A stretch of DNA of 64,000 bases, from the NCBI RefSeq assembly GCF_028747645.1, contig NZ_CP118100.1, positions 744,001-808,000 of the forward strand. Reading direction: 5' to 3'. Of the stretch, positions 1 to 64,000 are shown in pieces. The notes under the pieces were generated by a model. It was given only the letters and a program-made list of their open reading frames with translations. It made no database searches and had not been told where the DNA came from. Each line of letters opens with the position of its first letter. The stretch's first letter is position 1. The stretch comes from Microbacterium esteraromaticum (lineage in GTDB: Bacteria > Actinomycetota > Actinomycetes > Actinomycetales > Microbacteriaceae). Both the position numbers and the translations under genes were made by a program.

Positions 1-211
1 GGTGTGCGTTGCCGACGTACGCGAGTCGATTGACGAGCACGCGGTCGCCGACGAGCAGGGTCTGCTCCATCGACCCCGACGGCACCCAGTACGGTTTTGC
101 AACGAACGACAGCAACGCGCCCACCACCACGAACGCCAGCGCGAGGTGGAACCAGGCACTGCCGGTGATGCGTCGCCACCGGGCGGGGGAGGAGCGTTCA
201 GCGTCGGTCAT
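1..211 (-). CDS. lepB: Signal peptidase I, 5' part only (runs off the left edge)
   Basis: Read on the minus strand from the ATG at 211, the first 70 codons give a short basic N-terminus, one membrane helix (about residues 18-34) and then VPSGSMEQTLLVGDRVLVNR. That is the S26 signal peptidase box I/II: the Ser of SGSM is the catalytic nucleophile, and the following hydrophobic stretch binds the membrane surface. The enzyme cleaves Sec and Tat signal peptides outside the membrane. The catalytic Lys region lies beyond the window. Placement beside an exported-protein gene is probably incidental. Confidence 0.88.
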   Translation of the reverse strand, partial: MTDAERSSPARWRRITGSAWFHLALAFVVVGALLSFVAKPYWVPSGSMEQTLLVGDRVLVNRLAYVGNAH

Positions 212-275
212 GCTCCCATCCTGCCCTGCCGCCAGGGCAGTCTATGAAGCGGACGCTGAAGCCCGTTGTGATACG

Positions 276-986
276 TCAGGAAATGACGTACTGGTAGAAG
301 GCCGGTGTGCCGCTGGCGTCGGGGCCATTGGGGGTCCAGCGGTTGCAACTCAACAGCGCACCATAGGGGTATGCGTAGCCAGAGCCTGCTGACCCGAATG
401 AGCCGGTGGCGCCTTGTGCAGTCATATTCCAGGTGACCGTGATCACATCGCCCGGCTGCACATAGGGGTCGCCCCCCGTGAAGGTGGGGTCGATCAGCGT
501 CTGCCCACGACGCAGGGAGGGGTCTGCCACCGAGTACTCCGTGAACGACTCCAGCGTGATGTTGCCCCGCGACGACGTCACGGTGGGCGAGCCGGCGAGG
601 TGCCAGATGAACCAGTTCGTACCGCCGACGTCGAAGGAAAGGTCGTCCACCAACGCGGGCAGATCGCCCGTGTAGGTGATGGTGATCGAGCTCGTGATCT
701 CGTATGTCTGCCCATCGAGGAACTCATAGAGCGGCCGACCACTCGGATGAGTGGTCGTCGCATATGGTGTCGTGACCGGAGACGTCGCGTACTCGAACGT
801 TGCGTTCGTCATGTCGATGCAACCCGTCGCGACCGCCGAAGCAGCAGACTGCGGCACCGCCACCGCGGCGGCCAACGCTGGCACCGACCAGGCGGTTCCC
901 TTCACGATCGTGCGCCGGTGCACGCCGACTGCATCGGTCGGAAACGGTCTCTGAGCCTCGTGCGGAGGGGACATTCTCGTCTGCAT
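276..986 (-). CDS. Exported protein with twin-arginine-type leader
   Basis: A protein of 236 residues (232 if the ATG at 974 is used; neither start has a clear Shine-Dalgarno). Near residue 24 it has HRRTIVKGTAWSVPALAAAV followed by a small-residue stretch, which looks like a Tat leader ending near an Ala-Ser cut site. The mature part is Thr/Ser/Gly/Tyr-rich with two Cys (near the new N-terminus and near the C-terminus) and the beta-sandwich look of actinobacterial surface proteins. Family and function are not recognised. The leader is closely similar to that of the protein at 7000-7779, so the two are likely members of one lineage-specific exported family. Confidence 0.72.
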   Translation of the reverse strand: MQTRMSPPHEAQRPFPTDAVGVHRRTIVKGTAWSVPALAAAVAVPQSAASAVATGCIDMTNATFEYATSPVTTPYATTTHPSGRPLYEFLDGQTYEITSSITITYTGDLPALVDDLSFDVGGTNWFIWHLAGSPTVTSSRGNITLESFTEYSVADPSLRRGQTLIDPTFTGGDPYVQPGDVITVTWNMTAQGATGSFGSAGSGYAYPYGALLSCNRWTPNGPDASGTPAFYQYVIS

Positions 987-1148
987 GCCGAGAAGCTACC
1001 GCGCGTTCGACACGCGACCACAAACACGGGGTGAATGCCTGACGACGGAGCTCTGCAGCTCTACTGCTTCAGCAAACCTCTTCGGAAGCCGCGTAATGAT
1101 CCGCTGTGTGGTGCGTCTTCTATAGAGGTGCCTGTCGTGCAGTTGCGG

Positions 1149-1196
1149 CGGGACGCGGAGGCCCCAATCCCTAGCAGGCCTCTCCCATGCGTCCCG
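1149..1196 (+). other. Nested inverted repeat (leader hairpin candidate)
   Basis: CGGGACGC (1149-1156) pairs with GCGTCCCG (1189-1196), and inside it GAGGCC (1158-1163) pairs with GGCCTC (1177-1182). It lies in the gap between the divergent genes starting at 986 and 1323, so it would be in the 5' leader of the small membrane protein if transcription starts upstream of it. No T-tract follows. Confidence 0.45.
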
Positions 1197-1223
1197 TCCT
1201 CATGCGGCGGGCACTCAACCCGA

Positions 1224-1258
1224 GAAGCGGGATGTCGCCATCAGTGGCATCCCGCTTC
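1224..1258 (+). other. Perfect 11-bp hairpin upstream of small membrane protein
   Basis: GAAGCGGGATG (1224-1234) and CATCCCGCTTC (1248-1258) are exact reverse complements around a 13-nt loop. The hairpin sits 65 nt before the ATG at 1323. Without a T-tract it is a poor intrinsic terminator. A structured leader or a protein-binding palindrome are both possible. Confidence 0.5.
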
Positions 1259-1322
1259 ATCGCGCCTGGTGGATTGTGTCAGCAGCCGCCGACCGCGCAC
1301 TTGCCCGCACCACGGAGAACCC

Positions 1323-1622
1323 ATGAACAGTCTGATGCTCCACCGCCAGCTCTCTGAAGCACTCGTTCCGCTCGGCACAGCCGGCGCGGTACTGGCCACG
1401 GTGAGCGCGCTCATCGTTTGCGTCATGCTCGCCGTGCGCAGCCACGAGCTCGGAATTCCGATCGCCGCCTGGCTTGCCGGCACAATTCTCAGCCTGGCCG
1501 CGGGATTCAGCGACCTGACGCCCTTGATCGTCTCCGGCTCGAGCGGCGTCGCCATGCTGGCATTCATGCTCGTGACCGCCGTGCGAGGACGCACCAGGCG
1601 TAGCGCCACCAGCAGTCGTTGA
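1323..1622 (+). CDS. Small two/three-helix membrane protein, unknown
   Basis: A 99-residue protein starting at ATG 1323, chosen because GGAG (1314-1317) is correctly spaced in front; the upstream in-frame extension has no comparable ribosome site. It shows three hydrophobic segments (about residues 17-36, 44-62 and 67-84) and a basic tail, so it is probably an inner-membrane protein with a cytoplasmic C-terminus. No family recognised. It is monocistronic, converges on the response regulator gene, and is preceded by two hairpins. Confidence 0.6.
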   Translation: MNSLMLHRQLSEALVPLGTAGAVLATVSALIVCVMLAVRSHELGIPIAAWLAGTILSLAAGFSDLTPLIVSGSSGVAMLAFMLVTAVRGRTRRSATSSR

Positions 1623-1652
1623 TCTGGGGCGCTTCGGTTCGCCGACGGTACT

Positions 1653-2306
1653 TCACCGAAAGTCGATGAGTCCCGCACGTGCTGCCACGACCAGTATCTG
1701 CACGCGGTCGCGCACATGCCACTTCGCCATAATGCGCCCCAGGTGTGCCTTGACCGTCCCCTCAGACACGATCAGCGAGTGCGCCATCTCGGCGTTCGAC
1801 ATGCCCTGCGACAGCCGTTGCAGCACCTCGGTCTCGCGCTCGGTCAACTTCTCCAGCGCGCCCGCTTCGCTCGAGGGTGCCGTGCTGCGCACATGACGCA
1901 CCAGCAGTGAGGCGATCCGCGGCGACAGCGAGCTCGCACCGCTGTGCACCTCGCGCACTCCAGCGAGGATGCTCTCGGCGCTGGAGTCCTTGAGCATGTA
2001 TCCGGATGCCCCTGCGCTCAGCATCGGAAGCACCGTCTCGCTGCCGTCCAGCGTGGTCACCGCGAGGATGCGCACGTCGGGCCAGCGCGTGGCGATCACC
2101 GTCGTCGCCTCGATGCCGTTCATCTCGGGCATCTGCACGTCCATCATCACCACGTCGGGCAGATCGCGTTCGAGGAAGGCGATCGCCTCGCGCCCGTTCT
2201 CGGCTTGGCCCACGACCTCGACCTCGGGATCGCGTGACACGAAGTGCGACAGCGCGGAGCGCACCAGCGGGTCGTCGTCGACGATGAGGACTCTGATCTC
2301 GGGCAT
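1653..2306 (-). CDS. NarL/FixJ-type response regulator
   Basis: A 217-residue two-component regulator. The receiver domain covers about residues 1-120, with the acidic pocket D10-D12, phospho-acceptor D56 in MMDVQMPEMNG, the switch Thr in AVTTLDG and the conserved Lys in YMLKDSS. The C-terminal LuxR helix-turn-helix (about 150-217) contains LTERETEVLQRLSQGMSNAE and SEGTVKAHLGRIMAKW. It is divergent from the histidine kinase gene beginning near 2547 and is almost certainly its partner. The 150-nt gap between them would hold both promoters. Target genes are unknown; the neighbouring small membrane protein is one candidate. Confidence 0.92.
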   Translation of the reverse strand: MPEIRVLIVDDDPLVRSALSHFVSRDPEVEVVGQAENGREAIAFLERDLPDVVMMDVQMPEMNGIEATTVIATRWPDVRILAVTTLDGSETVLPMLSAGASGYMLKDSSAESILAGVREVHSGASSLSPRIASLLVRHVRSTAPSSEAGALEKLTERETEVLQRLSQGMSNAEMAHSLIVSEGTVKAHLGRIMAKWHVRDRVQILVVAARAGLIDFR

Positions 2307-2390
2307 GGCTCGAGCCTAATGGGCTCGCCAGAAGGTTCGAAGAGATGTAGACGTTTGGGCAACCAAGTATGGCCACGAGGCAGATGTGCT

Positions 2391-2409
2391 CTCTCGGCCC
2401 AACCGAGAG
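2391..2409. promoter_or_regulatory. 7-bp palindrome between response regulator and kinase
   Basis: CTCTCGG (2391-2397) and CCGAGAG (2403-2409) flank a 5-nt spacer. It lies 47 nt upstream of the leader ORF at 2456 and 82 nt upstream of the regulator start, so an operator for the regulator is plausible. This is inference only. Confidence 0.4.
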
Positions 2410-2455
2410 GATCAATACGTACCTAGCCAAATGTTCACTTGTGGAGGTGAATTCA

Positions 2456-2503
2456 ATGTCCATCTGGGAACAGCTCGCACGCATCTTTGGCGCTATCCGC
2501 TGA
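2456..2503 (+). CDS. 15-codon leader ORF or signalling peptide
   Basis: ATG 2456 to TGA 2501-2503 encodes MSIWEQLARIFGAIR. It is preceded by GGAGGTGA (2443-2450), one of the strongest Shine-Dalgarno sequences in the window, at ideal spacing. The peptide would form a short amphipathic helix (Ile3, Leu7, Ile10/Phe11 and Ile14 on one face). It ends 43 nt before the ATG of the histidine kinase, and two hairpins lie in between, with the kinase ATG at the loop/stem boundary of the second. Either translation of this ORF controls kinase translation, or the peptide itself is the product. Too short for most gene finders. Confidence 0.6.
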   Translation: MSIWEQLARIFGAIR

Positions 2504-2516
2504 GTCTATCCGCCAA

Positions 2517-2559
2517 GGCTGCAAAGCCTTCGGCGATACTGGGGCGATGCCCCTTCGCC
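2517..2559 (+). promoter_or_regulatory. Two hairpins occluding the kinase start
   Basis: GGCT-GCAA-AGCC (2517-2528) is a small GNRA-loop hairpin. The next one nests GGCGA (2532-2536)/TCGCC (2555-2559) around GGGGC (2541-2545)/GCCCC (2549-2553). The kinase ATG at 2547-2549 lies at the loop/stem boundary and its weak ribosome site is in the stem, so ribosome access would require unfolding. Confidence 0.45.
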
Positions 2560-3689
2560 TGCCGTCGCGCGACGATCAAGGTCGCCTGCGGTTGAACCGC
2601 GGTGAACGCCTGACCACCGTTGAGCGAATCGTCATGCTCACCTTCCTGGTGGTGCTGATGGCTCTCGACGTGCTCAACGCCTTCCTCTCGTCTGACTTGG
2701 ATCTCGCGGGCTCACTGCTCAGCATCACCGCTACGGCGGTGTTCATCCTCTATCTCTGGTGGCCAACTACAGCCACAGCGGCGCTTGGGGTTGTCTTCGC
2801 CATCTCGGTCGGCGTCGGCAAGGAGGCCGCTGTTCTCTTCGCCGCCGCAATCGCGGCGGGAATGGTGCTGCGGCTCGGTGCCACGGCACTCGTGCTGTCA
2901 TATGCGGGCGGGTTTCTCGTGGCTACCGCCGTTGTCGCACTTGTCGACCGTGGCGAGTCGGTGAACGTCGGCATCTACCTCGTCATCGCTGCCGTTGCTG
3001 GCGCGATCGGCTTCGCACTACGTCTCGCCTCTGCCCGCGGCGAGCGTCTGGAGCAGCAACTCGCGGCACGCGCCGAACAGGAACGCCAGGCGGTGCTCGC
3101 CGAACGCCGGTGGATCGCCGGCGAACTGCACGACAGCATCGCCCACCACCTCACCATCGTCTCGCTGCACGTGCAGCTACTCGACGACCCGAACACACTC
3201 AAGGGGTCACAGGACGCGATCCGCATCGCCACCCGTAAGGCGATGGCAGACCTGCGCTTCGTCATCGACCTCGCCGACGACGGGCCCCGGTCGACCGTCA
3301 CCCACACCGGAGACCTCGCCACCGCCATCGCAGAGGCCGCGACCGAGATCGAAGCTGCCGGCCACCGGGTGATCACCGAGGGAAACCCCAACGACGAGCG
3401 CATCCCGCGCATGGCCGAGATCGTGCTGGCTCGTATCGTCCGCGAGTCGACCACGAACATCCTCAAGTACGCAGGCCACGGCGATGTGGTCATCCGTGTC
3501 GAGACGGACGACGACACCGTCGCGCTCACCATGCTGAGCCCGCTCGCCGAGACTCCTCGCAAAGATGTGCCTTCGAGCGGAACCGGGCTCAACCGGATGG
3601 CAGAGCGCGTGATCGGTGCCAGCGGTGAATTCACCACCGGGCCCGAAGACGACCAGTGGCGCGTCGCTGCCCGCCTGCCCGTCACCTGA
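2547..3689 (+). CDS. Sensor histidine kinase (HisKA_3 type)
   Basis: About 380 residues from ATG 2547; a TTG at 2487 would add 20 residues and overlap the 15-codon ORF. Four or five hydrophobic segments occupy roughly residues 30-160, followed by a charged coiled region. The HisKA_3 dimerisation helix contains the phospho-accepting His in AGELHDSIAHHLTIVSLH, and the HATPase domain contains the N box (RESTTNILKYAG) and a Gly-rich SSGTGLNRMAERV. There is no large extracellular domain, so it likely senses the membrane or a membrane-associated signal. It pairs with the divergent response regulator at 1653-2306. Confidence 0.9.
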   Translation: MPLRLPSRDDQGRLRLNRGERLTTVERIVMLTFLVVLMALDVLNAFLSSDLDLAGSLLSITATAVFILYLWWPTTATAALGVVFAISVGVGKEAAVLFAAAIAAGMVLRLGATALVLSYAGGFLVATAVVALVDRGESVNVGIYLVIAAVAGAIGFALRLASARGERLEQQLAARAEQERQAVLAERRWIAGELHDSIAHHLTIVSLHVQLLDDPNTLKGSQDAIRIATRKAMADLRFVIDLADDGPRSTVTHTGDLATAIAEAATEIEAAGHRVITEGNPNDERIPRMAEIVLARIVRESTTNILKYAGHGDVVIRVETDDDTVALTMLSPLAETPRKDVPSSGTGLNRMAERVIGASGEFTTGPEDDQWRVAARLPVT

Positions 3690-3812
3690 ACCCACGAGCC
3701 ACCTGCGGGTGATGTGGACGAAAGTCCAATGCGGTCTCGCCGTTCGGACGTATCGCCCGCGAGGAGGGCGCCAATATTCTGGAGTCTCCCCAGTATCGGC
3801 GTCCCCAGCGCC

Positions 3813-3870
3813 GTGATCGCGGGCGCACACCTCAGGTTTTAGGTCTTTCAGCGCCCGCGATCACCTTTTC
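3813..3870. terminator. Bidirectional terminator between kinase and LCP genes
   Basis: A perfect 14-bp stem, GTGATCGCGGGCGC (3813-3826) with GCGCCCGCGATCAC (3851-3864), has a 24-nt loop and is followed by CTTTT. It lies in the convergent gap between the kinase stop (3689) and the LCP stop (3951). The remaining 260 bp of this gap shows no gene. Confidence 0.7.
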
Positions 3871-3950
3871 CGGGCCGATCACCGGCACGCCCGCTCCTAC
3901 ATGCAGGCGCGCGTCAGCATCCGACATCTCAGCGGCGCGCAGCCGCCGCG

Positions 3951-4955
3951 TCAGCCCGCCGCCGCGAACTCGGGAACGGTGTCGTTCTTCAACGCCTCCG
4001 ACAGCGCCGCCAGGCCCTCCCAGTCCGGTCGCACGATCGACTGATCGCCAACCATGCCGGTGCCCAGCGTCGGCGACGTCATGAACATGATGTCGCCCTG
4101 ATCGATACCGCGCAGGCTGAAACCGAGTGAGCCGATCGTGGCCACGTCGAGTCCGGAATCGACCGTCAGGTACGGCGACATCGCATCTACCGACGCGGCG
4201 ATACGACCCGGATCGGTCAACGTCTCGCGACTGAGCATCTTGTCGAGCACACCCTTGATGAACGACTGCTGGTTGCGCACGCGCTGGTAGTCGCCGTCTG
4301 TGAACGGGTACCGGGCGCGCACGAACGCCAGGGCCTTGTCGCCGCGCACGTCGACCACGCCCTGCTCGTAGGTGAAGCCTTCGGACGTGAACGGGATCGA
4401 GTTGTTCACGGACACCCCGTCGAGCGCCTCGGTCAGTCCCTTGAACCCTTCGAAGTCCGTGATCGCCACATGATCGATCGGTACATCGATGATGCTCTCG
4501 AGCGTTTCGACCAACAGGGGCACGCCACCCAGCGACAGTGCGGCATTGAGCTTGCGCTCGCCGTGCCCGGGGATCTCGACCCAGTTGTCGCGCATGAACG
4601 AGATCACCTGCGCCCCTGACCTGTCGGCGGGGATGTGCACGAGCAGGATCGAGTCTGCGCGTTGACCGCGGATGCCCTCCAGATCGCCCTCCAGGCCACT
4701 GCGCGAGTCCGACCCGAGCATCAGGATGTTCACCGCTTCGGGATTGGACGCCGTCGGCCGCACCGTCGGGAAGACTTCCGCCGCCGGCAGCTTCTCGGCC
4801 TTCTCGAACGACGTGTTCAGATTCCAGAGATAGACGCCCGCGGTCGCGGCGGCGGCCAGTAGTGCGCCGACCAGCACGAACACGATCACCCACGGCCAAC
4901 GACGCCGGCGACGCGGCGTCGCGTCGAGGGCGAAATCGGAATCAGTCGAAGTCAT
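3951..4955 (-). CDS. LytR-CpsA-Psr family cell-wall glycopolymer ligase
   Basis: A 334-residue protein from ATG 4955. It has a short acidic N-terminus, an RRRRR stop-transfer stretch, one membrane helix (about residues 22-42) and the extracellular LCP catalytic domain. Diagnostic features are NILMLGSDSRSG, RADSILLVHI, a run of conserved Arg/Asp residues and DGDYQRVRNQQSFIKGVLDK. LCP enzymes transfer undecaprenyl-linked polymers such as teichoic or arabinogalactan-type glycans onto peptidoglycan or proteins. The start lies 4 bp after the exopolyphosphatase stop, so the two are cotranscribed. The longer in-frame start at 5009 lies inside that gene and is less likely. Confidence 0.88.
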   Translation of the reverse strand: MTSTDSDFALDATPRRRRRWPWVIVFVLVGALLAAAATAGVYLWNLNTSFEKAEKLPAAEVFPTVRPTASNPEAVNILMLGSDSRSGLEGDLEGIRGQRADSILLVHIPADRSGAQVISFMRDNWVEIPGHGERKLNAALSLGGVPLLVETLESIIDVPIDHVAITDFEGFKGLTEALDGVSVNNSIPFTSEGFTYEQGVVDVRGDKALAFVRARYPFTDGDYQRVRNQQSFIKGVLDKMLSRETLTDPGRIAASVDAMSPYLTVDSGLDVATIGSLGFSLRGIDQGDIMFMTSPTLGTGMVGDQSIVRPDWEGLAALSEALKNDTVPEFAAAG

Positions 4956-4959
4956 GCTT

Positions 4960-5898
4960 TCAGTATGGACGGTCGAGGTGCATTGATTCTGTGTAACGCA
5001 ATAGCACACCCTCGCGCAGCGCCCACGGAGACACCTCCAGCTTGTCGATGCTCAGCATCTTCATAGCGGTGTGCAGACACACCGCGGCCGCGACGATCTG
5101 AAAAGTGCGGTCGGGCGTGATACCCGGAAGCTCCTGACGAGCGGATGCCGGAAGCCGGGCCAACCGCGGAATCCACGACTTCAGCGCCGAGCGCGACATC
5201 ACCGTGCGATCGAACCCCAAACCCGACACCTCGCGCCCCGCGAGGTTCGCCAATGACCGGATCGCCTTGGACGAACCGACCAGGTGATCCGGGGCATCCA
5301 ACGTTCTCAACTTCGCCACCACCGGAGCCAACACGGTGCGCGCATGCGCACGCAGCTGCTCGACAGCATCCTCACCCGGAGGATCCTGCGGCATGAACTC
5401 GACCGTCATACGCCCCGCACCCAACGCAACCGACTCGGCCACCTCAGGCACCTCGTCGCCGCCGGCGGCGAACTCGAACGACCCACCGCCGATGTCGAGC
5501 AGCAGGATGCGCCCGGCATCCCAGCCGAACCAGCGCCGCACAGCCAAGAACGTCAGCTCGGCCTCTTCGACGCCGGTGAGCACCTGCAGCGGTTGGCCGA
5601 GGGCATCCTCGATGCGTGCGATCACGTCCTCGCCGTTGCGCGCCTCACGTACCGCGCTCGTCGCCGTCGCCAGCAGCGTCTCGACGCGCTCCTGCTCAGC
5701 GACCTGCCGGGCGCGACGTACCGCCGAGACCAGGGCGTGAACACCTTCTTCGCTGATCGACCCATCGGGAGTCAGAAAGCGCATCAGGCGCACGACGCTG
5801 CGATCGCTCGTCGTCGCCTGCGGACGGCCCCCGGGACGGGCATCCGCCGCCAGCAGGTGCACCGTGTTCGAACCGATGTCGAGAATTCCCAAACGCAC
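4960..5898 (-). CDS. Ppx/GppA-type exopolyphosphatase
   Basis: A 312-residue member of the ASKHA fold exopolyphosphatase family, about the length of actinobacterial Ppx1. Visible motifs are [14 protein letters not shown] (phosphate 1), [13 protein letters not shown], and [16 protein letters not shown] (phosphate 2). The family hydrolyses terminal phosphates of inorganic polyphosphate or pppGpp, and the sequence does not separate the two. It heads a two-gene operon with the LCP gene and is divergent, with a short overlapping control region, from pantothenate kinase. Confidence 0.9.
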
Positions 5899-5941
5899 GG
5901 AAAGAGACTACTCGCCGGGCGCTCGCGCGTCCGCCGTTACG

Positions 5942-6895
5942 ATGGAGCGCGTGACCGCCGCAGACCCGACCCTGCCCCTGTCTCCGTACCGCGAGATAGA
6001 CAGAGCCGACTGGGCGCGCCTGGCCGCAGGGCTCACCCAGCCGCTCAGCGAGACCGAGATCGTCGAACTGCGCGGCATCGGTGACCGCCTCGACCTCACC
6101 GAGGTACGCGAGGTGTACCTGCCGCTCAGTCGCCTGCTCAGTCTCTACGCCAGCTCGACCCGTGCACTCGGCGCCGCAACCAGCGCCTTCCTGCAAGAAG
6201 AGGACACCACCACGCCGTTCGTCGTCGGCGTCGCTGGATCGGTCGCCGTCGGCAAATCGACCATCGCCCGCCTGCTGCGTGAACTGATGAGCCGCTGGCC
6301 CGGCACCCCCCGCGTCGAACTCGTCACCACCGACGGATTCCTGTACCCGAACGCGGAGCTCGAACGCCGCGGGATCATGGACCGCAAGGGCTTCCCCGAG
6401 GCCTACGACCGACGTGCGCTGCTGCAGTTCCTGACCGAAGTCAAGAGCGGCGCACCCGAGGTGCGCGCACCCTTCTACTCGCACATGCGCTACGACATCG
6501 TGCCCGACGCGCACGTCGTGCTGCGTCGCCCCGACGTCGTCATCGTCGAAGGTCTCAACGTGCTGCAACCGCCGCCCGCGCCGCACGACCCCGCCGTCAG
6601 CGATCTGTTCGACTTCTCGATTTTCGTCGACGCCGACACCGAACACATCGAGCGCTGGTACATCGACCGGTTCCTCGCGCTGCGCAAGGGTGCCTTCAGC
6701 AACCCCTCGTCGTACTTCAACGTGTTCGCGCACCTCACCGACGACGAAGCCGTCGCCACGGCATTGGGGTACTGGAACGAGATCAATATGCCCAACCTCG
6801 TTGAGAACGTCATGCCCACCAAACACCGCGCCACCCTCGTGCTGCGCAAGGGTGCCGACCACGCCGTCGAGAGCGTGCAACTGCGCAAGGTGTGA
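5942..6895 (+). CDS. coaA: Type I pantothenate kinase
   Basis: A 317-residue enzyme catalysing the first step of coenzyme A synthesis (ATP + pantothenate to 4'-phosphopantothenate). It has the P-loop [12 protein letters not shown] (about residues 94-105), the [11 protein letters not shown] segment with the catalytic Asp, [20 protein letters not shown] and the C-terminal W-x-x-I-N-x-P-N-L-x-x-N-V-x-P-T signature of the PRK-like CoaA family. Start ATG 5942 was chosen by alignment logic; GTG 5951 is possible, and neither has a clear ribosome site, so the mRNA may be leaderless. Confidence 0.95.
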
Positions 6896-6943
6896 GCGGG
6901 TTGGTCTTGAACGCCGGCTGTCGATCCCGCTAGGGTCGGAATC

Positions 6944-6984
6944 GCGTGTGTGTCGAACGGCTCGTGGGGAGCCATCACACACGC
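6944..6984 (+). other. Leader hairpin before exported protein
   Basis: GCGTGTGTG (6944-6952) pairs with CACACACGC (6976-6984), with an inner GGCTC/GAGCC stem. It ends 15 nt before the ATG at 7000 and just before the GGGG ribosome site, so it could stabilise or gate this mRNA. Confidence 0.45.
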
Positions 6985-6999
6985 GGACTGGGGAAACAC

Positions 7000-7779
7000 A
7001 TGAACAATGACGTTGAGCGCGCCCAAGAAACGGGGATCAGTCGCCGAACCGTCGCCAAGGCCGTCGCCTGGAGCGTGCCGGCCATCGCCGTCGCCGCCAC
7101 CGTTCCGATCGCCGCGGCCTCGCTGCGCAAAGACCCGGGGATCAACGGATGGGTGCTCGTCAACACCGACCCGGACTTCTGGAGCTGCGGTGCGGAGCTG
7201 ACCTTCAACTCCGCGCCGCGCAACGGTGGGCGTACACCCGATGGGGCTCCGTTCGGGCTCTACGTCTACGACGTCGAAGACCCGAACGTCTTCTCGGACG
7301 CAAAGATGATCATCTGGGTGATCGGTGACCGGAGCGCGGGCGAGATCAATTGGAGCACCAGGTCGGGCCACTCGTCCTCGTGGTCGGGACCGACGCGGAT
7401 CGGCACGCAGGTGAAGCACGACGGGCAGACCTACACCGGGTACCAGTGGACGTACACCGGGCCGATCCTGGCATCGGACCGGGGTATCACTGACCCGGAC
7501 GGCGTCGAGCGTCTCAAGTTGCGCAACTTCCACGTGCGGGCACACGTCGACGGCGTCCGCGCCGGCGGCTACCGGTGCAACGTCACCTACTGGATCGAAC
7601 GCATGATCACCATCGATCCGGATGGCAACGGCCCACTTCCCGCCGAGGTGCACAAGTTCCAGCGCCGCGGCGGCACTATGGGGGATGCGAGCGGCTACGG
7701 TAGCCTCCGCTCGCGCCGATCGGCCGTTGAGCCCGGCGAGCAAGAAGGTGGCCCGCTGCCGGCATCCGCCGTCGTCTGA
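7000..7779 (+). CDS. Exported protein with twin-arginine-type leader (paralogue of 276-986)
   Basis: A 259-residue protein from ATG 7000, preceded by a GGGGAAA ribosome site; an earlier in-frame start at 6946 lies upstream of it. The leader contains ISRRTVAKAVAWSVPAIAVA then VPIAAAS, matching the RR-T-x-x-K and AWSVPA pattern of the protein at 276-986. The mature part has two Cys and many Trp/Tyr/Thr residues, consistent with a beta-rich secreted or surface protein. The C-terminus is basic and low in structure. Function unknown. A hairpin precedes it and a terminator-like stem follows. Confidence 0.75.
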   Translation: MNNDVERAQETGISRRTVAKAVAWSVPAIAVAATVPIAAASLRKDPGINGWVLVNTDPDFWSCGAELTFNSAPRNGGRTPDGAPFGLYVYDVEDPNVFSDAKMIIWVIGDRSAGEINWSTRSGHSSSWSGPTRIGTQVKHDGQTYTGYQWTYTGPILASDRGITDPDGVERLKLRNFHVRAHVDGVRAGGYRCNVTYWIERMITIDPDGNGPLPAEVHKFQRRGGTMGDASGYGSLRSRRSAVEPGEQEGGPLPASAVV

Positions 7780-7793
7780 GAACGCGACCTTCA

Positions 7794-7827
7794 CGGGGCG
7801 GTCGTCGCGTTTGCGACGGCCGCCCCG
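7794..7827 (+). terminator. Hairpin terminator candidate after exported protein
   Basis: CGGGGCGGTCGTCGC and GCGACGGCCGCCCCG form a 15-bp stem with one mismatch and a tight loop, 14 nt after the stop at 7779. There is no T-run, so termination would be of the GC-rich actinobacterial kind. Confidence 0.55.
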
Positions 7828-7915
7828 TCGCGTGTGGTGCGGCCGCGATGTCTACGCAGTCCGCCAGCAATTACGTATGGATCCCTTGCAAAAAGTCACG
7901 TTTACGCTGTAGTCC

Positions 7916-9763
<1,848 letters not shown>

Positions 9764-9773
9764 GGGGCGTGGG

Positions 9774-9785
9774 CCAAACGTACGG
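9774..9785. repeat. Left arm of 12-bp inverted repeat flanking the broken DUF559 gene
   Basis: CCAAACGTACGG here is the exact reverse complement of CCGTACGTTTGG at 10661-10672. The two copies bracket the pseudogene at 9803-10562; this one lies 18 nt past its stop. Confidence 0.65.
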
Positions 9786-9802
9786 GGATGTCGGGACGGT
9801 AG

Positions 9803-10562
9803 TCAGTCCTGGTTGCGCTGCAGCGCGGCGAGGGTCGCAGACAGCACAGATGGCCAGCGCTTGATGATCTGGTCGTAGTCGAAGCGCAGGGTCTCGTACC
9901 CCAGAGCGGATGCTGCAGCATCCCGCACTCGGTCCTTGTGCATCTTGTCTTCGGCCTCGTGATTCTCGCGGCCGTCCGTTCAATGATCAGCCGCCCTTCG
10001 ACGACGATATCGACCTTGCCGACGCCCGACAGGACGACCTGGGTCTGCACCGCGATGCCGAGCAGATGCAACCGCAGGCGCACCAGCGACTCCAGCCCGC
10101 TTTGCGCGCCGTCGTGAGCGAAGTCGACGAGCCAGTGCGCCGCGCGGGGGAGTGCCGCACGTAGTGGAATGCATGCACCAGAGCGTGCTCCACGTCGGCG
10201 ACGCCGAGCGCCATGCGGCCAGGACGAAAGTGGGCGACGCACGAGCATCCGACGTGGTGCGCTCGGCCCGCCGCACCCATCCACACGTGCACAACGGCGT
10301 CGTCTCGGAGTGTCCAGATGCCGTGGAGCCGCAAGGCGCCCGCGCACGTGAGTGCGCCGCCGTGGCTCGCGGCTCTGCGCACCTGCGGCGGCAGAGCATC
10401 GGTCGCGAACACACCGCGGCGGATCCTGGATATCTCGCCACGCGCGACAGAATCGGCAAGATCGCGGCGAGTGAATCCGAACGCGGTGAGCTGGCGCCCG
10501 CGCGCGAGCGCCCCGAGCCGATTGACGAGTTCACGGGCGGTGATGGCAGTCGGAGCGGGCAT
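9803..10562 (-). pseudogene. Broken DUF559 (Vsr-like nuclease fold) protein gene
   Basis: Three reading frames in series rebuild one protein. From ATG 10562 the first frame gives an AbiEi-like N-terminal winged-helix/API-type region (TRRDLADSVARGEISRIRRG, ALRLHGIW) up to HAFHYVRH near 10155. After a junction near 10135-10155 the second frame continues with DGAQSGLESLVRLRLHLLGI and KVDIVVEGRLIIE. A one-base loss near 9975-9985 moves to the third frame, DGRENHEAEDKMHKDRVRD then ALGYETLRFDYDQII, ending at TGA 9803. About 40 residues expected between the N- and C-terminal halves appear deleted at the first junction. It is a paralogue of the intact gene at 50854-51696. Confidence 0.8.
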
Positions 10563-10660
10563 GCGGTCAGCCTGCGAGTTCGTGCGGCTCGTCGGATACC
10601 CGATCCCAGCGCCCGGGGAGAACTCGGGTGACGTTAGTGGCTGGGGACAACGACTGTTCA

Positions 10661-10748
10661 CCGTACGTTTGGCGGGAGGGTGAACGTTTGCCGGGGGACA
10701 CGCCGGTGCTTTCCCCTGCATCCGGACGCACTCCCGGCAAACGTGCGT
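10661..10748. repeat. Family D palindromic repeat upstream of broken DUF559 gene
   Basis: Arm 1 (ACGTTTGGCGGGAG from 10665) and arm 2 (ACGTTTGCCGGG, 10684-10695) are direct, 19 nt apart. Arm 3 (CCCGGCAAACGT, 10733-10744) is a perfect inverted copy of arm 2. The start of arm 1 also forms the right half of the 12-bp inverted repeat with 9774-9785. The arm period matches the other repeat families in this window, but the fourth arm is missing next to arm 3. Confidence 0.65.
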
Positions 10749-10810
10749 AGGGCGAGGTGGGGGAGAGGGCGTGCGCGGCGCGCGGTAGTGTCGCCCTAAG
10801 CGCTGTACGC

Positions 10811-10839
10811 TTTCTGTTCGTAAGGGTTGCTAACAAAGG
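10811..10839 (+). promoter_or_regulatory. Possible ROK operator, autoregulatory
   Basis: TTTCTGTT followed by GCTAACAAAG resembles a degraded version of the TTTGTTAGG/CCTAACAAA operator found at 12199-12223. It lies 7-35 nt before the regulator's ATG at 10846, suggesting that the regulator controls itself. Confidence 0.4.
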
Positions 10840-10845
10840 TGTGAG

Positions 10846-12012
10846 ATGAACAGACCCCACGACGCCCGTGGTGATCGCTTCGGCAGCGCCTTCGGGCCTT
10901 CGCGTGAGTTGCGCTCCCGGGTGAAGCTGCTGCCCGAATACGCTCGCGCGCACAATCGCGCCCTCGTGTTGCAGACGCTGTACCACGCGGGTGAGCTCAG
11001 TCGCGCCGACCTCGCCCGCGAGACCGGGCTGACCAGGGTCACGATCTCCGACCTCGTCTCTGAGCTCATCGCCGACGAGATCGTCAAAGAGAAGGGCACC
11101 CGAGAGTCGTCTGGGCCTGGCAAACCCGCGACGCTGATCGACATCGACCGCGACGGGCATCAGATCATCGGCATCGACCTCTCCGGTCCGTCACGGTTCG
11201 AAGGTGCGGTCATGAACCTCGACGGCGAGGTCCTCGCGCGAGACACGATCGACCGTCCGCCGGGAGATGACGGCGAAGCCGGATTTGCCGGGATGCTCGA
11301 GCTTGCCAGGCGCATGATCGCAGCATCCGATCGCCCCATTCTGGGCGTCGGCATCGGCGCCCAGGGTGTCGTCAGCGCCGACGGCGTCGTCCTCAGCTCC
11401 CCCAACCTGGGGTGGCAGGGGATGCCGCTGCGCGACCGCACCCGCGACGAACTCGATCTGCCCGTCATCGTCGGCAACGACGCAAATGCGGCCGTGCTCG
11501 CCGAGTACACCTTCGGCGGCGACCGCAGTGACTTCATGCTCATCAAGGTCGGACGAGGCGTCGGAGCCGGGCTGATCACCGGCGGCCAACCCCTGACCGG
11601 CAGCCGCTTCGCGGCGGGCGAGATCGGTCACGTCGTCGTCGGAACCGACGGGGGGCCGCGGTGCGTGTGCGGCAGGGACGGATGCCTGGAAGCCTGGGTC
11701 AATGTCGTGCGCCTGCGCTCGGCGATCGCCGAAGACCCCGCCTCGCGCGAGGAGGTTCTGCGGGATGCCGGAGCGCGCCTGGCGATCGGAATCGCCCCCA
11801 TTGTGGCGGCGCTCGATCTGTCGGACATCATCCTGTCGGGGCCGGCCGAGCTACTCGACGACGTCTTCATCGCCGCTGCGCTCGAGACGTTGCATGAGCG
11901 CACCCTCGACGGAGTATTCGACGACATCACGATCCACCGCACCGTTCAGCCCGACATCGTGCTGCACGGCGCAGCGGTGATGGTGCTCGCCGCGCAGCTC
12001 GGCATCTCATGA
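10846..12012 (+). CDS. ROK-family transcriptional repressor
   Basis: A 388-residue protein. An N-terminal winged helix-turn-helix (about residues 30-90; ELSRADLARETGLTRVTISD) is followed by the ROK sugar-kinase-like fold, with GIDLSG, VGNDANAAVLAEY and the zinc site GEIGHVVV...CVCGRDGCLEAW. ROK repressors release DNA on binding a sugar or sugar phosphate. A palindrome typical of the family (TTTGTTAGG-N7-CCTAACAAA) lies in front of the adjacent ABC importer genes, so this is very likely their regulator. The effector is not predictable from sequence; an oligosaccharide is the usual case. Confidence 0.93.
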   Translation: MNRPHDARGDRFGSAFGPSRELRSRVKLLPEYARAHNRALVLQTLYHAGELSRADLARETGLTRVTISDLVSELIADEIVKEKGTRESSGPGKPATLIDIDRDGHQIIGIDLSGPSRFEGAVMNLDGEVLARDTIDRPPGDDGEAGFAGMLELARRMIAASDRPILGVGIGAQGVVSADGVVLSSPNLGWQGMPLRDRTRDELDLPVIVGNDANAAVLAEYTFGGDRSDFMLIKVGRGVGAGLITGGQPLTGSRFAAGEIGHVVVGTDGGPRCVCGRDGCLEAWVNVVRLRSAIAEDPASREEVLRDAGARLAIGIAPIVAALDLSDIILSGPAELLDDVFIAAALETLHERTLDGVFDDITIHRTVQPDIVLHGAAVMVLAAQLGIS

Positions 12013-12054
12013 TCGCCCGGTAGCGGGCATCCGACACGGCGTTCTCCCCACGCG

Positions 12055-12079
12055 GAGGGCGCCGCTTCGGCGCGCCCTC
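12055..12079 (+). terminator. Weak hairpin after ROK gene
   Basis: GAGGGCG (12055-12061) and CGCCCTC (12073-12079) close a short CCGCTTCGGCG loop, 43 nt after the ROK stop. No T-run follows, so this is only a candidate. Confidence 0.4.
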
Positions 12080-12110
12080 GCACCTGTTCGACGCACCTGT
12101 TCGACGCACC
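12080..12110 (+). repeat. 13-bp tandem duplication
   Basis: GCACCTGTTCGAC occurs twice in a row (12080-12092, 12093-12105) followed by a partial third GCACC. It is in the intergenic gap after the ROK gene, with no evident role. Confidence 0.6.
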
Positions 12111-12198
12111 GGGCCGGGCGCCCTGCGGACGCGCGATCGGGGGTTTTGTCGCCGAGTCCCAATCGTTATCGGGGGACAGGTGGCTCCACTCGTCTTTA

Positions 12199-12223
12199 TT
12201 TGTTAGGTTGCTGTCCTAACAAA
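12199..12223 (+). promoter_or_regulatory. ROK operator in front of ABC importer operon
   Basis: TTTGTTAGG (12199-12207), a 7-nt spacer and CCTAACAAA (12215-12223) form a perfect 9+9 palindrome. It is AT-rich in a GC-rich genome and lies 70 nt before the binding-protein ATG, as expected for a ROK repressor site overlapping the promoter. Confidence 0.8.
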
Positions 12224-12292
12224 CCCCATTCCGCGGGTTTGCCTCCGCCCGGAGGGCTCCCTCCTGCAATGCAGCACCGAGAGGAATCTGAA

Positions 12293-13984
12293 ATGATCCG
12301 CACCAAGACGCGCAAGATCGCGTTGACCACCGCCGCGGGGGCATCCGTCCTCGCCATGGCACTCACCGGCTGTTCCCCCGCCGACGCGGGTGACTCGGGA
12401 GAGGCGAACGAGCGCCCGCTGCGCGTCTGGGCAGGTAGTCAGACGCCCATCACCGCGAACTACAACCCGTTCGCGCCCACCGTCCTGCACGGCGCTCTTG
12501 GTCCGATCTACGAACCGCTGTTCTTCTTCAACAAGACCGCCGACACCGAGCCCGTGGGCATGATCGGCGAGTCGTACGAGTACAACGAAGACGGCACGCA
12601 GATCACCATCAAGGTCAAGAGCGGCCTGAAGTGGTCGGACGGTGAGCCGCTGACGGCAGAAGACGTCGCGTTCACGTTCAACTACGAGCCCAACAACCCC
12701 ACCGGCAACGGACTGACCTCGGCCGAGGCCACGGACGACACCACCGTCGTGCTGACCTACTCCGCCGCGCAGTTCACCACCGAGTTCCAGCGCCTTGGCT
12801 CGACCTACATCTTGCCCAAGCACATCTGGAGCGAGGTCGACGACTTCGCGAACTTCGCCAACGAAGAGCCCGTCGGATCCGGCCCGTACGTGGTGAAGAC
12901 CACTAACAGCGAGTCGTACATGCTGGTCGCCAACGAGAACTTCCGCGACGCGGACGAGCTCGGCGTCAAGACCGTGCAGTACGTCGGTGTCGACAACAAC
13001 CAGACCGCACAGGACCTGCTCGCCGCCGGCAAGCTCGACTGGGCCGGCATGTTCATCCCGAACCCCGACTCGGTTACCAGCAACGGCAAGATCGAGTGGC
13101 TGAACACCCCGCAAGACCCGGTGGTGCTCTACACCTGCTCGAACGCCGACCTCGGTTGCGCCGGTGCGCAGACCGACGTCGCCGTCCGCCAGGCGCTGAA
13201 CGTCGCCGTCGACCGCGGCACCATCAAGGAGAAGGCGTTCGTCGGCCTGACCGGCGACATCTCGCCCACCTACGCTCTCCTCCCGCGTGACGAGAAGTGG
13301 GTTGCCGACCCCGCCAACGAGCTCAGCCCGCAAGCGGCCGACGCTGCTGCGGCCGGTGCGATCCTCGAGGCCGCCGGCTACGCCAAGGGCTCGGACGGTT
13401 TCTACGCCAAGGACGGCAAGACGCTCGAGCTCAGCCTGACCTCGGTCGACGGCTGGACCGACTTCAACGACGCCGCCAAGCTGATCGGTGAGCAGGCCAA
13501 GGCCGCCGGCATCAAGATCAACGTCTCGACCGTGCAGTGGCAGGAGTTCTCGGATGCCCGTCAGAGCGGCCAGTACGAGCTGATCGTCGGTGGCTCCATC
13601 GGCACCTCGGTGGCCGACCCGTTCCAGATCTACCGTGACTGGTTCGGCGGTGAGCTCGTCGAGTCCACCTCGGTGGTCGGCGAAGAGGTGCCCCCGGGGC
13701 GTTGGAACTTCAGCCGCTACAGCAACCCGATCGTCGACGAGGCCATCCTGGCGGCGACCAGCACCAACGATGAAGCCACCAAGCAAGAGCTGTACGGCAC
13801 CATCCAGGAAGAGATCGTCAACGACGTTCCCTACATTCCGCTGGTGATCAACGCCACGCAGACCTTCTACAACTCGAAGGACTTCACCGGCTGGCCCACC
13901 GAGGACGACCTGTACGCGTTCCCGCCGTCGTGGGGTGCGATCGCCACCGGTTACATCCTGCAGCAGCTCGAGCCGGTCGGCTGA
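12293..13984 (+). CDS. ABC importer binding lipoprotein, family 5 (DppA/OppA-like)
   Basis: A 563-residue lipoprotein from ATG 12293 (GAGAGGAA ribosome site). The signal peptide has basic RTKTRK, a hydrophobic core and the lipobox LTGC, giving Cys at about residue 28. The mature part is the SBP_bac_5 fold: ITANYNPFAPTVLHGALGPIYEPLFF, then KSGLKWSDGEPLTAEDVAFTF, the family signature. Family-5 proteins bind peptides or oligosaccharides. The ROK regulator argues for a sugar oligomer here (inference). First gene of a five-gene operon. Confidence 0.92.
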   Translation: MIRTKTRKIALTTAAGASVLAMALTGCSPADAGDSGEANERPLRVWAGSQTPITANYNPFAPTVLHGALGPIYEPLFFFNKTADTEPVGMIGESYEYNEDGTQITIKVKSGLKWSDGEPLTAEDVAFTFNYEPNNPTGNGLTSAEATDDTTVVLTYSAAQFTTEFQRLGSTYILPKHIWSEVDDFANFANEEPVGSGPYVVKTTNSESYMLVANENFRDADELGVKTVQYVGVDNNQTAQDLLAAGKLDWAGMFIPNPDSVTSNGKIEWLNTPQDPVVLYTCSNADLGCAGAQTDVAVRQALNVAVDRGTIKEKAFVGLTGDISPTYALLPRDEKWVADPANELSPQAADAAAAGAILEAAGYAKGSDGFYAKDGKTLELSLTSVDGWTDFNDAAKLIGEQAKAAGIKINVSTVQWQEFSDARQSGQYELIVGGSIGTSVADPFQIYRDWFGGELVESTSVVGEEVPPGRWNFSRYSNPIVDEAILAATSTNDEATKQELYGTIQEEIVNDVPYIPLVINATQTFYNSKDFTGWPTEDDLYAFPPSWGAIATGYILQQLEPVG

Positions 13985-14036
13985 GGCCGGTAAGGAACAG
14001 ATGATGTCCAGTCGGGGAAGTAGGAAGTCCAGGTAG

Positions 14037-15032
14037 ATGAAGTTCTATGCACGAAGGATCGGGTTCTACGCGTTCACGCTGTGGGCCGCGATCTCACTCA
14101 ACTTCCTGCTTCCCCGGCTCATGCCGGGGAACCCGGCAGACATCATGATCGCCAAGATGCAGCGAGCCGGCGGTGAGGTCTCCGAGACCACCATCCGCAA
14201 CATCCAGCTGCTGCTCGGAAGCGAAGACATCCCCCTCTGGCAGCAGTACTTCCAGTACTGGGGCCAGATGTTCCGCGGCGATCTCGGCGTCTCAGTCACG
14301 GACTTCCCCAAGCCCGTCGCCGAACTCATCGCCGAGGCGCTGCCGTGGACGCTGATCCTCGTCGGCACCGCCACGTTCATCTCGTTCCTGCTCGGCGTCG
14401 GCCTCGGCGCGTTCGCGGGCTGGAAGCGCGGCACCTGGGTAGACCATCTCATCCCGGCCACCACTGTGCTGCAGTCCATTCCGTACTTCTGGATGGCACT
14501 GGTACTGGTGTTCGTCTTCGCCGTGACGCTGGGATGGTTCCCCATCTTCGGCGGGTACGACGTCTTCGAGTTCCCGTTCGGACCAGAGGTGAGTTGGGCG
14601 TTCTTCGTCGATGCCGTTCGACATGCCGTCCTGCCGGCGCTGACGATCGTGATCAGCTCGGTCGGCGGCTGGCTGTTCGGCATGCGCAACATGATGGTTT
14701 CGACCCTCGCCGAGGACTACGTCCTCACCGCTGAGGCCAAGGGACTGCATCCGCGTCGCGTCATGACCACCTACGCCGCGCGCAACGCGGCCATCCCGTC
14801 GATCTCGGGCTTCTCGATCACGCTCGGCTTCGTCGTCGCCGGCTCCATCGTCATGGAGCAGGTCTTCACCTACCCCGGTGTGGGAAAGCTGATGTTCCAG
14901 GCGGTCACCATGAACGACTACGCCCTCATGCAGGGGCTGTTCCTCGTCATCACGATCGCCGTGCTCGGCGCCAACTTCTTCATGGACCTGGTGTACGGGT
15001 TCATCGACCCGAGGGCTCGCCAGAATGTCTGA
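14037..15032 (+). CDS. ABC importer permease, DppB/OppB type
   Basis: A 331-residue protein with six membrane helices. The long periplasmic loop after the first helix contains LPRLMPGNPADIMI, as in the DppB branch. The cytoplasmic EAA loop is AEDYVLTAEAKGLHPRRVMTTYAARNAAIPSI, which docks on the ATPase subunits. It follows the binding protein and overlaps the next permease by 8 bp (translational coupling). Confidence 0.93.
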   Translation: MKFYARRIGFYAFTLWAAISLNFLLPRLMPGNPADIMIAKMQRAGGEVSETTIRNIQLLLGSEDIPLWQQYFQYWGQMFRGDLGVSVTDFPKPVAELIAEALPWTLILVGTATFISFLLGVGLGAFAGWKRGTWVDHLIPATTVLQSIPYFWMALVLVFVFAVTLGWFPIFGGYDVFEFPFGPEVSWAFFVDAVRHAVLPALTIVISSVGGWLFGMRNMMVSTLAEDYVLTAEAKGLHPRRVMTTYAARNAAIPSISGFSITLGFVVAGSIVMEQVFTYPGVGKLMFQAVTMNDYALMQGLFLVITIAVLGANFFMDLVYGFIDPRARQNV

Positions 15033-16013
15033 AACCAAGATCGCACCCGCCCAAGCGCAGGAGAGCATCGTCGACGAGCCGACCACCGGCCCGTCCAGCA
15101 CGACCGCGCTCGCCACCTCGCGCATCCGCCGTGTGCGCAGCGGATCCCCGTTGCGCTCGGCCAAGTTCGTCACGGGCCTCGCGCTCGTGCTCGGCATCAC
15201 TCTGTTCGCGGTCATCGCGCCGATGTTCGCTCAGGATCCGACCTTCACCGGCAACGAGTCCATGCAGCCGCCGTCTGCGGAGCACTGGCTGGGCACCACC
15301 AAGCTCGGCAACGACATGTTCTCGCAGCTGGCCACCGGCGCCCGCGGCTCGCTGCTGGTCGGTGTTCTCGCCGGTGGCATCGCCATCGTGTTGTCACTGA
15401 TCTTCGGTGTGCTGGCCGGTTACCTCGCCGGCTGGCGTGAAGACGCCCTCGCCCTGATCACCAACGTCATGATCGTCATCCCCGGCCTGCCGCTGGTGAT
15501 GGTCATCGCCTCGTTCGTCTCGAACCGCAGCTGGCAGCTCGTCGCCGTCATCCTCGGCATCACCTCCTGGGCCGGCGCCGCCTACGTGCTGCGCCTGCAG
15601 GCGCGCTCGCTGCGCTCGCGCGACTACGTCTACGCCGCGAAGGTCGCCGGTGAGAAGTCGTGGCGCACGATCCTCGTCGAGCTCATGCCCAACCTCCTGC
15701 CGCTGCTGACGGCGCAGTTCCTGTTCGCGATCATCTTCGCCATCCTCAACGAGGCAGGGCTGTCGTACCTCGGGCTCGGCCCCAACTCGTCTATCACGTG
15801 GGGCACGATCCTCAACGACGCGCAGTCCGGTCAGGCACTCAGCCGCGGCGCCTGGTGGTGGTTCATCCCACCGGGGGTCATGATCGCCGGACTCGGCGCC
15901 GGCCTCGCGCTGATCAACTTCTCGATCGACGAGGTCATCAACCCCAAGCTGCGCAACGCGCCGCAGGCCGCCCGCAGCGTTCGCAAGGCTGCCAAGACGA
16001 AGGGGGCATCGGC

Positions 16014-16017
<4 letters not shown>
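15025..16017 (+). CDS. ABC importer permease, DppC/OppC type
   Basis: A 330-residue protein with a long cytoplasmic N-terminus, the OppC_N segment (FAQDPTFTGNESMQPPSAEHWLGTTKLGNDMFSQL pattern: Leu-Gly-Thr then Asp) and six helices. The EAA loop is RSRDYVYAAKVAGEKSWRTI. It forms the heterodimeric channel with the product of 14037-15032. It overlaps both neighbours (8 bp upstream, 4 bp ATGA downstream). Confidence 0.93.
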
Positions 16018-16879
<862 letters not shown>

Positions 16880-16880
<1 letters not shown>

Positions 16881-17719
16881 TGAGCACTCCGGCCACTCTC
16901 GAAGCCCGCGACCTGAACAAGGTCTTCACTTTGCGCTCGGGCCTGCGCACCCGTCAGCTGAAGGCCGTCAACGACGTGTCGTTCACGCTCGAGGCGGGCA
17001 AGACGATCGCGCTGGTGGGCGAGTCGGGGTCGGGCAAGTCCACGATCGCGCGGATGCTGATGAAGCTCGAGACGCCCACATCGGGCAAGATCCTGCTGAA
17101 CGGCCGCGAGACCGGAACCGGCGGACGCGATGTCGCCCGCTACCGCTCCGACGTGCAGATGGTCTTCCAGGACCCGTTCGCGTCGCTGAACCCGTACCAC
17201 TCGATCGGGCATCACCTCGCGCGTCCGCTGCGCATCCACCACCCTGAGCTGAGCCGCGACCAGGTGCGCGCGCGTGTGCTGGAGTTGCTCGAGCGCGTGC
17301 GCCTGAGTCCGGCCGAGAGCTTTGCCGACCGGCGTCCGCACGAGCTCTCGGGTGGCCAGCGTCAGCGCGTCGCCATCGCCCGCGCTCTCGCGCCCAGCGC
17401 CCGGTTCATCGTCGCCGACGAGCCGGTGTCGATGCTCGACGTGTCGATCCGTCTCGGGGTGCTGAACCTGCTGGCCGATCTGCAACGCGAAGACGACCTC
17501 GGAGTGCTGTACATCACCCATGATCTGGCCACGGCCCGCCACTTCAGTGACGAGATCATGGTGCTCTACCGCGGTGACGTCGTCGAGCGCGGGCCCAGCG
17601 ACGAGGTCATCCTCAACCCGCAGCACGACTACACCAAGCGCCTGCTGAACGCGGCGCCCGAGCCCGAGAACCTCGGACGCCTGCGCGACGAGGTGCGCAA
17701 GGAACTCGCCGGAGCCTGA
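16880..17719 (+). CDS. ABC importer ATPase, DppF/OppF type
   Basis: A 279-residue ATPase, the last gene of the importer operon. It has Walker A GESGSGKST, Q-loop FQDPFASLNPYHSIG, signature LSGGQRQRVAIARAL, Walker B FIVADEPVSMLD and the family extension LNPQHDYTKRLLNAAPEP. ATG 16880 overlaps the upstream stop by 1 nt; a GTG at 16877 would add one residue. A strong terminator follows at 17733-17790. Confidence 0.94.
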
Positions 17720-17732
17720 CCGGCGCAAGATC

Positions 17733-17790
17733 CCGGATGCCGGGTGCGGATGCTACGAGGGGTGGCGGCCGCGCCCGGCATTCGGTTTTT
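17733..17790 (+). terminator. Intrinsic terminator of the ABC importer operon
   Basis: A 17-nt arm (17733-17749) pairs with 17769-17785, with two G-T pairs at most, around a 19-nt loop, and is followed directly by TTTTT (17786-17790). It starts 14 nt after the last stop codon. Confidence 0.8.
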
Positions 17791-17866
17791 CACTCGGGCA
17801 TCCGCGTTCGTCGCCGGGCATCCGCGCGCTTCTCACCCGCCTCCGCACCCCGAGTAGGCTGATCGG

Positions 17867-18229
17867 GTGATCATCGGCACCGGCATCGACCTCGTGGACA
17901 TCGCGCGGTTCGAGCGTTCGGTCACTCGCACGCCCCGCCTGCTGGAGCGCCTGTTCACTCCGGCCGAGCAGCAGCTCAAGCTGCGCTCGCTCGCTGCGCG
18001 CTATGCCGCGAAGGAAGCGCTGATCAAGGCTCTCGGCGGCAGCGACGGTGTGTACTGGATCGAGATCGAGATCGCCTCCGAGCCTTCCGGGCGCCCGCAC
18101 TTCGTGCTCAGCGGATCGACGGCTGCCGTCGTCGCCGAACGCGGCATCACCGCCCTGCACCTGACCATGACGCACGACGCGGGCCTCGCCGCCGCGTACG
18201 TCATCGCCGAGCGGACGGATGCCCGATGA
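17867..18229 (+). CDS. acpS: Holo-[acyl-carrier-protein] synthase
   Basis: A 120-residue enzyme that moves 4'-phosphopantetheine from CoA to acyl carrier protein. It has the family start IIGTGIDLVDIARFE with the magnesium-binding Asp, FTPAEQ, then RYAAKEALIKAL with the catalytic Glu-Ala-Lys region, and ends with the LTMTHDAGLAAAYVIAE strand. It begins with GTG 17867. The 197-nt gap to alr contains a family C repeat. Confidence 0.94.
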   Translation: MIIGTGIDLVDIARFERSVTRTPRLLERLFTPAEQQLKLRSLAARYAAKEALIKALGGSDGVYWIEIEIASEPSGRPHFVLSGSTAAVVAERGITALHLTMTHDAGLAAAYVIAERTDAR

Positions 18230-18246
18230 TCCGGCATCCTCTCGCC

Positions 18247-18320
18247 GACACCCCCACTTCGCGTCGACACCCCCACGTGTGGGCGCCCGCAGGTGGGGGT
18301 CTGGGCGACAAATGGGGGTC
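18247..18320. repeat. Family C four-arm intergenic repeat
   Basis: Direct arms GACACCCCCAC at 18247-18257 and 18266-18276 are followed by inverted arms GTGGGGGTC at 18293-18301 and TGGGGGTC at 18313-18320. The arm period is 19-20 nt. It lies between acpS and alr, with no gene in the rest of that gap. Confidence 0.75.
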
Positions 18321-18425
18321 TCGGCGAAGGCAACGGGGCCCGGCACCCGGCGGGCGCCAGACCCGGCACCAGACGCAGCACCAGGCCCAAGACCTGACCG
18401 CACGCACGATGACGGGAGCAACCCG

Positions 18426-19526
18426 ATGAACCCCTTCCGCGAAGCGACGATCAGCCTCGACGCCATCGCCGACAACGTGCGACACCTGCGCGCGCTGACG
18501 GGTGTCGAGGTGTTCGGCATCGTCAAGGCCGATGCGTATGGTCATGGCGCGCCGGCGGTTGCGACGGCCGCACTGGCGGGCGGTGCCACTCGCCTGGGCA
18601 CGGCCACCCTCGACGAGTCCTTCACGCTTCGCCGCGCCGGCATCACGGCACCGCTGATGGCCTGGCTGCATGAGCCCGGCCGCCGGTTCGACGACGCCGT
18701 CGAGGCCGGCATCGAGATCGGCGTGTCGTCGATGGATCAGCTCGTCGCGGCATCCGAGGTCGGCCGGCCACCGGCATCCGTGCACCTCAAGGTCGACACC
18801 GGGCTCTCACGCAACGGCATTGCCGCGCACGACCTCGAACGCGTGCTCGCCGAAGCCGCGCGGCTGGAGCGGATCGGCCGCATCCGCATCGTCGGCATCT
18901 TCAGCCACCTCTCCGGCACCAGCCGGGACGACGATCTCGCTCAGCTTGCCCGCTATCAGGACGTGATCGCGCAGGCCGAGTCGGTCGGCATCCACCCCGA
19001 GTTCCGTCACCTCGCTGCCACGGCCGGTGCCGTCGACATCCCCGAGGCGCGCCTGGACGCTGTGCGCATCGGCATCGGTCTGTACGGGCTGTCGCCGTTC
19101 GCCGACCGAAGCTCGTCCGATCTGGGCCTACGTCCTGCCATGACGCTGCGCGCATCGATCGCCGCGGTGCGCCGCGTCTCTGCCGGCGCCGGAGTCTCGT
19201 ACGACTACGCCTACCGCTGCGAGAACGAGACCACCCTCGCCCTTGTGCCACTCGGCTACGCCGACGGCATTCCGCGCCAAGCCTCGGGCGCCGGACCCGT
19301 GCTGATCGGTGGTCGTCCGCACACCGTTGCGGGCCGCATCGCGATGGACCAGTTCGTCGTCGATGTCGGCGATCAGCCGGTGTCGGTGGGCGACGAGGTG
19401 ATCGTCTTCGGTGACCCGACCCTGGGGCAGCCGAGCGCCACCGACTGGGCCGAAGCCGCCGGCACCATCAACTACGAGATCGTCACCCGCATCGGCGCGC
19501 GGGTGCCCCGCCGGAGCGCGTCATGA
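18426..19526 (+). CDS. alr: Alanine racemase
   Basis: A 366-residue PLP enzyme interconverting L- and D-alanine for peptidoglycan. The lysine that binds PLP is in VFGIVKADAYGHGA (about residue 34), and the second catalytic residue, Tyr, is in the C-terminal domain at VSYDYAYR. GRIAMDQFVVDVG completes the site. ATG 18426 was chosen over an in-frame upstream extension that would run through the family C repeat. The stop overlaps the tsaE ATG, placing alr at the head of the tsaEB-rimI-tsaD run. Confidence 0.95.
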   Translation: MNPFREATISLDAIADNVRHLRALTGVEVFGIVKADAYGHGAPAVATAALAGGATRLGTATLDESFTLRRAGITAPLMAWLHEPGRRFDDAVEAGIEIGVSSMDQLVAASEVGRPPASVHLKVDTGLSRNGIAAHDLERVLAEAARLERIGRIRIVGIFSHLSGTSRDDDLAQLARYQDVIAQAESVGIHPEFRHLAATAGAVDIPEARLDAVRIGIGLYGLSPFADRSSSDLGLRPAMTLRASIAAVRRVSAGAGVSYDYAYRCENETTLALVPLGYADGIPRQASGAGPVLIGGRPHTVAGRIAMDQFVVDVGDQPVSVGDEVIVFGDPTLGQPSATDWAEAAGTINYEIVTRIGARVPRRSAS

Positions 19527-20002
19527 GCATCGACCCCGCCTTTCTCGGTCGACACGAGATCGCCACATCGGATGCCATGGAGAACCTCGGTTTCCGCATC
19601 GGCGAGCAGCTGCAGGCCGGTGACCTGATCGTGCTGACCGGCCCGCTCGGCGCCGGCAAGACCACCTTCACCCGCGGCCTGGCCGACGGCCTCGGCGTGC
19701 GCGGGCCCGTGCAGAGCCCCACTTTCGTGCTCGCCCGCACCCACCCGTCGCTCGTCGAGGGCGCGCCGCTGGTGCACGTCGACGCCTACCGGCTGGCATC
19801 CGCCGCCGAGCTCGACGACCTCGACATCGACTTCGCGCGTTCGGTCGTCGTCATCGAGTGGGGGCGCGGGATGGCATCCGCCGTCGCCGACACGTGGTGG
19901 GACATCGAGATCGAACGCCCCGTCGGCGGGGCCGACGTCGCCGACGAGGACCTCGACGCCGACGCGCCCCGCTTCGTGACGATCACCCACCCGATCGACT
20001 GA
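19523..20002 (+). CDS. tsaE: tRNA t6A biosynthesis ATPase TsaE
   Basis: A 159-residue P-loop ATPase with GPLGAGKTTFTRGLADGLG, the conserved SPTFVLARTH and VHVDAYRL segments and the catalytic VVVIEWG strand. TsaE supports the TsaB-TsaD complex that makes N6-threonylcarbamoyladenosine at position 37 of ANN-decoding tRNAs. ATG overlaps the alr stop by 4 bp (ATGA). The usual length is about 150-170 residues. Confidence 0.95.
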   Translation: MSIDPAFLGRHEIATSDAMENLGFRIGEQLQAGDLIVLTGPLGAGKTTFTRGLADGLGVRGPVQSPTFVLARTHPSLVEGAPLVHVDAYRLASAAELDDLDIDFARSVVVIEWGRGMASAVADTWWDIEIERPVGGADVADEDLDADAPRFVTITHPID

Positions 20003-20051
20003 GCGGCACTCTCTACGGAGACGCCCCAGGCGGGGCGACTAATCTGGAGGA

Positions 20052-20633
20052 GTGATCCTCGCCGTCGATACTTCTCTCGGCACGGCCGTCGCCGTGATCG
20101 ATGCTGACGGGCGCACGCTCGCCGCGTCGGCCACCACCGACCCGCTCGGGCACGCCGAGGTGATCGGCGACCTGATGGCCGAGGTCACCCGCCCCGGCAT
20201 CACGCATGTCGTCGCCGGCATGGGCCCAGGGCCCTTCACGGGGTTGCGCATCGGCATCGCCGCGGCCCGCGCCTTCGCGCTCGGCCGCGGTATCGAGGTG
20301 ATTCCCGTGCCCAGCCACTTCGCCATCGCACAGGCCGCGCTTGACGATGGGGCGACCGGTCCGATCACCGTGATCACCGATGCGCGGCGACGCGAGATCG
20401 CGGTGAGCGTTTTCGACGGGGTGGACGCTGATGGCATCCCGCGCCTGGTCGAACCCACCCATCTGCGAAAGCGCGACGGTGAACCGGTGACCGAGGTGCT
20501 GTCGGCATCCGCTCTTGCCACGGTCGGCGCCCGCGCGCTCGCTGCGGGCCGCGTGCTCGCCGACGCCGAACCGCTCTACCTGCGCTCACCCGACGTGGTG
20601 CAGCCGGGCGCACCGAAGCGGGTGGGCACATGA
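20052..20633 (+). CDS. tsaB: tRNA t6A biosynthesis protein TsaB
   Basis: A 193-residue ASKHA-fold partner of TsaD, starting with GTG 20052 preceded by GGAGGAG. It has ILAVDTSLGTAVAVID, then GMGPGPFTGLRIGIAAARAFAL, the TsaB signature. It lacks the TsaD metal-binding His pair, as normal. It overlaps rimI by 4 bp. Confidence 0.94.
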   Translation: MILAVDTSLGTAVAVIDADGRTLAASATTDPLGHAEVIGDLMAEVTRPGITHVVAGMGPGPFTGLRIGIAAARAFALGRGIEVIPVPSHFAIAQAALDDGATGPITVITDARRREIAVSVFDGVDADGIPRLVEPTHLRKRDGEPVTEVLSASALATVGARALAAGRVLADAEPLYLRSPDVVQPGAPKRVGT

Positions 20634-21115
20634 CTCTGCGCCTCGCCACGCTCGCTGATCTCGACGCCGTCATGGCGCTGGAGCGCCGCAACTTTCCCAC
20701 CGACGCGTGGAGCGAACAGACCATGGGCACCGAGATCGCCAGTGCTCACAACCACTACCTCGTCGACGAGCAGGGCGGCCGCATCGTCGGCTACGGCGGG
20801 TTGCGCGCCCTGCCGGGCGGGACGGATGCCGACATCCAGACCATCGCGCTCGATGCCGAGGTGCGCGGGCAGGGCCGGGGGCGGATGCTGCTGCGCGCGC
20901 TGCTGGACGAGGCCGTCGAGCGCGGCGCGAAAGAGGTGTTCCTGGAGGTGCGGGCCGATAACCCGGTCGCGATGGGCCTGTACCTGTCGGAGGGCTTCGC
21001 TGAACTGGGGCGCCGCCCGCGCTACTACCAGCCCGACGACGTGGACGCCGTCGTGATGCGGCTCGATCTGCGCCGGTGGGAGACATCGGATGCTGGGCAG
21101 GAGGCCACCGCATGA
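20630..21115 (+). CDS. rimI: Ribosomal protein S18 N-terminal acetyltransferase (RimI-like GNAT)
   Basis: A 161-residue GNAT with the acetyl-CoA loop [39 protein letters not shown] and the C-terminal [20 protein letters not shown], all typical of RimI. In many actinobacteria rimI sits between tsaB and tsaD exactly as here. It overlaps both neighbours by 4 bp. The substrate in this organism (S18 or a wider set) is inferred. Confidence 0.9.
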
Positions 21116-22182
21116 CCACTGAGCCCCTGGTGCTGGGCATCGAGACCAGCTGTGATGAGACCGGCATCGGTATCGTGCGCGGACGCCGCCTGCTGTCGAA
21201 CACGATCGCGTCGAGCATGGACGAGCATGCCCGATATGGCGGGGTGGTGCCCGAGGTCGCTGCGCGCGCCCACCTGGAGGCACTGCAACCGTCGATCGAC
21301 CGCGCGCTCGCCGAGGCCCAGGTGCGTCTGGAAGACCTCGATGCCGTGGCCGTGACCAGCGGGCCCGGACTGGCCGGTGCGCTCATGGTCGGCGTTGGCG
21401 CCGCGAAAGGACTGGCCGTCTCGCTCGACAAGCCGCTGTACGCCGTGAATCACCTGGTGGGGCACATCGCGGCGGACATCCTGCACGACGGCGCCGACGA
21501 GTCGGCGCCGCTGGAGTATCCGACGATCGCTCTGCTCGTCTCGGGCGGGCACACCTCGCTGCTGCACGTGCGCGACCTCACCACCGACGTCGAGCTGCTC
21601 GGCGAGACCGTCGATGACGCCGCGGGCGAGGCCTTCGACAAGGTTGCCCGCCTGCTTGGACTGCCCTACCCGGGCGGACCCCACATCGACCGGGTCGCTG
21701 CCGACGGCGACCCCAAGGCGATCCGCTTTCCGCGCGGCCTGTCGAAGGCATCCGACATGGCGAAGCACCGTTACGACTTCTCGTTCTCGGGTCTGAAGAC
21801 CGCCGTGGCACGCTGGGTGGAGCGAGCCGAGGCGAACGGCGACGACGTGCCGCTCGCCGACGTCGCCGCGAGCTTCCGCGAGGCGGTCGTCGACGTGCTC
21901 GTCACCAAGGCGCTCGCCGCGTGCGAGGACCGCGGGGTGCCCCGGCTGCTGCTCGGCGGCGGCGTGATCGCGAACCGGCGTCTGCGCGATGTGGCACTCG
22001 AGCGCGCGGCGGCGGCCGGCGTGGCCGTGCGCATCCCACCGCTGTCGCTGTGTACCGACAACGGCGCCATGATCGCGGGGCTGGCAGCCGAGCTGATCTC
22101 CAGCGGTCGCAGCCCGTCGACTCTGGCGTTCGGCGCCGACTCGACTCTGCCGGTGACCGAGATTCAGGTGAGTCCGGCATGA
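21112..22182 (+). CDS. tsaD: tRNA t6A synthase catalytic subunit TsaD
   Basis: A 356-residue Kae1/Qri7-family enzyme. It carries [15 protein letters not shown], the [20 protein letters not shown] segment, metal-binding [12 protein letters not shown] (HxxxH) and [11 protein letters not shown], with [12 protein letters not shown] and [10 protein letters not shown] further on. It transfers the threonylcarbamoyl group to A37. ATG 21112 overlaps the rimI stop and the stop overlaps the next gene (ATGA), so alr-tsaE-tsaB-rimI-tsaD-22179 is a single coupled transcription unit. Confidence 0.96.
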
Positions 22183-22607
22183 CCGAGCCGCGCATCGAGG
22201 GGCCGACACCCGAGGTCGTCAGGCCCGAGGGAGCGGCCTCGTTGCCCGGTGCGTCGAAGGGGTACGGGGAATTGCCGACCGGGCCGGTACCCACCGATGC
22301 GACCCGATTCACGGCGCCCGAGGCCGACGAGTTCACGCCGCGTGAATGGACTCCGGAACCCGCCGATGACGGACGGTTGGCGCCCTGGGCGCTGTTCGCC
22401 GCGATCGTCGCGCTGGCGACGTCGATGTTCGTCGGCTGGGGGATTCCGGTGGCGATCGTTGCCGTGATCGCGTCGATCATGTCGCTGCGCAGCCCGGTCG
22501 AGACCCGTGGCGTGGCGGTCTGGGCGCTCGTGCTGGGGTGCTGCGCGACGCTGTTCAGCGCAGGGTGGCTGATCTGGGCCACGATGCAGTTCGAGATGAT
22601 GGGGTGA
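22179..22607 (+). CDS. Small membrane protein with proline-rich N-terminus, unknown
   Basis: A 142-residue protein starting ATGA on the tsaD stop. Roughly residues 1-65 are polar, Pro/Glu-rich and probably disordered, ending in [10 protein letters not shown]. Two or three hydrophobic helices follow ([20 protein letters not shown], then two more). It resembles the DUF4190-like small membrane proteins of actinobacteria, but I cannot assign a family with confidence. It is translationally coupled to tsaD. Confidence 0.7.
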
Positions 22608-22610
22608 GCA

Positions 22611-23684
22611 ATGCCGTACAGCGCACGACGACGTGAGCTGGAACGCCGGGCCTACGCTCCCGGCGGTGAATTGACGGATGCTGAAGCTCACGAACTGCAG
22701 GTGCTGAGCCGCCGGGAACCCGTGCCCGAGCAAGAGCCCGTGCCCCAGCAAGAGCCCGTGCCCCAGCAAGAACCGGTGGCTGAGCAAGCACCGGCGTCCG
22801 AGAACACGGCTCCGGAGCCCGTTGTACAGGGTCAGCACACTCTTTTCGGCGAGTCTGCAGCATCCGAGTCTGTGGCGTCCGACGACCCGGCGTCCGAAGA
22901 CGTGGCGTCCGGTGCAACGCGCCGACGCTGGCTTGCGCCCCTCGCGATCCTGGCCGCGCTGGTGCTCGGGTTCGGCGGAGGCTGGCTCGTGTTCGGGCGG
23001 GGCGACTCCGTGCCGATGACCGACGCTCAGCGCGAGAGCTGGGCGCAGCTACGGGGCAGCGGCGACTATGACGATGGATCGATACAGCTGTTGGGCGCGG
23101 AGCTCGGTGCCGACGCCTGGTACGCCACGCGCCAGGAGGAAACGCTCGAATGCCTGGTGCTCACCGTCGGTGAGCGCACGGTTCCCACCTGCGAGCCGGT
23201 GACCGCGGAGGGCTCCGACACGGGACTGGGCCTGCACGCCGTGACTACGGTCAAGAGGGACGGCGAGCATCTCAACCTGTGGGCGTCGCTGGGGCGCGAC
23301 GTGCGCGGTGAACGGACCGTGCTCATGCAGTACCAGAGTGCAACGTGGGACTGGCGCTCGGTGTACTCCGAGACCGAGCTGCCGATCGCCGAGTTCCTCG
23401 ATGCGGCGGGCTACGACGGTCAGGTGCTCCAGGTCATGGGCTACGACGGCGACACGCCCATCTGGCTGCACCAGTCCGACCGCGCCTGCATTCTTGTCGC
23501 GACAGCGGACGAGCTGATCGCCGAAGCCTGCGGGCAACCGACCGCGACCGATCCACTGGGCCTGGTCATGCCCCATGTGACCTACAGCGTGCTGATGACC
23601 GACCCCCGCGGGCCCGTGCTGACGGTCATCCGCGATGCAGCCGAGGCGACGATCGACGACACCACCGGCGACATCATCGACTGA
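22611..23684 (+). CDS. Single-pass membrane protein with repetitive cytoplasmic linker, unknown
   Basis: A 357-residue protein beginning 3 nt after the previous stop. Residues 1-110 contain a degenerate EPVPQQ repeat and a Ser/Glu/Asp-rich stretch. A basic RRRW precedes one membrane helix (about 107-127, LAPLAILAALVLGFGGGWLVF). The C-terminal 230 residues would be extracytoplasmic, with Cys near ETLECLVL, CEPVT, CILV and ACGQ, possibly two disulfides. No family recognised. It is last in the alr/tsa transcription unit and converges on the methyltransferase gene. Confidence 0.7.
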   Translation: MPYSARRRELERRAYAPGGELTDAEAHELQVLSRREPVPEQEPVPQQEPVPQQEPVAEQAPASENTAPEPVVQGQHTLFGESAASESVASDDPASEDVASGATRRRWLAPLAILAALVLGFGGGWLVFGRGDSVPMTDAQRESWAQLRGSGDYDDGSIQLLGAELGADAWYATRQEETLECLVLTVGERTVPTCEPVTAEGSDTGLGLHAVTTVKRDGEHLNLWASLGRDVRGERTVLMQYQSATWDWRSVYSETELPIAEFLDAAGYDGQVLQVMGYDGDTPIWLHQSDRACILVATADELIAEACGQPTATDPLGLVMPHVTYSVLMTDPRGPVLTVIRDAAEATIDDTTGDIID

Positions 23685-23692
23685 TCAGCCGC

Positions 23693-24871
23693 TCACACCC
23701 GGTCGGCGAGAATCGCCACGCGTCCCGCACTCGTGCGGGTGAGGATCAGCGTCGCCGCCTGAGAGCCCTTCAGAGACAGCTTCTTGCGGAAGACCGCCGG
23801 GTCGACGTCCATGCCGCGCTTCTTGATCTCCAGACGCCCGATGTCGTTCGCGCGCAGCACCGCGTTGATCGCCTTCACGTGGGCGGGCATCGTCTCGCGC
23901 ACCCGGAACGACTGCACGAACGGGCTCGTCAGCGCGGCATCGCCGGTGAGGTACGCGATCTTCTCGTCGAGCATGCCGGCCTGCAGCATCCGCCCGGCCT
24001 CGCCGATCAGGCGGGCGCGGATCACCGCGCCGTCGGGCTCGTGCACGAACGCGCCCAGCTCGCGCAGGGGTGCGTCGTCGGCATCCGCGGGGGCGGTGAG
24101 TTCGTGCGTCTCACCGTCGCGCACGATGAGCGCGGAACGTCGGATGCCCTCGCGCGCCAGCGCGCCGCTCCACAGCACCAGCTCGACGACGCTGCCGTCG
24201 GCGCTGACCCACTGCGCCTCGACATCGTCGGGGATGAGATCGCGATCCAGTCCCGGCCCGAGCTTGATGCCGGTCGGGTGGGCGCGGGCGACCTCGAGGC
24301 ACCACGCCAAGGACGGCGACCAATCGGATGCTGCCGTGCGCCGCGTCTCGGCATGACCGGCCGTACGGCGGGCGGGGTCGAGCCACACGGCGCCGTCGTC
24401 GGGCACGGCGTCCTCGGCCAGCCCCTGCCGCACCGTCGCCCCGAAGGGGGCCAGATTGTACGAGGCGATCGCCGCGGTGACCTCGTCGGCATCCACGGCC
24501 GTGACGTCGAGTCCGGCCGCTGCGAACGCCAGACTGTCACCGCCGATGCCGCAGCCCAGATCGGTCACGCGCGTGATGCCGGCCCGGCGCATGCGCACGG
24601 CGTGCAGCGTTGCGACGTTCAGGCGGGTGGCCTGTTCGAGCCCGGCGCGGGTGAACAGCATCCGGCCGGCGAACTCGCCGAACTTCGCTCGCGCGCGCAC
24701 GCGCAGGTGTGCTTGCCCGACCACGGCCGAGACCAGGTCGGGGGAGTGGCCCTCGGCGCGCAGCCGCGAGACGGCGCTCGCCACCTCTGCCGATGACTCC
24801 AACGGCCCGACCGCCTCGAGCAGGTCGAGCCCTTCGCGGGTGAGCAACGCGGTCAGCTCAGACATCTCCAC
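23693..24871 (-). CDS. Class I SAM methyltransferase with THUMP-like C-terminal domain
   Basis: A 392-residue protein from GTG 24871 (ATG 24865 is an alternative; neither has a well-placed ribosome site). The Rossmann core has TDLGCGIGGDSLAFAAAGLD and an acidic loop VDADEV; the motif IV-like strand AVWLDPARR is typical of this family. The C-terminal third matches the THUMP-like domain (RLEIKKRGMDVDPAVFRKKL). The domain pairing suggests an RNA substrate, but the target is unknown. It is divergent from groES, and its start lies 37 nt from the first CIRCE element. Confidence 0.85.
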   Translation of the reverse strand: MEMSELTALLTREGLDLLEAVGPLESSAEVASAVSRLRAEGHSPDLVSAVVGQAHLRVRARAKFGEFAGRMLFTRAGLEQATRLNVATLHAVRMRRAGITRVTDLGCGIGGDSLAFAAAGLDVTAVDADEVTAAIASYNLAPFGATVRQGLAEDAVPDDGAVWLDPARRTAGHAETRRTAASDWSPSLAWCLEVARAHPTGIKLGPGLDRDLIPDDVEAQWVSADGSVVELVLWSGALAREGIRRSALIVRDGETHELTAPADADDAPLRELGAFVHEPDGAVIRARLIGEAGRMLQAGMLDEKIAYLTGDAALTSPFVQSFRVRETMPAHVKAINAVLRANDIGRLEIKKRGMDVDPAVFRKKLSLKGSQAATLILTRTSAGRVAILADRV

Positions 24872-24901
24872 AGGTCAAGCCTATTGCGCACCGTCATTTG
24901 G

Positions 24902-24928
24902 TTGGCACTCGCATTGCATGAGTGCCAG
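24902..24928 (+). promoter_or_regulatory. CIRCE operator 1 (HrcA site)
   Basis: TTGGCACTC (24902-24910), a 9-nt spacer and GAGTGCCAG (24920-24928) match the CIRCE consensus TTAGCACTC-N9-GAGTGCTAA with compensating A-to-G/T-to-C changes in the two arms. It is upstream of groES, so heat-shock control by HrcA is expected. Confidence 0.85.
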
Positions 24929-24947
24929 CCATCGGCATACACTGGAG

Positions 24948-24974
24948 TTAGCACCCTCGGTATGAGAGTGCTAA
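24948..24974 (+). promoter_or_regulatory. CIRCE operator 2 (HrcA site)
   Basis: TTAGCACCC (24948-24956), a 9-nt spacer and GAGTGCTAA (24966-24974) differ from the CIRCE consensus at one or two positions of the left arm. It sits 39 nt before the groES GTG, 37 nt centre-to-start from the first copy's end, giving tandem HrcA binding. Confidence 0.9.
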
Positions 24975-25012
24975 CAGTCTTCTGATCTCAGTCACGAAAG
25001 AAGAGGTACACC

Positions 25013-25309
25013 GTGTCGGTTTCCATCAAGCCGCTCGAGGACCGCATCGTCATCCAGCAGGTCGAGGCAGAGCAGACCACCGCAAGCGGTCTGGTCATCC
25101 CCGACACCGCGAAGGAGAAGCCCCAGGAGGGCCAGGTCGTGGCAGTGGGCCCCGGCCGCATCGACGACAACGGCAACCGCGTTCCGCTGGACGTCGCCGT
25201 CGGCGACCGCGTGCTCTACAGCAAGTACGGCGGCACCGAGGTCAAGTTCGGCGCTGACGAGTACCTCGTGCTCTCGGCCCGCGACGTGCTGGCGGTCGTC
25301 GTCCGCTGA
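25013..25309 (+). CDS. groES: Co-chaperonin GroES
   Basis: A 98-residue Hsp10 subunit from GTG 25013 (AAAGAAGAGGT ribosome site). It shows [13 protein letters not shown], the mobile-loop region [43 protein letters not shown] and the typical end. It caps the GroEL folding chamber. groEL does not follow; a strong terminator does, as in many actinobacteria where a second groEL stands elsewhere. Confidence 0.97.
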
Positions 25310-25323
25310 CGAACCCCGCTCTC

Positions 25324-25365
25324 AGAAAGACCCGGATGCTTCGGCATCCGGGTCTTTCTGCGTTT
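25324..25365 (+). terminator. Intrinsic terminator of groES
   Basis: A 16-bp perfect stem (25324-25339 with 25344-25359) carries a TTCG tetraloop, followed by GCGTTT. It starts 15 nt after the groES stop. Confidence 0.85.
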
Positions 25366-25420
25366 CCCCTACCGTCCCCCATGACACCCCCATCGAACCC
25401 CCGGGCGGTTCCGACAATGC

Positions 25421-25441
25421 TCGGGATGGCCCCCGATGCCG
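25421..25441 (+). promoter_or_regulatory. IniB-type promoter element, copy 1
   Basis: TCGGG-N4-CCCCCGATGCCG, 68 nt before the ATG of the IniB-like gene. The same element occurs in front of the second IniB-like gene (31811-31831, opposite strand) with 17 of 21 positions identical. A possible -10 (TCTTAT, 25464-25469) follows at 22 nt. It is probably the binding site of the cluster's LuxR regulator (inference). Confidence 0.55.
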
Positions 25442-25508
25442 CATCGACGCAGACGCCGCACACTCTTATCAAGCGCCAACCGGCACTCACGATGAAGGGG
25501 AATCAATC

Positions 25509-26582
25509 ATGGCTGCTGATGACAACATCAACGTCCTCGGAGCTCAGTGGAATCTGGGCCTGGACGTGTCCGACTCGGGGAACGACAACTCGATGACCGA
25601 CAACTCGGACCACTCGGACAACTCCGACAACTCGGACTGGATGTCGCACAATGACACCGACGTCAGGGACTCGTTCAACGACAACTCCGACAACTCCGAC
25701 AACTCGGACTGGATGTCGCACAATGACACCGATGTCAGGGACTCGTTCAACAACGACGAATCCACCAACGACTCCTACAACGACAACTCCGTGCACGACT
25801 CGGGCAACCAGACGCTCAACGACCACTCGGTCAACGCCGGCATCCGCCAGTACGACACGGGCATCAATGAGCTGAACATCGGCCTCTCGGGTGGTGACGG
25901 CGGCGGATGGTCGAAGTTCATGGGCGGCGGCGGTGCTGACGTCGATGTCGACATCGACGCCCGTTCCACGGTCAACGACCAGTCGGTCAACCAGAACATC
26001 TCGACCTCGTCGGGGAGCGGTGGCGCCGCGATCGCCGTCGGTGGCGACGCAGATGGCGGATGGGGTGGACCCGCGCTCTCGGGCGCGGCCGGTGGTGACA
26101 CCGGCAACGGCGGTGCTGGCGGAGACGGCGGTGACGGCATCGGCGGACTCGGCAGCGGCACCGGTGGCTCGGGCGGCGACGGCGGGGCGACCGGTGATGC
26201 CGGCGGCGCTGGATCGCTGGGCCTCGGCGGTGGCGGCGGAGACGCCACGACCGGTCACACCGGAGCGATGGGCGGAGACGCGACCGGCGGCAACGTCGGA
26301 CAGTACTTCGGCCAGAGCAGCGTCATCTCGTCGGGCGACAACTCGGTGGCGGCCGGTGACGATGTCGAGATCAACGACATTGACACGACCGTCACGATGG
26401 GCGACATCTCGATGGGCAACACGTGGAACACCGATTCGTTCAACGACGACTTCTCGGACAACTGGTCGGTGAACGACTCGTTCAACGATCACTCGATGAA
26501 CGCCGAGTTGGACGTAGAGGTAGAGAACTCGAACATCGGCAGCCCGTTCGGCGACGCCAACGAGCTCGACATCGACCTCTGA
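25509..26582 (+). CDS. IniB-like repetitive Asn/Asp/Gly-rich structural protein
   Basis: A 357-residue, very acidic, low-complexity protein. Residues 30-110 are Asn/Asp/Ser repeats, including a near-perfect 24-residue duplication around NSDWMSHNDTDVRDSFN. The middle (about 175-265) is almost pure Gly/Ala/Asp, and the C-terminal 90 residues have QSSVISSGDNSVAAGDDVE. It shares VNDQSVNQNI and the SGDxSxAAGDDV block with the protein at 30904-31704, but lacks that protein's IniB N-terminal domain. No signal peptide. Its position before two dynamin genes mirrors iniB before iniA/iniC in mycobacteria. Exact role unknown; an envelope or membrane-surface scaffold is plausible. Confidence 0.75.
   Translation: MAADDNINVLGAQWNLGLDVSDSGNDNSMTDNSDHSDNSDNSDWMSHNDTDVRDSFNDNSDNSDNSDWMSHNDTDVRDSFNNDESTNDSYNDNSVHDSGNQTLNDHSVNAGIRQYDTGINELNIGLSGGDGGGWSKFMGGGGADVDVDIDARSTVNDQSVNQNISTSSGSGGAAIAVGGDADGGWGGPALSGAAGGDTGNGGAGGDGGDGIGGLGSGTGGSGGDGGATGDAGGAGSLGLGGGGGDATTGHTGAMGGDATGGNVGQYFGQSSVISSGDNSVAAGDDVEINDIDTTVTMGDISMGNTWNTDSFNDDFSDNWSVNDSFNDHSMNAELDVEVENSNIGSPFGDANELDIDL
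25617..25755 (+). repeat. 72-bp tandem duplication inside the IniB-like gene
   Basis: The block starting 25617 recurs starting 25689, encoding a 24-residue repeat. The two copies differ at few bases, including synonymous GAC/GAT in the DTDVRD segment, so the duplication is recent or kept uniform. Confidence 0.8.
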
Positions 26583-26603
26583 GCCGCGCAACTCGCACGA
26601 CCT

Positions 26604-26635
26604 GCCCGGCTGTCCACTCTGGTGGACGGCCGGGC
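26604..26635 (+). terminator. Hairpin between IniB-like and dynamin genes (attenuator candidate)
   Basis: GCCCGGC-T-GTCCAC pairs with GTGGAC-G-GCCGGGC around a 4-nt loop, 21 nt after the stop. There is no T-run, so it is likely to be partial: high expression of the structural protein, lower read-through into the GTPase genes. Confidence 0.5.
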
Positions 26636-26677
26636 ACACCACTACACTCCTGAAACACCCGATCCGGAGCGAGAGCG

Positions 26678-26896
26678 ATGTCTTACGAACACGACGACCG
26701 AGGGGCAGAAGGCCTGCCGGGCCCCGTCTGGGGAGACGGCGCCCTGTTCGACCCGCTCTCCACCGACTCGTTCAGTCAGGAGCTGGCAGGCATCGACGAA
26801 TCCGTCTGGGGAAATGCCGATCTGCTCTGGGAAGACGACGCCGTAGGAATCGTCGACCCGGGCGGTGACGCACCCGACGCCGATCCGCTCGGCTGA
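26678..26896 (+). CDS. Small acidic protein of the Ini-like cluster, unknown
   Basis: A 72-residue protein from ATG 26678, with GGAGCGAGAGCG upstream. It is strongly acidic with two Trp-containing Gly/Asp turns (GPVWGDGALFDPL, ESVWGNADLLWEDDAV). No helix or domain is recognised. It ends one base into the next ORF and is 95 nt after the IniB-like stop, so it is likely cotranscribed with the GTPases and could be an adaptor for them. Confidence 0.6.
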   Translation: MSYEHDDRGAEGLPGPVWGDGALFDPLSTDSFSQELAGIDESVWGNADLLWEDDAVGIVDPGGDAPDADPLG

Positions 26897-26916
26897 TGGG
26901 CGCAAGAGGGGGACAC

Positions 26917-28791
26917 GTGCCGGAGCAGCGCACATTCACAGACAACAAGATCGTCGACGTCATCCATGAGGTCGGCGATCTCGCCGCGTCGGCGGGACGC
27001 GACGACCTCGCCACTCGGCTCGCGAACACACGCGCACGATTGGCAGACCCAGCCGTGCGCGTGATCGTCGTGGGTGAGTTCAAACAGGGCAAGAGCAAGC
27101 TCATCAACGCACTCGTCAATGCCCCGGCCTGCCCCGTTGACGACGACGTGGCGACCAGCGTGCCGACCACGGTCGGGTACGCCGATCAGCCCTCGGCATG
27201 GGTGCTCGAACGCAGCGACGACCAGAATGAACCGCAGCGGCGACAGATATCGCTCGAATCGCTCGACGAGTACGTCTCGGAGCGCGGCAATCCCGACAAT
27301 GAACGCGGAGTGCTCGCGGCAGAGGTACTGCTGCCGCGCGAGATCCTGCGCGGTGGACTGACGCTCGTCGACTCGCCGGGGGTCGGCGGGCTGGAGTCGT
27401 CGAACTCGTTGGCCACGCTCGCTGCGCTCTCGTCCGCGCATGCCGTATTGCTGGTCTCGGACGCCTCGCAGGAGTACACCGAACCCGAGGTGCAGTTCCT
27501 GCAACACGCCATGCGGATCTCGCCGAACGTGGCCGCCGTGCTCGCCAAGACCGACCTGTACCCCGAGTGGCGGCGCATCGAACGAATAGACCGCGAGCAC
27601 CTGACCGGCCACGACGACGTGCCGATCTTCTCGGTCTCCAGCGACCTGCGCCTGCTGGCCGCCGAGTTGCAGGACCGCACGCTCAACGAGGAGTCCGGCT
27701 TTCCCGCCCTCGTCACACATCTGCGGCGAGAGGTTCTGGGCCGTGCTGAGGTGATCCATGAGCGCAGCGCTGTGCATGAACTCGCTTCGGTCGTCGACCA
27801 GTTGGAGATGTCGCTGAAGGCTGAACTGAACGCCCTGGTGAACCCCGAAGACACCCCGCGCATGATCGCCGAGCTCGAGAACGCGAAGGCGAAGGCCGAC
27901 GAGTTCCGCGGCCGCTCGGCCCGATGGCAGGTCACCCTCACCGACGGCATCGCCGACCTCGTCGCCGATATGGAACACGACGTGCGCGATCGGCTGCGCA
28001 AAGTGCAGCGCGAGGCCGAGAAGGCGATCGACGATGGCGATCCGGGGCCAGTCTGGGACCAGATCAGGGAGTGGTTGGATCAGCGGGTGACCGCGGCGGT
28101 GTCGGAGACGTTCGTCTGGACCGATGAGCGATCGCGATGGCTGGCCGAAGAGGTCGCTGACCTGTTCAGCCAGGACCAATCCGAGATCCCAATCCACGAT
28201 GTCTCCGATATCCAGGGCGTGCTGGACCCGGTCGATGACATCGCCGGTCTGGACCCCGGACAGCTCAGCGCCACCGAGAAGATGTACATCGGCGTGCGCG
28301 GGTCGTATGGCGGCGTGCTGATGGTGGGCCTGGCGACCGGACTGATCGGTATGGCGCTGATCAACCCGCTGTCGCTGCTGGCCGGTGTGCTCGTCGGTCG
28401 CCGTGCCTACCGCGAGGACATGAGCAATCGGCTCAGTCGCCGCCAGCAGGAGGCGAAGGTGATCGTACGCAAGTACATCGACGAGGTGACGTTCCAAGTC
28501 GGCAAGCAGCTCAAGGACCGGTTGCGCCTGGTGCAACGGGGAACACGCGATCACTTCGGCGCTCTCGCCGAGGAACTGCACAGTTCGCTGGCCGAGGCGC
28601 TCCAACGGGCCAAGCAGGCAGCATCCGGATTCACCACCACCCGTGACCAACGGGTCGTCGCACTGCGCTCGCGCCTGGCGGAGCTCGAGAGCGTGCGCAA
28701 GGCCATCCCGGCGCTGCCACCCGTACCGGAACCCGCCGTGCGGGCCGGTGCGCAACCCGCCGGCGCGATCGGCGCGAAGGCGGCACGATGA
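26917..28791 (+). CDS. Dynamin-like GTPase, IniA type
   Basis: About 624 residues from GTG 26917, chosen because AGAGGGGG lies just before it; ATG 26896, overlapping the previous stop, would add 7 residues. GTPase motifs: G1 GEFKQGKSK (about 53-61), G2 region VATSVPTTV, G3 DSPGVGGL, G4 AKTD. The middle is helical and charged. A long hydrophobic pair near 461-495 (VLMVGLATGLIGMALINPLSLLAGVLVG) is the expected membrane-insertion paddle, and a helical C-terminus follows. Bacterial dynamins reshape membranes on GTP hydrolysis; mycobacterial IniA does so and is induced by cell-wall drugs. Overlaps the next gene by 4 bp. Confidence 0.88.
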   Translation: MPEQRTFTDNKIVDVIHEVGDLAASAGRDDLATRLANTRARLADPAVRVIVVGEFKQGKSKLINALVNAPACPVDDDVATSVPTTVGYADQPSAWVLERSDDQNEPQRRQISLESLDEYVSERGNPDNERGVLAAEVLLPREILRGGLTLVDSPGVGGLESSNSLATLAALSSAHAVLLVSDASQEYTEPEVQFLQHAMRISPNVAAVLAKTDLYPEWRRIERIDREHLTGHDDVPIFSVSSDLRLLAAELQDRTLNEESGFPALVTHLRREVLGRAEVIHERSAVHELASVVDQLEMSLKAELNALVNPEDTPRMIAELENAKAKADEFRGRSARWQVTLTDGIADLVADMEHDVRDRLRKVQREAEKAIDDGDPGPVWDQIREWLDQRVTAAVSETFVWTDERSRWLAEEVADLFSQDQSEIPIHDVSDIQGVLDPVDDIAGLDPGQLSATEKMYIGVRGSYGGVLMVGLATGLIGMALINPLSLLAGVLVGRRAYREDMSNRLSRRQQEAKVIVRKYIDEVTFQVGKQLKDRLRLVQRGTRDHFGALAEELHSSLAEALQRAKQAASGFTTTRDQRVVALRSRLAELESVRKAIPALPPVPEPAVRAGAQPAGAIGAKAAR

Positions 28792-30443
28792 TCGCAACGG
28801 CCGCCGAGCCGGTGACGGACGACGTGATCGCCGACACCGAAGAGCTGCTGCGCACCAGCCGCATCGTCTACCACGGCGACCGCGAGGCGACCGCGTTGAT
28901 CGACCAGCTCGAGGTGCGGCTGCACGAACCGTTGCGGCTGGCGCTGGCCGGCATGGTCAAGGCCGGAAAGTCCACGCTGCTGAACGCCCTGCTGGGCGAG
29001 CGGATTGCCGCGACCGACACCGCTGAGTGCACGCGGATCGTCACCTGGTACCGCCACTCGGCGACGCCCAGCATCACCGTGCACCTGCGCGACGCGCGCA
29101 CCGAACGGATGCCCATCCGCCGCGACCAGGGGCTGCTCGTGTTCGACCTCGGTGGCCGCACCGCCGAGGACATCGAATGGATCGACGTCGGCTGGCCGCT
29201 GGACGGCCTCGAATCTCTGATCCTCATCGACACCCCCGGCATCGCCTCGCTCTCGGGCGACACCTCGGCACGCACAGCCCGGTTCCTCACCCCTGAGGAC
29301 GCCCCCTCGTCGGCCGACGCCGTCGTCTACCTGATGCGCCACCTGCACGGTTCGGACGTGCGGTTCCTCGAGGCGTTCCGCGACACCGCCGCCGGCGCCG
29401 CGCAGAGCGTGTGCGCCGTGGCCGTGCTCTCGCGCACCGACGAGATCGGCTCGGGCCGCATCGACTCGCTGCTGTCGGCACGCCGCGTCGCCGCGCGCTA
29501 CGAACGCGACGGCGCGCTGTCGGCACTCGCCCTCGGCGTCGTCCCCGTCGCCGGCCTGCTGGCCGAAGGCGCCCGCACGTTGCGTGAGAGCGAGTTCATC
29601 GCCTTCCGCGCCCTCGCCGGACTCGAACGCGCCGAACGCGAACGACTACTCGTCTCGGCCGACCGCTTCACCCGCCCCACCGACGCGACCGGACTCAGCG
29701 TCACCGTGCGCGAAGAACTGCTCGCCCGCTTCGGCATCTTCGGGGTGCGCCTGGCGACCGCGATCATCCGCGGCGGTGTCACGACCTCGTCAGAGCTGTC
29801 GGATGCCCTCGTGCAGCAGAGCGGACTGATCGAACTGCAACAGTTCGTGCTGAACCAGTTCCAACCCCGCGCCGACACCCTCAAGGCCCGCGGCGTCGTG
29901 CTGCAACTGCAAGCACTCGTGCAGCGCTCGCCGCGCCCCGGCACCGACCGCATCCGTGCCGGGATTGAACGTTTCACCGCGTCGGCGCACGTCCTGCGCG
30001 AACTCGCGCTACTCGCCGAGGAACGCGCGCACGGTCTTCCGCTCGACGAAGCGGATGCTACCGACGCGGCCCGCATCCTCGGAGCGGCCGGCGTGGCATC
30101 ATCCGCTCGCCTCGCCCTGCCCGCCGACGCCACTCCTGCCGACATCGGCGAACGCGCCTTCGCCGAGATCGACCGGTGGCGCGCGCTCGCCGCGTCACCG
30201 TTGGTCGAAAGGAACGCGGCAGCGGTGTACGAAGCCGTTCTTCGGACCCTGGCAGGTATCGTCTCAGAGCTCGGGTTGGCCCGGGCCCTCCGGCCCGCGG
30301 CGCACATCGAATCGGCGAGCGGACCAGGCGATGGCGCGGGGCATGACGCTGGCCAGCAGAGCCAGAGCGACAAGCGCGGCTTGCGCCGCAAGAAGCGGCT
30401 GAAGTGGTTCCCCTTTGGCGCCCAGCGCGATCCACTCGGGTGA
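28788..30443 (+). CDS. Dynamin-like GTPase, IniC type
   Basis: A 551-residue partner GTPase starting ATGA on the previous stop. G1 is GMVKAGKSTLLNAL (about 55-68), G3 DTPGIASL and G4 SRTDEI, followed by a mostly helical stalk with no strong membrane segment, as for mycobacterial IniC. The last 60 residues (after LVERNAAAVYEAVLRTLAG) are low-complexity and basic, and are encoded opposite the 3' end of the convergent membrane-protein gene (180-bp overlap), which is unusual. It may form a heteromeric coat with the IniA-type protein (inference from pairing). Confidence 0.85.
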   Translation: MIATAAEPVTDDVIADTEELLRTSRIVYHGDREATALIDQLEVRLHEPLRLALAGMVKAGKSTLLNALLGERIAATDTAECTRIVTWYRHSATPSITVHLRDARTERMPIRRDQGLLVFDLGGRTAEDIEWIDVGWPLDGLESLILIDTPGIASLSGDTSARTARFLTPEDAPSSADAVVYLMRHLHGSDVRFLEAFRDTAAGAAQSVCAVAVLSRTDEIGSGRIDSLLSARRVAARYERDGALSALALGVVPVAGLLAEGARTLRESEFIAFRALAGLERAERERLLVSADRFTRPTDATGLSVTVREELLARFGIFGVRLATAIIRGGVTTSSELSDALVQQSGLIELQQFVLNQFQPRADTLKARGVVLQLQALVQRSPRPGTDRIRAGIERFTASAHVLRELALLAEERAHGLPLDEADATDAARILGAAGVASSARLALPADATPADIGERAFAEIDRWRALAASPLVERNAAAVYEAVLRTLAGIVSELGLARALRPAAHIESASGPGDGAGHDAGQQSQSDKRGLRRKKRLKWFPFGAQRDPLG

Positions 30444-30911
30444 CATCAGCACCAGCAACGCCAGCAACCCGAAGGTCAGCAACTGCCACCAGCGGATGTG
30501 CGGGCGTCGGCCCATGAACGACACCAGCAGTGTCAGCTGGATGAACAGCACCGCCACCAGCAGCCCGAACACGACCCAGAAGACGATGTCGGCAGCGCTC
30601 TCATAGGTGGCCTCGGCCCGATCCTCGGTCACCGTTTGAGCGACCTCGACGATCTCGGGCAACAGATCCTCTCGGATGACGAACAGGTAGACGATGGTGA
30701 AGGCACCGACCGCGAAGCTGATGATCCACAGGAACTGACTCAGTCGGATCGAGAACGGCGGAGTCGCCTTGATCACCACCGGAGGCTGGTTGGGGCTCGC
30801 CAGCGTCGGCCGGGCCGGCAACTCGCGCGCGCCATACCGCGCGACCGACCCGCCGGCCCCCTCCCGAGAAGGAGGAGGCGGCGGGTCGGTCCTGCGGGAT
30901 GCGTCAGTCAT
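30264..30911 (-). CDS. Four-helix membrane protein of the Ini-like cluster, unknown
   Basis: A 215-residue protein from ATG 30911, overlapping the upstream IniB-like stop by 8 nt. The N-terminal 50 residues are Pro/Arg-rich. Four hydrophobic segments follow (IISFAVGAFTIVYLFVI; ADIVFWVVFGLLVAVLFIQL; WWQLLTFGLLALLVLM; AALVALALLASVM), then a basic tail. No family recognised. Its coupling to the IniB-like gene suggests it works with it, for instance as its membrane anchor. Its 3' end overlaps the IniC-type gene by 180 bp on the other strand. Confidence 0.72.
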   Translation of the reverse strand: MTDASRRTDPPPPPSREGAGGSVARYGARELPARPTLASPNQPPVVIKATPPFSIRLSQFLWIISFAVGAFTIVYLFVIREDLLPEIVEVAQTVTEDRAEATYESAADIVFWVVFGLLVAVLFIQLTLLVSFMGRRPHIRWWQLLTFGLLALLVLMSPEWIALGAKGEPLQPLLAAQAALVALALLASVMPRAIAWSARRFDVRRGPEGPGQPEL

Positions 30912-31704
30912 CCTCGAGCGGTGCATCCAGCGGTGCGTCGTCCACGGGGGCGGAGGACTCCGCACCGTACGAGTCGCCCTCGCCAGCGGTCATGTCGCTC
31001 TCCAGTACGTCCGCGGGCTCCGGTACATCGGCCGGTGGCGGCGGGGGAGCGGCGGCAGGGGCCGCGGCCTCGGTGACCTCGGTCACCGCAGCAGCCGTCG
31101 TCGCCGTGGCCGTGGCGACGTCCTCGGGAGTCGCCTCTTCGGCAACCGTTGCGTCGGCGCCCTCGTCGCCGGCGGCACCCTCTTCGGGCACCGTGCCGGT
31201 CTGGTTGAAGCTGCCGTCGTTGGTCTCGTTGCCGATCGAGACGTCGCCGACCGTCATGTCGACGTCGGAGTCGACGACCGACACATCGTCGCCGGCGGCG
31301 ATCGAATCGTCGCCCGAAGCGACAACGGCCTCTTGATCGAACAACTGCGTGACGTCGCCGCCCTCGGTCCAGATGTTCTGGTTCACCGACTGGTCAACGA
31401 TCGTCGAGCGGGCATCCACAGTGGTGTACTGCTGCACCATGCGGACGATCTCGCGCACCGTCTCGTGGTTGTCAGGGCCGGGAGGCGGCGGCGGAGGTGG
31501 TGTGTCGTGATGGACCACCCGTGGATGATCGACGATGACCGGCCGCACGGCCGCGACATCGGCCATGCAGACGTCCTGCAGGCCATTGTCGGCGAGCGTA
31601 GCGGTGGGCCGCGCGACGAACTCGTCGGCGGCCTCCTGATCTCTGAGCAGACTCAAGATGAACGCGAACAGTGCGTCCGCGATCGTCTCAACTGGTGAAG
31701 TCAT
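30904..31704 (-). CDS. IniB N-terminal domain protein
   Basis: A 266-residue protein from ATG 31704 with a strong AAGGGGG ribosome site. Residues 1-60 (ETIADALFAFILSLLRDQEA then FVARPTATLADNGL) match the N-terminal domain of mycobacterial IniB. A PPPPPPP hinge follows. The middle shares VDQSVNQNI and SGDDSIAAGDDVSV...TVGDVSIGN with the protein at 25509-26582, and the C-terminal 110 residues are Ala/Glu/Pro-rich. No signal peptide. It is transcribed toward the GTPase genes and heads a two-gene unit. It carries the same 21-nt upstream element as the other IniB-like gene. Confidence 0.82.
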   Translation of the reverse strand: MTSPVETIADALFAFILSLLRDQEAADEFVARPTATLADNGLQDVCMADVAAVRPVIVDHPRVVHHDTPPPPPPPGPDNHETVREIVRMVQQYTTVDARSTIVDQSVNQNIWTEGGDVTQLFDQEAVVASGDDSIAAGDDVSVVDSDVDMTVGDVSIGNETNDGSFNQTGTVPEEGAAGDEGADATVAEEATPEDVATATATTAAAVTEVTEAAAPAAAPPPPPADVPEPADVLESDMTAGEGDSYGAESSAPVDDAPLDAPLEDD

Positions 31705-31810
31705 CTGCAGCCCCCTTCAACATCTGTGATCATTTCTCGCATCCCGGCTCTACCCCCTCCGGCGGCCGGAACCACATCCTGTTTGGATCGTATGCGCCCT
31801 CGTCCTCGCA

Positions 31811-31831
31811 CGGCATCGGGGGATTACCCGA
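31811..31831 (-). promoter_or_regulatory. IniB-type promoter element, copy 2
   Basis: On the minus strand this reads TCGGG-N4-CCCCCGATGCCG, 107 nt before the ATG at 31704. A possible -10 (TACGAT) lies 18 nt downstream of it. It also forms an ATCGGG/CCCGAT inverted repeat. It matches copy 1 at 17 of 21 positions. Confidence 0.55.
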
Positions 31832-31847
31832 TACCGCGTAGGGGGGG

Positions 31848-34373
31848 TCACGGGGGTTCGGTCGAATACCCCGCGCCGATCCCGCCGTCACCGAACAGCT
31901 GACGCAACCGGGCCAGCAATTCGGACCGGGAAGTCGCACCGAGCCGGCGTCGGATGTGCGCGATGTGGTGTTCGGCTGTGCGCGGCGAGATGAAGATCGA
32001 CTCGCCGATCTCGGCGTACGTCTTGCCCTGCACGACCAACCTGGCGACCTCGATCTCGCGTTCGCTGAGCACCTCTTCCGGCGGTGACTGCGCTGCGCTC
32101 TCGGCATCATCGCCCGCGTTCGGAGCAGGCCGACGCGTGCCGTCGTTGGGATGAAGCTCCCGTGCACAGGCGAGCAACTGCGTTGCCGTCTTGCGGTCGT
32201 CGGTCTTGGCCGCGCCATGTCCGGCCAGTCGTGCCGCGTCCCACATCAGGCCCACCGAGGCCAGACCTTCGGCGGCGCTTACGACGGCATCCGCATCGAC
32301 CGAGCCAGCGAGCACGTCGGTCCACACCCGGCCGGCGCGCGCCATGCTCGCCGCCACACGGCTACGGCCGGCAGCGGCGACCAGCGCCTTCGCATGCGGA
32401 GCGAGCAGATCGGGTCGGCTCAGCAGAATGCCCTGCTGAATGCCGGCCCAGTGGAGGTGCGCCGACCAGGTCGACGGATCGCCGAGACCCGCGACGATCC
32501 GCTGTGCGCGGTCGAGCAGAGGTGCCACCCGGGTCGCGTCGCCGACGCGCGCCGCGGCGCTGATCAACTCGGCCAGCGGATGCAACAGATACAGGTCGAC
32601 ATCGATTCGCAGCAGGCTGCCGCGCGCCTCACGCCAGACAGCTTCGAGCCCCGCTGCGTCGTCGTAGCGGCGTGCAATCGCGACACGGACGCTGTGCAAC
32701 AGGACTGCGTCGCGGGCGCTCAATGCCGCGGGGGCCGTCGCCATCGCCCGTTCGAGCAGCTCCTTGGCGTCGACCGGGTGCGCGCGCTGCACCGCGACCC
32801 ACGCGCTCCACAGCAGTAGTCGCGTGCGCGCCCACGGGCCGCCATGGTCGCGCTCCACGGCATCTTCGAGCACGCTCTGTGCGGTCGTGAGGCGGCCCAG
32901 ATTGAGCGCGACGATCGTGGTGATCACCGCGGGAAGCTCGACGACGGCATCCGTGCGCTGGGCACTGGAGTACATCTCGGCGGCGCGCACCAGCTCGGGC
33001 AAGGCGCCCTCGGGAGCGCCCGGCGACACGGTGCTCAGCAGGCCCGTGCGCAGCAATCGCATCGAGACCCCGGCCGCGGTCGGCAGCTCCGGGTCGTCAG
33101 GAGGGACGGATGCCGGTTGCTCGCCGACGCCGAGGGCCGCGATCGTGGCGTTCATGAGGGCGCTGACGGTGCTCGGGCGTACGAGCTGATACACCTCGTG
33201 CGCCTGCGCCATCATGCCGCGCGACGACCACATCGCCGCGGACACGTCCGCCATCGGCGAGAGCTCGTCGGGCGATGCCGAGCGCACCCCCTCATCGACG
33301 AAGCCTGTGGCCCCCTCGAGATCGCCAGTCGCCCAGGCCGTATGCGCGCGGCGGGCCGCCAGTTGCCGGGGCGGGGCGCCGTACTCGGCGGCGGCGTCAT
33401 AGAGCTCGGCCGCGCGGTCGGGGCGGTCCGCCAGCATCCGGTCGGCCGACGCGATCAGCGCCTCAGCCAGCCGCGGATCGCGCAGCGCCCGTTCATCCTC
33501 GCGCTGAGTCAGTGCGTCGGGGTGGTGCGCGTACAGATCGATGAGACGGCGCGTCGGCATCGCCTCGCGTACGGCGGTGCGCACCAGTGGCGCGGCGTCG
33601 CCGCTGCGCAGCAGCAACCCCTGCGCGTACCCCTGCAACGCCCAGTCGTCCGCGCCGTCGGCAGCGTCGGATGCGGGATACGCCTCACCCGCCGCGCTCA
33701 CGCACACCGTCTCGACAGCGCGCCGCAGTGCGTCGTCGAGGCTGTCGAGGCGGTGCGCCACCAACTCGCTCAGCGCACGATCGAGCGCCACATGAGAGCC
33801 ATCGAACGCGCAGTCGCGCTGATCATGGTGTTGCACGGCGGCGGCGACCAACCACGACATGCCGCACGTGCTGCGCAGCACGTGACTGATGCACTCGTCG
33901 CTCATCGTCACATCGAGGACTTCGAGATGGTCGAGCACGTCCGAGCGCGACACGTGGCCGAGCACGATGGCAGGAACCTGCTGCTCGAGGCGCCGGGTGA
34001 TGGCGCGTACCGCGGGTCGTGCCGGCCAGGGGCGTCGGGCGATGATCAGCGCCGCTGACGGATCCTCGGCGCGCGCGCCCAGCTGCGTCAGCTCGGTCTC
34101 GGAGAGCAGATGCAGGTCGTCGACCAGCAGCACGTGCTCAGCGGGCACGTCGTCGAGCGCGTCGACGGCATCGTGGGCGAGTACGACCTCTCGCGAGTCC
34201 TCGACGAGCAGATCATGAAGGTGATGGAGCCCTGTCGACTTTCCGGATCCCGCGGTGCCCACCAGCGCGGCTCGGGGGATGCGGTGAGTGACGGCGTCGA
34301 GTGCAGGGCGCAACGGGCGCTCCCATGTCAACGGCCCGCCCGTGGACGGACTCTCGACGATGAGCGTTGACAT
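31848..34373 (-). CDS. Large ATPase-LuxR regulator (MalT/LAL-like)
   Basis: About 841 residues from ATG 34373 (a GTG at 34385 would add 4). An STAND-like ATPase module is at the N-terminus: Walker A GTAGSGKST (39-47), Walker B HVLLVDDLH. A long helical, TPR-like middle follows, and the C-terminal LuxR helix-turn-helix reads LSEREIEVARLVVQGKTYAE then SPRTAEHHIAHIRRRLG. Such regulators bind a ligand or protein partner and activate transcription. It lies between the Hsp70-like gene and the IniB-domain gene in the same direction, so it probably controls this cluster. Confidence 0.88.
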   Translation of the reverse strand: MSTLIVESPSTGGPLTWERPLRPALDAVTHRIPRAALVGTAGSGKSTGLHHLHDLLVEDSREVVLAHDAVDALDDVPAEHVLLVDDLHLLSETELTQLGARAEDPSAALIIARRPWPARPAVRAITRRLEQQVPAIVLGHVSRSDVLDHLEVLDVTMSDECISHVLRSTCGMSWLVAAAVQHHDQRDCAFDGSHVALDRALSELVAHRLDSLDDALRRAVETVCVSAAGEAYPASDAADGADDWALQGYAQGLLLRSGDAAPLVRTAVREAMPTRRLIDLYAHHPDALTQREDERALRDPRLAEALIASADRMLADRPDRAAELYDAAAEYGAPPRQLAARRAHTAWATGDLEGATGFVDEGVRSASPDELSPMADVSAAMWSSRGMMAQAHEVYQLVRPSTVSALMNATIAALGVGEQPASVPPDDPELPTAAGVSMRLLRTGLLSTVSPGAPEGALPELVRAAEMYSSAQRTDAVVELPAVITTIVALNLGRLTTAQSVLEDAVERDHGGPWARTRLLLWSAWVAVQRAHPVDAKELLERAMATAPAALSARDAVLLHSVRVAIARRYDDAAGLEAVWREARGSLLRIDVDLYLLHPLAELISAAARVGDATRVAPLLDRAQRIVAGLGDPSTWSAHLHWAGIQQGILLSRPDLLAPHAKALVAAAGRSRVAASMARAGRVWTDVLAGSVDADAVVSAAEGLASVGLMWDAARLAGHGAAKTDDRKTATQLLACARELHPNDGTRRPAPNAGDDAESAAQSPPEEVLSEREIEVARLVVQGKTYAEIGESIFISPRTAEHHIAHIRRRLGATSRSELLARLRQLFGDGGIGAGYSTEPP

Positions 34374-34391
34374 GCGACTCAGCACTTCCGG

Positions 34392-36374
34392 TCAGGGTGT
34401 CGGATTCACGGTGGGAGCGTCTGAGGGTATTGGCTCGGGATCAGTCGGGGCAGCCGAGGACGTCGGCTCGGGTGCGGGGTCGGGGGTGGGATCCGGCGTC
34501 GGGTCGGGTGCCGGCGCAGGGTCGGGATCGGGTGTCGGATCGGGGGTCGGGTCGGGTGCGGGGTCGGGGGTCGGGTCGGGAGTGGGATCGGGTGTCGGAT
34601 CGGGTGCGGGGTCGGGTGCGGGATCGGGCGTCGGGTCGGATGCCGGATTCGAGGTCGGATCGGGGGCGGGATCCGGTGCGGGTGTGGGGGTTGGCGTCGG
34701 TGTGGGGGTTGGGTCGGGGTTCGCGACCTGCGGGCCGCCCGCCGACGCGGGCTGCGGGGCCGGGGGAGCGGGATCCGAACCGAGCTCCTCAGGCGCCTCC
34801 ACCGTGGGACCCCCCACGCCGGGTGCCGACTTCGGAATGCGGGAAGAGTCGGATGCCGACGACTCATCCGCAGCATCCGCGCGCGCCTCAGCACTGCTCG
34901 CGTCGTCAGCGTCAGCAATCGTCGTCGCCTCGTATGCCGAGTACGCCGACGCCGAACGCAGCAACGACATCGTCCCCGGCCCCTCTCCGCTCTCGACCGA
35001 AGCGCCCTTGGCCGCCTCCCCACCACCGCCCAGCGGCGTCGTCGACGCGAACACGATCCCCGTCGCCACGACCACCGCGCCGGCCGCCAGCGCCGCCGCA
35101 CCGCCGTACGAGATCCGGAACCTCGATGGACGCACCACCGCAGCGCCCGCGGCAGTCGCCGGCACGAGCTCCATTGCGCTCGCCGCCGGCACCACGCCCG
35201 TCGCACTCGCCGCGGTCATCGCCGAGGCAGGCGCCGGCACTACCGCCGACGTCGCGATTCCCACCGCAGCGGATGCCGGCGCCTGGCCCACCGGCAGGCC
35301 GGCGACAGCATCCGACCGTTCGAGACGCGTCCACGCGGCGTGCGCCGCGCCCGTCGCGGCGGCGTACTGCGGGTTCTCTGGCATCGTCAGCGGCAGGTCG
35401 AACCGCTCCGACAACAGCTGGGCGATGAGCGGCATCCGCGCCGCACCACCGATCAGGATCAGCTCGTCGAGCGCCGACATATCGAGCCCGGCCGCCTCGA
35501 CGGCTTGCTCCAGTGCCTCGATCGTCGCATCGATCGTGGGCCGCGCCATGGCATCCAACTCGGACCGCGTCACACGCACGCTCGGGGTCGTCCCCGCGAG
35601 CGTGATCGCCACCGACGCACCGGTGCTGAACGACAACGCCTCCTTCGCCGTGACGATCGCGCGGTGCGTACCACGCAACTCGGCGCGCGTGCTGTCGGCG
35701 ATCGCCCCGTCAGCGCCCGTCAACGGCAGCACATGCCGCAGCAGCGCCGCATCGATGTCGGCGCCCCCGATCGGGAGCGGCTGCGGGTCGTTCAGCAGGT
35801 CGAGCCCGCGCAGGGCGCTGGCCTCGAACGTGCTGCCGCCCAGGTCGTAAACGCCGACGCGATGGGCGCGCGTCTCACCCGTGGCGAACTGCTCGGCGGC
35901 CACCACCGCCGACGGAACCAGCAGCACATCGTCGAGGCCGGCCTCGCGCAGTCGCCGGCGAACGGCATCCATGCGGTGCCCCGCCCACGACGTGGGGTGC
36001 GCGATCGCGACGGCGCCGGGACGCAACCCGCGCTCGGTGACGACCGTCGACACGATCCACAACGCCATCCGCGCGACCAGCTCCTCGGCGTGCACGGCGT
36101 AGCCGCCCGCGACGATCGGTACCGCATCGCCGACCGAACGCGTGAACTCGCGCACCAGCCGCTCGGGGTGATCGAGCCCGCGCTCGGCGGCCTCGGCGCC
36201 GAAGAGCACGTCACCCTCTTCGGTGACATACGCGGCCACCGCGATATCGGCCCTCTCGCGTCCCACCGCGAGGGGCACCACCTGCAACCCTCCACGCGCA
36301 GCGGCGCTGGCCGACACCGTCGTCACACTGGTCGTGCCTACGTCGAGCGCGAGTACGTACTCCGACTCGCCCAT
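34392..36374 (-). CDS. Hsp70-family ATPase with membrane anchor and Pro/Thr/Asp-rich tail
   Basis: A 660-residue protein from ATG 36374. Residues 1-350 are the actin-like ATPase: LALDVGTTSVTTVSAS (phosphate 1), VGVYDLGGSTFEASAL (phosphate 2), LILIGGAARMPLIAQLL (adenosine). No Hsp70 substrate-binding beta-sandwich follows. Instead there is an Ala/Pro-rich linker, one membrane helix (about 418-440, AALAAGAVVVATGIVFAS), an extracytoplasmic acidic stretch, and about 100 residues of PDPTPDPAP repeats. The ATPase is cytoplasmic and the tail would reach the cell wall. It is 18 nt upstream of the LuxR gene and is likely cotranscribed. Confidence 0.85.
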   Translation of the reverse strand: MGESEYVLALDVGTTSVTTVSASAAARGGLQVVPLAVGRERADIAVAAYVTEEGDVLFGAEAAERGLDHPERLVREFTRSVGDAVPIVAGGYAVHAEELVARMALWIVSTVVTERGLRPGAVAIAHPTSWAGHRMDAVRRRLREAGLDDVLLVPSAVVAAEQFATGETRAHRVGVYDLGGSTFEASALRGLDLLNDPQPLPIGGADIDAALLRHVLPLTGADGAIADSTRAELRGTHRAIVTAKEALSFSTGASVAITLAGTTPSVRVTRSELDAMARPTIDATIEALEQAVEAAGLDMSALDELILIGGAARMPLIAQLLSERFDLPLTMPENPQYAAATGAAHAAWTRLERSDAVAGLPVGQAPASAAVGIATSAVVPAPASAMTAASATGVVPAASAMELVPATAAGAAVVRPSRFRISYGGAAALAAGAVVVATGIVFASTTPLGGGGEAAKGASVESGEGPGTMSLLRSASAYSAYEATTIADADDASSAEARADAADESSASDSSRIPKSAPGVGGPTVEAPEELGSDPAPPAPQPASAGGPQVANPDPTPTPTPTPTPAPDPAPDPTSNPASDPTPDPAPDPAPDPTPDPTPDPTPDPAPDPTPDPTPDPDPAPAPDPTPDPTPDPAPEPTSSAAPTDPEPIPSDAPTVNPTP

Positions 36375-36506
36375 CACTTCCGCCGAATCCCCAGTCGTCC
36401 AGAAATTGGATCTGGCGCCCACTATAGGACGTTCCTCAGGCGTTGGGAAGAGTGATCTACTCGCGTAGGCGCCCCCGGTGTGGCGCCCAGGCAATAGGGT
36501 GCAAGG

Positions 36507-37454
36507 GTGACATCCGACCTCTCCGTGTCGGGCCCTGCGGCCCGCGGAACCTCGCGCAGTGGTGTCGCTTACACCATCGGTGCCTACGTGATGTGGGGTG
36601 TGCTGCCGCTGTACTTCGTGCTGCTCGCACCGATGGGGCCGTGGGAGGTGGTTGCCTGGCGTGTGCTGCTGTCGTTCGCCTTCTGCCTGGTGCTCCTGAC
36701 CGTGACGCGGGGCTGGCGGCCGCTCTGGGGCATTCTGCAGCGGCCGAAGCTTCTCGGATGGACGGTGCTGGCCGGGCTGCTGATTTACGTCAACTGGCAG
36801 GTGTTCCTCATCGGAGCGCTCAGTGATCGGGTCATCGAGACGAGCCTCGGCTATTTCATCAACCCGATCTTCACGGTCCTTCTCGGGGTGCTCGTGCTGC
36901 GCGAGCGGATCACCCGGTTGCAGACCGCCGCGATCGGCATCGCGGCGATCGCCGTCGTCGTGATCGTCGTCGCCTACGGCGACTTCCCCTGGATCGCGGT
37001 GGGGCTGACCCTGACGTTCGGCCTGTACGGGTTGGTCAAGAAGCGGATCGGCTCGGCGGTGGATGCCGTCAGCGGCCTGACGCTCGAGTCGTTCTGGCTG
37101 ATTCCGGTAGCCGTCGTCTCACTGGTCGTCGTCGGGCAGACCGCAGGGTTGACGCTGGGAGCGGTGTCGCCGGTGCACACGCTACTGGTCGCCTGCGTCG
37201 GTGTCGCCACCGCAGTACCGTTGCTGCTGTTCGCCGCCGGCACGCGACGCATCGACTTGAGCCTGGTCGGGCTGCTGCAGTTCATCGCACCGGTGATGCA
37301 GTTCCTCGTCGGCTGGGCGGTGCTGGGGGAGCCCATGCCGCTCGAGCGCTGGGCCGGGTTCGTGCTGGTGTGGATCGCCATCGTCGTGTTCGTGGTGGAT
37401 CTGCTGCTGCAGCGCCGTCGGGGACGACGTCAGCGGCCTGCGCCTCTGGTGTGA
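36507..37454 (+). CDS. rarD: EamA-family transporter RarD
   Basis: A 315-residue ten-helix drug/metabolite transporter, from GTG 36507. RarD markers are GVAYTIGAYVMWGVLPLYF, the WLPL-like first helices, IYVNWQVFLIG, ETSLGYFINP and LGEPMPLERWAGFVLVW. E. coli RarD was described as chloramphenicol-linked, but the physiological substrate is unsettled. It is divergent from the Hsp70-like gene; a TATAGT -10-like box for the latter lies in the 132-nt gap. Confidence 0.9.
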   Translation: MTSDLSVSGPAARGTSRSGVAYTIGAYVMWGVLPLYFVLLAPMGPWEVVAWRVLLSFAFCLVLLTVTRGWRPLWGILQRPKLLGWTVLAGLLIYVNWQVFLIGALSDRVIETSLGYFINPIFTVLLGVLVLRERITRLQTAAIGIAAIAVVVIVVAYGDFPWIAVGLTLTFGLYGLVKKRIGSAVDAVSGLTLESFWLIPVAVVSLVVVGQTAGLTLGAVSPVHTLLVACVGVATAVPLLLFAAGTRRIDLSLVGLLQFIAPVMQFLVGWAVLGEPMPLERWAGFVLVWIAIVVFVVDLLLQRRRGRRQRPAPLV

Positions 37455-37572
37455 GAGTGGTTCAGATCGTTAAGCGACCGAGACAGAAGACCCGTTGCGA
37501 CGGGCAGTCAACGTCCTAAGGTGAGAGTCACCCGCAAGTGGTAAACCACGTTCAGTTACGCAAGGGAGCAAC

Positions 37573-38826
37573 ATGAACGCAATGAAGGGCTCGCGCACCG
37601 CGCGGATCTTCGCGGCCGCGGCAATGGTCAGCGCGTCCGCACTCGTCATCTCGGGCTGCAGCAGCACGCCCTCCGAAGAGCCGGATGATTCCGCCGAACA
37701 GCCCGCAGCGGTCGACCTGACGCTCAGCATGGGTTCGTTGCTGCCGGCCACCGGTACGCTCGCGTTCTTGGGCGCGCCTATGGAGGCCGGTGTTCAGCTG
37801 GCCATCGCGCAGATCAACGAGGCCGACGCCGGCATCACCGTCGAACTGTCCGCCGCCGATGAGGGCGACCTCGACAACAAGGCCTACGAGACCTCGGTGT
37901 CGCGTCTGCAGAGCGAGGGCATCACTGCCATGGTCGGCGCCGCGTCGTCGAGCGTGTCGAAGCTGATCCTCGACGGCAACGTCGGTGCCGGCATCGTCAC
38001 CGTCTCGCCGTCGAACACCTCGGCGGACTTCACCGGTCTCAGCCCGATGTACTTCCGCACCGCTCCGAGCGACAACCTGCAGGGCGAGGTGCTCGGCAAC
38101 CAGATCGCTGAGGACGGTCACACGACCCTCGGCATCATCTACCAGAACGACCCGTACGGTACGGGCCTGGCCGAGGCCATCGGTGCCACCTTCGCCGCCG
38201 CCGGTGGCGAGGTCGTCGCCGAGGCGTCGTACAACCAGGGCGACGGCCAGTACAACGCCCAGGTCGAGACGGTCGCCGCAGCCAACCCCGACGCGGTCGC
38301 CATCGTCTCGTACGACCAGTTCGCCACGATCGCCCCGCTGCTCGGCAACGCGGGCGTCGACACCGGCAGCCTGTACCTGGTCGACGGCAACCTGAAGGAC
38401 TGGCCCGACCTGCCGGTCGACCTGACCGGATCGAAGGGCACCCGCGCCGGTGCTGTGCTGCCCGATGACTTCATCGACCAGCTCAACGAGATCTGGACCG
38501 GCCAGGGCAACGACCCGATCGACGCCGTGACCTACTCGGCCGAGGCGTACGACGCCACGATGCTGATCGCACTGTCGGCACTGGCCGCACAATCGGTCGA
38601 GGGCGCCGACATCGCCAGCAAGATGCGCGAGGTCTCGGGTGGCGAGGGCGACGGCGAACAGTGCACGACGTTCGCCGACTGCGCCGCGATCATCAACGAC
38701 GGCGGCGTCGCCGACTACGAGGGCCTGTCCGGCTCGATCACGTTCGATGAGAACAACGACCCGAAGGGCGCAGCCATCGGCGTCTACGAGTACGGCGAGG
38801 GCAACATCCACACCCGCATCAAGTAG
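37573..38826 (+). CDS. Branched-chain amino-acid ABC importer binding lipoprotein
   Basis: A 417-residue lipoprotein from ATG 37573 (AAGGGAGC ribosome site). The lipobox is VISGC (Cys at about 28). The mature domain is the periplasmic-binding type 1 fold of the LivJ family: SMGSLLPATGTLAFLGAPME, then VGAASSSVSKLIL and TVSPSNTSADFTGL. The ligand is probably leucine/isoleucine/valine or related amino acids or amides. It converges on livHMGF, the cognate permease genes, across a repeat-rich 400-nt gap. A strong terminator follows. Confidence 0.9.
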   Translation: MNAMKGSRTARIFAAAAMVSASALVISGCSSTPSEEPDDSAEQPAAVDLTLSMGSLLPATGTLAFLGAPMEAGVQLAIAQINEADAGITVELSAADEGDLDNKAYETSVSRLQSEGITAMVGAASSSVSKLILDGNVGAGIVTVSPSNTSADFTGLSPMYFRTAPSDNLQGEVLGNQIAEDGHTTLGIIYQNDPYGTGLAEAIGATFAAAGGEVVAEASYNQGDGQYNAQVETVAAANPDAVAIVSYDQFATIAPLLGNAGVDTGSLYLVDGNLKDWPDLPVDLTGSKGTRAGAVLPDDFIDQLNEIWTGQGNDPIDAVTYSAEAYDATMLIALSALAAQSVEGADIASKMREVSGGEGDGEQCTTFADCAAIINDGGVADYEGLSGSITFDENNDPKGAAIGVYEYGEGNIHTRIK

Positions 38827-38838
38827 GTCGCGGTAGAG

Positions 38839-38870
38839 AAGGCCCCGGATGCCAGCATCCGGGGCCTTTT
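38839..38870 (+). terminator. Intrinsic terminator of the binding-protein gene
   Basis: GGCCCCGGATGC (38841-38852) pairs with GCATCCGGGGCC (38855-38866) and is followed by TTTT. It begins 13 nt after the stop. Confidence 0.85.
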
Positions 38871-38941
38871 CGCGCGCCGCGCCGCGCGCCGCTTCGCGCC
38901 GCTCCGCGCGCCGCGCCGCGCTTCGCGCCTTGCCTTCCGCT

Positions 38942-39006
38942 GAGAAACCACTTCCCGTACGAAACACCACCTCCCACGTGGTTTCTCACACGGGAAGTGG
39001 TTTCTC
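38942..39006. repeat. Family B four-arm intergenic repeat, copy 1
   Basis: The outer arms GAGAAACCACTTCCCG (38942-38957) and CGGGAAGTGGTTTCTC (38991-39006) are a perfect 16-bp inverted repeat. Inner arms are GAAACACCAC (38961-38970) and GTGGTTTCTC (38978-38987). Arm period 19 nt. Confidence 0.85.
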
Positions 39007-39023
39007 AACGGGGTGGACGGGGC

Positions 39024-39085
39024 GCGAGGCGGGGCGGCGCGGCGCGGGCGTCAGCTATGCGGGCGAGGCGGGGCGGCGCGGCGCG
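39024..39085. repeat. 23-bp direct repeat in GC-only sequence
   Basis: An identical 23-nt G/C-rich block occurs at 39024-39046 and 39063-39085, between the two family B repeats. The surrounding 38871-39229 sequence is otherwise simple GCC/GCG-rich DNA without a gene. Confidence 0.75.
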
Positions 39086-39150
39086 CAGGCGGCGCGCAGG
39101 CTGCGGCAGGAGACGTGGGGCCGGCCGCCGGCATCCGCTTGTCATTCGGT

Positions 39151-39215
39151 GAGAAACCACGTGCCGCACGAAACACCACCTCCCGCGTGGTTTCTCACAC
39201 GGGAGGTGGTTTCTC
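39151..39215. repeat. Family B four-arm intergenic repeat, copy 2
   Basis: 65 nt, starting GAGAAACCAC (39151-39160), with inner GAAACACCAC, then two inverted GTGGTTTCTC arms, the last ending at 39215. It is highly similar to copy 1, 209 nt away, and in the same orientation. Confidence 0.85.
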
Positions 39216-39229
39216 AGCGCAAGGCGCGG

Positions 39230-39997
39230 CTATGCGGCGTCTTGGCCCAGCGTGCCGAGGTAGAGGCCGATCACCTTCGGATCCTCCAGCAGCTCGCGGC
39301 CGGTGCCCTCATAGGCGTCACGGCCCTGATCGAGCACGTAGCCACGGTCGCAGATCTGCAGGCAACGCCGTGCATTCTGCTCGACCATGATCGTCGTGAC
39401 GCCGGCCTTGTTGATGTCCGAGACACGGATGAAGGCGTCATCCTGTCGCACGGGGGAGAGGCCGGCTGAGGGCTCGTCGAGCAGCAGCACCGAAGGATCC
39501 ATCATCAGAGCGCGCGACATCGCGACCATCTGGCGCTCACCACCCGACAGCGAACCGGCGCGCTGATTCAACCGCGCGCCCAGCTCGGCGAAGATGTCGG
39601 TGACGAACGCCAACCGCTCCTTGTAGATCTTGGGGTTCTGGTACAACCCCATCTGCAGGTTCTCGGCGATCGTCAACGACGGGAAGACGTTGTTGGTCTG
39701 CGGCACGAAGGCCACACCCTTCGTGACCAGCTTGTCGGCCTTCAAACCGATGATGCTCTCACCCCGGACGGTGATCTCGCCCTCGCGCACCTGCACCATC
39801 CCGAAGATCGCCTTCAGCAGGGTCGACTTGCCGGCACCGTTCGGGCCGATGATGCCGATCAGCTCACCCTGGCGGGCGATGAGATTCGCGCCGTTGAGAA
39901 TGTTCACACCCGGCAGGTACCCGGCGTGCACGTCCTTCAACTCGACGATGACGTCACGATCATCCTGAGGTGCGGCGCCCGCTTCAGCATCCGTCAT
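39230..39997 (-). CDS. livF: Branched-chain amino-acid ABC importer ATPase LivF
   Basis: A 255-residue ATPase: Walker A GPNGAGKST, Q-loop VPQTNNVFPSLTIAENL, signature LSGGERQMVAMSRALM, Walker B VLLLDEPSAGLSP and the LivF-type C-terminus (GTGRELLEDPKVIGLYLG). Last gene of livHMGF; it starts ATGA on the livG stop. Confidence 0.93.
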   Translation of the reverse strand: MTDAEAGAAPQDDRDVIVELKDVHAGYLPGVNILNGANLIARQGELIGIIGPNGAGKSTLLKAIFGMVQVREGEITVRGESIIGLKADKLVTKGVAFVPQTNNVFPSLTIAENLQMGLYQNPKIYKERLAFVTDIFAELGARLNQRAGSLSGGERQMVAMSRALMMDPSVLLLDEPSAGLSPVRQDDAFIRVSDINKAGVTTIMVEQNARRCLQICDRGYVLDQGRDAYEGTGRELLEDPKVIGLYLGTLGQDAA

Positions 39998-40944
39998 TTC
40001 TCCTCCTCCTCTTCGAGCTCGGCTTCGACCTCGGCCTCGATCTTCTTGCGCACGCGCGCGGCGTCGGCGCCCGAGACGACACTGATGCGCCCGGTCACCT
40101 CGCCGAGGTCGACATCCTGATGGGCCCCCAGGTACGCGTCGACGACCGCGGGATCCTCCATGACCGTCTCGGGCGGACCCTCGGCGACCACACGGCCCTC
40201 GGCCATCACCACCACCCAGTCGGCGATGTGACGCACCATGTGCATGTCGTGCTCGACGAACAAGACCGTCATGCCGCGATCCTTCAAACCGAGGATGTGA
40301 TCGAGCAATGACTGCGTCAGGGCTGGGTTGACCCCGGCCATCGGCTCATCGAGCATCACCAGTTGTGGATCACTCATCAGCGCGCGTGCCATCTCGAGCA
40401 GCTTGCGTTGCCCGCCTGAGAGCGCGGCGGCGAAGTCTTTCTCCTTCGCATCGAGCTTGAACAGCGTCAGCAGCTCGCGCGCCTTCTGCTCGATCTCGGC
40501 TTCCTTCTTGCGCCACAGTCCGGGAAACAGGCTCACCCAGAACCGCTCGCCGGGCTGCTCGGGCGACCCGAGCTTCATGTTCTCGAGCACGGTCAGCAGC
40601 GACAGGGCTTTGGTCAGCTGGAACGTGCGCACCTGGCCCATGCGCGCCACCTTGAACGACGGGACGCCGGCAAGATTCTTGCCGTCGTACTGCCAGGTGC
40701 CGCTATTGGGCTTGTCGAAACCGCAGAGCAGGTTGAACAGCGTGGTCTTGCCGGCACCGTTCGGGCCGATCAGTGCGGTGATCGCCCCGCGAGGGATCTC
40801 GAGGTGCTCGACGTTGACGGCGGTCAGGCCGCCGAAGTGCCGCTCGACGCCGTCGACGACGAGGATCGGGTCGACTTTTGCGACACCGGGCTTAGCCGGT
40901 CCGGCCGCGAGGCCGGTCGACTTCTGACGCTTCTCACTTGACAA
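39994..40944 (-). CDS. livG: Branched-chain amino-acid ABC importer ATPase LivG
   Basis: A 316-residue ATPase with Walker A GPNGAGKTT, RTFQLTKALSLLTVLENM, signature LSGGQRKLLEMARALM, Walker B VMLDEPMAGVNP and FVEHDMHMV. It is about 55 residues longer than usual LivG: an Ala/Pro N-terminal leader plus a C-terminal helix ending in KIEAEVEAELEEEEEK. It overlaps livM by 11 bp. Confidence 0.92.
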   Translation of the reverse strand: MSSEKRQKSTGLAAGPAKPGVAKVDPILVVDGVERHFGGLTAVNVEHLEIPRGAITALIGPNGAGKTTLFNLLCGFDKPNSGTWQYDGKNLAGVPSFKVARMGQVRTFQLTKALSLLTVLENMKLGSPEQPGERFWVSLFPGLWRKKEAEIEQKARELLTLFKLDAKEKDFAAALSGGQRKLLEMARALMSDPQLVMLDEPMAGVNPALTQSLLDHILGLKDRGMTVLFVEHDMHMVRHIADWVVVMAEGRVVAEGPPETVMEDPAVVDAYLGAHQDVDLGEVTGRISVVSGADAARVRKKIEAEVEAELEEEEEK

Positions 40945-41911
40945 AGGTCATCTCCCTCTTGTCTCCGAGGATGCCCTGTGGGCGGTAGATCACGATGAGC
41001 ATCAGTGCCACGCCGGCGAGGATCCAGCGCACCACCTCGGCCTGTGTGGTCGACATCGGCAGGTATCCGGCCGACGCCATCTGCGGCAGCAGGTTGCCGA
41101 GGAAGGCGAACAGCACCCAGAACAGCACGGCACCCAGCGTCGGACCGAACACGGTCGCGGCACCACCGAGCAGCAGCACGGTCCACAGGAAGAACGTCAG
41201 CGACGTCGAGTAGCTGCCCGGCACGACCGCCGAGGGCAGCACGAACACGATGCCGCCGGCGGCACCCATGACACCGCCGATGACGAGCGCCTGCATCTTG
41301 TACGAGAAGACGTTCTTGCCGAGCGAACGCACGGCGTCCTCATCTTCGCGGATGCCCTTGAGTACGCGCCCCCAGGGGCTGCGCATCAGCGCCCAGACCA
41401 GCAGGATGGCGACGGCCAGCAGGAACAGCCCGAACACGCGATCCCACAGCTCGGTGGCACTGTACGTCCACGGGCCGAAGCCGTAGACGCCCTCGGGGAA
41501 GGGGTTCGCCGCGCGGAAACTGCCGTGATAACCGGAGCGGCCACCGGCCGCGCCGGTGACATCCTCGAACAGCTGGGTGAGGAACAGCAGTCGTACCACC
41601 TCTGCCGTCGCGATCGTCGCGATGGCGAGGTAGTCGGCTCGGAGACGCAGAGTCGGGATGCCCAGAAGCAGGGCGAACACGGCGCCGCCGAACAGCCCGA
41701 TGAGCATGCCCACCCACCACGGAACCCCGAGCATCAGGACGGGGATGGCGTAGCCGTACGCCCCGATGGCCATGAAGGCGGCCATACCGAAGTTGAGCAG
41801 TCCGGCGTAGCCGAAGTGCACGGCGAGGCCGGTCGCCGCCAGCGCGTAAGCGATGGTGACGGGGCTGAACAGGTAGGCGGCGGTGTTGCCGAAGATCGAT
41901 CCGAAGTCCAT
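40934..41911 (-). CDS. livM: Branched-chain amino-acid ABC importer permease LivM
   Basis: A 325-residue permease with about 8-9 helices. It has the GYAGLLNFGMAAFMAIGAYG family segment, TLRLRADYLAIATIATAEV and the coupling loop SPWGRVLKGIREDEDAVRSLGKN. It pairs with LivH. It starts 3 nt after the livH stop. Confidence 0.92.
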   Translation of the reverse strand: MDFGSIFGNTAAYLFSPVTIAYALAATGLAVHFGYAGLLNFGMAAFMAIGAYGYAIPVLMLGVPWWVGMLIGLFGGAVFALLLGIPTLRLRADYLAIATIATAEVVRLLFLTQLFEDVTGAAGGRSGYHGSFRAANPFPEGVYGFGPWTYSATELWDRVFGLFLLAVAILLVWALMRSPWGRVLKGIREDEDAVRSLGKNVFSYKMQALVIGGVMGAAGGIVFVLPSAVVPGSYSTSLTFFLWTVLLLGGAATVFGPTLGAVLFWVLFAFLGNLLPQMASAGYLPMSTTQAEVVRWILAGVALMLIVIYRPQGILGDKREMTFVK

Positions 41912-41914
41912 GTG

Positions 41915-43267
41915 TCAGCCCAGCCTTTCCTTGCGCCCGAGCAGACCCTGCGGCCTGACCAGCAGGATGACGATCAGCGCCACCAGAGCGGATGCGTACT
42001 TCAGATCCGAGGGCACTCCCAGCAATGTCGAGACCTCGACGGCGATGCCGACGATGAGCGACCCGATCAGAGCGCCGATCGCCGAACCCAGGCCGCCGAG
42101 CGTGATCGCGCAGAAGATCAGCAGCAGCATCTGCATACCCATGTCCCACTTCACACCGGGGCGGAAGTAGGTCCACAGGATGCCCGAGAGCGCCGCCAGC
42201 GAACCGGCGATGATCCATACGATCCGCACGACCTTGTCGACGTCGATGCCCGAGGCCGCAGCCAGCTGCGGGTTGTCGGAGATCGCCCTGGTCGCTTTAC
42301 CGATGCGGGTGCGGGTGAGGAAGTACGCCATGGCGAGGATCACGACGATGCTGATCGCCATGCCGATGAGGTCGATGTACGACAGGGTGATCGGCCCCAG
42401 CTTCATGGGCGTCGGGCTGGCGCCGGGCGCCTGGTGCGTGCCGCCACCGATCATGTACTGCATCGTGTAGCGCAGCGCGAGCGAGAGGCCGATGCTGACG
42501 ATCATCAGCTGCACGATGCCCAGGCCACGCCGGCGCAACGGGCGCCAGAGGCCGGCATCCATCGCCCAGCCCAGGGCTCCACCCGCGACCACCGCTGCGA
42601 TCAGGCCGAGCCACAGCGGCAGCTGCCAGAACGAGGTGACCAGCACCACGACGACGCCACCCCAGGTGACCATCTCGCCGTGTGCGAAGTTTGACAACCT
42701 CGTGGTGCCGTAGATGAGCGCGGCGCCCATCGACGCCAGACCCAGCAGCAGACCGAAGTTGATGCCGCCGACGGTGCGCGAGATCAGCTGGTCGAGGAAC
42801 GACACGGTGACCCGCTCGCCCTGACCGAGGAAGAGGTTCACGATCTTCGTGCCGGTGAGGCCGAACTCGGCCTCGAACGACCCGCTCGTGCCCTCGACGG
42901 CACTCACACCTTCCGGCAGCAGTGCCGGATCGACGATCACGCCGTCGGGCAGCGTGTCTTCATCGATCGAGATCGTGTACTTCTCCTTCTCGGGCACATA
43001 GAGGCGCCAGCGGCCTTCGGCGTCCGTTGTGGTCTCGCCTTCGAAACCGTTGCCCTCGACTGATACGCCGACGCCGTCGATCGGCTGGCCTTCGAAGGTT
43101 ATGTTGCCGGCGAAGTAGAAGTCCGTCACCTCCTGCCCGTCATCGGTCGTCTCTGCGAAAGCAGACCCCGCGGGTATCGCGAGCACGAGAAAGGCGGCCA
43201 GTAGCGCTGTCAACAGCGCGATCAGCCCGTTTCGGGGACGCCGAAGCGCCGTTGATCTGAGTCCCAC
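41915..43267 (-). CDS. livH: LivH-type permease with secreted N-terminal beta domain
   Basis: 450 residues, about 150 longer than standard LivH. It starts at GTG 43267, with GGAGG 8 nt upstream. An N-terminal signal-like helix (about 13-36, ending GSAFAE) is followed by a carboxypeptidase-regulatory/SdrD-like beta-sandwich (about 50-120; FAGNITFEGQPIDGVGVSVE, TTTDAEGRWRLYVPE). After a linker come the usual eight helices with LLGLASMGAALIYGTTRLSNFAHGEM and RAISDNPQLAAASGID (coupling loop). The extra domain would face outside the membrane, where it could dock the binding lipoprotein or cell wall. Confidence 0.88.
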   Translation of the reverse strand: MGLRSTALRRPRNGLIALLTALLAAFLVLAIPAGSAFAETTDDGQEVTDFYFAGNITFEGQPIDGVGVSVEGNGFEGETTTDAEGRWRLYVPEKEKYTISIDEDTLPDGVIVDPALLPEGVSAVEGTSGSFEAEFGLTGTKIVNLFLGQGERVTVSFLDQLISRTVGGINFGLLLGLASMGAALIYGTTRLSNFAHGEMVTWGGVVVVLVTSFWQLPLWLGLIAAVVAGGALGWAMDAGLWRPLRRRGLGIVQLMIVSIGLSLALRYTMQYMIGGGTHQAPGASPTPMKLGPITLSYIDLIGMAISIVVILAMAYFLTRTRIGKATRAISDNPQLAAASGIDVDKVVRIVWIIAGSLAALSGILWTYFRPGVKWDMGMQMLLLIFCAITLGGLGSAIGALIGSLIVGIAVEVSTLLGVPSDLKYASALVALIVILLVRPQGLLGRKERLG

Positions 43268-45024
<1,757 letters not shown>

Positions 45025-45061
45025 GTCTGCGCGTGGGCCGCTGACCCGGCTCGCGCTGCAT

Positions 45062-45134
45062 GAGAACAGGCTCGTTGTTGAGAACAGGACGATTCCGCGG
45101 GAATCGTCCTGTTCTCGTTAACCGTCCTGTTCTC
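45062..45134. repeat. Family A four-arm intergenic repeat, copy 1
   Basis: Direct GAGAACAGG arms at 45062-45070 and 45080-45088; inverted CCTGTTCTC arms at 45108-45116 and 45126-45134. The inner pair extends to a perfect 17-bp stem (45080-45096 with 45100-45116) with a 3-nt loop. Period 18 nt. The remainder of the guaB-osmC gap shows nothing. Confidence 0.9.
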
Positions 45135-45280
45135 GGGTGCGGGGTGCAGGCAGCGGGGTGCGCCCCGGAGGCAAGGGCGGATGCCACAGGCGGGCCCGTA
45201 TGTTGCATCCCGTGACGGTGTGTTGCGGGGCATGACGGATGCCGTGGCGCCGGCGTCGGGCATCCGATTACCGTCTCGGC

Positions 45281-45832
45281 ATGACCCTTCTCAACGACCA
45301 GCTTCCCGCCATCGCTGACGTCACCGCGGAAGAGCGCTCGCAACGCCTCGCCGAAGCAGGAACCACCTGGAACGAACGCATTGCGCGCGACGCCGGCAAC
45401 GCGCAGCTGACCTACAAGGTCACGGGGCGCGGGGTCGGGTCGGTCGGCACCGAGATCCGTGCCGGCGAGCACCGCTTCCTCGTCGACGAGCCCGGCGCGC
45501 TCGCCGGTGATGACGCTGCCGCGAGTCCGGTCGAGTATGCGCTCGGTGCGCTGATCTCGTGTCAGATCGTCGTCTTCCGGCTGTACGCCGAGGCGCTCGG
45601 CCTGACCATCGACGACATCGAGATCGAGGCCGAGGGTGACCTCGATGTGCGCAAGCTGTTCGGCATCGACGAGTCCGGCCGTGCCGGTTTCCACGATGTG
45701 CGCGTGCGCGTCGACATCACAGGACCCGATAGCGCCGAGCAGTACGAGAAGCTGCGCACGGTCGTCGAGGAGCGCTGCCCCGTGCTCGATCTGTTCGCCA
45801 ACACCGTCCCGGTCTCGAGTCGTCTCAGCTGA
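45281..45832 (+). CDS. OsmC-family thiol peroxidase-like protein
   Basis: A 183-residue protein from ATG 45281. Both redox cysteines of the OsmC/Ohr family are present: LGALISCQIVVFRLYAEALG and RCPVLDLF. The family reduces organic hydroperoxides. Sequence alone does not tell OsmC from YhfA-like members; the SPVEYALGALISC strand fits YhfA/OsmC. Confidence 0.9.
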   Translation: MTLLNDQLPAIADVTAEERSQRLAEAGTTWNERIARDAGNAQLTYKVTGRGVGSVGTEIRAGEHRFLVDEPGALAGDDAAASPVEYALGALISCQIVVFRLYAEALGLTIDDIEIEAEGDLDVRKLFGIDESGRAGFHDVRVRVDITGPDSAEQYEKLRTVVEERCPVLDLFANTVPVSSRLS

Positions 45833-45841
45833 GTCTGTTGC

Positions 45842-45876
45842 GGGCGAGCGCAGGGCGCGTCGGACCCGGCTCGCCC
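45842..45876 (+). terminator. Hairpin after osmC-like gene
   Basis: GGGCGAGC (45842-45849) pairs with GCTCGCCC (45869-45876) with a 19-nt loop, 9 nt after the stop. No T-run; low certainty. Confidence 0.35.
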
Positions 45877-45914
45877 TGACCAGAGCGTCGGATGCCCGTC
45901 GCTAGAGTGGGCCC

Positions 45915-47267
45915 ATGGATTCAGCGTCGAACCTGACACACGGGCAGGTGGCCAGATACGCCATGGGGTCACTGGGTACCGGCGGGTTCGCCACCCTGCC
46001 CGGTCTGGTGCTCGTCTACTACCTCACCGACTCGTTGGGGGTGACGGCGCTTGCCGCGGGAGCGATCGTGACCGCGGCCAAGGTCTGGGACGTGCTGATC
46101 GACCCGGTCATCGGCGGGCTCAGCGACAATGGCCTCGCCCGCACCGGAAGCAGACGCGGGCTGATGCGGATCGGCGCGATCGGTCTGCCGATCGCTTTCG
46201 TGCTGACCTTCGCGGTGCCGGCGGGGATCGGCCCTGCGGCATCCGCGATCTGGGTACTGATCGCATTCATCGCCGCGGCGACCTGCTTCAGCCTGTTCCA
46301 GGTGCCCTACATCGCCCTGCCTGCCGAACTCACCGACGGCTACCGTGAGCGCACGCGGCTGCTGACCTGGCGGGTGGTGATGCTCACCGTCGCGATCCTG
46401 TTGTTCGGCGCCGGTGGCCCCGAGATCCGGGGCATGTTCCCCGACGACCCGTTGCTGGGGTATCTGGTGATGGCGCTGGTCGCCGCTGTGGTGCTGGGTA
46501 TCGGACTCTACATCGCGTCGACGGTTGCGCCGCAGCGTCCGCTGCTTCCGGTGCACCCGGGGGCGTCGATCGGCACCCATTACCGCGACGGAATCGCGGT
46601 GCTGCGGCAGAGCCAGCCGTTCCGCGCGCTGCTGGCGACGTTCATGCTGCAGGGTCTCGCCACGGGCCTGATGCTGGCCGCCGCGCAGTTCGTCGCTCGG
46701 TGGGTGCTGAACGATGAGGATGCCGTCACGCCGCTGTTCGCGTCATTGATCGCGCCCGCCCTGCTGATGGCCCCGGTCTGGAAGAAGATCGCCGATCGGA
46801 TCGGCAAGGAGCGGGGATTCCGCCTGGCCAGCATGATCTTCCTGGTCGCCACGTTGGTGCTCACGGCGATGGTGTGGATGCCCGGGTGGTGGATCCTGTT
46901 GCCGGTCGCGCTCGCCGGTGCGGCCTACGCGGGCATGCAGACGTTGCCGATGGCGATGCTGCCGGATGTGATCGCCCACGACCGCAGCGAGACCGGTGGC
47001 GCGAACCGCTCCGGGATCTTCGGCGGGGTGTGGACCGCGGGTGAGACCACCGGCATGGCGCTCGGCGCGACGGTGCTGTCGATCGTGCTGGCGGCCACCG
47101 GGTACATCGAGACGACCGCGAACGTCGAGGTCGTCCAGCCGGATGCCGCCGTCACCGGCATCGCCGTCGCGTTCAGCCTGCTGCCCGCCGCACTGATGCT
47201 GGTCAGCCTCGCGACGTTGGCCCGTTATCGTCTGCGCGAGCACGACATCATCGGGACGTCGGCATGA
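45915..47267 (+). CDS. GPH-type (MelB-like) MFS symporter
   Basis: A 450-residue transporter with 12 helices. The early segment ARYAMGSLGTGGFATLPGLV, KVWDVLIDPVIGGLSDN and SRRGLMRIG match the glycoside-pentoside-hexuronide:cation symporter family (MFS_2), as does FSLFQVPYIALPAELTDGYRERTRLLTWR. The substrate is unknown. The next gene, a PLP decarboxylase, starts ATGA on its stop, so an amine, amino-acid or sphingoid-like substrate should be considered as well as a sugar. Confidence 0.87.
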   Translation: MDSASNLTHGQVARYAMGSLGTGGFATLPGLVLVYYLTDSLGVTALAAGAIVTAAKVWDVLIDPVIGGLSDNGLARTGSRRGLMRIGAIGLPIAFVLTFAVPAGIGPAASAIWVLIAFIAAATCFSLFQVPYIALPAELTDGYRERTRLLTWRVVMLTVAILLFGAGGPEIRGMFPDDPLLGYLVMALVAAVVLGIGLYIASTVAPQRPLLPVHPGASIGTHYRDGIAVLRQSQPFRALLATFMLQGLATGLMLAAAQFVARWVLNDEDAVTPLFASLIAPALLMAPVWKKIADRIGKERGFRLASMIFLVATLVLTAMVWMPGWWILLPVALAGAAYAGMQTLPMAMLPDVIAHDRSETGGANRSGIFGGVWTAGETTGMALGATVLSIVLAATGYIETTANVEVVQPDAAVTGIAVAFSLLPAALMLVSLATLARYRLREHDIIGTSA

Positions 47268-48748
47268 GCGCGGTGGAGCCGCGACCGGCCGACGTTCTCG
47301 ACCGGCTGCATCGGTTGCGCGCCGCTGACGCGCCGACGCACGGTGGGCGCGTGCTCTCGTACGTCTACGACTCGGGCGTGACCGAGCTCGATGAGTTGGC
47401 GGATGCCGCCGCGCGCCTGGCGCGGCCGCTGAACGGCCTCGACCCCACGGTGTTCCCGTCGATCGCCGCGATGGAGCGCGACGTGATCGGTTTCGCGCGG
47501 CGGATGCTGCACGGCCGGCGCTCTGCGGTCGGCACCGTCACCAGCGGCGGGACCGAGAGCTGCCTGCTCGCGGTCAAGTCCGCCCGCGACCTCTGGCGTG
47601 CTGAGAACCCGACGGATGCCGTACGGAAGCGGCCGCGGCTGGTGGCTCCGGCCACTGCTCACGCCGCATTCCAGAAAGCCGCGGCGCTGTTCGACCTCGA
47701 CTTCGATCCGGTGCCGTGCGCGCCGGACGGGTCGGTTGATCCGGCCGAGATCATTGGGCGGATGGGCAACGATGTGGCGCTGGTGGTCGTCTCTGCGCCG
47801 AGCTATCCGACGGGCCTGCTCGACCCGGTCGGCGCCGTCGCCCCCGCCGCCGCCGACCGGGGCATCCCGTGTCACGTCGATGCCTGCTTCGGCGGTTTCG
47901 TCCTGCCGTGGTGGCCGAAGCTGCCGGCGTGGGACTTCCGAGTGCGCGGGGTCACCAGCATCTCGGCCGATCTGCACAAGTTCGGCTACGCACCCAAGGG
48001 CGTCTCGGTGCTGCTGCACGGCGGACCCCAGGCGCGCCGGCGCCGCCGCGCCCAGTTCTTCGCGACCACCCGCTGGGCGGGGTACCCGGTCGTCAATCCG
48101 ACGCTGCTGGGTTCACGCTCGGCCTCTCCGCTCGCCGCCGCCTGGGCGATCACGCAGCATCTGGGTGACGAGGGCTACGCCGAGTTGACCGCTGCGATCC
48201 GCCGTGCCGCGATGGCCGTGCGGCGTGCGGTGCACGAGATCCCGGGGCTCGCGGTGCTCGGCGATCCGGTCGGACCCGCGATCGCCGTCGTCGCCGATGA
48301 GTCCGTTCCGTCCGCGCACCGCGTGGACCCGCATCGCCTGGCGGATGCCCTCACCCGGCACGGCTGGAAGATCCAGCACCAGCCAGGATTCACGCAATCC
48401 GACGGCGTGCGTATTCCGCACAGCGCGCACCTCACGCTCACACCGGCGCTCGACGACGGCATCGACGAGTTCACCGGGGCGCTGGCTGCGGCATCCGATG
48501 AGGTGCGCGGCGTGGCGCCCGCTGACGCGCGGGCCCTCGCCCGGGTCGTGACGGCGCTCGGGTACGGTCACGGCGGTCGCGTGCCGGGGCCGCGCGCCGC
48601 GTGGACGATGCTGCGCCTGGCCGGGGCCGCGAAGGTATCGGCCGATGCGCCGCTGGCCGCGCTGATGGCGCTGGTCGAGCTTCTCCCGGCGCCGGTCGCC
48701 GAGGCGCTGCTGTCAGAGTTGCTGGCGCGGCTGTCCGATCCGCGCTGA
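47264..48748 (+). CDS. PLP-dependent group II decarboxylase / sphingosine-phosphate-lyase-like enzyme
   Basis: A 494-residue enzyme. TSGGTESCLLAVKSARD is the PLP-phosphate loop, HVDACFGGFVLPWW holds the Asp that contacts the pyridine nitrogen, and SADLHKFGYAPKG contains the Schiff-base Lys. This set is shared by amino-acid decarboxylases and DPL1/SGPL1-type lyases; the ACFGGF sequence is closer to the latter. Translationally coupled to the GPH symporter, suggesting uptake and breakdown of one substrate. Confidence 0.87.
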   Translation: MSAVEPRPADVLDRLHRLRAADAPTHGGRVLSYVYDSGVTELDELADAAARLARPLNGLDPTVFPSIAAMERDVIGFARRMLHGRRSAVGTVTSGGTESCLLAVKSARDLWRAENPTDAVRKRPRLVAPATAHAAFQKAAALFDLDFDPVPCAPDGSVDPAEIIGRMGNDVALVVVSAPSYPTGLLDPVGAVAPAAADRGIPCHVDACFGGFVLPWWPKLPAWDFRVRGVTSISADLHKFGYAPKGVSVLLHGGPQARRRRRAQFFATTRWAGYPVVNPTLLGSRSASPLAAAWAITQHLGDEGYAELTAAIRRAAMAVRRAVHEIPGLAVLGDPVGPAIAVVADESVPSAHRVDPHRLADALTRHGWKIQHQPGFTQSDGVRIPHSAHLTLTPALDDGIDEFTGALAAASDEVRGVAPADARALARVVTALGYGHGGRVPGPRAAWTMLRLAGAAKVSADAPLAALMALVELLPAPVAEALLSELLARLSDPR

Positions 48749-48801
48749 TCGGGGCGGGCGCCGCGTGGCGTGCGCTGTGCGCTGTGCGTCGTGCCCCGCA
48801 C

Positions 48802-48874
48802 GAGAACAGGCTCGTTGCCGAGAACAGGCTGGATTTCGAGCATCCATCCTGTTCTCGGGATTCGTCCTGTTCTC
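48802..48874. repeat. Family A four-arm intergenic repeat, copy 2
   Basis: Direct GAGAACAGG at 48802-48810 and 48820-48828; inverted CCTGTTCTC at 48848-48856 and 48866-48874. Inner stem extended by TGGAT/ATCCA. The remainder of the gap to the ABC-F gene shows only its GGAAGGA ribosome site. Confidence 0.9.
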
Positions 48875-49015
48875 GGTGAGAGGAAGTGCGCGGTGGGGAC
48901 GAGTAGCGAACGGCGAGGCACGCGCGGTGCGCGGGGAGAGTGAGCGCGACGGGGTCGGATGCCTGCGGCTGATAGCCTGGCAGGCTCGCCACTCGGTGGG
49001 CGGAAGGAAACCACC

Positions 49016-50704
49016 GTGGCCCACATCGATGTCAGTGCTCTTTCGCTGACCCTCCCTGACGGACGCCCCCTGCTCGATGACGTGACGTTCCGCGTCGGCT
49101 CCGGCGTGACCAGCGCGCTGATCGGGCCGAACGGCGCCGGCAAGTCGACCCTGCTGCGCATCATCCGCGGCGAACTCGCGGTGGATGCCGGTGCGGTGAC
49201 CATCGACGGTTCCCTGGGGGTGATGGATCAGTTCGTCGGTCACGGCGACGGCGAGATGACCGTGCAAGATCTTCTGGTGAGCGTCGCGCCCACGCGCATC
49301 CGGGCCGCCGCCGAAGCACTCGACGCCGCCGAGAACGCGCTCATCGACGCCGAGAACGAGCGCACGCAGATGGCGTACGCGACCGCGCTCGCCGACTACG
49401 CGGATGCCGGTGGCTACGAGCACGAGACCGTGTGGGACCAGTGCACGGTGGCCGCGCTCGGTGTGCCCTACGACCGTGCCCGGTATCGCTCTCTCGACAG
49501 CCTTTCGGGCGGCGAGCAGAAGCGGCTCGCCCTGGAGGCGCTGTTGCGCGGTCCCGACGACGTGCTGCTTCTGGACGAGCCCGACAACTACCTCGATGTA
49601 CCGGGAAAGCGCTGGTTGGAGCAATCTCTGCGCGACAGCGCGAAGACCGTGCTGCTGGTCTCGCACGATCGCGAGCTGCTGGCCAGAGCGGCCGATCGCA
49701 TCATCACCCTGGAGGTCGGGGGAGCGGGCGCTACGGCGTGGGTGCACGGCGGTGGGTTCGCCACGTACCATCAGGCGCGCAGCGATCGCATGGACCGCCT
49801 CGACGAGCTGCGGCGCCGCTGGGACGAGCAGCACGCCAAGCTCAAGGCACTCGTCGCCACTCTCAAGGTCAAGGCGTCCGCCAACGACGGATTCGCGTCG
49901 CGCTACCAAGCGGCCCAGACCCGACTGCGCCGGTTCGAAGAGGCGGGTCCGCCCGAAGAGCGACCACCCGCACAGGACTTTGACATGCGTCTGCGTGGTG
50001 CGCGCACCGGCAAACGGGCGCTGGTGTGCAGCGGGCTCGAGCTCACGGGCCTGATGCGGCCGTTCGATGCCGAGATCTGGTTCGGCGATCGGGTGGCCGT
50101 GCTCGGCTCGAACGGCTCTGGCAAGTCGCACTTCCTGCGCCTGCTGGCCCGCGGTGGCAGCGACCCCGATCCCACCCGGGGACATCTCACGACAGCATCC
50201 GAGGCATTGCTTCCCGTTCCGCACGGCGGCGCGGCCGTGCTCGGCGCACGCGTGGTGCCCGGCTTGTTCGCGCAGACCCACGCCCACCCGGAGTTCGTCG
50301 GACGCACCCTGCTCGACATCCTGCACCGCGGCGATGACCGACGCGCGGGGATGCCTCGCGATGCGGCCAGCTCAGCCCTCGACCGCTACGGTCTGGTCCG
50401 GCAGGCGCAGCAGGCGTTCGAGCAGCTTTCCGGAGGACAGCAGGCACGCTTCCAGGTGCTGTTGCTGGAGCTCAGCGGGGCCACCATGCTGCTTCTCGAT
50501 GAGCCCACCGACAACCTCGACCTGGAATCCGCCGAGGCGCTCGAACAGGCCATCGCGCGCTTCGAGGGTACCGTGCTGGCCGTCACCCACGACCGGTGGT
50601 TCGCGCGATCGTTCGACCGGTTCCTGGTCTTCGGCGAGGACGGTGACGTGTACGAGTCGGATGCCCCGGTCTGGGACGAGAAACGGGTGGTCCGCGCCCG
50701 GTGA
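49016..50704 (+). CDS. ABC-F family ATPase
   Basis: A 562-residue cytosolic protein, from GTG 49016, with two ABC modules and no membrane helices. First: GPNGAGKST, LSGGEQKRLALEALL, LLLDEPDNYLDVPGK. Second: GSNGSGKSH, LSGGQQARFQVLLL, LLLDEPTDNLDLESA. A charged linker lies between them. ABC-F proteins act on ribosomes (translation factors or antibiotic target protection). The second Walker A with His in place of Thr/Ser is an uncommon variant. No resistance phenotype can be read from sequence. Confidence 0.9.
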   Translation: MAHIDVSALSLTLPDGRPLLDDVTFRVGSGVTSALIGPNGAGKSTLLRIIRGELAVDAGAVTIDGSLGVMDQFVGHGDGEMTVQDLLVSVAPTRIRAAAEALDAAENALIDAENERTQMAYATALADYADAGGYEHETVWDQCTVAALGVPYDRARYRSLDSLSGGEQKRLALEALLRGPDDVLLLDEPDNYLDVPGKRWLEQSLRDSAKTVLLVSHDRELLARAADRIITLEVGGAGATAWVHGGGFATYHQARSDRMDRLDELRRRWDEQHAKLKALVATLKVKASANDGFASRYQAAQTRLRRFEEAGPPEERPPAQDFDMRLRGARTGKRALVCSGLELTGLMRPFDAEIWFGDRVAVLGSNGSGKSHFLRLLARGGSDPDPTRGHLTTASEALLPVPHGGAAVLGARVVPGLFAQTHAHPEFVGRTLLDILHRGDDRRAGMPRDAASSALDRYGLVRQAQQAFEQLSGGQQARFQVLLLELSGATMLLLDEPTDNLDLESAEALEQAIARFEGTVLAVTHDRWFARSFDRFLVFGEDGDVYESDAPVWDEKRVVRAR

Positions 50705-50754
50705 CATGCGCGAGGCGGGGGTCTCCCGCGAGCGGCCGGCGTGCGCCCGTGCAC

Positions 50755-50828
50755 GAGAACAGGCTCGTTACCGAGAACAGGCGGGATTTCGGGCATCCGT
50801 CCTGTTCTCGGGATTTGTTCTGTTCTCG
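50755..50828. repeat. Family A four-arm intergenic repeat, copy 3
   Basis: Direct GAGAACAGG at 50755-50763 and 50773-50781; inverted CCTGTTCTC at 50801-50809 and a slightly decayed arm (TCTGTTCTC) at 50819-50827. It ends 26 nt from the stop of the DUF559 gene. Confidence 0.88.
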
Positions 50829-50853
50829 GTGACGCGACGCGCGGCCCAACCCC

Positions 50854-51696
50854 TCACCTGCGCGCCCGGTGCAGCCCCTGGGCGACGGCGTTGATGATCG
50901 TCTGCTGCACGTAGGTCGGGTCGAACATCACCTGTTGGTAGTCGAAGCGCAGCACGGTGTACCCGAGCAAGGCCAGCCGGGCGTCCTGACGCAGGTCGCG
51001 GCGGCGGTCCTTCGGCTTGCGGTGATGTGTGAACCCGTCCAGCTGCACCACCAGCCGTTCGCCGATCAGTGCGTCCACAGGGTGCCCGTCGATGATCACC
51101 TGCTGCTGCACCTCGACTCCGCAGCTGCGCGCGATCGCCAGGAAATGCGTCTCGACACCAGAGTCCGAAAGGGTGCCGACGACGTCGAGCACGTTCCGCA
51201 CCGCGGTGCTGCGCCATTCCGTGCGGCGCAGCTGGGGGAGCGTCACGAGACCGATGCGCAGGGCCGACTCCCAGATCGCGGTCGCATCCGAGGGTTCCTG
51301 GCAACGACCCACGTGGTAGAGCACGTTCAGTATCGGATCCTCCACGGCGAAGCGCGCGACAGGTGCCGGGCCCGGTGCCCAGTGCAGCACATGGTCGTGA
51401 TCCCCGAACCGAGACGACGTCGACGGGATCGCGAGATGCACCCGGGGGTCGTCGTTCGACCACAGCCCGAGCCGCTTCGCCGCCGTCACACACGTCACGC
51501 GACCGCTCACCTCGGCCGCCGCGCGATGCGCGCGAGAACACGGCGGGGTGACGAGCCAGGAACGTCGCACCCGCTCGGCCCTACCGGCCTCGACTGCGCT
51601 CCGCATCTCGTGCGCGGAGTAGCCAGCGGCGCGCAGATCCCTACTGTGTGCGACGCCGCCCCGCTGTCGCATCCAGGTGTCCAGGGGAGTTCTCAT
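50854..51696 (-). CDS. DUF559 (Vsr-like nuclease fold) protein with AbiEi-like N-terminus
   Basis: A 280-residue protein. The N-terminal 90 residues resemble AbiEi-type winged helix plus linker (GGVAHSRDLRAAGYSAHEMR, VTAAKRLGLW). The C-terminal DUF559 domain has SGVETHFLAIARSCGVEVQQ, then HPVDALIGERLVVQLDGFTHH and ALLGYTVLRFDYQQVM. That is the PD-(D/E)xK layout of very-short-patch-repair endonucleases: Asp in VDALIGERLVVQLDG, later Gln/Asp. The function of actinobacterial members is not established. It lies exactly between family A copies 3 and 4; a broken paralogue is at 9803-10562, also between inverted repeats. Confidence 0.85.
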   Translation of the reverse strand: MRTPLDTWMRQRGGVAHSRDLRAAGYSAHEMRSAVEAGRAERVRRSWLVTPPCSRAHRAAAEVSGRVTCVTAAKRLGLWSNDDPRVHLAIPSTSSRFGDHDHVLHWAPGPAPVARFAVEDPILNVLYHVGRCQEPSDATAIWESALRIGLVTLPQLRRTEWRSTAVRNVLDVVGTLSDSGVETHFLAIARSCGVEVQQQVIIDGHPVDALIGERLVVQLDGFTHHRKPKDRRRDLRQDARLALLGYTVLRFDYQQVMFDPTYVQQTIINAVAQGLHRARR

Positions 51697-51821
51697 GCCA
51701 CGACGATGCCGGTTGCGGGCATCGCCGTCTGTCGGTTTCGCGCCTTCTGGGGAGAACTCGTGCGAAATCGCGTTTGTGGAGGGAGAGTGGCGGTGCCGCG
51801 TCGCCGGGCGGCGGCGTCACC

Positions 51822-51894
51822 GAGAACAGGACGGATGCTGAGAACAGGACGGATGCTGCAGAATCAGCCTGTTCTCAGCAACGGGCCTGTTCTC
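51822..51894. repeat. Family A four-arm intergenic repeat, copy 4
   Basis: Two perfect tandem copies of GAGAACAGGACGGATGCT (from 51822 and 51840), then inverted CCTGTTCTC at 51868-51876 and 51886-51894. It begins 126 nt upstream of the DUF559 start and lies 97 nt before guaB3. Confidence 0.9.
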
Positions 51895-51990
51895 GTGTGG
51901 GCATGTGCGGGCAAGTGCGAGCATGCGCGGCGAGATCGGGGCGGTGACCGCACGGAAGGGCCATGTCGGCCCGACGGGTAGGGTGGAGGG

Positions 51991-53115
51991 GTGAGCATGG
52001 ACATCGAGATCGGCCGAGGCAAGCGTGCGCGACGCGCCTACACGTTCGACGACATTGCGGTCGTGCCGTCGCGACGCACCCGCAACCCCGAAGACGTGTC
52101 GACGGCCTGGACGATCGACGCGTTCTCGTTCGACATCCCGGTGATCGGCGCGCCGATGGACTCGGTGATCAGCCCGCAGACGGCGATCATGCTGGGCCAG
52201 CTCGGCGGCGTCGGTGTGCTCGACCTCGAGGGCCTGTGGACCCGGTACGAGAACCCGCAGCCGATGCTCGACGAGATCGCTGCTCTGCCGGCCGAGCAGG
52301 CGACCGTGCGCATGCAGCAGCTGTACTCCGAGCCGATCAAGCCCGAGCTCATCAAACAGCGCCTCGCCGAGATCCGCGAGGCCGGTGTCACCGTGGCCGG
52401 CTCGCTGACCCCGCAGCGCACGCAGGAGCTGTACGAGACCGTCGTGGCCGCCGGTGTCGACCTGTTCGTGATCCGCGGCACCACCGTGTCGGCCGAGCAC
52501 GTCTCCAGCGTCACCGAGCCGCTGAACCTGAAGAAGTTCATCTACGACCTCGATGTGCCCGTCATCGTCGGCGGCGCGTCGACCTACACCGCGGCGCTGC
52601 ACCTGATGCGCACCGGAGCGGCTGGTGTGCTCGTCGGTTTCGGTGGGGGAGCGGCATCCACCACACGCGTGACCCTCGGCATCCACGCCCCCATGGCGAC
52701 GGCCGTCTCGGACGTCGCCGCGGCGCGCCGTGACTACCTCGACGAGTCGGGCGGACGCTACGTGCACGTGATCGCCGACGGCGGCGTGGGCACCTCCGGC
52801 GACATGGTCAAGGCTCTCGCGATGGGGGCGGATGCCGTCATGCTGGGCGTCGCGCTCTCGCGTGCCACGGATGCACCCGGTCAGGGCTTCCACTGGGGTG
52901 CTGAGGCACACCACCCGCAGCTTCCGCGCGGACGCCGTGTGGCGGTCGACCGCGTCGCGAACCTTGAAGAGATCCTGTACGGCCCGGCCCCGGTCGCGGA
53001 CGGCACCGCCAACCTGATCGGCGCGCTGCGCAAGTCGATGGCCACCACCGGCTACTCCGACCTGAAGGAGTTCCAGCGGGTCGAGGTCGTGCTGGCGCCG
53101 TACGAACTGGGATGA
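51991..53115 (+). CDS. guaB3: IMP dehydrogenase-related protein GuaB3
   Basis: A 374-residue TIM-barrel protein of the GuaB3 family, from GTG 51991 (ATG 51997 also possible). It has TFDDIAVVPSRRTRNPEDV, GAPMDSVISPQTA and [27 protein letters not shown], but no CBS insert. At the position of the IMPDH loop (SICTTR in GuaB here) it reads GFGGGAASTTRVTLG, with Ser in place of the catalytic Cys. So classic IMPDH chemistry through a thioimidate is unlikely. Its biochemical role in actinobacteria is unsettled. Overlaps the next gene by 4 bp. Confidence 0.9.
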   Translation: MSMDIEIGRGKRARRAYTFDDIAVVPSRRTRNPEDVSTAWTIDAFSFDIPVIGAPMDSVISPQTAIMLGQLGGVGVLDLEGLWTRYENPQPMLDEIAALPAEQATVRMQQLYSEPIKPELIKQRLAEIREAGVTVAGSLTPQRTQELYETVVAAGVDLFVIRGTTVSAEHVSSVTEPLNLKKFIYDLDVPVIVGGASTYTAALHLMRTGAAGVLVGFGGGAASTTRVTLGIHAPMATAVSDVAAARRDYLDESGGRYVHVIADGGVGTSGDMVKALAMGADAVMLGVALSRATDAPGQGFHWGAEAHHPQLPRGRRVAVDRVANLEEILYGPAPVADGTANLIGALRKSMATTGYSDLKEFQRVEVVLAPYELG

Positions 53116-53939
53116 CGACACGAGCCGGGATGAGCACGACGGAGCCCGACGCGACACCGCGATTCGCCCCCACGCTGCGCGAGGTCATGCTGCGTCCGCG
53201 CTGGATGGGCGTGCTCGGGCTGTGCCTGATCGTCGCCGGCGTGTTCGCCTGGCTCGGACAGTGGCAGCTGGCCAGTGCGATCGATACCGACCCGCCTCCG
53301 CCCGGTGCGACAGAGCAGGTGCTCCCGCTGACCGAGGTCATCGAACCGGGCACATACCTCGCTGAGGAACTGGGCGGGCAGAAGGTCACCACCACCGGCA
53401 CATGGGTACCCGAGGACTTCATCGTCATCTCCTCGCGCGTGAACGACGGTGCCGAGGGCTACTGGGTTAGCGGTCAGCTGCGGGTCGCCGAGCGCACGTC
53501 GATCGCCGTGGCGCTCGGGTGGGCTCCGACGCGCGAGCAGGCGGATGCCGCCGTCGCGTCCCTCACACAGGCGGGCGCCGTACCGGCTGACCTGCAGGGG
53601 CGGCTCATCGACGACGAGGGTGTCCAGGTGCCGCCGAGTACCGAGCCGATGCGGCTGGATCGGATGTCTCCCGCAGCGCTGCTGAGCCGCTGGCACGACA
53701 CCGAGCAACTCGATGTCTACCGGCCGTACCTGGCCTCGATCGAGGCTCCGCAGGGGCTGGTCGACATCAGCTCGCCGGCACCCGAGCTGAAGTCGCCGAT
53801 CAACTGGCTCAACATCTTCTACGCCATCGAATGGGCGGTCTTCGCCGGCTTCGCGTTCTACCTCTGGTATCGCCTTGCGCGCGATGCGTGGGAGCGCGAG
53901 GTCGAGGAGTTCGAGGACGCCACGAGTAGCGCAGCCTGA
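53112..53939 (+). CDS. SURF1-family membrane protein
   Basis: A 275-residue protein. Helix 1 is near residues 32-50 (GVLGLCLIVAGVFAWLGQWQL, with the family's W-x-x-W-Q), an extracytoplasmic domain contains GTWVPEDFIVISSRVNDGAEGYW, and helix 2 is near 235-255 (YAIEWAVFAGFAFYLWYRL). SURF1 proteins help assemble cytochrome c oxidase. Starts ATGA on guaB3. Confidence 0.9.
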   Translation: MTTRAGMSTTEPDATPRFAPTLREVMLRPRWMGVLGLCLIVAGVFAWLGQWQLASAIDTDPPPPGATEQVLPLTEVIEPGTYLAEELGGQKVTTTGTWVPEDFIVISSRVNDGAEGYWVSGQLRVAERTSIAVALGWAPTREQADAAVASLTQAGAVPADLQGRLIDDEGVQVPPSTEPMRLDRMSPAALLSRWHDTEQLDVYRPYLASIEAPQGLVDISSPAPELKSPINWLNIFYAIEWAVFAGFAFYLWYRLARDAWEREVEEFEDATSSAA

Positions 53940-54142
53940 GCGGGTTCTTCGCACCAGGCCGCGCCGCAGGCTGACGCGCGCGACTGCTGTTCCGCTGCCG
54001 TTCACCCCGGCGACGCTTTGGTGCTTGCCCGGTGTCGGCGCCGACCCCTATGGTCGCATTCATGCGCGTGTTCCCGTGGCACGCGTCGGTCGCGGGGTTC
54101 ACAGCACCTCCTGACCGTTCACCGATGGAGGAGACTGCAACG

Positions 54143-57100
54143 ATGATGCCCGATCTCCGGGACGCGAGCCGCACGGCTTCCGCACCCCGACACCGGATGC
54201 GAGCGCGCTGGGGCGCACTCGCACTGACGACCGCATGCGCGATGAGCCTCGGAACGCTCGTCGCCACCCCCGCCTTCGCCAACCCGGCAGGCACGGGCGT
54301 GGTCATCAACGAGGCGTACCTGTCCGGCGGAAGCGCCGGCGCTGCGTTCACGCACAAGTTCGTCGAGCTGTACAACCCGACCGACCAGGACATCGTCCTC
54401 GACGGCATGTCGCTGCAGTACCGCTCTTCGGGCGGCACGGGGGAGTTCACCGGGCTCGGTGTGCTGACCGGCACGATTCCTGCCGGTGGCTACTTCCTGG
54501 TGAAGGGTGGCCAGAACGGCGGCGCGAATGCGCAGGGTGATGCGCTTCCGGCGCCGGATGCCACCAGCGGCAATCTCAACTTCAGCGGTTCCGCCGGCAC
54601 CATCGCGCTGGTGCAGGGCACCACGGCGATCACGCTGACGCCCGGTTCCTCCGTGGGTGCTGAGAACGTCATCGACCTGCTCGGCTACGGCACCTCCAAC
54701 ACGTTCGAGACCGCCGCGGCGACCGCGCCGTCGGGCAACACCGACGTCAAGTCGCTGAACCGCACCGACGCGGTGGATACCGACGACAACAGCGCCGACT
54801 TCTCGCTGTCCGCCGACATCACTCCGACCAACGCCGCCGGCGAGACCAGCGGCGAGACCGACGGTGGTGACGGTGGCGCCGTGATCGAGGCGACCATCGC
54901 TGAGGTGCAGGGCACCGCAGGCGCGTCTCCGCTGGTTGACGAGACCGTCAAGGTCGAGGGCGTCATCACCGCCGACCACCGCACCGGAGGATACAACGGC
55001 ATCGTCATCCAGACCGCCGGTTCCGGTGGCAGCGACGCCGCGCGCGAAGCATCCGACGGCGTGTTCGTCTACCTCAACGGCAAGAGCGTTCCCGGTGAGA
55101 TCGGCGATCTCGTCTCGGTGACGGGAGTGGTCGGAGAGTACTTCGGTCAGACCCAGATCACGCCGGCGTCGGCATCCGATGTCACCGTCGTGACCGCCGA
55201 GGCGGGCCTGCCCGCGCTCACCCCGCTGCCCGCCACGGTCGTCGGCGACGACCGCGAGGCCTACGAGAGCATGCTCGTCGCGCCGACCGGCGACTACGCA
55301 GTGGCCTCCAGCCACCAGCTGTACAACTACGGAACGCTGTGGCTGAACCCCGGCGAGCTGAACGTCAAGAGCACAGAGATGCACCGGCCCGGTGCCGACG
55401 CCGACGCCGTCGCGGCGGCCAACCGTGCTGAGCGCATCCTGCTCGACGACGGCTACAGCATCCAGGTCAGCAACAGTGGCCACCCCGGCGACCAGCCCTA
55501 CTTCACGAAGGACGTCGTCGTGCGCAATGGCGACGTCGTCGACTTCGGAGACATCGGCTTCGTGCTGCAGTACGGCTTCAACGACTGGCGTCTGCAGCCC
55601 ACGACTCCGCTGAACAGCGAGTCGCCCGCGGCGCAGAAGGTCACCTTCGATACGCAGAACCCGCGCCCCGAGGTTCCGACCGTCGGTGGCGACGTGCAGG
55701 TCGCGGCGTTCAACGTCTACAACTACTTCACGACGCTGCGCTCCGAGAACGCGGATGCCCGTGGCGCCGGCGACGCGGCGCAGTTCGCGATTCAGAAGTC
55801 GAAGATCGTCACGGCGATCAACGATCTGGACGCGGAGATCGTCGCGCTGATGGAGATCGAGAACTCGGTCAAGTTCGGCGACCCCGTCGACACGGCGCTC
55901 GCCGACCTCGTCGACGGGCTCAACGCCGCCGCCGGCAGTGAGGTCTGGGACTACGTGCCCACGCCCGAGGTGCTGGACAACGCCGCGATCACCGACTTCA
56001 TCACGAACGCGATCATCTACAAGAAGGATGCGGTCTCGACCATCGGCGACAGCGCCTCGATCGTCGACGAGACGGTGTGGGACATCGCTCGTGAGCCGAT
56101 CGCGCAGGCGTTCGACATCGACGGCCGCACCGTCACGGTGGTCGCGAACCACTTCAAGTCCAAGGGCGGTAGCGGTGCCGAGCCGGCCGACGGACAGGGG
56201 CGTTTCAACGCCGAGCGCGTCGAGCAGGCCGAGTCGCTGCTGGACTTCACCGAGCAGCTCGCCGATGACGCGGGCAGCGAGGACATCCTGCTGATCGGTG
56301 ACTTCAACGCCTACAGCGAGGAAGACCCGATCGACGTGTTCGCTTCGGAGGGATGGAGCAGCCTCGTCGCTGACCGTACCGACGGTCAGTACACCTACAC
56401 GTTCGACGGTGAGCTCGGCTCGCTCGACCACGTGATCGCCTCGCCGTCGCTGGTGCCGTCGATCACCGACGCGGCCGTATGGGCCATCAACTCGCCCGAG
56501 TGGAGCGACCGGGGCTACGCCTTCGGCGCCGCCGAGACCGGTACCCCCTACCGCTCGAGCGACCACGACCCGATCCTGGTCGGTGTCTCGGCGTCGGCCC
56601 CGCCGGTGAGCATCGACATCGCCACGATCAACGACTTCCACGGTCGGATCGAAGCCGATGGTGCTGCTGCTGGTGCCGCGGTCCTGGCCGGTGCTGTGCA
56701 GCACGTGCGCGACGAGAACCCGAACACGATCTTCGCCGCCGCCGGTGACCTGATCGGCGCATCGACGTTCACGTCGTTCATCAACAACGACGAGCCGACC
56801 ATCGACGCGCTCAACGCCGCCGGGCTCGATGTGAGCGCCGCGGGCAACCACGAGTTCGACCAGGGCTGGGAAGACCTGCGCGACCGTGTGCAGGACCGGG
56901 CCGACTGGGAGTACGTCGCGGCGAACGTGTTCCTGACCGACACCGGTCAGCCTGCGCTCGCCCCGGCCTGGGTCAAGGAGATGGACGGCGTGCGCGTCGG
57001 CTTCGTTGGCGCCGTGACCGAGGATCTTGGTTCGCTGGTCCGCCCCGAGGGCATCGCCGACCTCGAGGTGCGCAGCATCGTCGACTCGGTCAACGCCGTG

Positions 57101-58843
57101 GCTGACGACCTGCGCGACGGCAACAGCGCCAACGGCGAAGCCGACGTGGTCATCCTGCTGGTGCACGAGGGCGCTTCCACCGTCGTGGTCGAGGACATCA
57201 CCCCCGACACCCCGCTGGGCGAGATCGTCTACGGCGTCGACGGCGACGTGGATGCCATCGTCTCGGCCCACACCCACCTGGCCTACAACCACGTGATCGA
57301 CGGACGCCCGGTGATCTCGGCCGGTGAGTACGGCAAGAACCTCGGTGTGATGAACCTGCAGGTCGACCGCGACACCAAGGAGCTGCTCTCTATCGAGAAC
57401 GAGATCCGTCCGCTGGCCACCGAGGTCGCACCGCGCCAGTGGGAGGGCAACTACCCGGCCGTTCCCGAGGTGCAGCAGATCGTTGACGCCGCCGTGGCGG
57501 AGGCCGCCGTGCTCGGTGCCGTCAAGGTGGGCGACATCACCGCCGATTTCCTGCGGGCACGCCAGAGCGACGGCACCACCGAGAACCGCGGTGGCGAGTC
57601 GACGATCGGCAACTTCGTCGCCGATGTGCAGCAGTGGGCGACCGACGCTGACGTCGCACTGATGAACCCGGGTGGTCTGCGGGCCAACCTCAACTTCGCG
57701 TCCTCGGACGCCGAGGACCCGGATGGCAACGTGACCTACCGCGAGGCGGCGACGGTGCAGCCGTTTGCCAATACGCTGGTCACGCAGCAGCTCACCGGTG
57801 CGCAGCTCAAGAGCGTGCTCGAAGAGCAGTGGCAGCCCGAGGGCGCCAGCCGTCCGTTCCTCAAGCTCGGTGTCTCGGAGGGGCTGGTGTACACCTACGA
57901 CCCGACCGCCGCTCAGGGCGAGCGCATCACCTCGATGATGCTCGACGGTGAGGCGATCGACATGTCCGCCAGCTACACCGTCGCGGCCAACTCGTTCCTC
58001 GCCGGTGGTGGCGACAACTTCGCCACGCTCGCCGAGGGCACCGACAAGCGCGACACCGGCCGCATCGACCTGCAGTCGATGGTCGACTGGTTCGACGCGA
58101 ACGGCACCGCGACCCCCGACTACGCGCAGCGTGCGGTCGGCGTGGTGCTCGACCCGGCAGATGACGAGTTCAGCGCCGGCACCGAGGTGACCGTTTCGCT
58201 GTCGTCGCTGGCGTTCAGCGCCGGTGAGCCCGCTCCGGGCGACGTCACGCTGTCGCTGGGCGCGACTCAGCTGGCGTCGGGCGCGATCGACCCCGCTGTC
58301 GTCGACACCACCGACGAGGTCGGGCGTGCGAGCCTGACGTTCACGGTCCCGGACGACGTGACCGGTGCGCAGACGCTCACCGTCGCGGTCGCTTCGACCG
58401 GCACGGTCGTGCAGGTGCCGTTCCGCATCGCCGCCGAGGTTGCCGAGGGCACGATCTCGCTCGACCGCTCGACGGTCGCGGCGGGCGAGTCGGTGACGAT
58501 CTCGGGTGAGGGCTTCCCCGCCGGCGAGAAGGTCATGCTCGAACTGCGCTCCACGCCGGTTCAGCTCGGCTCGGCGACCGTTCGTGAGGACGGCACGCTG
58601 TCGGCCACCGTCATGATCCCGAAGGGCACCGCGGCCGGTGAGCACAGCATCGTCGCGATCCTGACCGATGGATCAGAGGCGAGCGCGAAGATCACGGTCA
58701 CCGCGGCCGGCGGTGACACGGGCTCCGGTGACGGCGATCTCGCCACCACGGGTGCAGACTCGACCGCCTTCATCGTGCTGGCCGTGCTTCTGCTGGTGGC
58801 CGGTGGGGCGCTCGTGCTGATCCGCCGCCGAATGCGGGCATGA
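54143..58843 (+). CDS. Cell-wall-anchored ExeM/NucH-type nuclease fused to 5'-nucleotidase
   Basis: 1,566 residues from ATG 54143, with GGAGGAG just upstream. Order: signal peptide (ends ATPAFA); lamin-tail domain (about 40-150, VVINEAYLSGG); OB-fold YhcR-like part (about 245-355); endonuclease/exonuclease/phosphatase domain (about 510-810, with LIGDFNAYSEEDP and SSDHDPILVGV); metallophosphatase 5'-nucleotidase (about 815-1110, TINDFHGRI, GNHEFD); 5'-nucleotidase C-terminal domain (about 1125-1330, NPGGLRANL); one or two Ig-like domains; then LATTG, a helix and RRRMR. LATTG is the motif used by class E sortases. It would degrade extracellular DNA down to nucleosides and phosphate. Confidence 0.93.
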   Translation: MMPDLRDASRTASAPRHRMRARWGALALTTACAMSLGTLVATPAFANPAGTGVVINEAYLSGGSAGAAFTHKFVELYNPTDQDIVLDGMSLQYRSSGGTGEFTGLGVLTGTIPAGGYFLVKGGQNGGANAQGDALPAPDATSGNLNFSGSAGTIALVQGTTAITLTPGSSVGAENVIDLLGYGTSNTFETAAATAPSGNTDVKSLNRTDAVDTDDNSADFSLSADITPTNAAGETSGETDGGDGGAVIEATIAEVQGTAGASPLVDETVKVEGVITADHRTGGYNGIVIQTAGSGGSDAAREASDGVFVYLNGKSVPGEIGDLVSVTGVVGEYFGQTQITPASASDVTVVTAEAGLPALTPLPATVVGDDREAYESMLVAPTGDYAVASSHQLYNYGTLWLNPGELNVKSTEMHRPGADADAVAAANRAERILLDDGYSIQVSNSGHPGDQPYFTKDVVVRNGDVVDFGDIGFVLQYGFNDWRLQPTTPLNSESPAAQKVTFDTQNPRPEVPTVGGDVQVAAFNVYNYFTTLRSENADARGAGDAAQFAIQKSKIVTAINDLDAEIVALMEIENSVKFGDPVDTALADLVDGLNAAAGSEVWDYVPTPEVLDNAAITDFITNAIIYKKDAVSTIGDSASIVDETVWDIAREPIAQAFDIDGRTVTVVANHFKSKGGSGAEPADGQGRFNAERVEQAESLLDFTEQLADDAGSEDILLIGDFNAYSEEDPIDVFASEGWSSLVADRTDGQYTYTFDGELGSLDHVIASPSLVPSITDAAVWAINSPEWSDRGYAFGAAETGTPYRSSDHDPILVGVSASAPPVSIDIATINDFHGRIEADGAAAGAAVLAGAVQHVRDENPNTIFAAAGDLIGASTFTSFINNDEPTIDALNAAGLDVSAAGNHEFDQGWEDLRDRVQDRADWEYVAANVFLTDTGQPALAPAWVKEMDGVRVGFVGAVTEDLGSLVRPEGIADLEVRSIVDSVNAVADDLRDGNSANGEADVVILLVHEGASTVVVEDITPDTPLGEIVYGVDGDVDAIVSAHTHLAYNHVIDGRPVISAGEYGKNLGVMNLQVDRDTKELLSIENEIRPLATEVAPRQWEGNYPAVPEVQQIVDAAVAEAAVLGAVKVGDITADFLRARQSDGTTENRGGESTIGNFVADVQQWATDADVALMNPGGLRANLNFASSDAEDPDGNVTYREAATVQPFANTLVTQQLTGAQLKSVLEEQWQPEGASRPFLKLGVSEGLVYTYDPTAAQGERITSMMLDGEAIDMSASYTVAANSFLAGGGDNFATLAEGTDKRDTGRIDLQSMVDWFDANGTATPDYAQRAVGVVLDPADDEFSAGTEVTVSLSSLAFSAGEPAPGDVTLSLGATQLASGAIDPAVVDTTDEVGRASLTFTVPDDVTGAQTLTVAVASTGTVVQVPFRIAAEVAEGTISLDRSTVAAGESVTISGEGFPAGEKVMLELRSTPVQLGSATVREDGTLSATVMIPKGTAAGEHSIVAILTDGSEASAKITVTAAGGDTGSGDGDLATTGADSTAFIVLAVLLLVAGGALVLIRRRMRA

Positions 58844-58894
58844 GTGCATGCCGGCTGATGCTCGAGGGATGATTCCCCAGGGCTGAAAGCCACG

Positions 58895-58930
58895 GGCCCG
58901 CCGCAGACGACACGTCTGCGGCGGGCCTTC
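58895..58930 (+). terminator. Terminator of the nuclease/nucleotidase gene
   Basis: GGCCCGCCGCAGAC (58895-58908) pairs perfectly with GTCTGCGGCGGGCC (58914-58927), followed by TTCG. It starts 51 nt after the stop. Confidence 0.8.
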
Positions 58931-58987
58931 GCGTTGCCCCGCACAACGCGCCAATCGCCCGCGCGCTCGGCGGCTAGAATGGAGGGC

Positions 58988-59476
58988 ATGCCCGAGCCCA
59001 GAGTCGCCAGCTTCCCGGCGATCCGCGGAGCGCTGAAGTTCTATCAGATCGCATCGATCATCACCGGCGTCATGCTGCTGCTGCTCGTCGCCGAGATGGT
59101 GCTGAAGTACACGCCGATCCGTCTCGAACTCTTCCTCGGAGGGTCCGGCGGATTCCTCTGGTTCGCCGATGTCATCGAAGGTCCCGAGGGCCTGGAATCG
59201 ACCGGTGATGGGATCAACCTGTCGCTCGGCGTCCTCATCGTGCACGGCTGGTTCTACGTCGTGTACCTCTTCGCCTGCTTCCGCATGTGGAGCCTGATGC
59301 GCTGGAAGTTCCTGCGATTCATCTGGCTCGCCCTCGGCGGCGTCATCCCGTTCCTGTCGTTCATCATGGAGGCGCGGGTCGCGCGCGACGTGAAGACGTA
59401 CCTCGCCGAGCGGGAGGCCGCCGACGCCGCGGCTGGAGCAGAACCTCAGAACTCTCAAACGGAAGGTGCCCGGTGA
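58988..59476 (+). CDS. DUF3817-family membrane protein
   Basis: A 162-residue protein from ATG 58988; GGAGGG (58981-58986) lies just in front, which favours it over ATG 58979. Three helices: [58 protein letters not shown], the DUF3817 pattern with [10 protein letters not shown]. Function unknown. It overlaps guaA by 4 bp, a pairing frequently seen in Microbacteriaceae. Confidence 0.85.
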
Positions 59477-61059
59477 CCGAGCAGACCGAGACCCAGCAGC
59501 GCCCCGCGCTCGTCGTCGATTTCGGCGCACAGTACGCCCAGCTGATCGCCCGCCGCGTCCGCGAGGCCGGCGTCTACAGCGAGATCGTGCCGCACACGGC
59601 GACGGCTGAAGAGATCGCTGCCAAGAACCCGGTGGCGCTGATCCTGTCGGGCGGTCCCTCGTCGGTGTACGAGGACGGCGCCCCCAAGCTCGACCCGGCC
59701 GTGTTCGATCTCGGTGTGCCGACGTTGGGCATTTGCTACGGGTTCCAGTACATGGCGCAGACGCTCGGCGGCGAGGTGGCACACACCGGCCTGCGCGAGT
59801 ACGGCGCGACCGACGCCCACATCACGGCAGAGGGCAGCACGTTGCTGGGCGACCAGCCCGCCGAGCAGAACGTGTGGATGAGCCACGGCGACCAGGTCGC
59901 CCGCGCGCCCGAGGGTTTCGAGGTGCTCGCCTCGACCGATGCCACCAAGGTCGCGGCGTTCGCTGACGAGAACCGTCGTTTCTACGGTGTGCAGTGGCAC
60001 CCCGAGGTGAAGCACTCCGATCATGGCCAGGCCATCATCGAGAACTTCCTGCACAAGGGTGCGGGCCTGCCCGCCGACTGGAACAGCGACAACGTCATCG
60101 CCGAGCAGATCGAGCGCATCCGCGAGCAGGTCGGCGACGCCCGCGTCATCTCGGCGCTCTCGGGAGGTGTCGACTCGGCCGTTTCGACCGCCCTGGTTCA
60201 CCGTGCCATCGGCGACCAGCTGACGGCGGTCTTCGTGGACCACGGTCTGCTGCGCAAGGGCGAGCGCGAGCAGGTCGAGAAGGACTACGTCGAGTCGACG
60301 GGTGTGCGTCTGATCACCGTCGATGCCGTCGACACGTTCCTGGGGCACCTGGCCGGGGTCACCGACCCCGAGACCAAGCGCAAGATCATCGGCCGTGAGT
60401 TCATTCGTGCGTTCGAGCAGGTGCAGCGCGATCTGGTCGAAGAGGCCAAGGCCACGGGTGGCGCGCCCGTGAAGTTCCTCGTGCAGGGCACGCTGTACCC
60501 CGACGTCGTCGAGTCCGGCGGCGGATCGGGCACCGCCAACATCAAGTCGCACCACAACGTCGGCGGCCTGCCGGACGACCTCGACTTCGAGCTCGTCGAG
60601 CCGCTGCGCGCGCTGTTCAAGGACGAGGTACGTGCGATCGGTCGTGAGCTCGGCATTCCTGAGGCGATCGTCGGGCGTCAGCCCTTCCCGGGGCCCGGCC
60701 TCGGCATCCGCATCATCGGCGAGGTGACTCGCGAGCGCCTCGAGGTGCTGCGCGAGGCCGACGCCATCGCGCGCGAGGAGCTCACCAAGGCCGGCCTCGA
60801 CCAGACGATCTGGCAGTGCCCGGTCGTGCTGCTCGCCGACGTCCGTTCGGTGGGCGTGCAGGGCGACGGACGCACCTACGGGCATCCGATCGTGCTGCGT
60901 CCGGTCTCGTCGGAAGACGCGATGACCGCTGACTGGACCCGCCTGCCCTACGACGTGCTCGCGAAGATCTCGAACCGCATCACCAACGAGGTGCGCGAGG
61001 TCAACCGGGTCGTGCTCGACGTCACTTCGAAGCCACCGGCAACCATCGAGTGGGAGTGA
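59473..61059 (+). CDS. guaA: GMP synthase (glutamine-hydrolysing)
   Basis: A 528-residue enzyme, from GTG 59473. The class I glutaminase has Cys in [12 protein letters not shown] and the His/Glu pair in VQWHPEV. The ATP pyrophosphatase domain has the PP-loop [16 protein letters not shown]. The dimerisation domain ends PPATIEWE. It aminates XMP from GuaB to GMP. Confidence 0.97.
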
Positions 61060-61061
61060 GA

Positions 61062-61090
61062 GAAGGGGTCGCGAGAGCGGCCCCTTCTTC
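61062..61090 (+). terminator. Terminator of guaA
   Basis: GAAGGGGTCGC (61062-61072) pairs with GCGGCCCCTTC (61077-61087) with a GAGA loop and one mismatch, followed by TTCG. It starts right at the stop. Confidence 0.75.
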
Positions 61091-61113
61091 GTTTCCGGCA
61101 CCCGTCATCCGCT

Positions 61114-61178
61114 GAGAAACCACTTCCCGTCTGAGGAACCACGTGTGAGGTGGTTTCTCATGCCGGAAGTGGTTTTTC
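61114..61178. repeat. Family B four-arm intergenic repeat, copy 3
   Basis: 65 nt. It begins GAGAAACCACTTCCCGT, has an inner GAGGAACCAC and inverted GTGGTTTCTC, and ends with GTGGTTTTTC. It is more diverged than copies 1 and 2, which lie 22 kb away. Confidence 0.82.
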
Positions 61179-61220
61179 GGCGGGATGCGTGGTGACGACA
61201 ACAATGCCCCGGGCACACGA

Positions 61221-61252
61221 AAAGGGCCGCCCTCCGAGGAGAGCGGCCCTTT
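61221..61252. terminator. Terminator of Bax-inhibitor-1 gene (bidirectional)
   Basis: AAAGGGCCGC (61221-61230) pairs with GCGGCCCTTT (61243-61252). Either strand gives a stem followed by T's. It lies 15 nt past the minus-strand stop at 61268. Confidence 0.75.
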
Positions 61253-61267
61253 CGAGAAGAACGTCCG

Positions 61268-62173
61268 TCAGTCGCTGCCGCGCAGGATCGCGATCATCCG
61301 CAGGATCTCGATGTACAGCCAGACGACGGTGACCATGATGCCGAAGCCTCCGAGCCAGCCGTACTTGCGGGGGGCGCCGTTGCGCACACCCTGCTGGATC
61401 TGGTCGAAGTCGAGCACCAGCGAGTACGCGGCCATGAAGACCACGAGCACGCCGATGATCAGGCCGAGCGGGATGCCCGCGACCTCGATGCTGCGCATAC
61501 CGAAGGCGCCACCGGCCATCGGGACGCCGACCCACATCAGGATGAGGTTCAGCACCGAGAACGCCAGGTAGCCGAACATGGCGATCATGAAGATCTTGGT
61601 CATCTTCTTCGAGGCACGGATCTTGCCGCTGGCGAACAGGGCGAGGGTCACACCCACGACGGCGAGGGTAGCGAGGGTTGCCTGCATGACGATGCCGGGG
61701 AAGATGGTCTCGAACCAGGCCGAGATCGCACCGATGAACAGACCCTCGAAGGCGGCGTACGCCCAGATCAGGGCGGGGCGCACCTTCTTGCGCGAGGTGA
61801 ACGTCACGACCAGGGCGAGCACGAACCCGCCGAGGGCGCCGACGATCCACGGCGTGAGGTCAGCGCCGATCTGCCCGGTGGTCGGGTCGACGTACAGCGT
61901 CGACATCGTCCACATCCAGCCCGCGACAGCGGTGACCAGCAGGATTCCGAACAGGCCGACGGTCTTCCAGATGGTGTCCTCGACGGTCATCCGGTCGGTC
62001 TCGATGGCGCCGGCGGGCGGAGCGGCGAACATGCCCTCCAGCTGCGCGTTCGCGGCGGCATCCGCAGCGGCGTGCTGAGCCGACGGCGGCGGCGGGGGCG
62101 CGTACTGCGTCGACGCGCCGTTGCCGCTGCGCGGCTCCTGGAACGCCGGGTTGTTGAATGCGAAGTTGCTCAT
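61268..62173 (-). CDS. Bax inhibitor-1/YccA family membrane protein
   Basis: A 301-residue protein. The first 75 residues are polar, with a PPPPP stretch, followed by seven hydrophobic helices. GLFIGAISAWFETIFPGIVMQ and the C-terminal LVLDFDQIQQGVRNGAPRKYGW with the two conserved Asp are typical of the actinobacterial UPF0005 branch. Family members in other bacteria are pH-gated calcium leak channels; the role here is unproven. Monocistronic. Confidence 0.9.
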   Translation of the reverse strand: MSNFAFNNPAFQEPRSGNGASTQYAPPPPPSAQHAAADAAANAQLEGMFAAPPAGAIETDRMTVEDTIWKTVGLFGILLVTAVAGWMWTMSTLYVDPTTGQIGADLTPWIVGALGGFVLALVVTFTSRKKVRPALIWAYAAFEGLFIGAISAWFETIFPGIVMQATLATLAVVGVTLALFASGKIRASKKMTKIFMIAMFGYLAFSVLNLILMWVGVPMAGGAFGMRSIEVAGIPLGLIIGVLVVFMAAYSLVLDFDQIQQGVRNGAPRKYGWLGGFGIMVTVVWLYIEILRMIAILRGSD

Positions 62174-62234
62174 TGGTGGCCTCTACTCCCGAGGGATCGG
62201 TCAACGCTTACCCCCACGATACCGGGACGAGGCT

Positions 62235-63248
62235 ATGAGCACGCTCGTTTACGCTGAGAACGTGCCCAGGAGATCGCCACTTGTCATCGGGCACCGCGGT
62301 GCACCCGGATACCGCCCCGAACACAGCCGCTCGTCGTACGAACTCGCGTTCGCGATGGGAGTGGATGCTGTCGAACCCGACGTCGTCGCCAGCAAGGATG
62401 GCGTGCTCGTGCTGAGGCATGAGAACGAGATCTCGGGCACCACCGACGTCGCTGACCGGCCGGAGTTCGCCGACCGCCGAACGACCAAGAGGATCGACGG
62501 GGAGTCGCTGACCGGCTGGTTCACCGAGGACTTCACCTGGGCCGAGCTTGCCACGCTGCGCACGCGTGAGCGGCTGCCCAAGATCCGCCGGTCGAGCGCG
62601 AGCTTCGATGATGCCCAGCCCATCCTGCGGCTGACCGACCTGCTCGAGATGGTGCGCCGGGCCTCGGCCGAGCACGGTCGCGAGATCGGGGTCGTGCTCG
62701 AGGTGAAGCACGCCACCTATTTCGCGGGCGTCGGACTCGACCTGGTGCCGCTCATCGAGCGTGATCTGCGCGCGACCGGCTGGGCCGACGGCGCTCTGCC
62801 GCTGATCGTCGAGGCCTTCGAGTCGACGCTGCTGCACCGTCTCAGAAAGACCGGTATCGCGGCATCCTTCATCTATCTCATCGAGGCGAAGGGCAAGCCC
62901 TTCGACCTCGTCGCCGCGCACGGTCGTGCCGCTCCCAAGTACGCCGACGAGGTCACGCCGGTCGGGCTCGACGCGCTTGTGGGCACCGTGGATGGCATCA
63001 GTGTGAACAAGCGGATGCTACTGGCATCCGACTCCACGCTGGTGGCCGATGCGCACGCACGCGGCCTGCGCGTGTTCACGTGGACGTGCCGCCCCGAGAA
63101 TGCGTTCCTGTCGGCGCCGTACCGCGCCGGTGGCGGCAAGGCCGCCTTCGGAGACTACGAGTCGGAGTGGAGCGTGATCGCCCGCACCGGCGTCGATGGC
63201 GTGTTCGTCGACCACCCCGACCTGGGCGTGGCGTTCTTCCGCGGCTGA
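62235..63248 (+). CDS. Glycerophosphodiester phosphodiesterase
   Basis: A 337-residue GDPD enzyme, from ATG 62235. VIGHRGAPGYRPEHS provides the active-site His and Arg, VEPDVVASKDGVLVLRHE the metal-binding Glu/Asp and second His, and VVLEVKH the later Glu-Lys. No signal peptide is evident, so it likely acts in the cytoplasm on glycerophosphodiesters from phospholipid turnover. Divergent from the Bax-inhibitor-1 gene with a 61-nt gap. Confidence 0.92.
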   Translation: MSTLVYAENVPRRSPLVIGHRGAPGYRPEHSRSSYELAFAMGVDAVEPDVVASKDGVLVLRHENEISGTTDVADRPEFADRRTTKRIDGESLTGWFTEDFTWAELATLRTRERLPKIRRSSASFDDAQPILRLTDLLEMVRRASAEHGREIGVVLEVKHATYFAGVGLDLVPLIERDLRATGWADGALPLIVEAFESTLLHRLRKTGIAASFIYLIEAKGKPFDLVAAHGRAAPKYADEVTPVGLDALVGTVDGISVNKRMLLASDSTLVADAHARGLRVFTWTCRPENAFLSAPYRAGGGKAAFGDYESEWSVIARTGVDGVFVDHPDLGVAFFRG

Positions 63249-63264
63249 GGGTTCGCGACCGTCG

Positions 63265-63642
63265 TCAGCGCGTCGCGCGCACGATCTCTTTGCCGAGTGG
63301 CATGAGTGAGATCGGCACCATCTTGAACGCGGCGATGCCCATGGGGATGCCGATGATCGTCAGGCACATCGCCACACCGGTCACGATGTGCCCGATGGCG
63401 AGCCACCATCCGGCCAGCACGACCCAGATGATGTTGCCGAGCAGCGAGCCGACGCCCGAGGTGGAGCGGTCGACGACGTCGCGCCCGAAGGGCCAGAACG
63501 CGTAGTTCGCGAGGCGGAACGACGCGATCGCCCACGGGATCGTGATGATCGGAACGCACAGCAGGATGCCCGCGAGCACGTAGCCGAGGAACATGGACCA
63601 CCCGGCGAAGATGACCCAGATGATGTTGAGGATGGTGCGCAT
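63265..63642 (-). CDS. YccF-domain inner-membrane protein
   Basis: A 125-residue protein with two YccF repeats, each a helix pair (NIIWVIFAGWSMFLGYVLAG / NIIWVVLAGWWLAIGHIVTG), each followed by a Pro-containing segment (IPWAIASFRLANYAFWPFG / IPMGIAAFKMVPISLMPLG). That duplication is the family signature. Function unknown. Convergent with the GDPD gene, 16-nt gap. Confidence 0.9.
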   Translation of the reverse strand: MRTILNIIWVIFAGWSMFLGYVLAGILLCVPIITIPWAIASFRLANYAFWPFGRDVVDRSTSGVGSLLGNIIWVVLAGWWLAIGHIVTGVAMCLTIIGIPMGIAAFKMVPISLMPLGKEIVRATR

Positions 63643-63680
63643 GCCCTGATTCTCGCATCACCTGTCCTAGGCTTCGGGGC

Positions 63681-64000
63681 ATGTGTGGAATCAGTGCGGA
63701 GGGGGTGCGCCGCTCATTCGGATCGGTGCACGCAGTGTCGGATGCCACGTTCCGGGCGGAACCGGGGCGGGTCACAGGGCTGGTCGGCCCGAACGGAGCG
63801 GGAAAGACGACGCTGCTGCTGATGCTGGCATCGCTGCTGGCGCCGGATGCCGGCAGCATCCGCATCGGTGATGTCGATCCGGTCGCGGACCCGGCGGCGG
63901 CACGGCGGATGCTGGGATGGATGCCCGATGCGCTGGGAGCCTGGCCGTCGCTGACCGCCCGCGAGAGCATCGTGACCACCGCGCGCCTGCATGACATGTC
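63681..64000 (+). CDS. ABC transporter ATPase, 5' part only (runs off the right edge)
   Basis: 106 codons are visible from ATG 63681. Walker A is GLVGPNGAGKTTLLLMLASL, preceded by VRRSFGSVHAVSDATF and followed by LAPDAGSIRI and ARRMLGWMPDALGAW (Q-loop region). It resembles the CcmA/NatA exporter-type ATPases, which usually precede an integral membrane permease gene. Signature and Walker B lie beyond the window. Confidence 0.88.
   Translation, partial: MCGISAEGVRRSFGSVHAVSDATFRAEPGRVTGLVGPNGAGKTTLLLMLASLLAPDAGSIRIGDVDPVADPAAARRMLGWMPDALGAWPSLTARESIVTTARLHDM

Follow-up and report, generated by a model that had tools for sequence, protein, structure and literature searches.

What is the gene for a predicted nuclease doing between two copies of a hairpin-forming repeat that is dispersed through the rest of the genome? 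The question is raised by the window analysed here, a 64,000-nt stretch of the Microbacterium esteraromaticum chromosome, in which an intact DUF559 gene and a broken paralogue are each bracketed by repeats of their own. From the sequence of the window, an initial annotation had likened the arrangement to RAYT transposases lying between REPs and had suggested that the protein acts on, or spreads, the repeats. As the enzymes that the literature cited here ties to REP elements are HUH tyrosine transposases (PMC8266576, PMC3116915, PMC3733652; these and the papers below are cited from portions of their text), a DUF559 protein in such a role would be a different solution.

The window gene, its protein and its flanking elements

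Pfam and a structural model assign the window protein to DUF559/MTES_1575, AbiEi and the Vsr/I-Bth0305I fold. Residues 1-177 are modelled as an AbiEi-like fold, with an AbiEi family match as well, and the model also contains a PD-(D/E)XK core like those of Vsr and I-Bth0305I, in agreement with the earlier guess of a Vsr-like fold and not a tyrosine transposase. Among 50 sequences D208, D220 and D234 are invariant and H225 is nearly so, and in the clade of the window protein Gln replaces the usual catalytic Glu; by its modelled fold and conserved residues, the protein is a predicted nuclease. PADLOC returned weak matches to AbiEi (E 1.8e-4) and to a homing endonuclease model (E 9.1e-4), an NCBIfam search with five proteins gave no family at a useful score, and matches to the T. 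gondii mitoribosome in the structure search were taken to reflect a shared fold only. Vsr acts in T:G mismatch repair, and the homing endonuclease I-Bth0305I comes from phage; neither, to our knowledge, is associated with a dispersed repeat family.

The element on each side of the gene belongs to what we call family A, a 73-nt unit of four 9-nt GAGAACAGG arms, two direct and then two inverted, with an 18-nt pitch in both halves and a 19-nt centre between them. One element lies 26 nt past the stop codon and the other 126 nt ahead of the start, just as the initial annotation had placed them around the intact gene at 50854-51696. Across the copies in the genome the 9-nt spacers vary and the arms are conserved. 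The 84-nt blocks around the two gene-flanking elements are 82% complementary to each other, and on folding as single-stranded DNA these elements form strong hairpins (z -6.8 and -8.7), with the four copies in the window spanning -6.8 to -10.7. The genome contains 24 exact half-elements, or 37 if up to two mismatches are allowed, against none at either setting for a reversed-pattern control; the 37 matches, merged by hand, correspond to about 20 places. No CRISPR-like array was present in the stretches read, and searches for known RNAs gave microRNA-precursor matches only, below curated cut-offs, which we read as a plain hairpin effect. Separately, the most frequent 10-mer across the window is CGGCATCCGC/GCGGATGCCG, whose 16 copies are unexplained, and GGATGC-type words recur among the window's top 10-mers.

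The repeats reported earlier around the broken paralogue are also there, in the form of a 16-nt inverted repeat that spans the gene (9773-9788 and 10658-10673, 94% complementary) and three arms on the 5' side with the architecture of the four-arm elements. This paralogue is absent from the six DUF559 ORFs that a PF04480 search finds in the genome (G000, one 3.20-Mb contig, of which the window is C1:744001-808000). Disrupted DUF559 genes with still recognisable flanking elements are common, as at 9803-10562 here, at L028 and L219 and at further loci.

Table 1. Coordinates in the window of the two DUF559 genes, the repeat elements and the neighbouring ABC-F-type gene
Feature	Position	Strand	Remark
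Family A element behind guaB-type gene	45062..45134	no strand	in the intergenic space
Family A element without a DUF559 gene of its own	48802..48874	no strand	with the copy at 50755 brackets the ABC-F-type gene
ABC-F-type ATPase gene between two family A elements	48959..50704	plus	identity read from translation
Family A four-arm element, 3' of DUF559 gene	50755..50827	no strand	one of four arms has one change
DUF559 (PF04480) gene, 280 aa	50854..51696	minus	AbiEi-antitoxin-like N-terminal part and Vsr/I-Bth0305I-like nuclease domain (predicted)
Family A four-arm element, 5' of DUF559 gene	51822..51894	no strand	missing in same-species genome G091
Second repeat family arm, 3' of broken paralogue	9773..9788	no strand	inverted-repeat match
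Broken DUF559 paralogue	9803..10562	minus	DUF559 proteins match in separate pieces only
Upstream element of broken paralogue	10658..10744	no strand	arms at 10665 and 10684 (pitch 19), inverted arm at 10733

A gene with near-identical elements on both sides, matching at up to 79/79 positions at one locus (L095), invites the reading that gene and elements together form a composite mobile unit, a new IS-like element with hairpin ends whose solo copies would be non-autonomous remnants, all the more so as palindromic ends border IS200/IS605 elements (PMC8266576). We consider this unlikely. Its own genome contains no other close copy of the window gene, the next match being 45% identical over part of the gene, orthologues in five other genomes occupy the corresponding locus, and no empty site was resolved when G000, G091 and G033 were compared. 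DUF559 was found in all 59 Microbacterium genomes searched; among other possible homes there was no match in phage records, one in plasmid records and none that was confirmed in viral contigs. In the window lineage the gene itself looks like a single-copy, vertically inherited one.

Private repeat families with a shared geometry

How general is the arrangement? We scored the best ungapped match between the region 600-1500 nt upstream of the stop codon and that from -30 to +500, with a threshold of 16. Matched flanks were found at 35/46 DUF559 genes from 36 Microbacterium genomes, against 9/219 control ORF stops drawn from the same stretches; the set combines the six loci of the own genome with 40 loci of 35 other genomes of the genus, and is not a random sample because those 40 were hand-picked from the stronger matches among those listed. 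A second set, which overlaps the first by at least four genes (L086/L245, L103/L272, L080/L278, L076/L285), gave matched flanks at 58 of 79 named loci (the testable ones among the best 80 of 223 confirmed), compared with 5 of 412 among long ORFs taken as controls, and stricter controls, in which no long ORF lay within 100 nt on either side, gave 0/74. Given these differences the matched flanks are not due to chance, and the excess of flanking repeats over controls asked for by the initial annotation is plainly present. The remaining 11/46 and 21/79 genes lack matched flanks at the threshold. In the own genome four of the six genes reach it, while L029 falls below 16 yet has arms that match by eye and L027 falls below 16 with one arm about 1.4 kb off and two other genes inside, so that six out of six holds by eye only. 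Within the window clade, G029, G014 and G012 have weak or no matched flanks.

Scores above threshold were also obtained beyond the genus, in Leucobacter (53), Plantibacter (53 and 38), Microterricola (32), Agromyces Root81 (24) and an Actinomycetota MAG (17). The flank matches of Okibacterium, Mycetocola, Cryobacterium and Agromyces italicus were below threshold, and those of Okibacterium, Cryobacterium and Agromyces italicus were no better than controls. We regard the pairing of DUF559 genes with their own hairpin families as established in Microbacterium and as indicated in several other Microbacteriaceae.

The families are private to their genes. The six DUF559 loci of the own genome have six different repeat families in their flanks, and across the 46 genes the two flanks of the same gene score 32.3 on average, whereas the 5' flank of one gene compared with the 3' flank of another scores 14.6, with 27/600 such pairs at 16 or above. 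Plain transcription terminators would not give gene-specific families that match across the gene, and were rejected as an explanation; the flank match at L324 does resemble a terminator hairpin. For 34 genes, with L088 left out beforehand because its match fell in coding sequence, element likeness tracks protein likeness loosely (Spearman 0.18; 6/2000 permutations as high). Ten of the 12 element pairs that score at least 14 have a protein identity of at least 0.5, and, in the other direction, only 7 of the 13 gene pairs with a protein identity of at least 0.62 have elements at that score, the elements of the other six being unlike, from which it follows that the elements change faster than the proteins. 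Orthologues of the window gene at 67-79% identity retain GAGAACAGG-type arms, and those at 64-65% have GTAGGC-type arms with the geometry unchanged. Inheritance of the whole locus by vertical descent may lie behind part of this correspondence.

No tag is shared across the repeat families that were compared; their common feature is arm geometry. A scan for that geometry, blind to sequence, found four-arm patterns scoring at least 7 in 62/159 flanks and in none of 144 control stretches, with a pitch of 18 nt in 20 of these flanks, 19 nt in 41 and 26 nt in one; in Mycetocola a single pattern of pitch 19 scores 6.5, a value that 2/144 controls reach as well. When the label 18 or 19 is placed on a tree of 57 proteins, in which the rows L233, L267 and L281 come from disrupted frames and two sit on very long branches, it changes four times, against 17.8 times when shuffled (0/500 shuffles as low), and arm pitch thus clearly follows the protein tree. 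The geometry is not universal, as the hairpins of the L031 subfamily and of Plantibacter have another layout. In that subfamily flank scores of at least 16 were found at 11/12 loci, the exception being the closest relative of L031 (G023, 64%), which has no flanking repeat. At L032 (G029:C3:251283-251381) there is a tandem run of GAGAACAGG arms with the 18-nt pitch and no inverted half.

Dispersal and likeness to REPtrons

The flanking family is dispersed through the genome in each of the three cases counted: family A, as described above, and those of L031 and Leucobacter. The L031 family (CGAGGGGTCA...TGACCCCTCG, 57-58 nt) occupies 17 places in G000, two of them flanking the gene, and 20 in G091 with none in G033; in 58 other genomes of the genus it was found at one place in G005 and nowhere in the other 57 (reversed control, 0). 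With up to three mismatches allowed, 25 matches were found for the Leucobacter family (control, 0), of which two lie at the gene's flanks. For the remaining families, a match at 15 or above was found within the gene's own 15-kb locus in 6/50 cases and in other loci in 6/150, a weak local excess.

The expectation that copy number falls where the gene is absent was borne out in part. The five genomes in which a DUF559 gene has GAGAACAGG-type flanks contain 24 (G000), 17 (G058), 12 (G007), 4 (G027, with exact arms on one flank only) and 3 (G033) family A half-elements, or 21, 14, 12, 4 and 1 once the gene-flanking copies are removed. Among the other 54 of the 59 genomes the median is 0: 41 have none, seven have one and two have two. 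With the gene-flanking copies excluded, a one-sided rank test gives p 2e-5 (1e-4 when the own genome is also removed), a comparison that is partly circular because the five cognate genes were recognised by their arms, and for which flanks were inspected for part of the DUF559 genes in the other 54 genomes. In G001, G014, G017 and G049 the clade gene has single exact arms next to it, and when these four are counted as cognate p is 9e-6. Against the prediction, G016 (3), G020 (4), G053 (4) and G029 (5, one tandem run) contain half-elements with no cognate gene seen.

Dispersal also bears on whether the elements might be operators, that is, binding sites of an AbiEi-like regulator of itself and of other genes, with the nuclease domain serving some other end. 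The promoters of AbiEi-type antitoxins contain sets of inverted repeats to which the antitoxins themselves bind (PMC7319586), and the N-terminus of the window protein is modelled with the AbiEi fold. As there are elements past the stop codon too, and many a long way from every DUF559 gene, a simple promoter role is barred, and we hold the operator reading in general to be quite unlikely. The AbiEi antitoxins and Rv2827c, which share the fold of residues 1-177 and bind two or four inverted repeats, differ from the DUF559 proteins in lacking a nuclease domain and in having their sites in one promoter and not dispersed (PMC7319586).

The nearest likeness is to the REPtrons, in which TnpA-REP/RAYT enzymes are associated with REP, BIME or REPIN sequences (PMC8266576, PMC3116915, PMC3733652). 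As far as the portions cited go, in both systems the enzyme gene is flanked by palindromic repeats, the repeats are hairpin-forming and dispersed genome-wide, different genes within one genome have different repeat families, enzyme and repeat appear to evolve together, and the gene appears to be chromosomal and single-copy. They differ in the enzyme, an HUH Y1 (IS200/IS605-like) transposase there and here a protein that joins a predicted PD-(D/E)XK/Vsr fold to an AbiEi-like part; in the element, a GTAG-tagged palindrome there, and here two direct and two inverted arms at an 18/19-nt pitch without such a tag; and in copy number, hundreds there and tens here. The TIRYT/TIRtrons are similar in another way, in that the gene lies between long terminal inverted repeats that form moderately abundant families, although their enzymes are still RAYT-like tyrosine transposases (PMC3733652). 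The DUF559 pair lacks two defining features of REP/RAYT systems, an HUH transposase and a GTAG-type tag. We therefore do not file it under that heading, and since neither enzyme nor element belongs to that family we rate it as a new kind. Searches of open-licence PMC texts gave no title or abstract start joining DUF559 with repeats, and the RepRanger survey (PMC12306157) contained neither "Microbacteri-" nor "RAYT".

On balance, then, we lean towards the view that a DUF559 gene together with its four-arm hairpin makes up a gene-repeat pair that works in a REPtron-like manner with an unrelated enzyme. With the same modest preference, we would see here a second REP-like invention, in Actinobacteria, in which nucleases that fuse an AbiEi part to a Vsr part maintain private four-arm hairpin families and spread them, with several orthogonal pairs per genome and with arm sequence and 18/19-nt pitch co-evolving with the protein. 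The best-fitting mechanism would be one in which the protein copies or moves the elements: the arms might be read by the AbiEi-like part, as sets of inverted repeats are by AbiEi-type antitoxins, the Vsr/I-Bth0305I-like domain could nick or cut the element or its hairpin form, and break repair or strand transfer would then copy the element and sometimes also the DNA between two copies, leaving element copies that could serve as crossover points for gene gain and loss. If this is so, a private dispersed hairpin with its own gene would be a convergent solution reached with a second, unrelated enzyme fold, DUF559 would acquire a testable job, many of the short dispersed hairpins of these genomes would be explained, and dozens of protein-site pairs would be at hand for learning how an AbiEi-type domain chooses its DNA.

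A fold so reminiscent of restriction enzymes could also point to self/non-self discrimination or addiction, with the nuclease cutting by reference to the element and the elements protecting or marking the host chromosome. The weak PADLOC matches (AbiEi and a homing endonuclease) fit such a role, as does Caulobacter VsrA, a DUF559-domain protein that is likewise a predicted Vsr-like endonuclease and damages DNA once a methyltransferase is lost; VsrA differs in being tied to a solitary cytosine methyltransferase, with repeats unmentioned in the portion of the text examined (PMC12907096). We judge this role very unlikely, as it leaves the dispersal of private families unexplained and the genes are often broken while the elements persist.

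Gene gain and loss between elements

Comparison of related genomes shows what has happened around the elements. In G091, 152 nt are deleted from the DUF559 gene, and the upstream element is missing together with the rest of a 104-nt stretch; an upstream element is present in G033, and loss in G091 is therefore the likelier course. Two direct family A copies in G000 enclose a 12.3-kb segment where G091 has a single copy and no segment (L357, G000:C1:3066000-3081000, against L360), the ABC-F-type gene between the elements at 48802 and 50755 is absent in G033, where one element remains, and a gene of about 1 kb between element-like sequences is found in G091 and not in G000. Judged from their translations, the ORFs of the 12.3-kb segment resemble sulfate assimilation genes (CysN, CysD, CysH, sulfite reductase and a transporter).

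None of these gains and losses would require more than ordinary homologous recombination. G000 differs from G091 or G033 by segments gained or lost between elements, by tandem changes and by the absence of one element, with no clean insertion site or target duplication in either comparison, and no transposition event or cut site was seen in the genomes compared. Of the original proposal, the REP/RAYT-like pairing stands on the excess of matched flanks and on dispersal, whereas for the part that would have the protein act on, or spread, the repeats no clean site, empty or filled, was found.

That genes of other kinds are bracketed too, as are the ABC-F-type gene, the 12.3-kb segment and the gene of about 1 kb, would be expected if the repeats spread by other means and, through homologous recombination, came to lie on both sides of many kinds of gene, with DUF559 as a frequent cargo. 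This we disfavour and consider highly improbable, because matched flanks are rare at control genes (5/412; 0/74), the families differ gene by gene, and pitch tracks the protein tree. A DUF559 gene paired with its own element remains the reading we prefer.

A copy in G091 at C1:1300460 that had seemed strain-specific was rejected as such, since G000 has it with intact arm cores, and there is an apparent extra family A copy in G091 at C2:58178 (read on the G091 side). One family A element (L192/L207 in G091, L023 in G000) has a different small gene beside it in each strain, and the site therefore looks like a spot for gene exchange. Finally, of the genome's six DUF559 loci, two have an ABC-F-type ATPase gene as neighbour, at 48959-50704 in the window and at 2553-3284 in L028.
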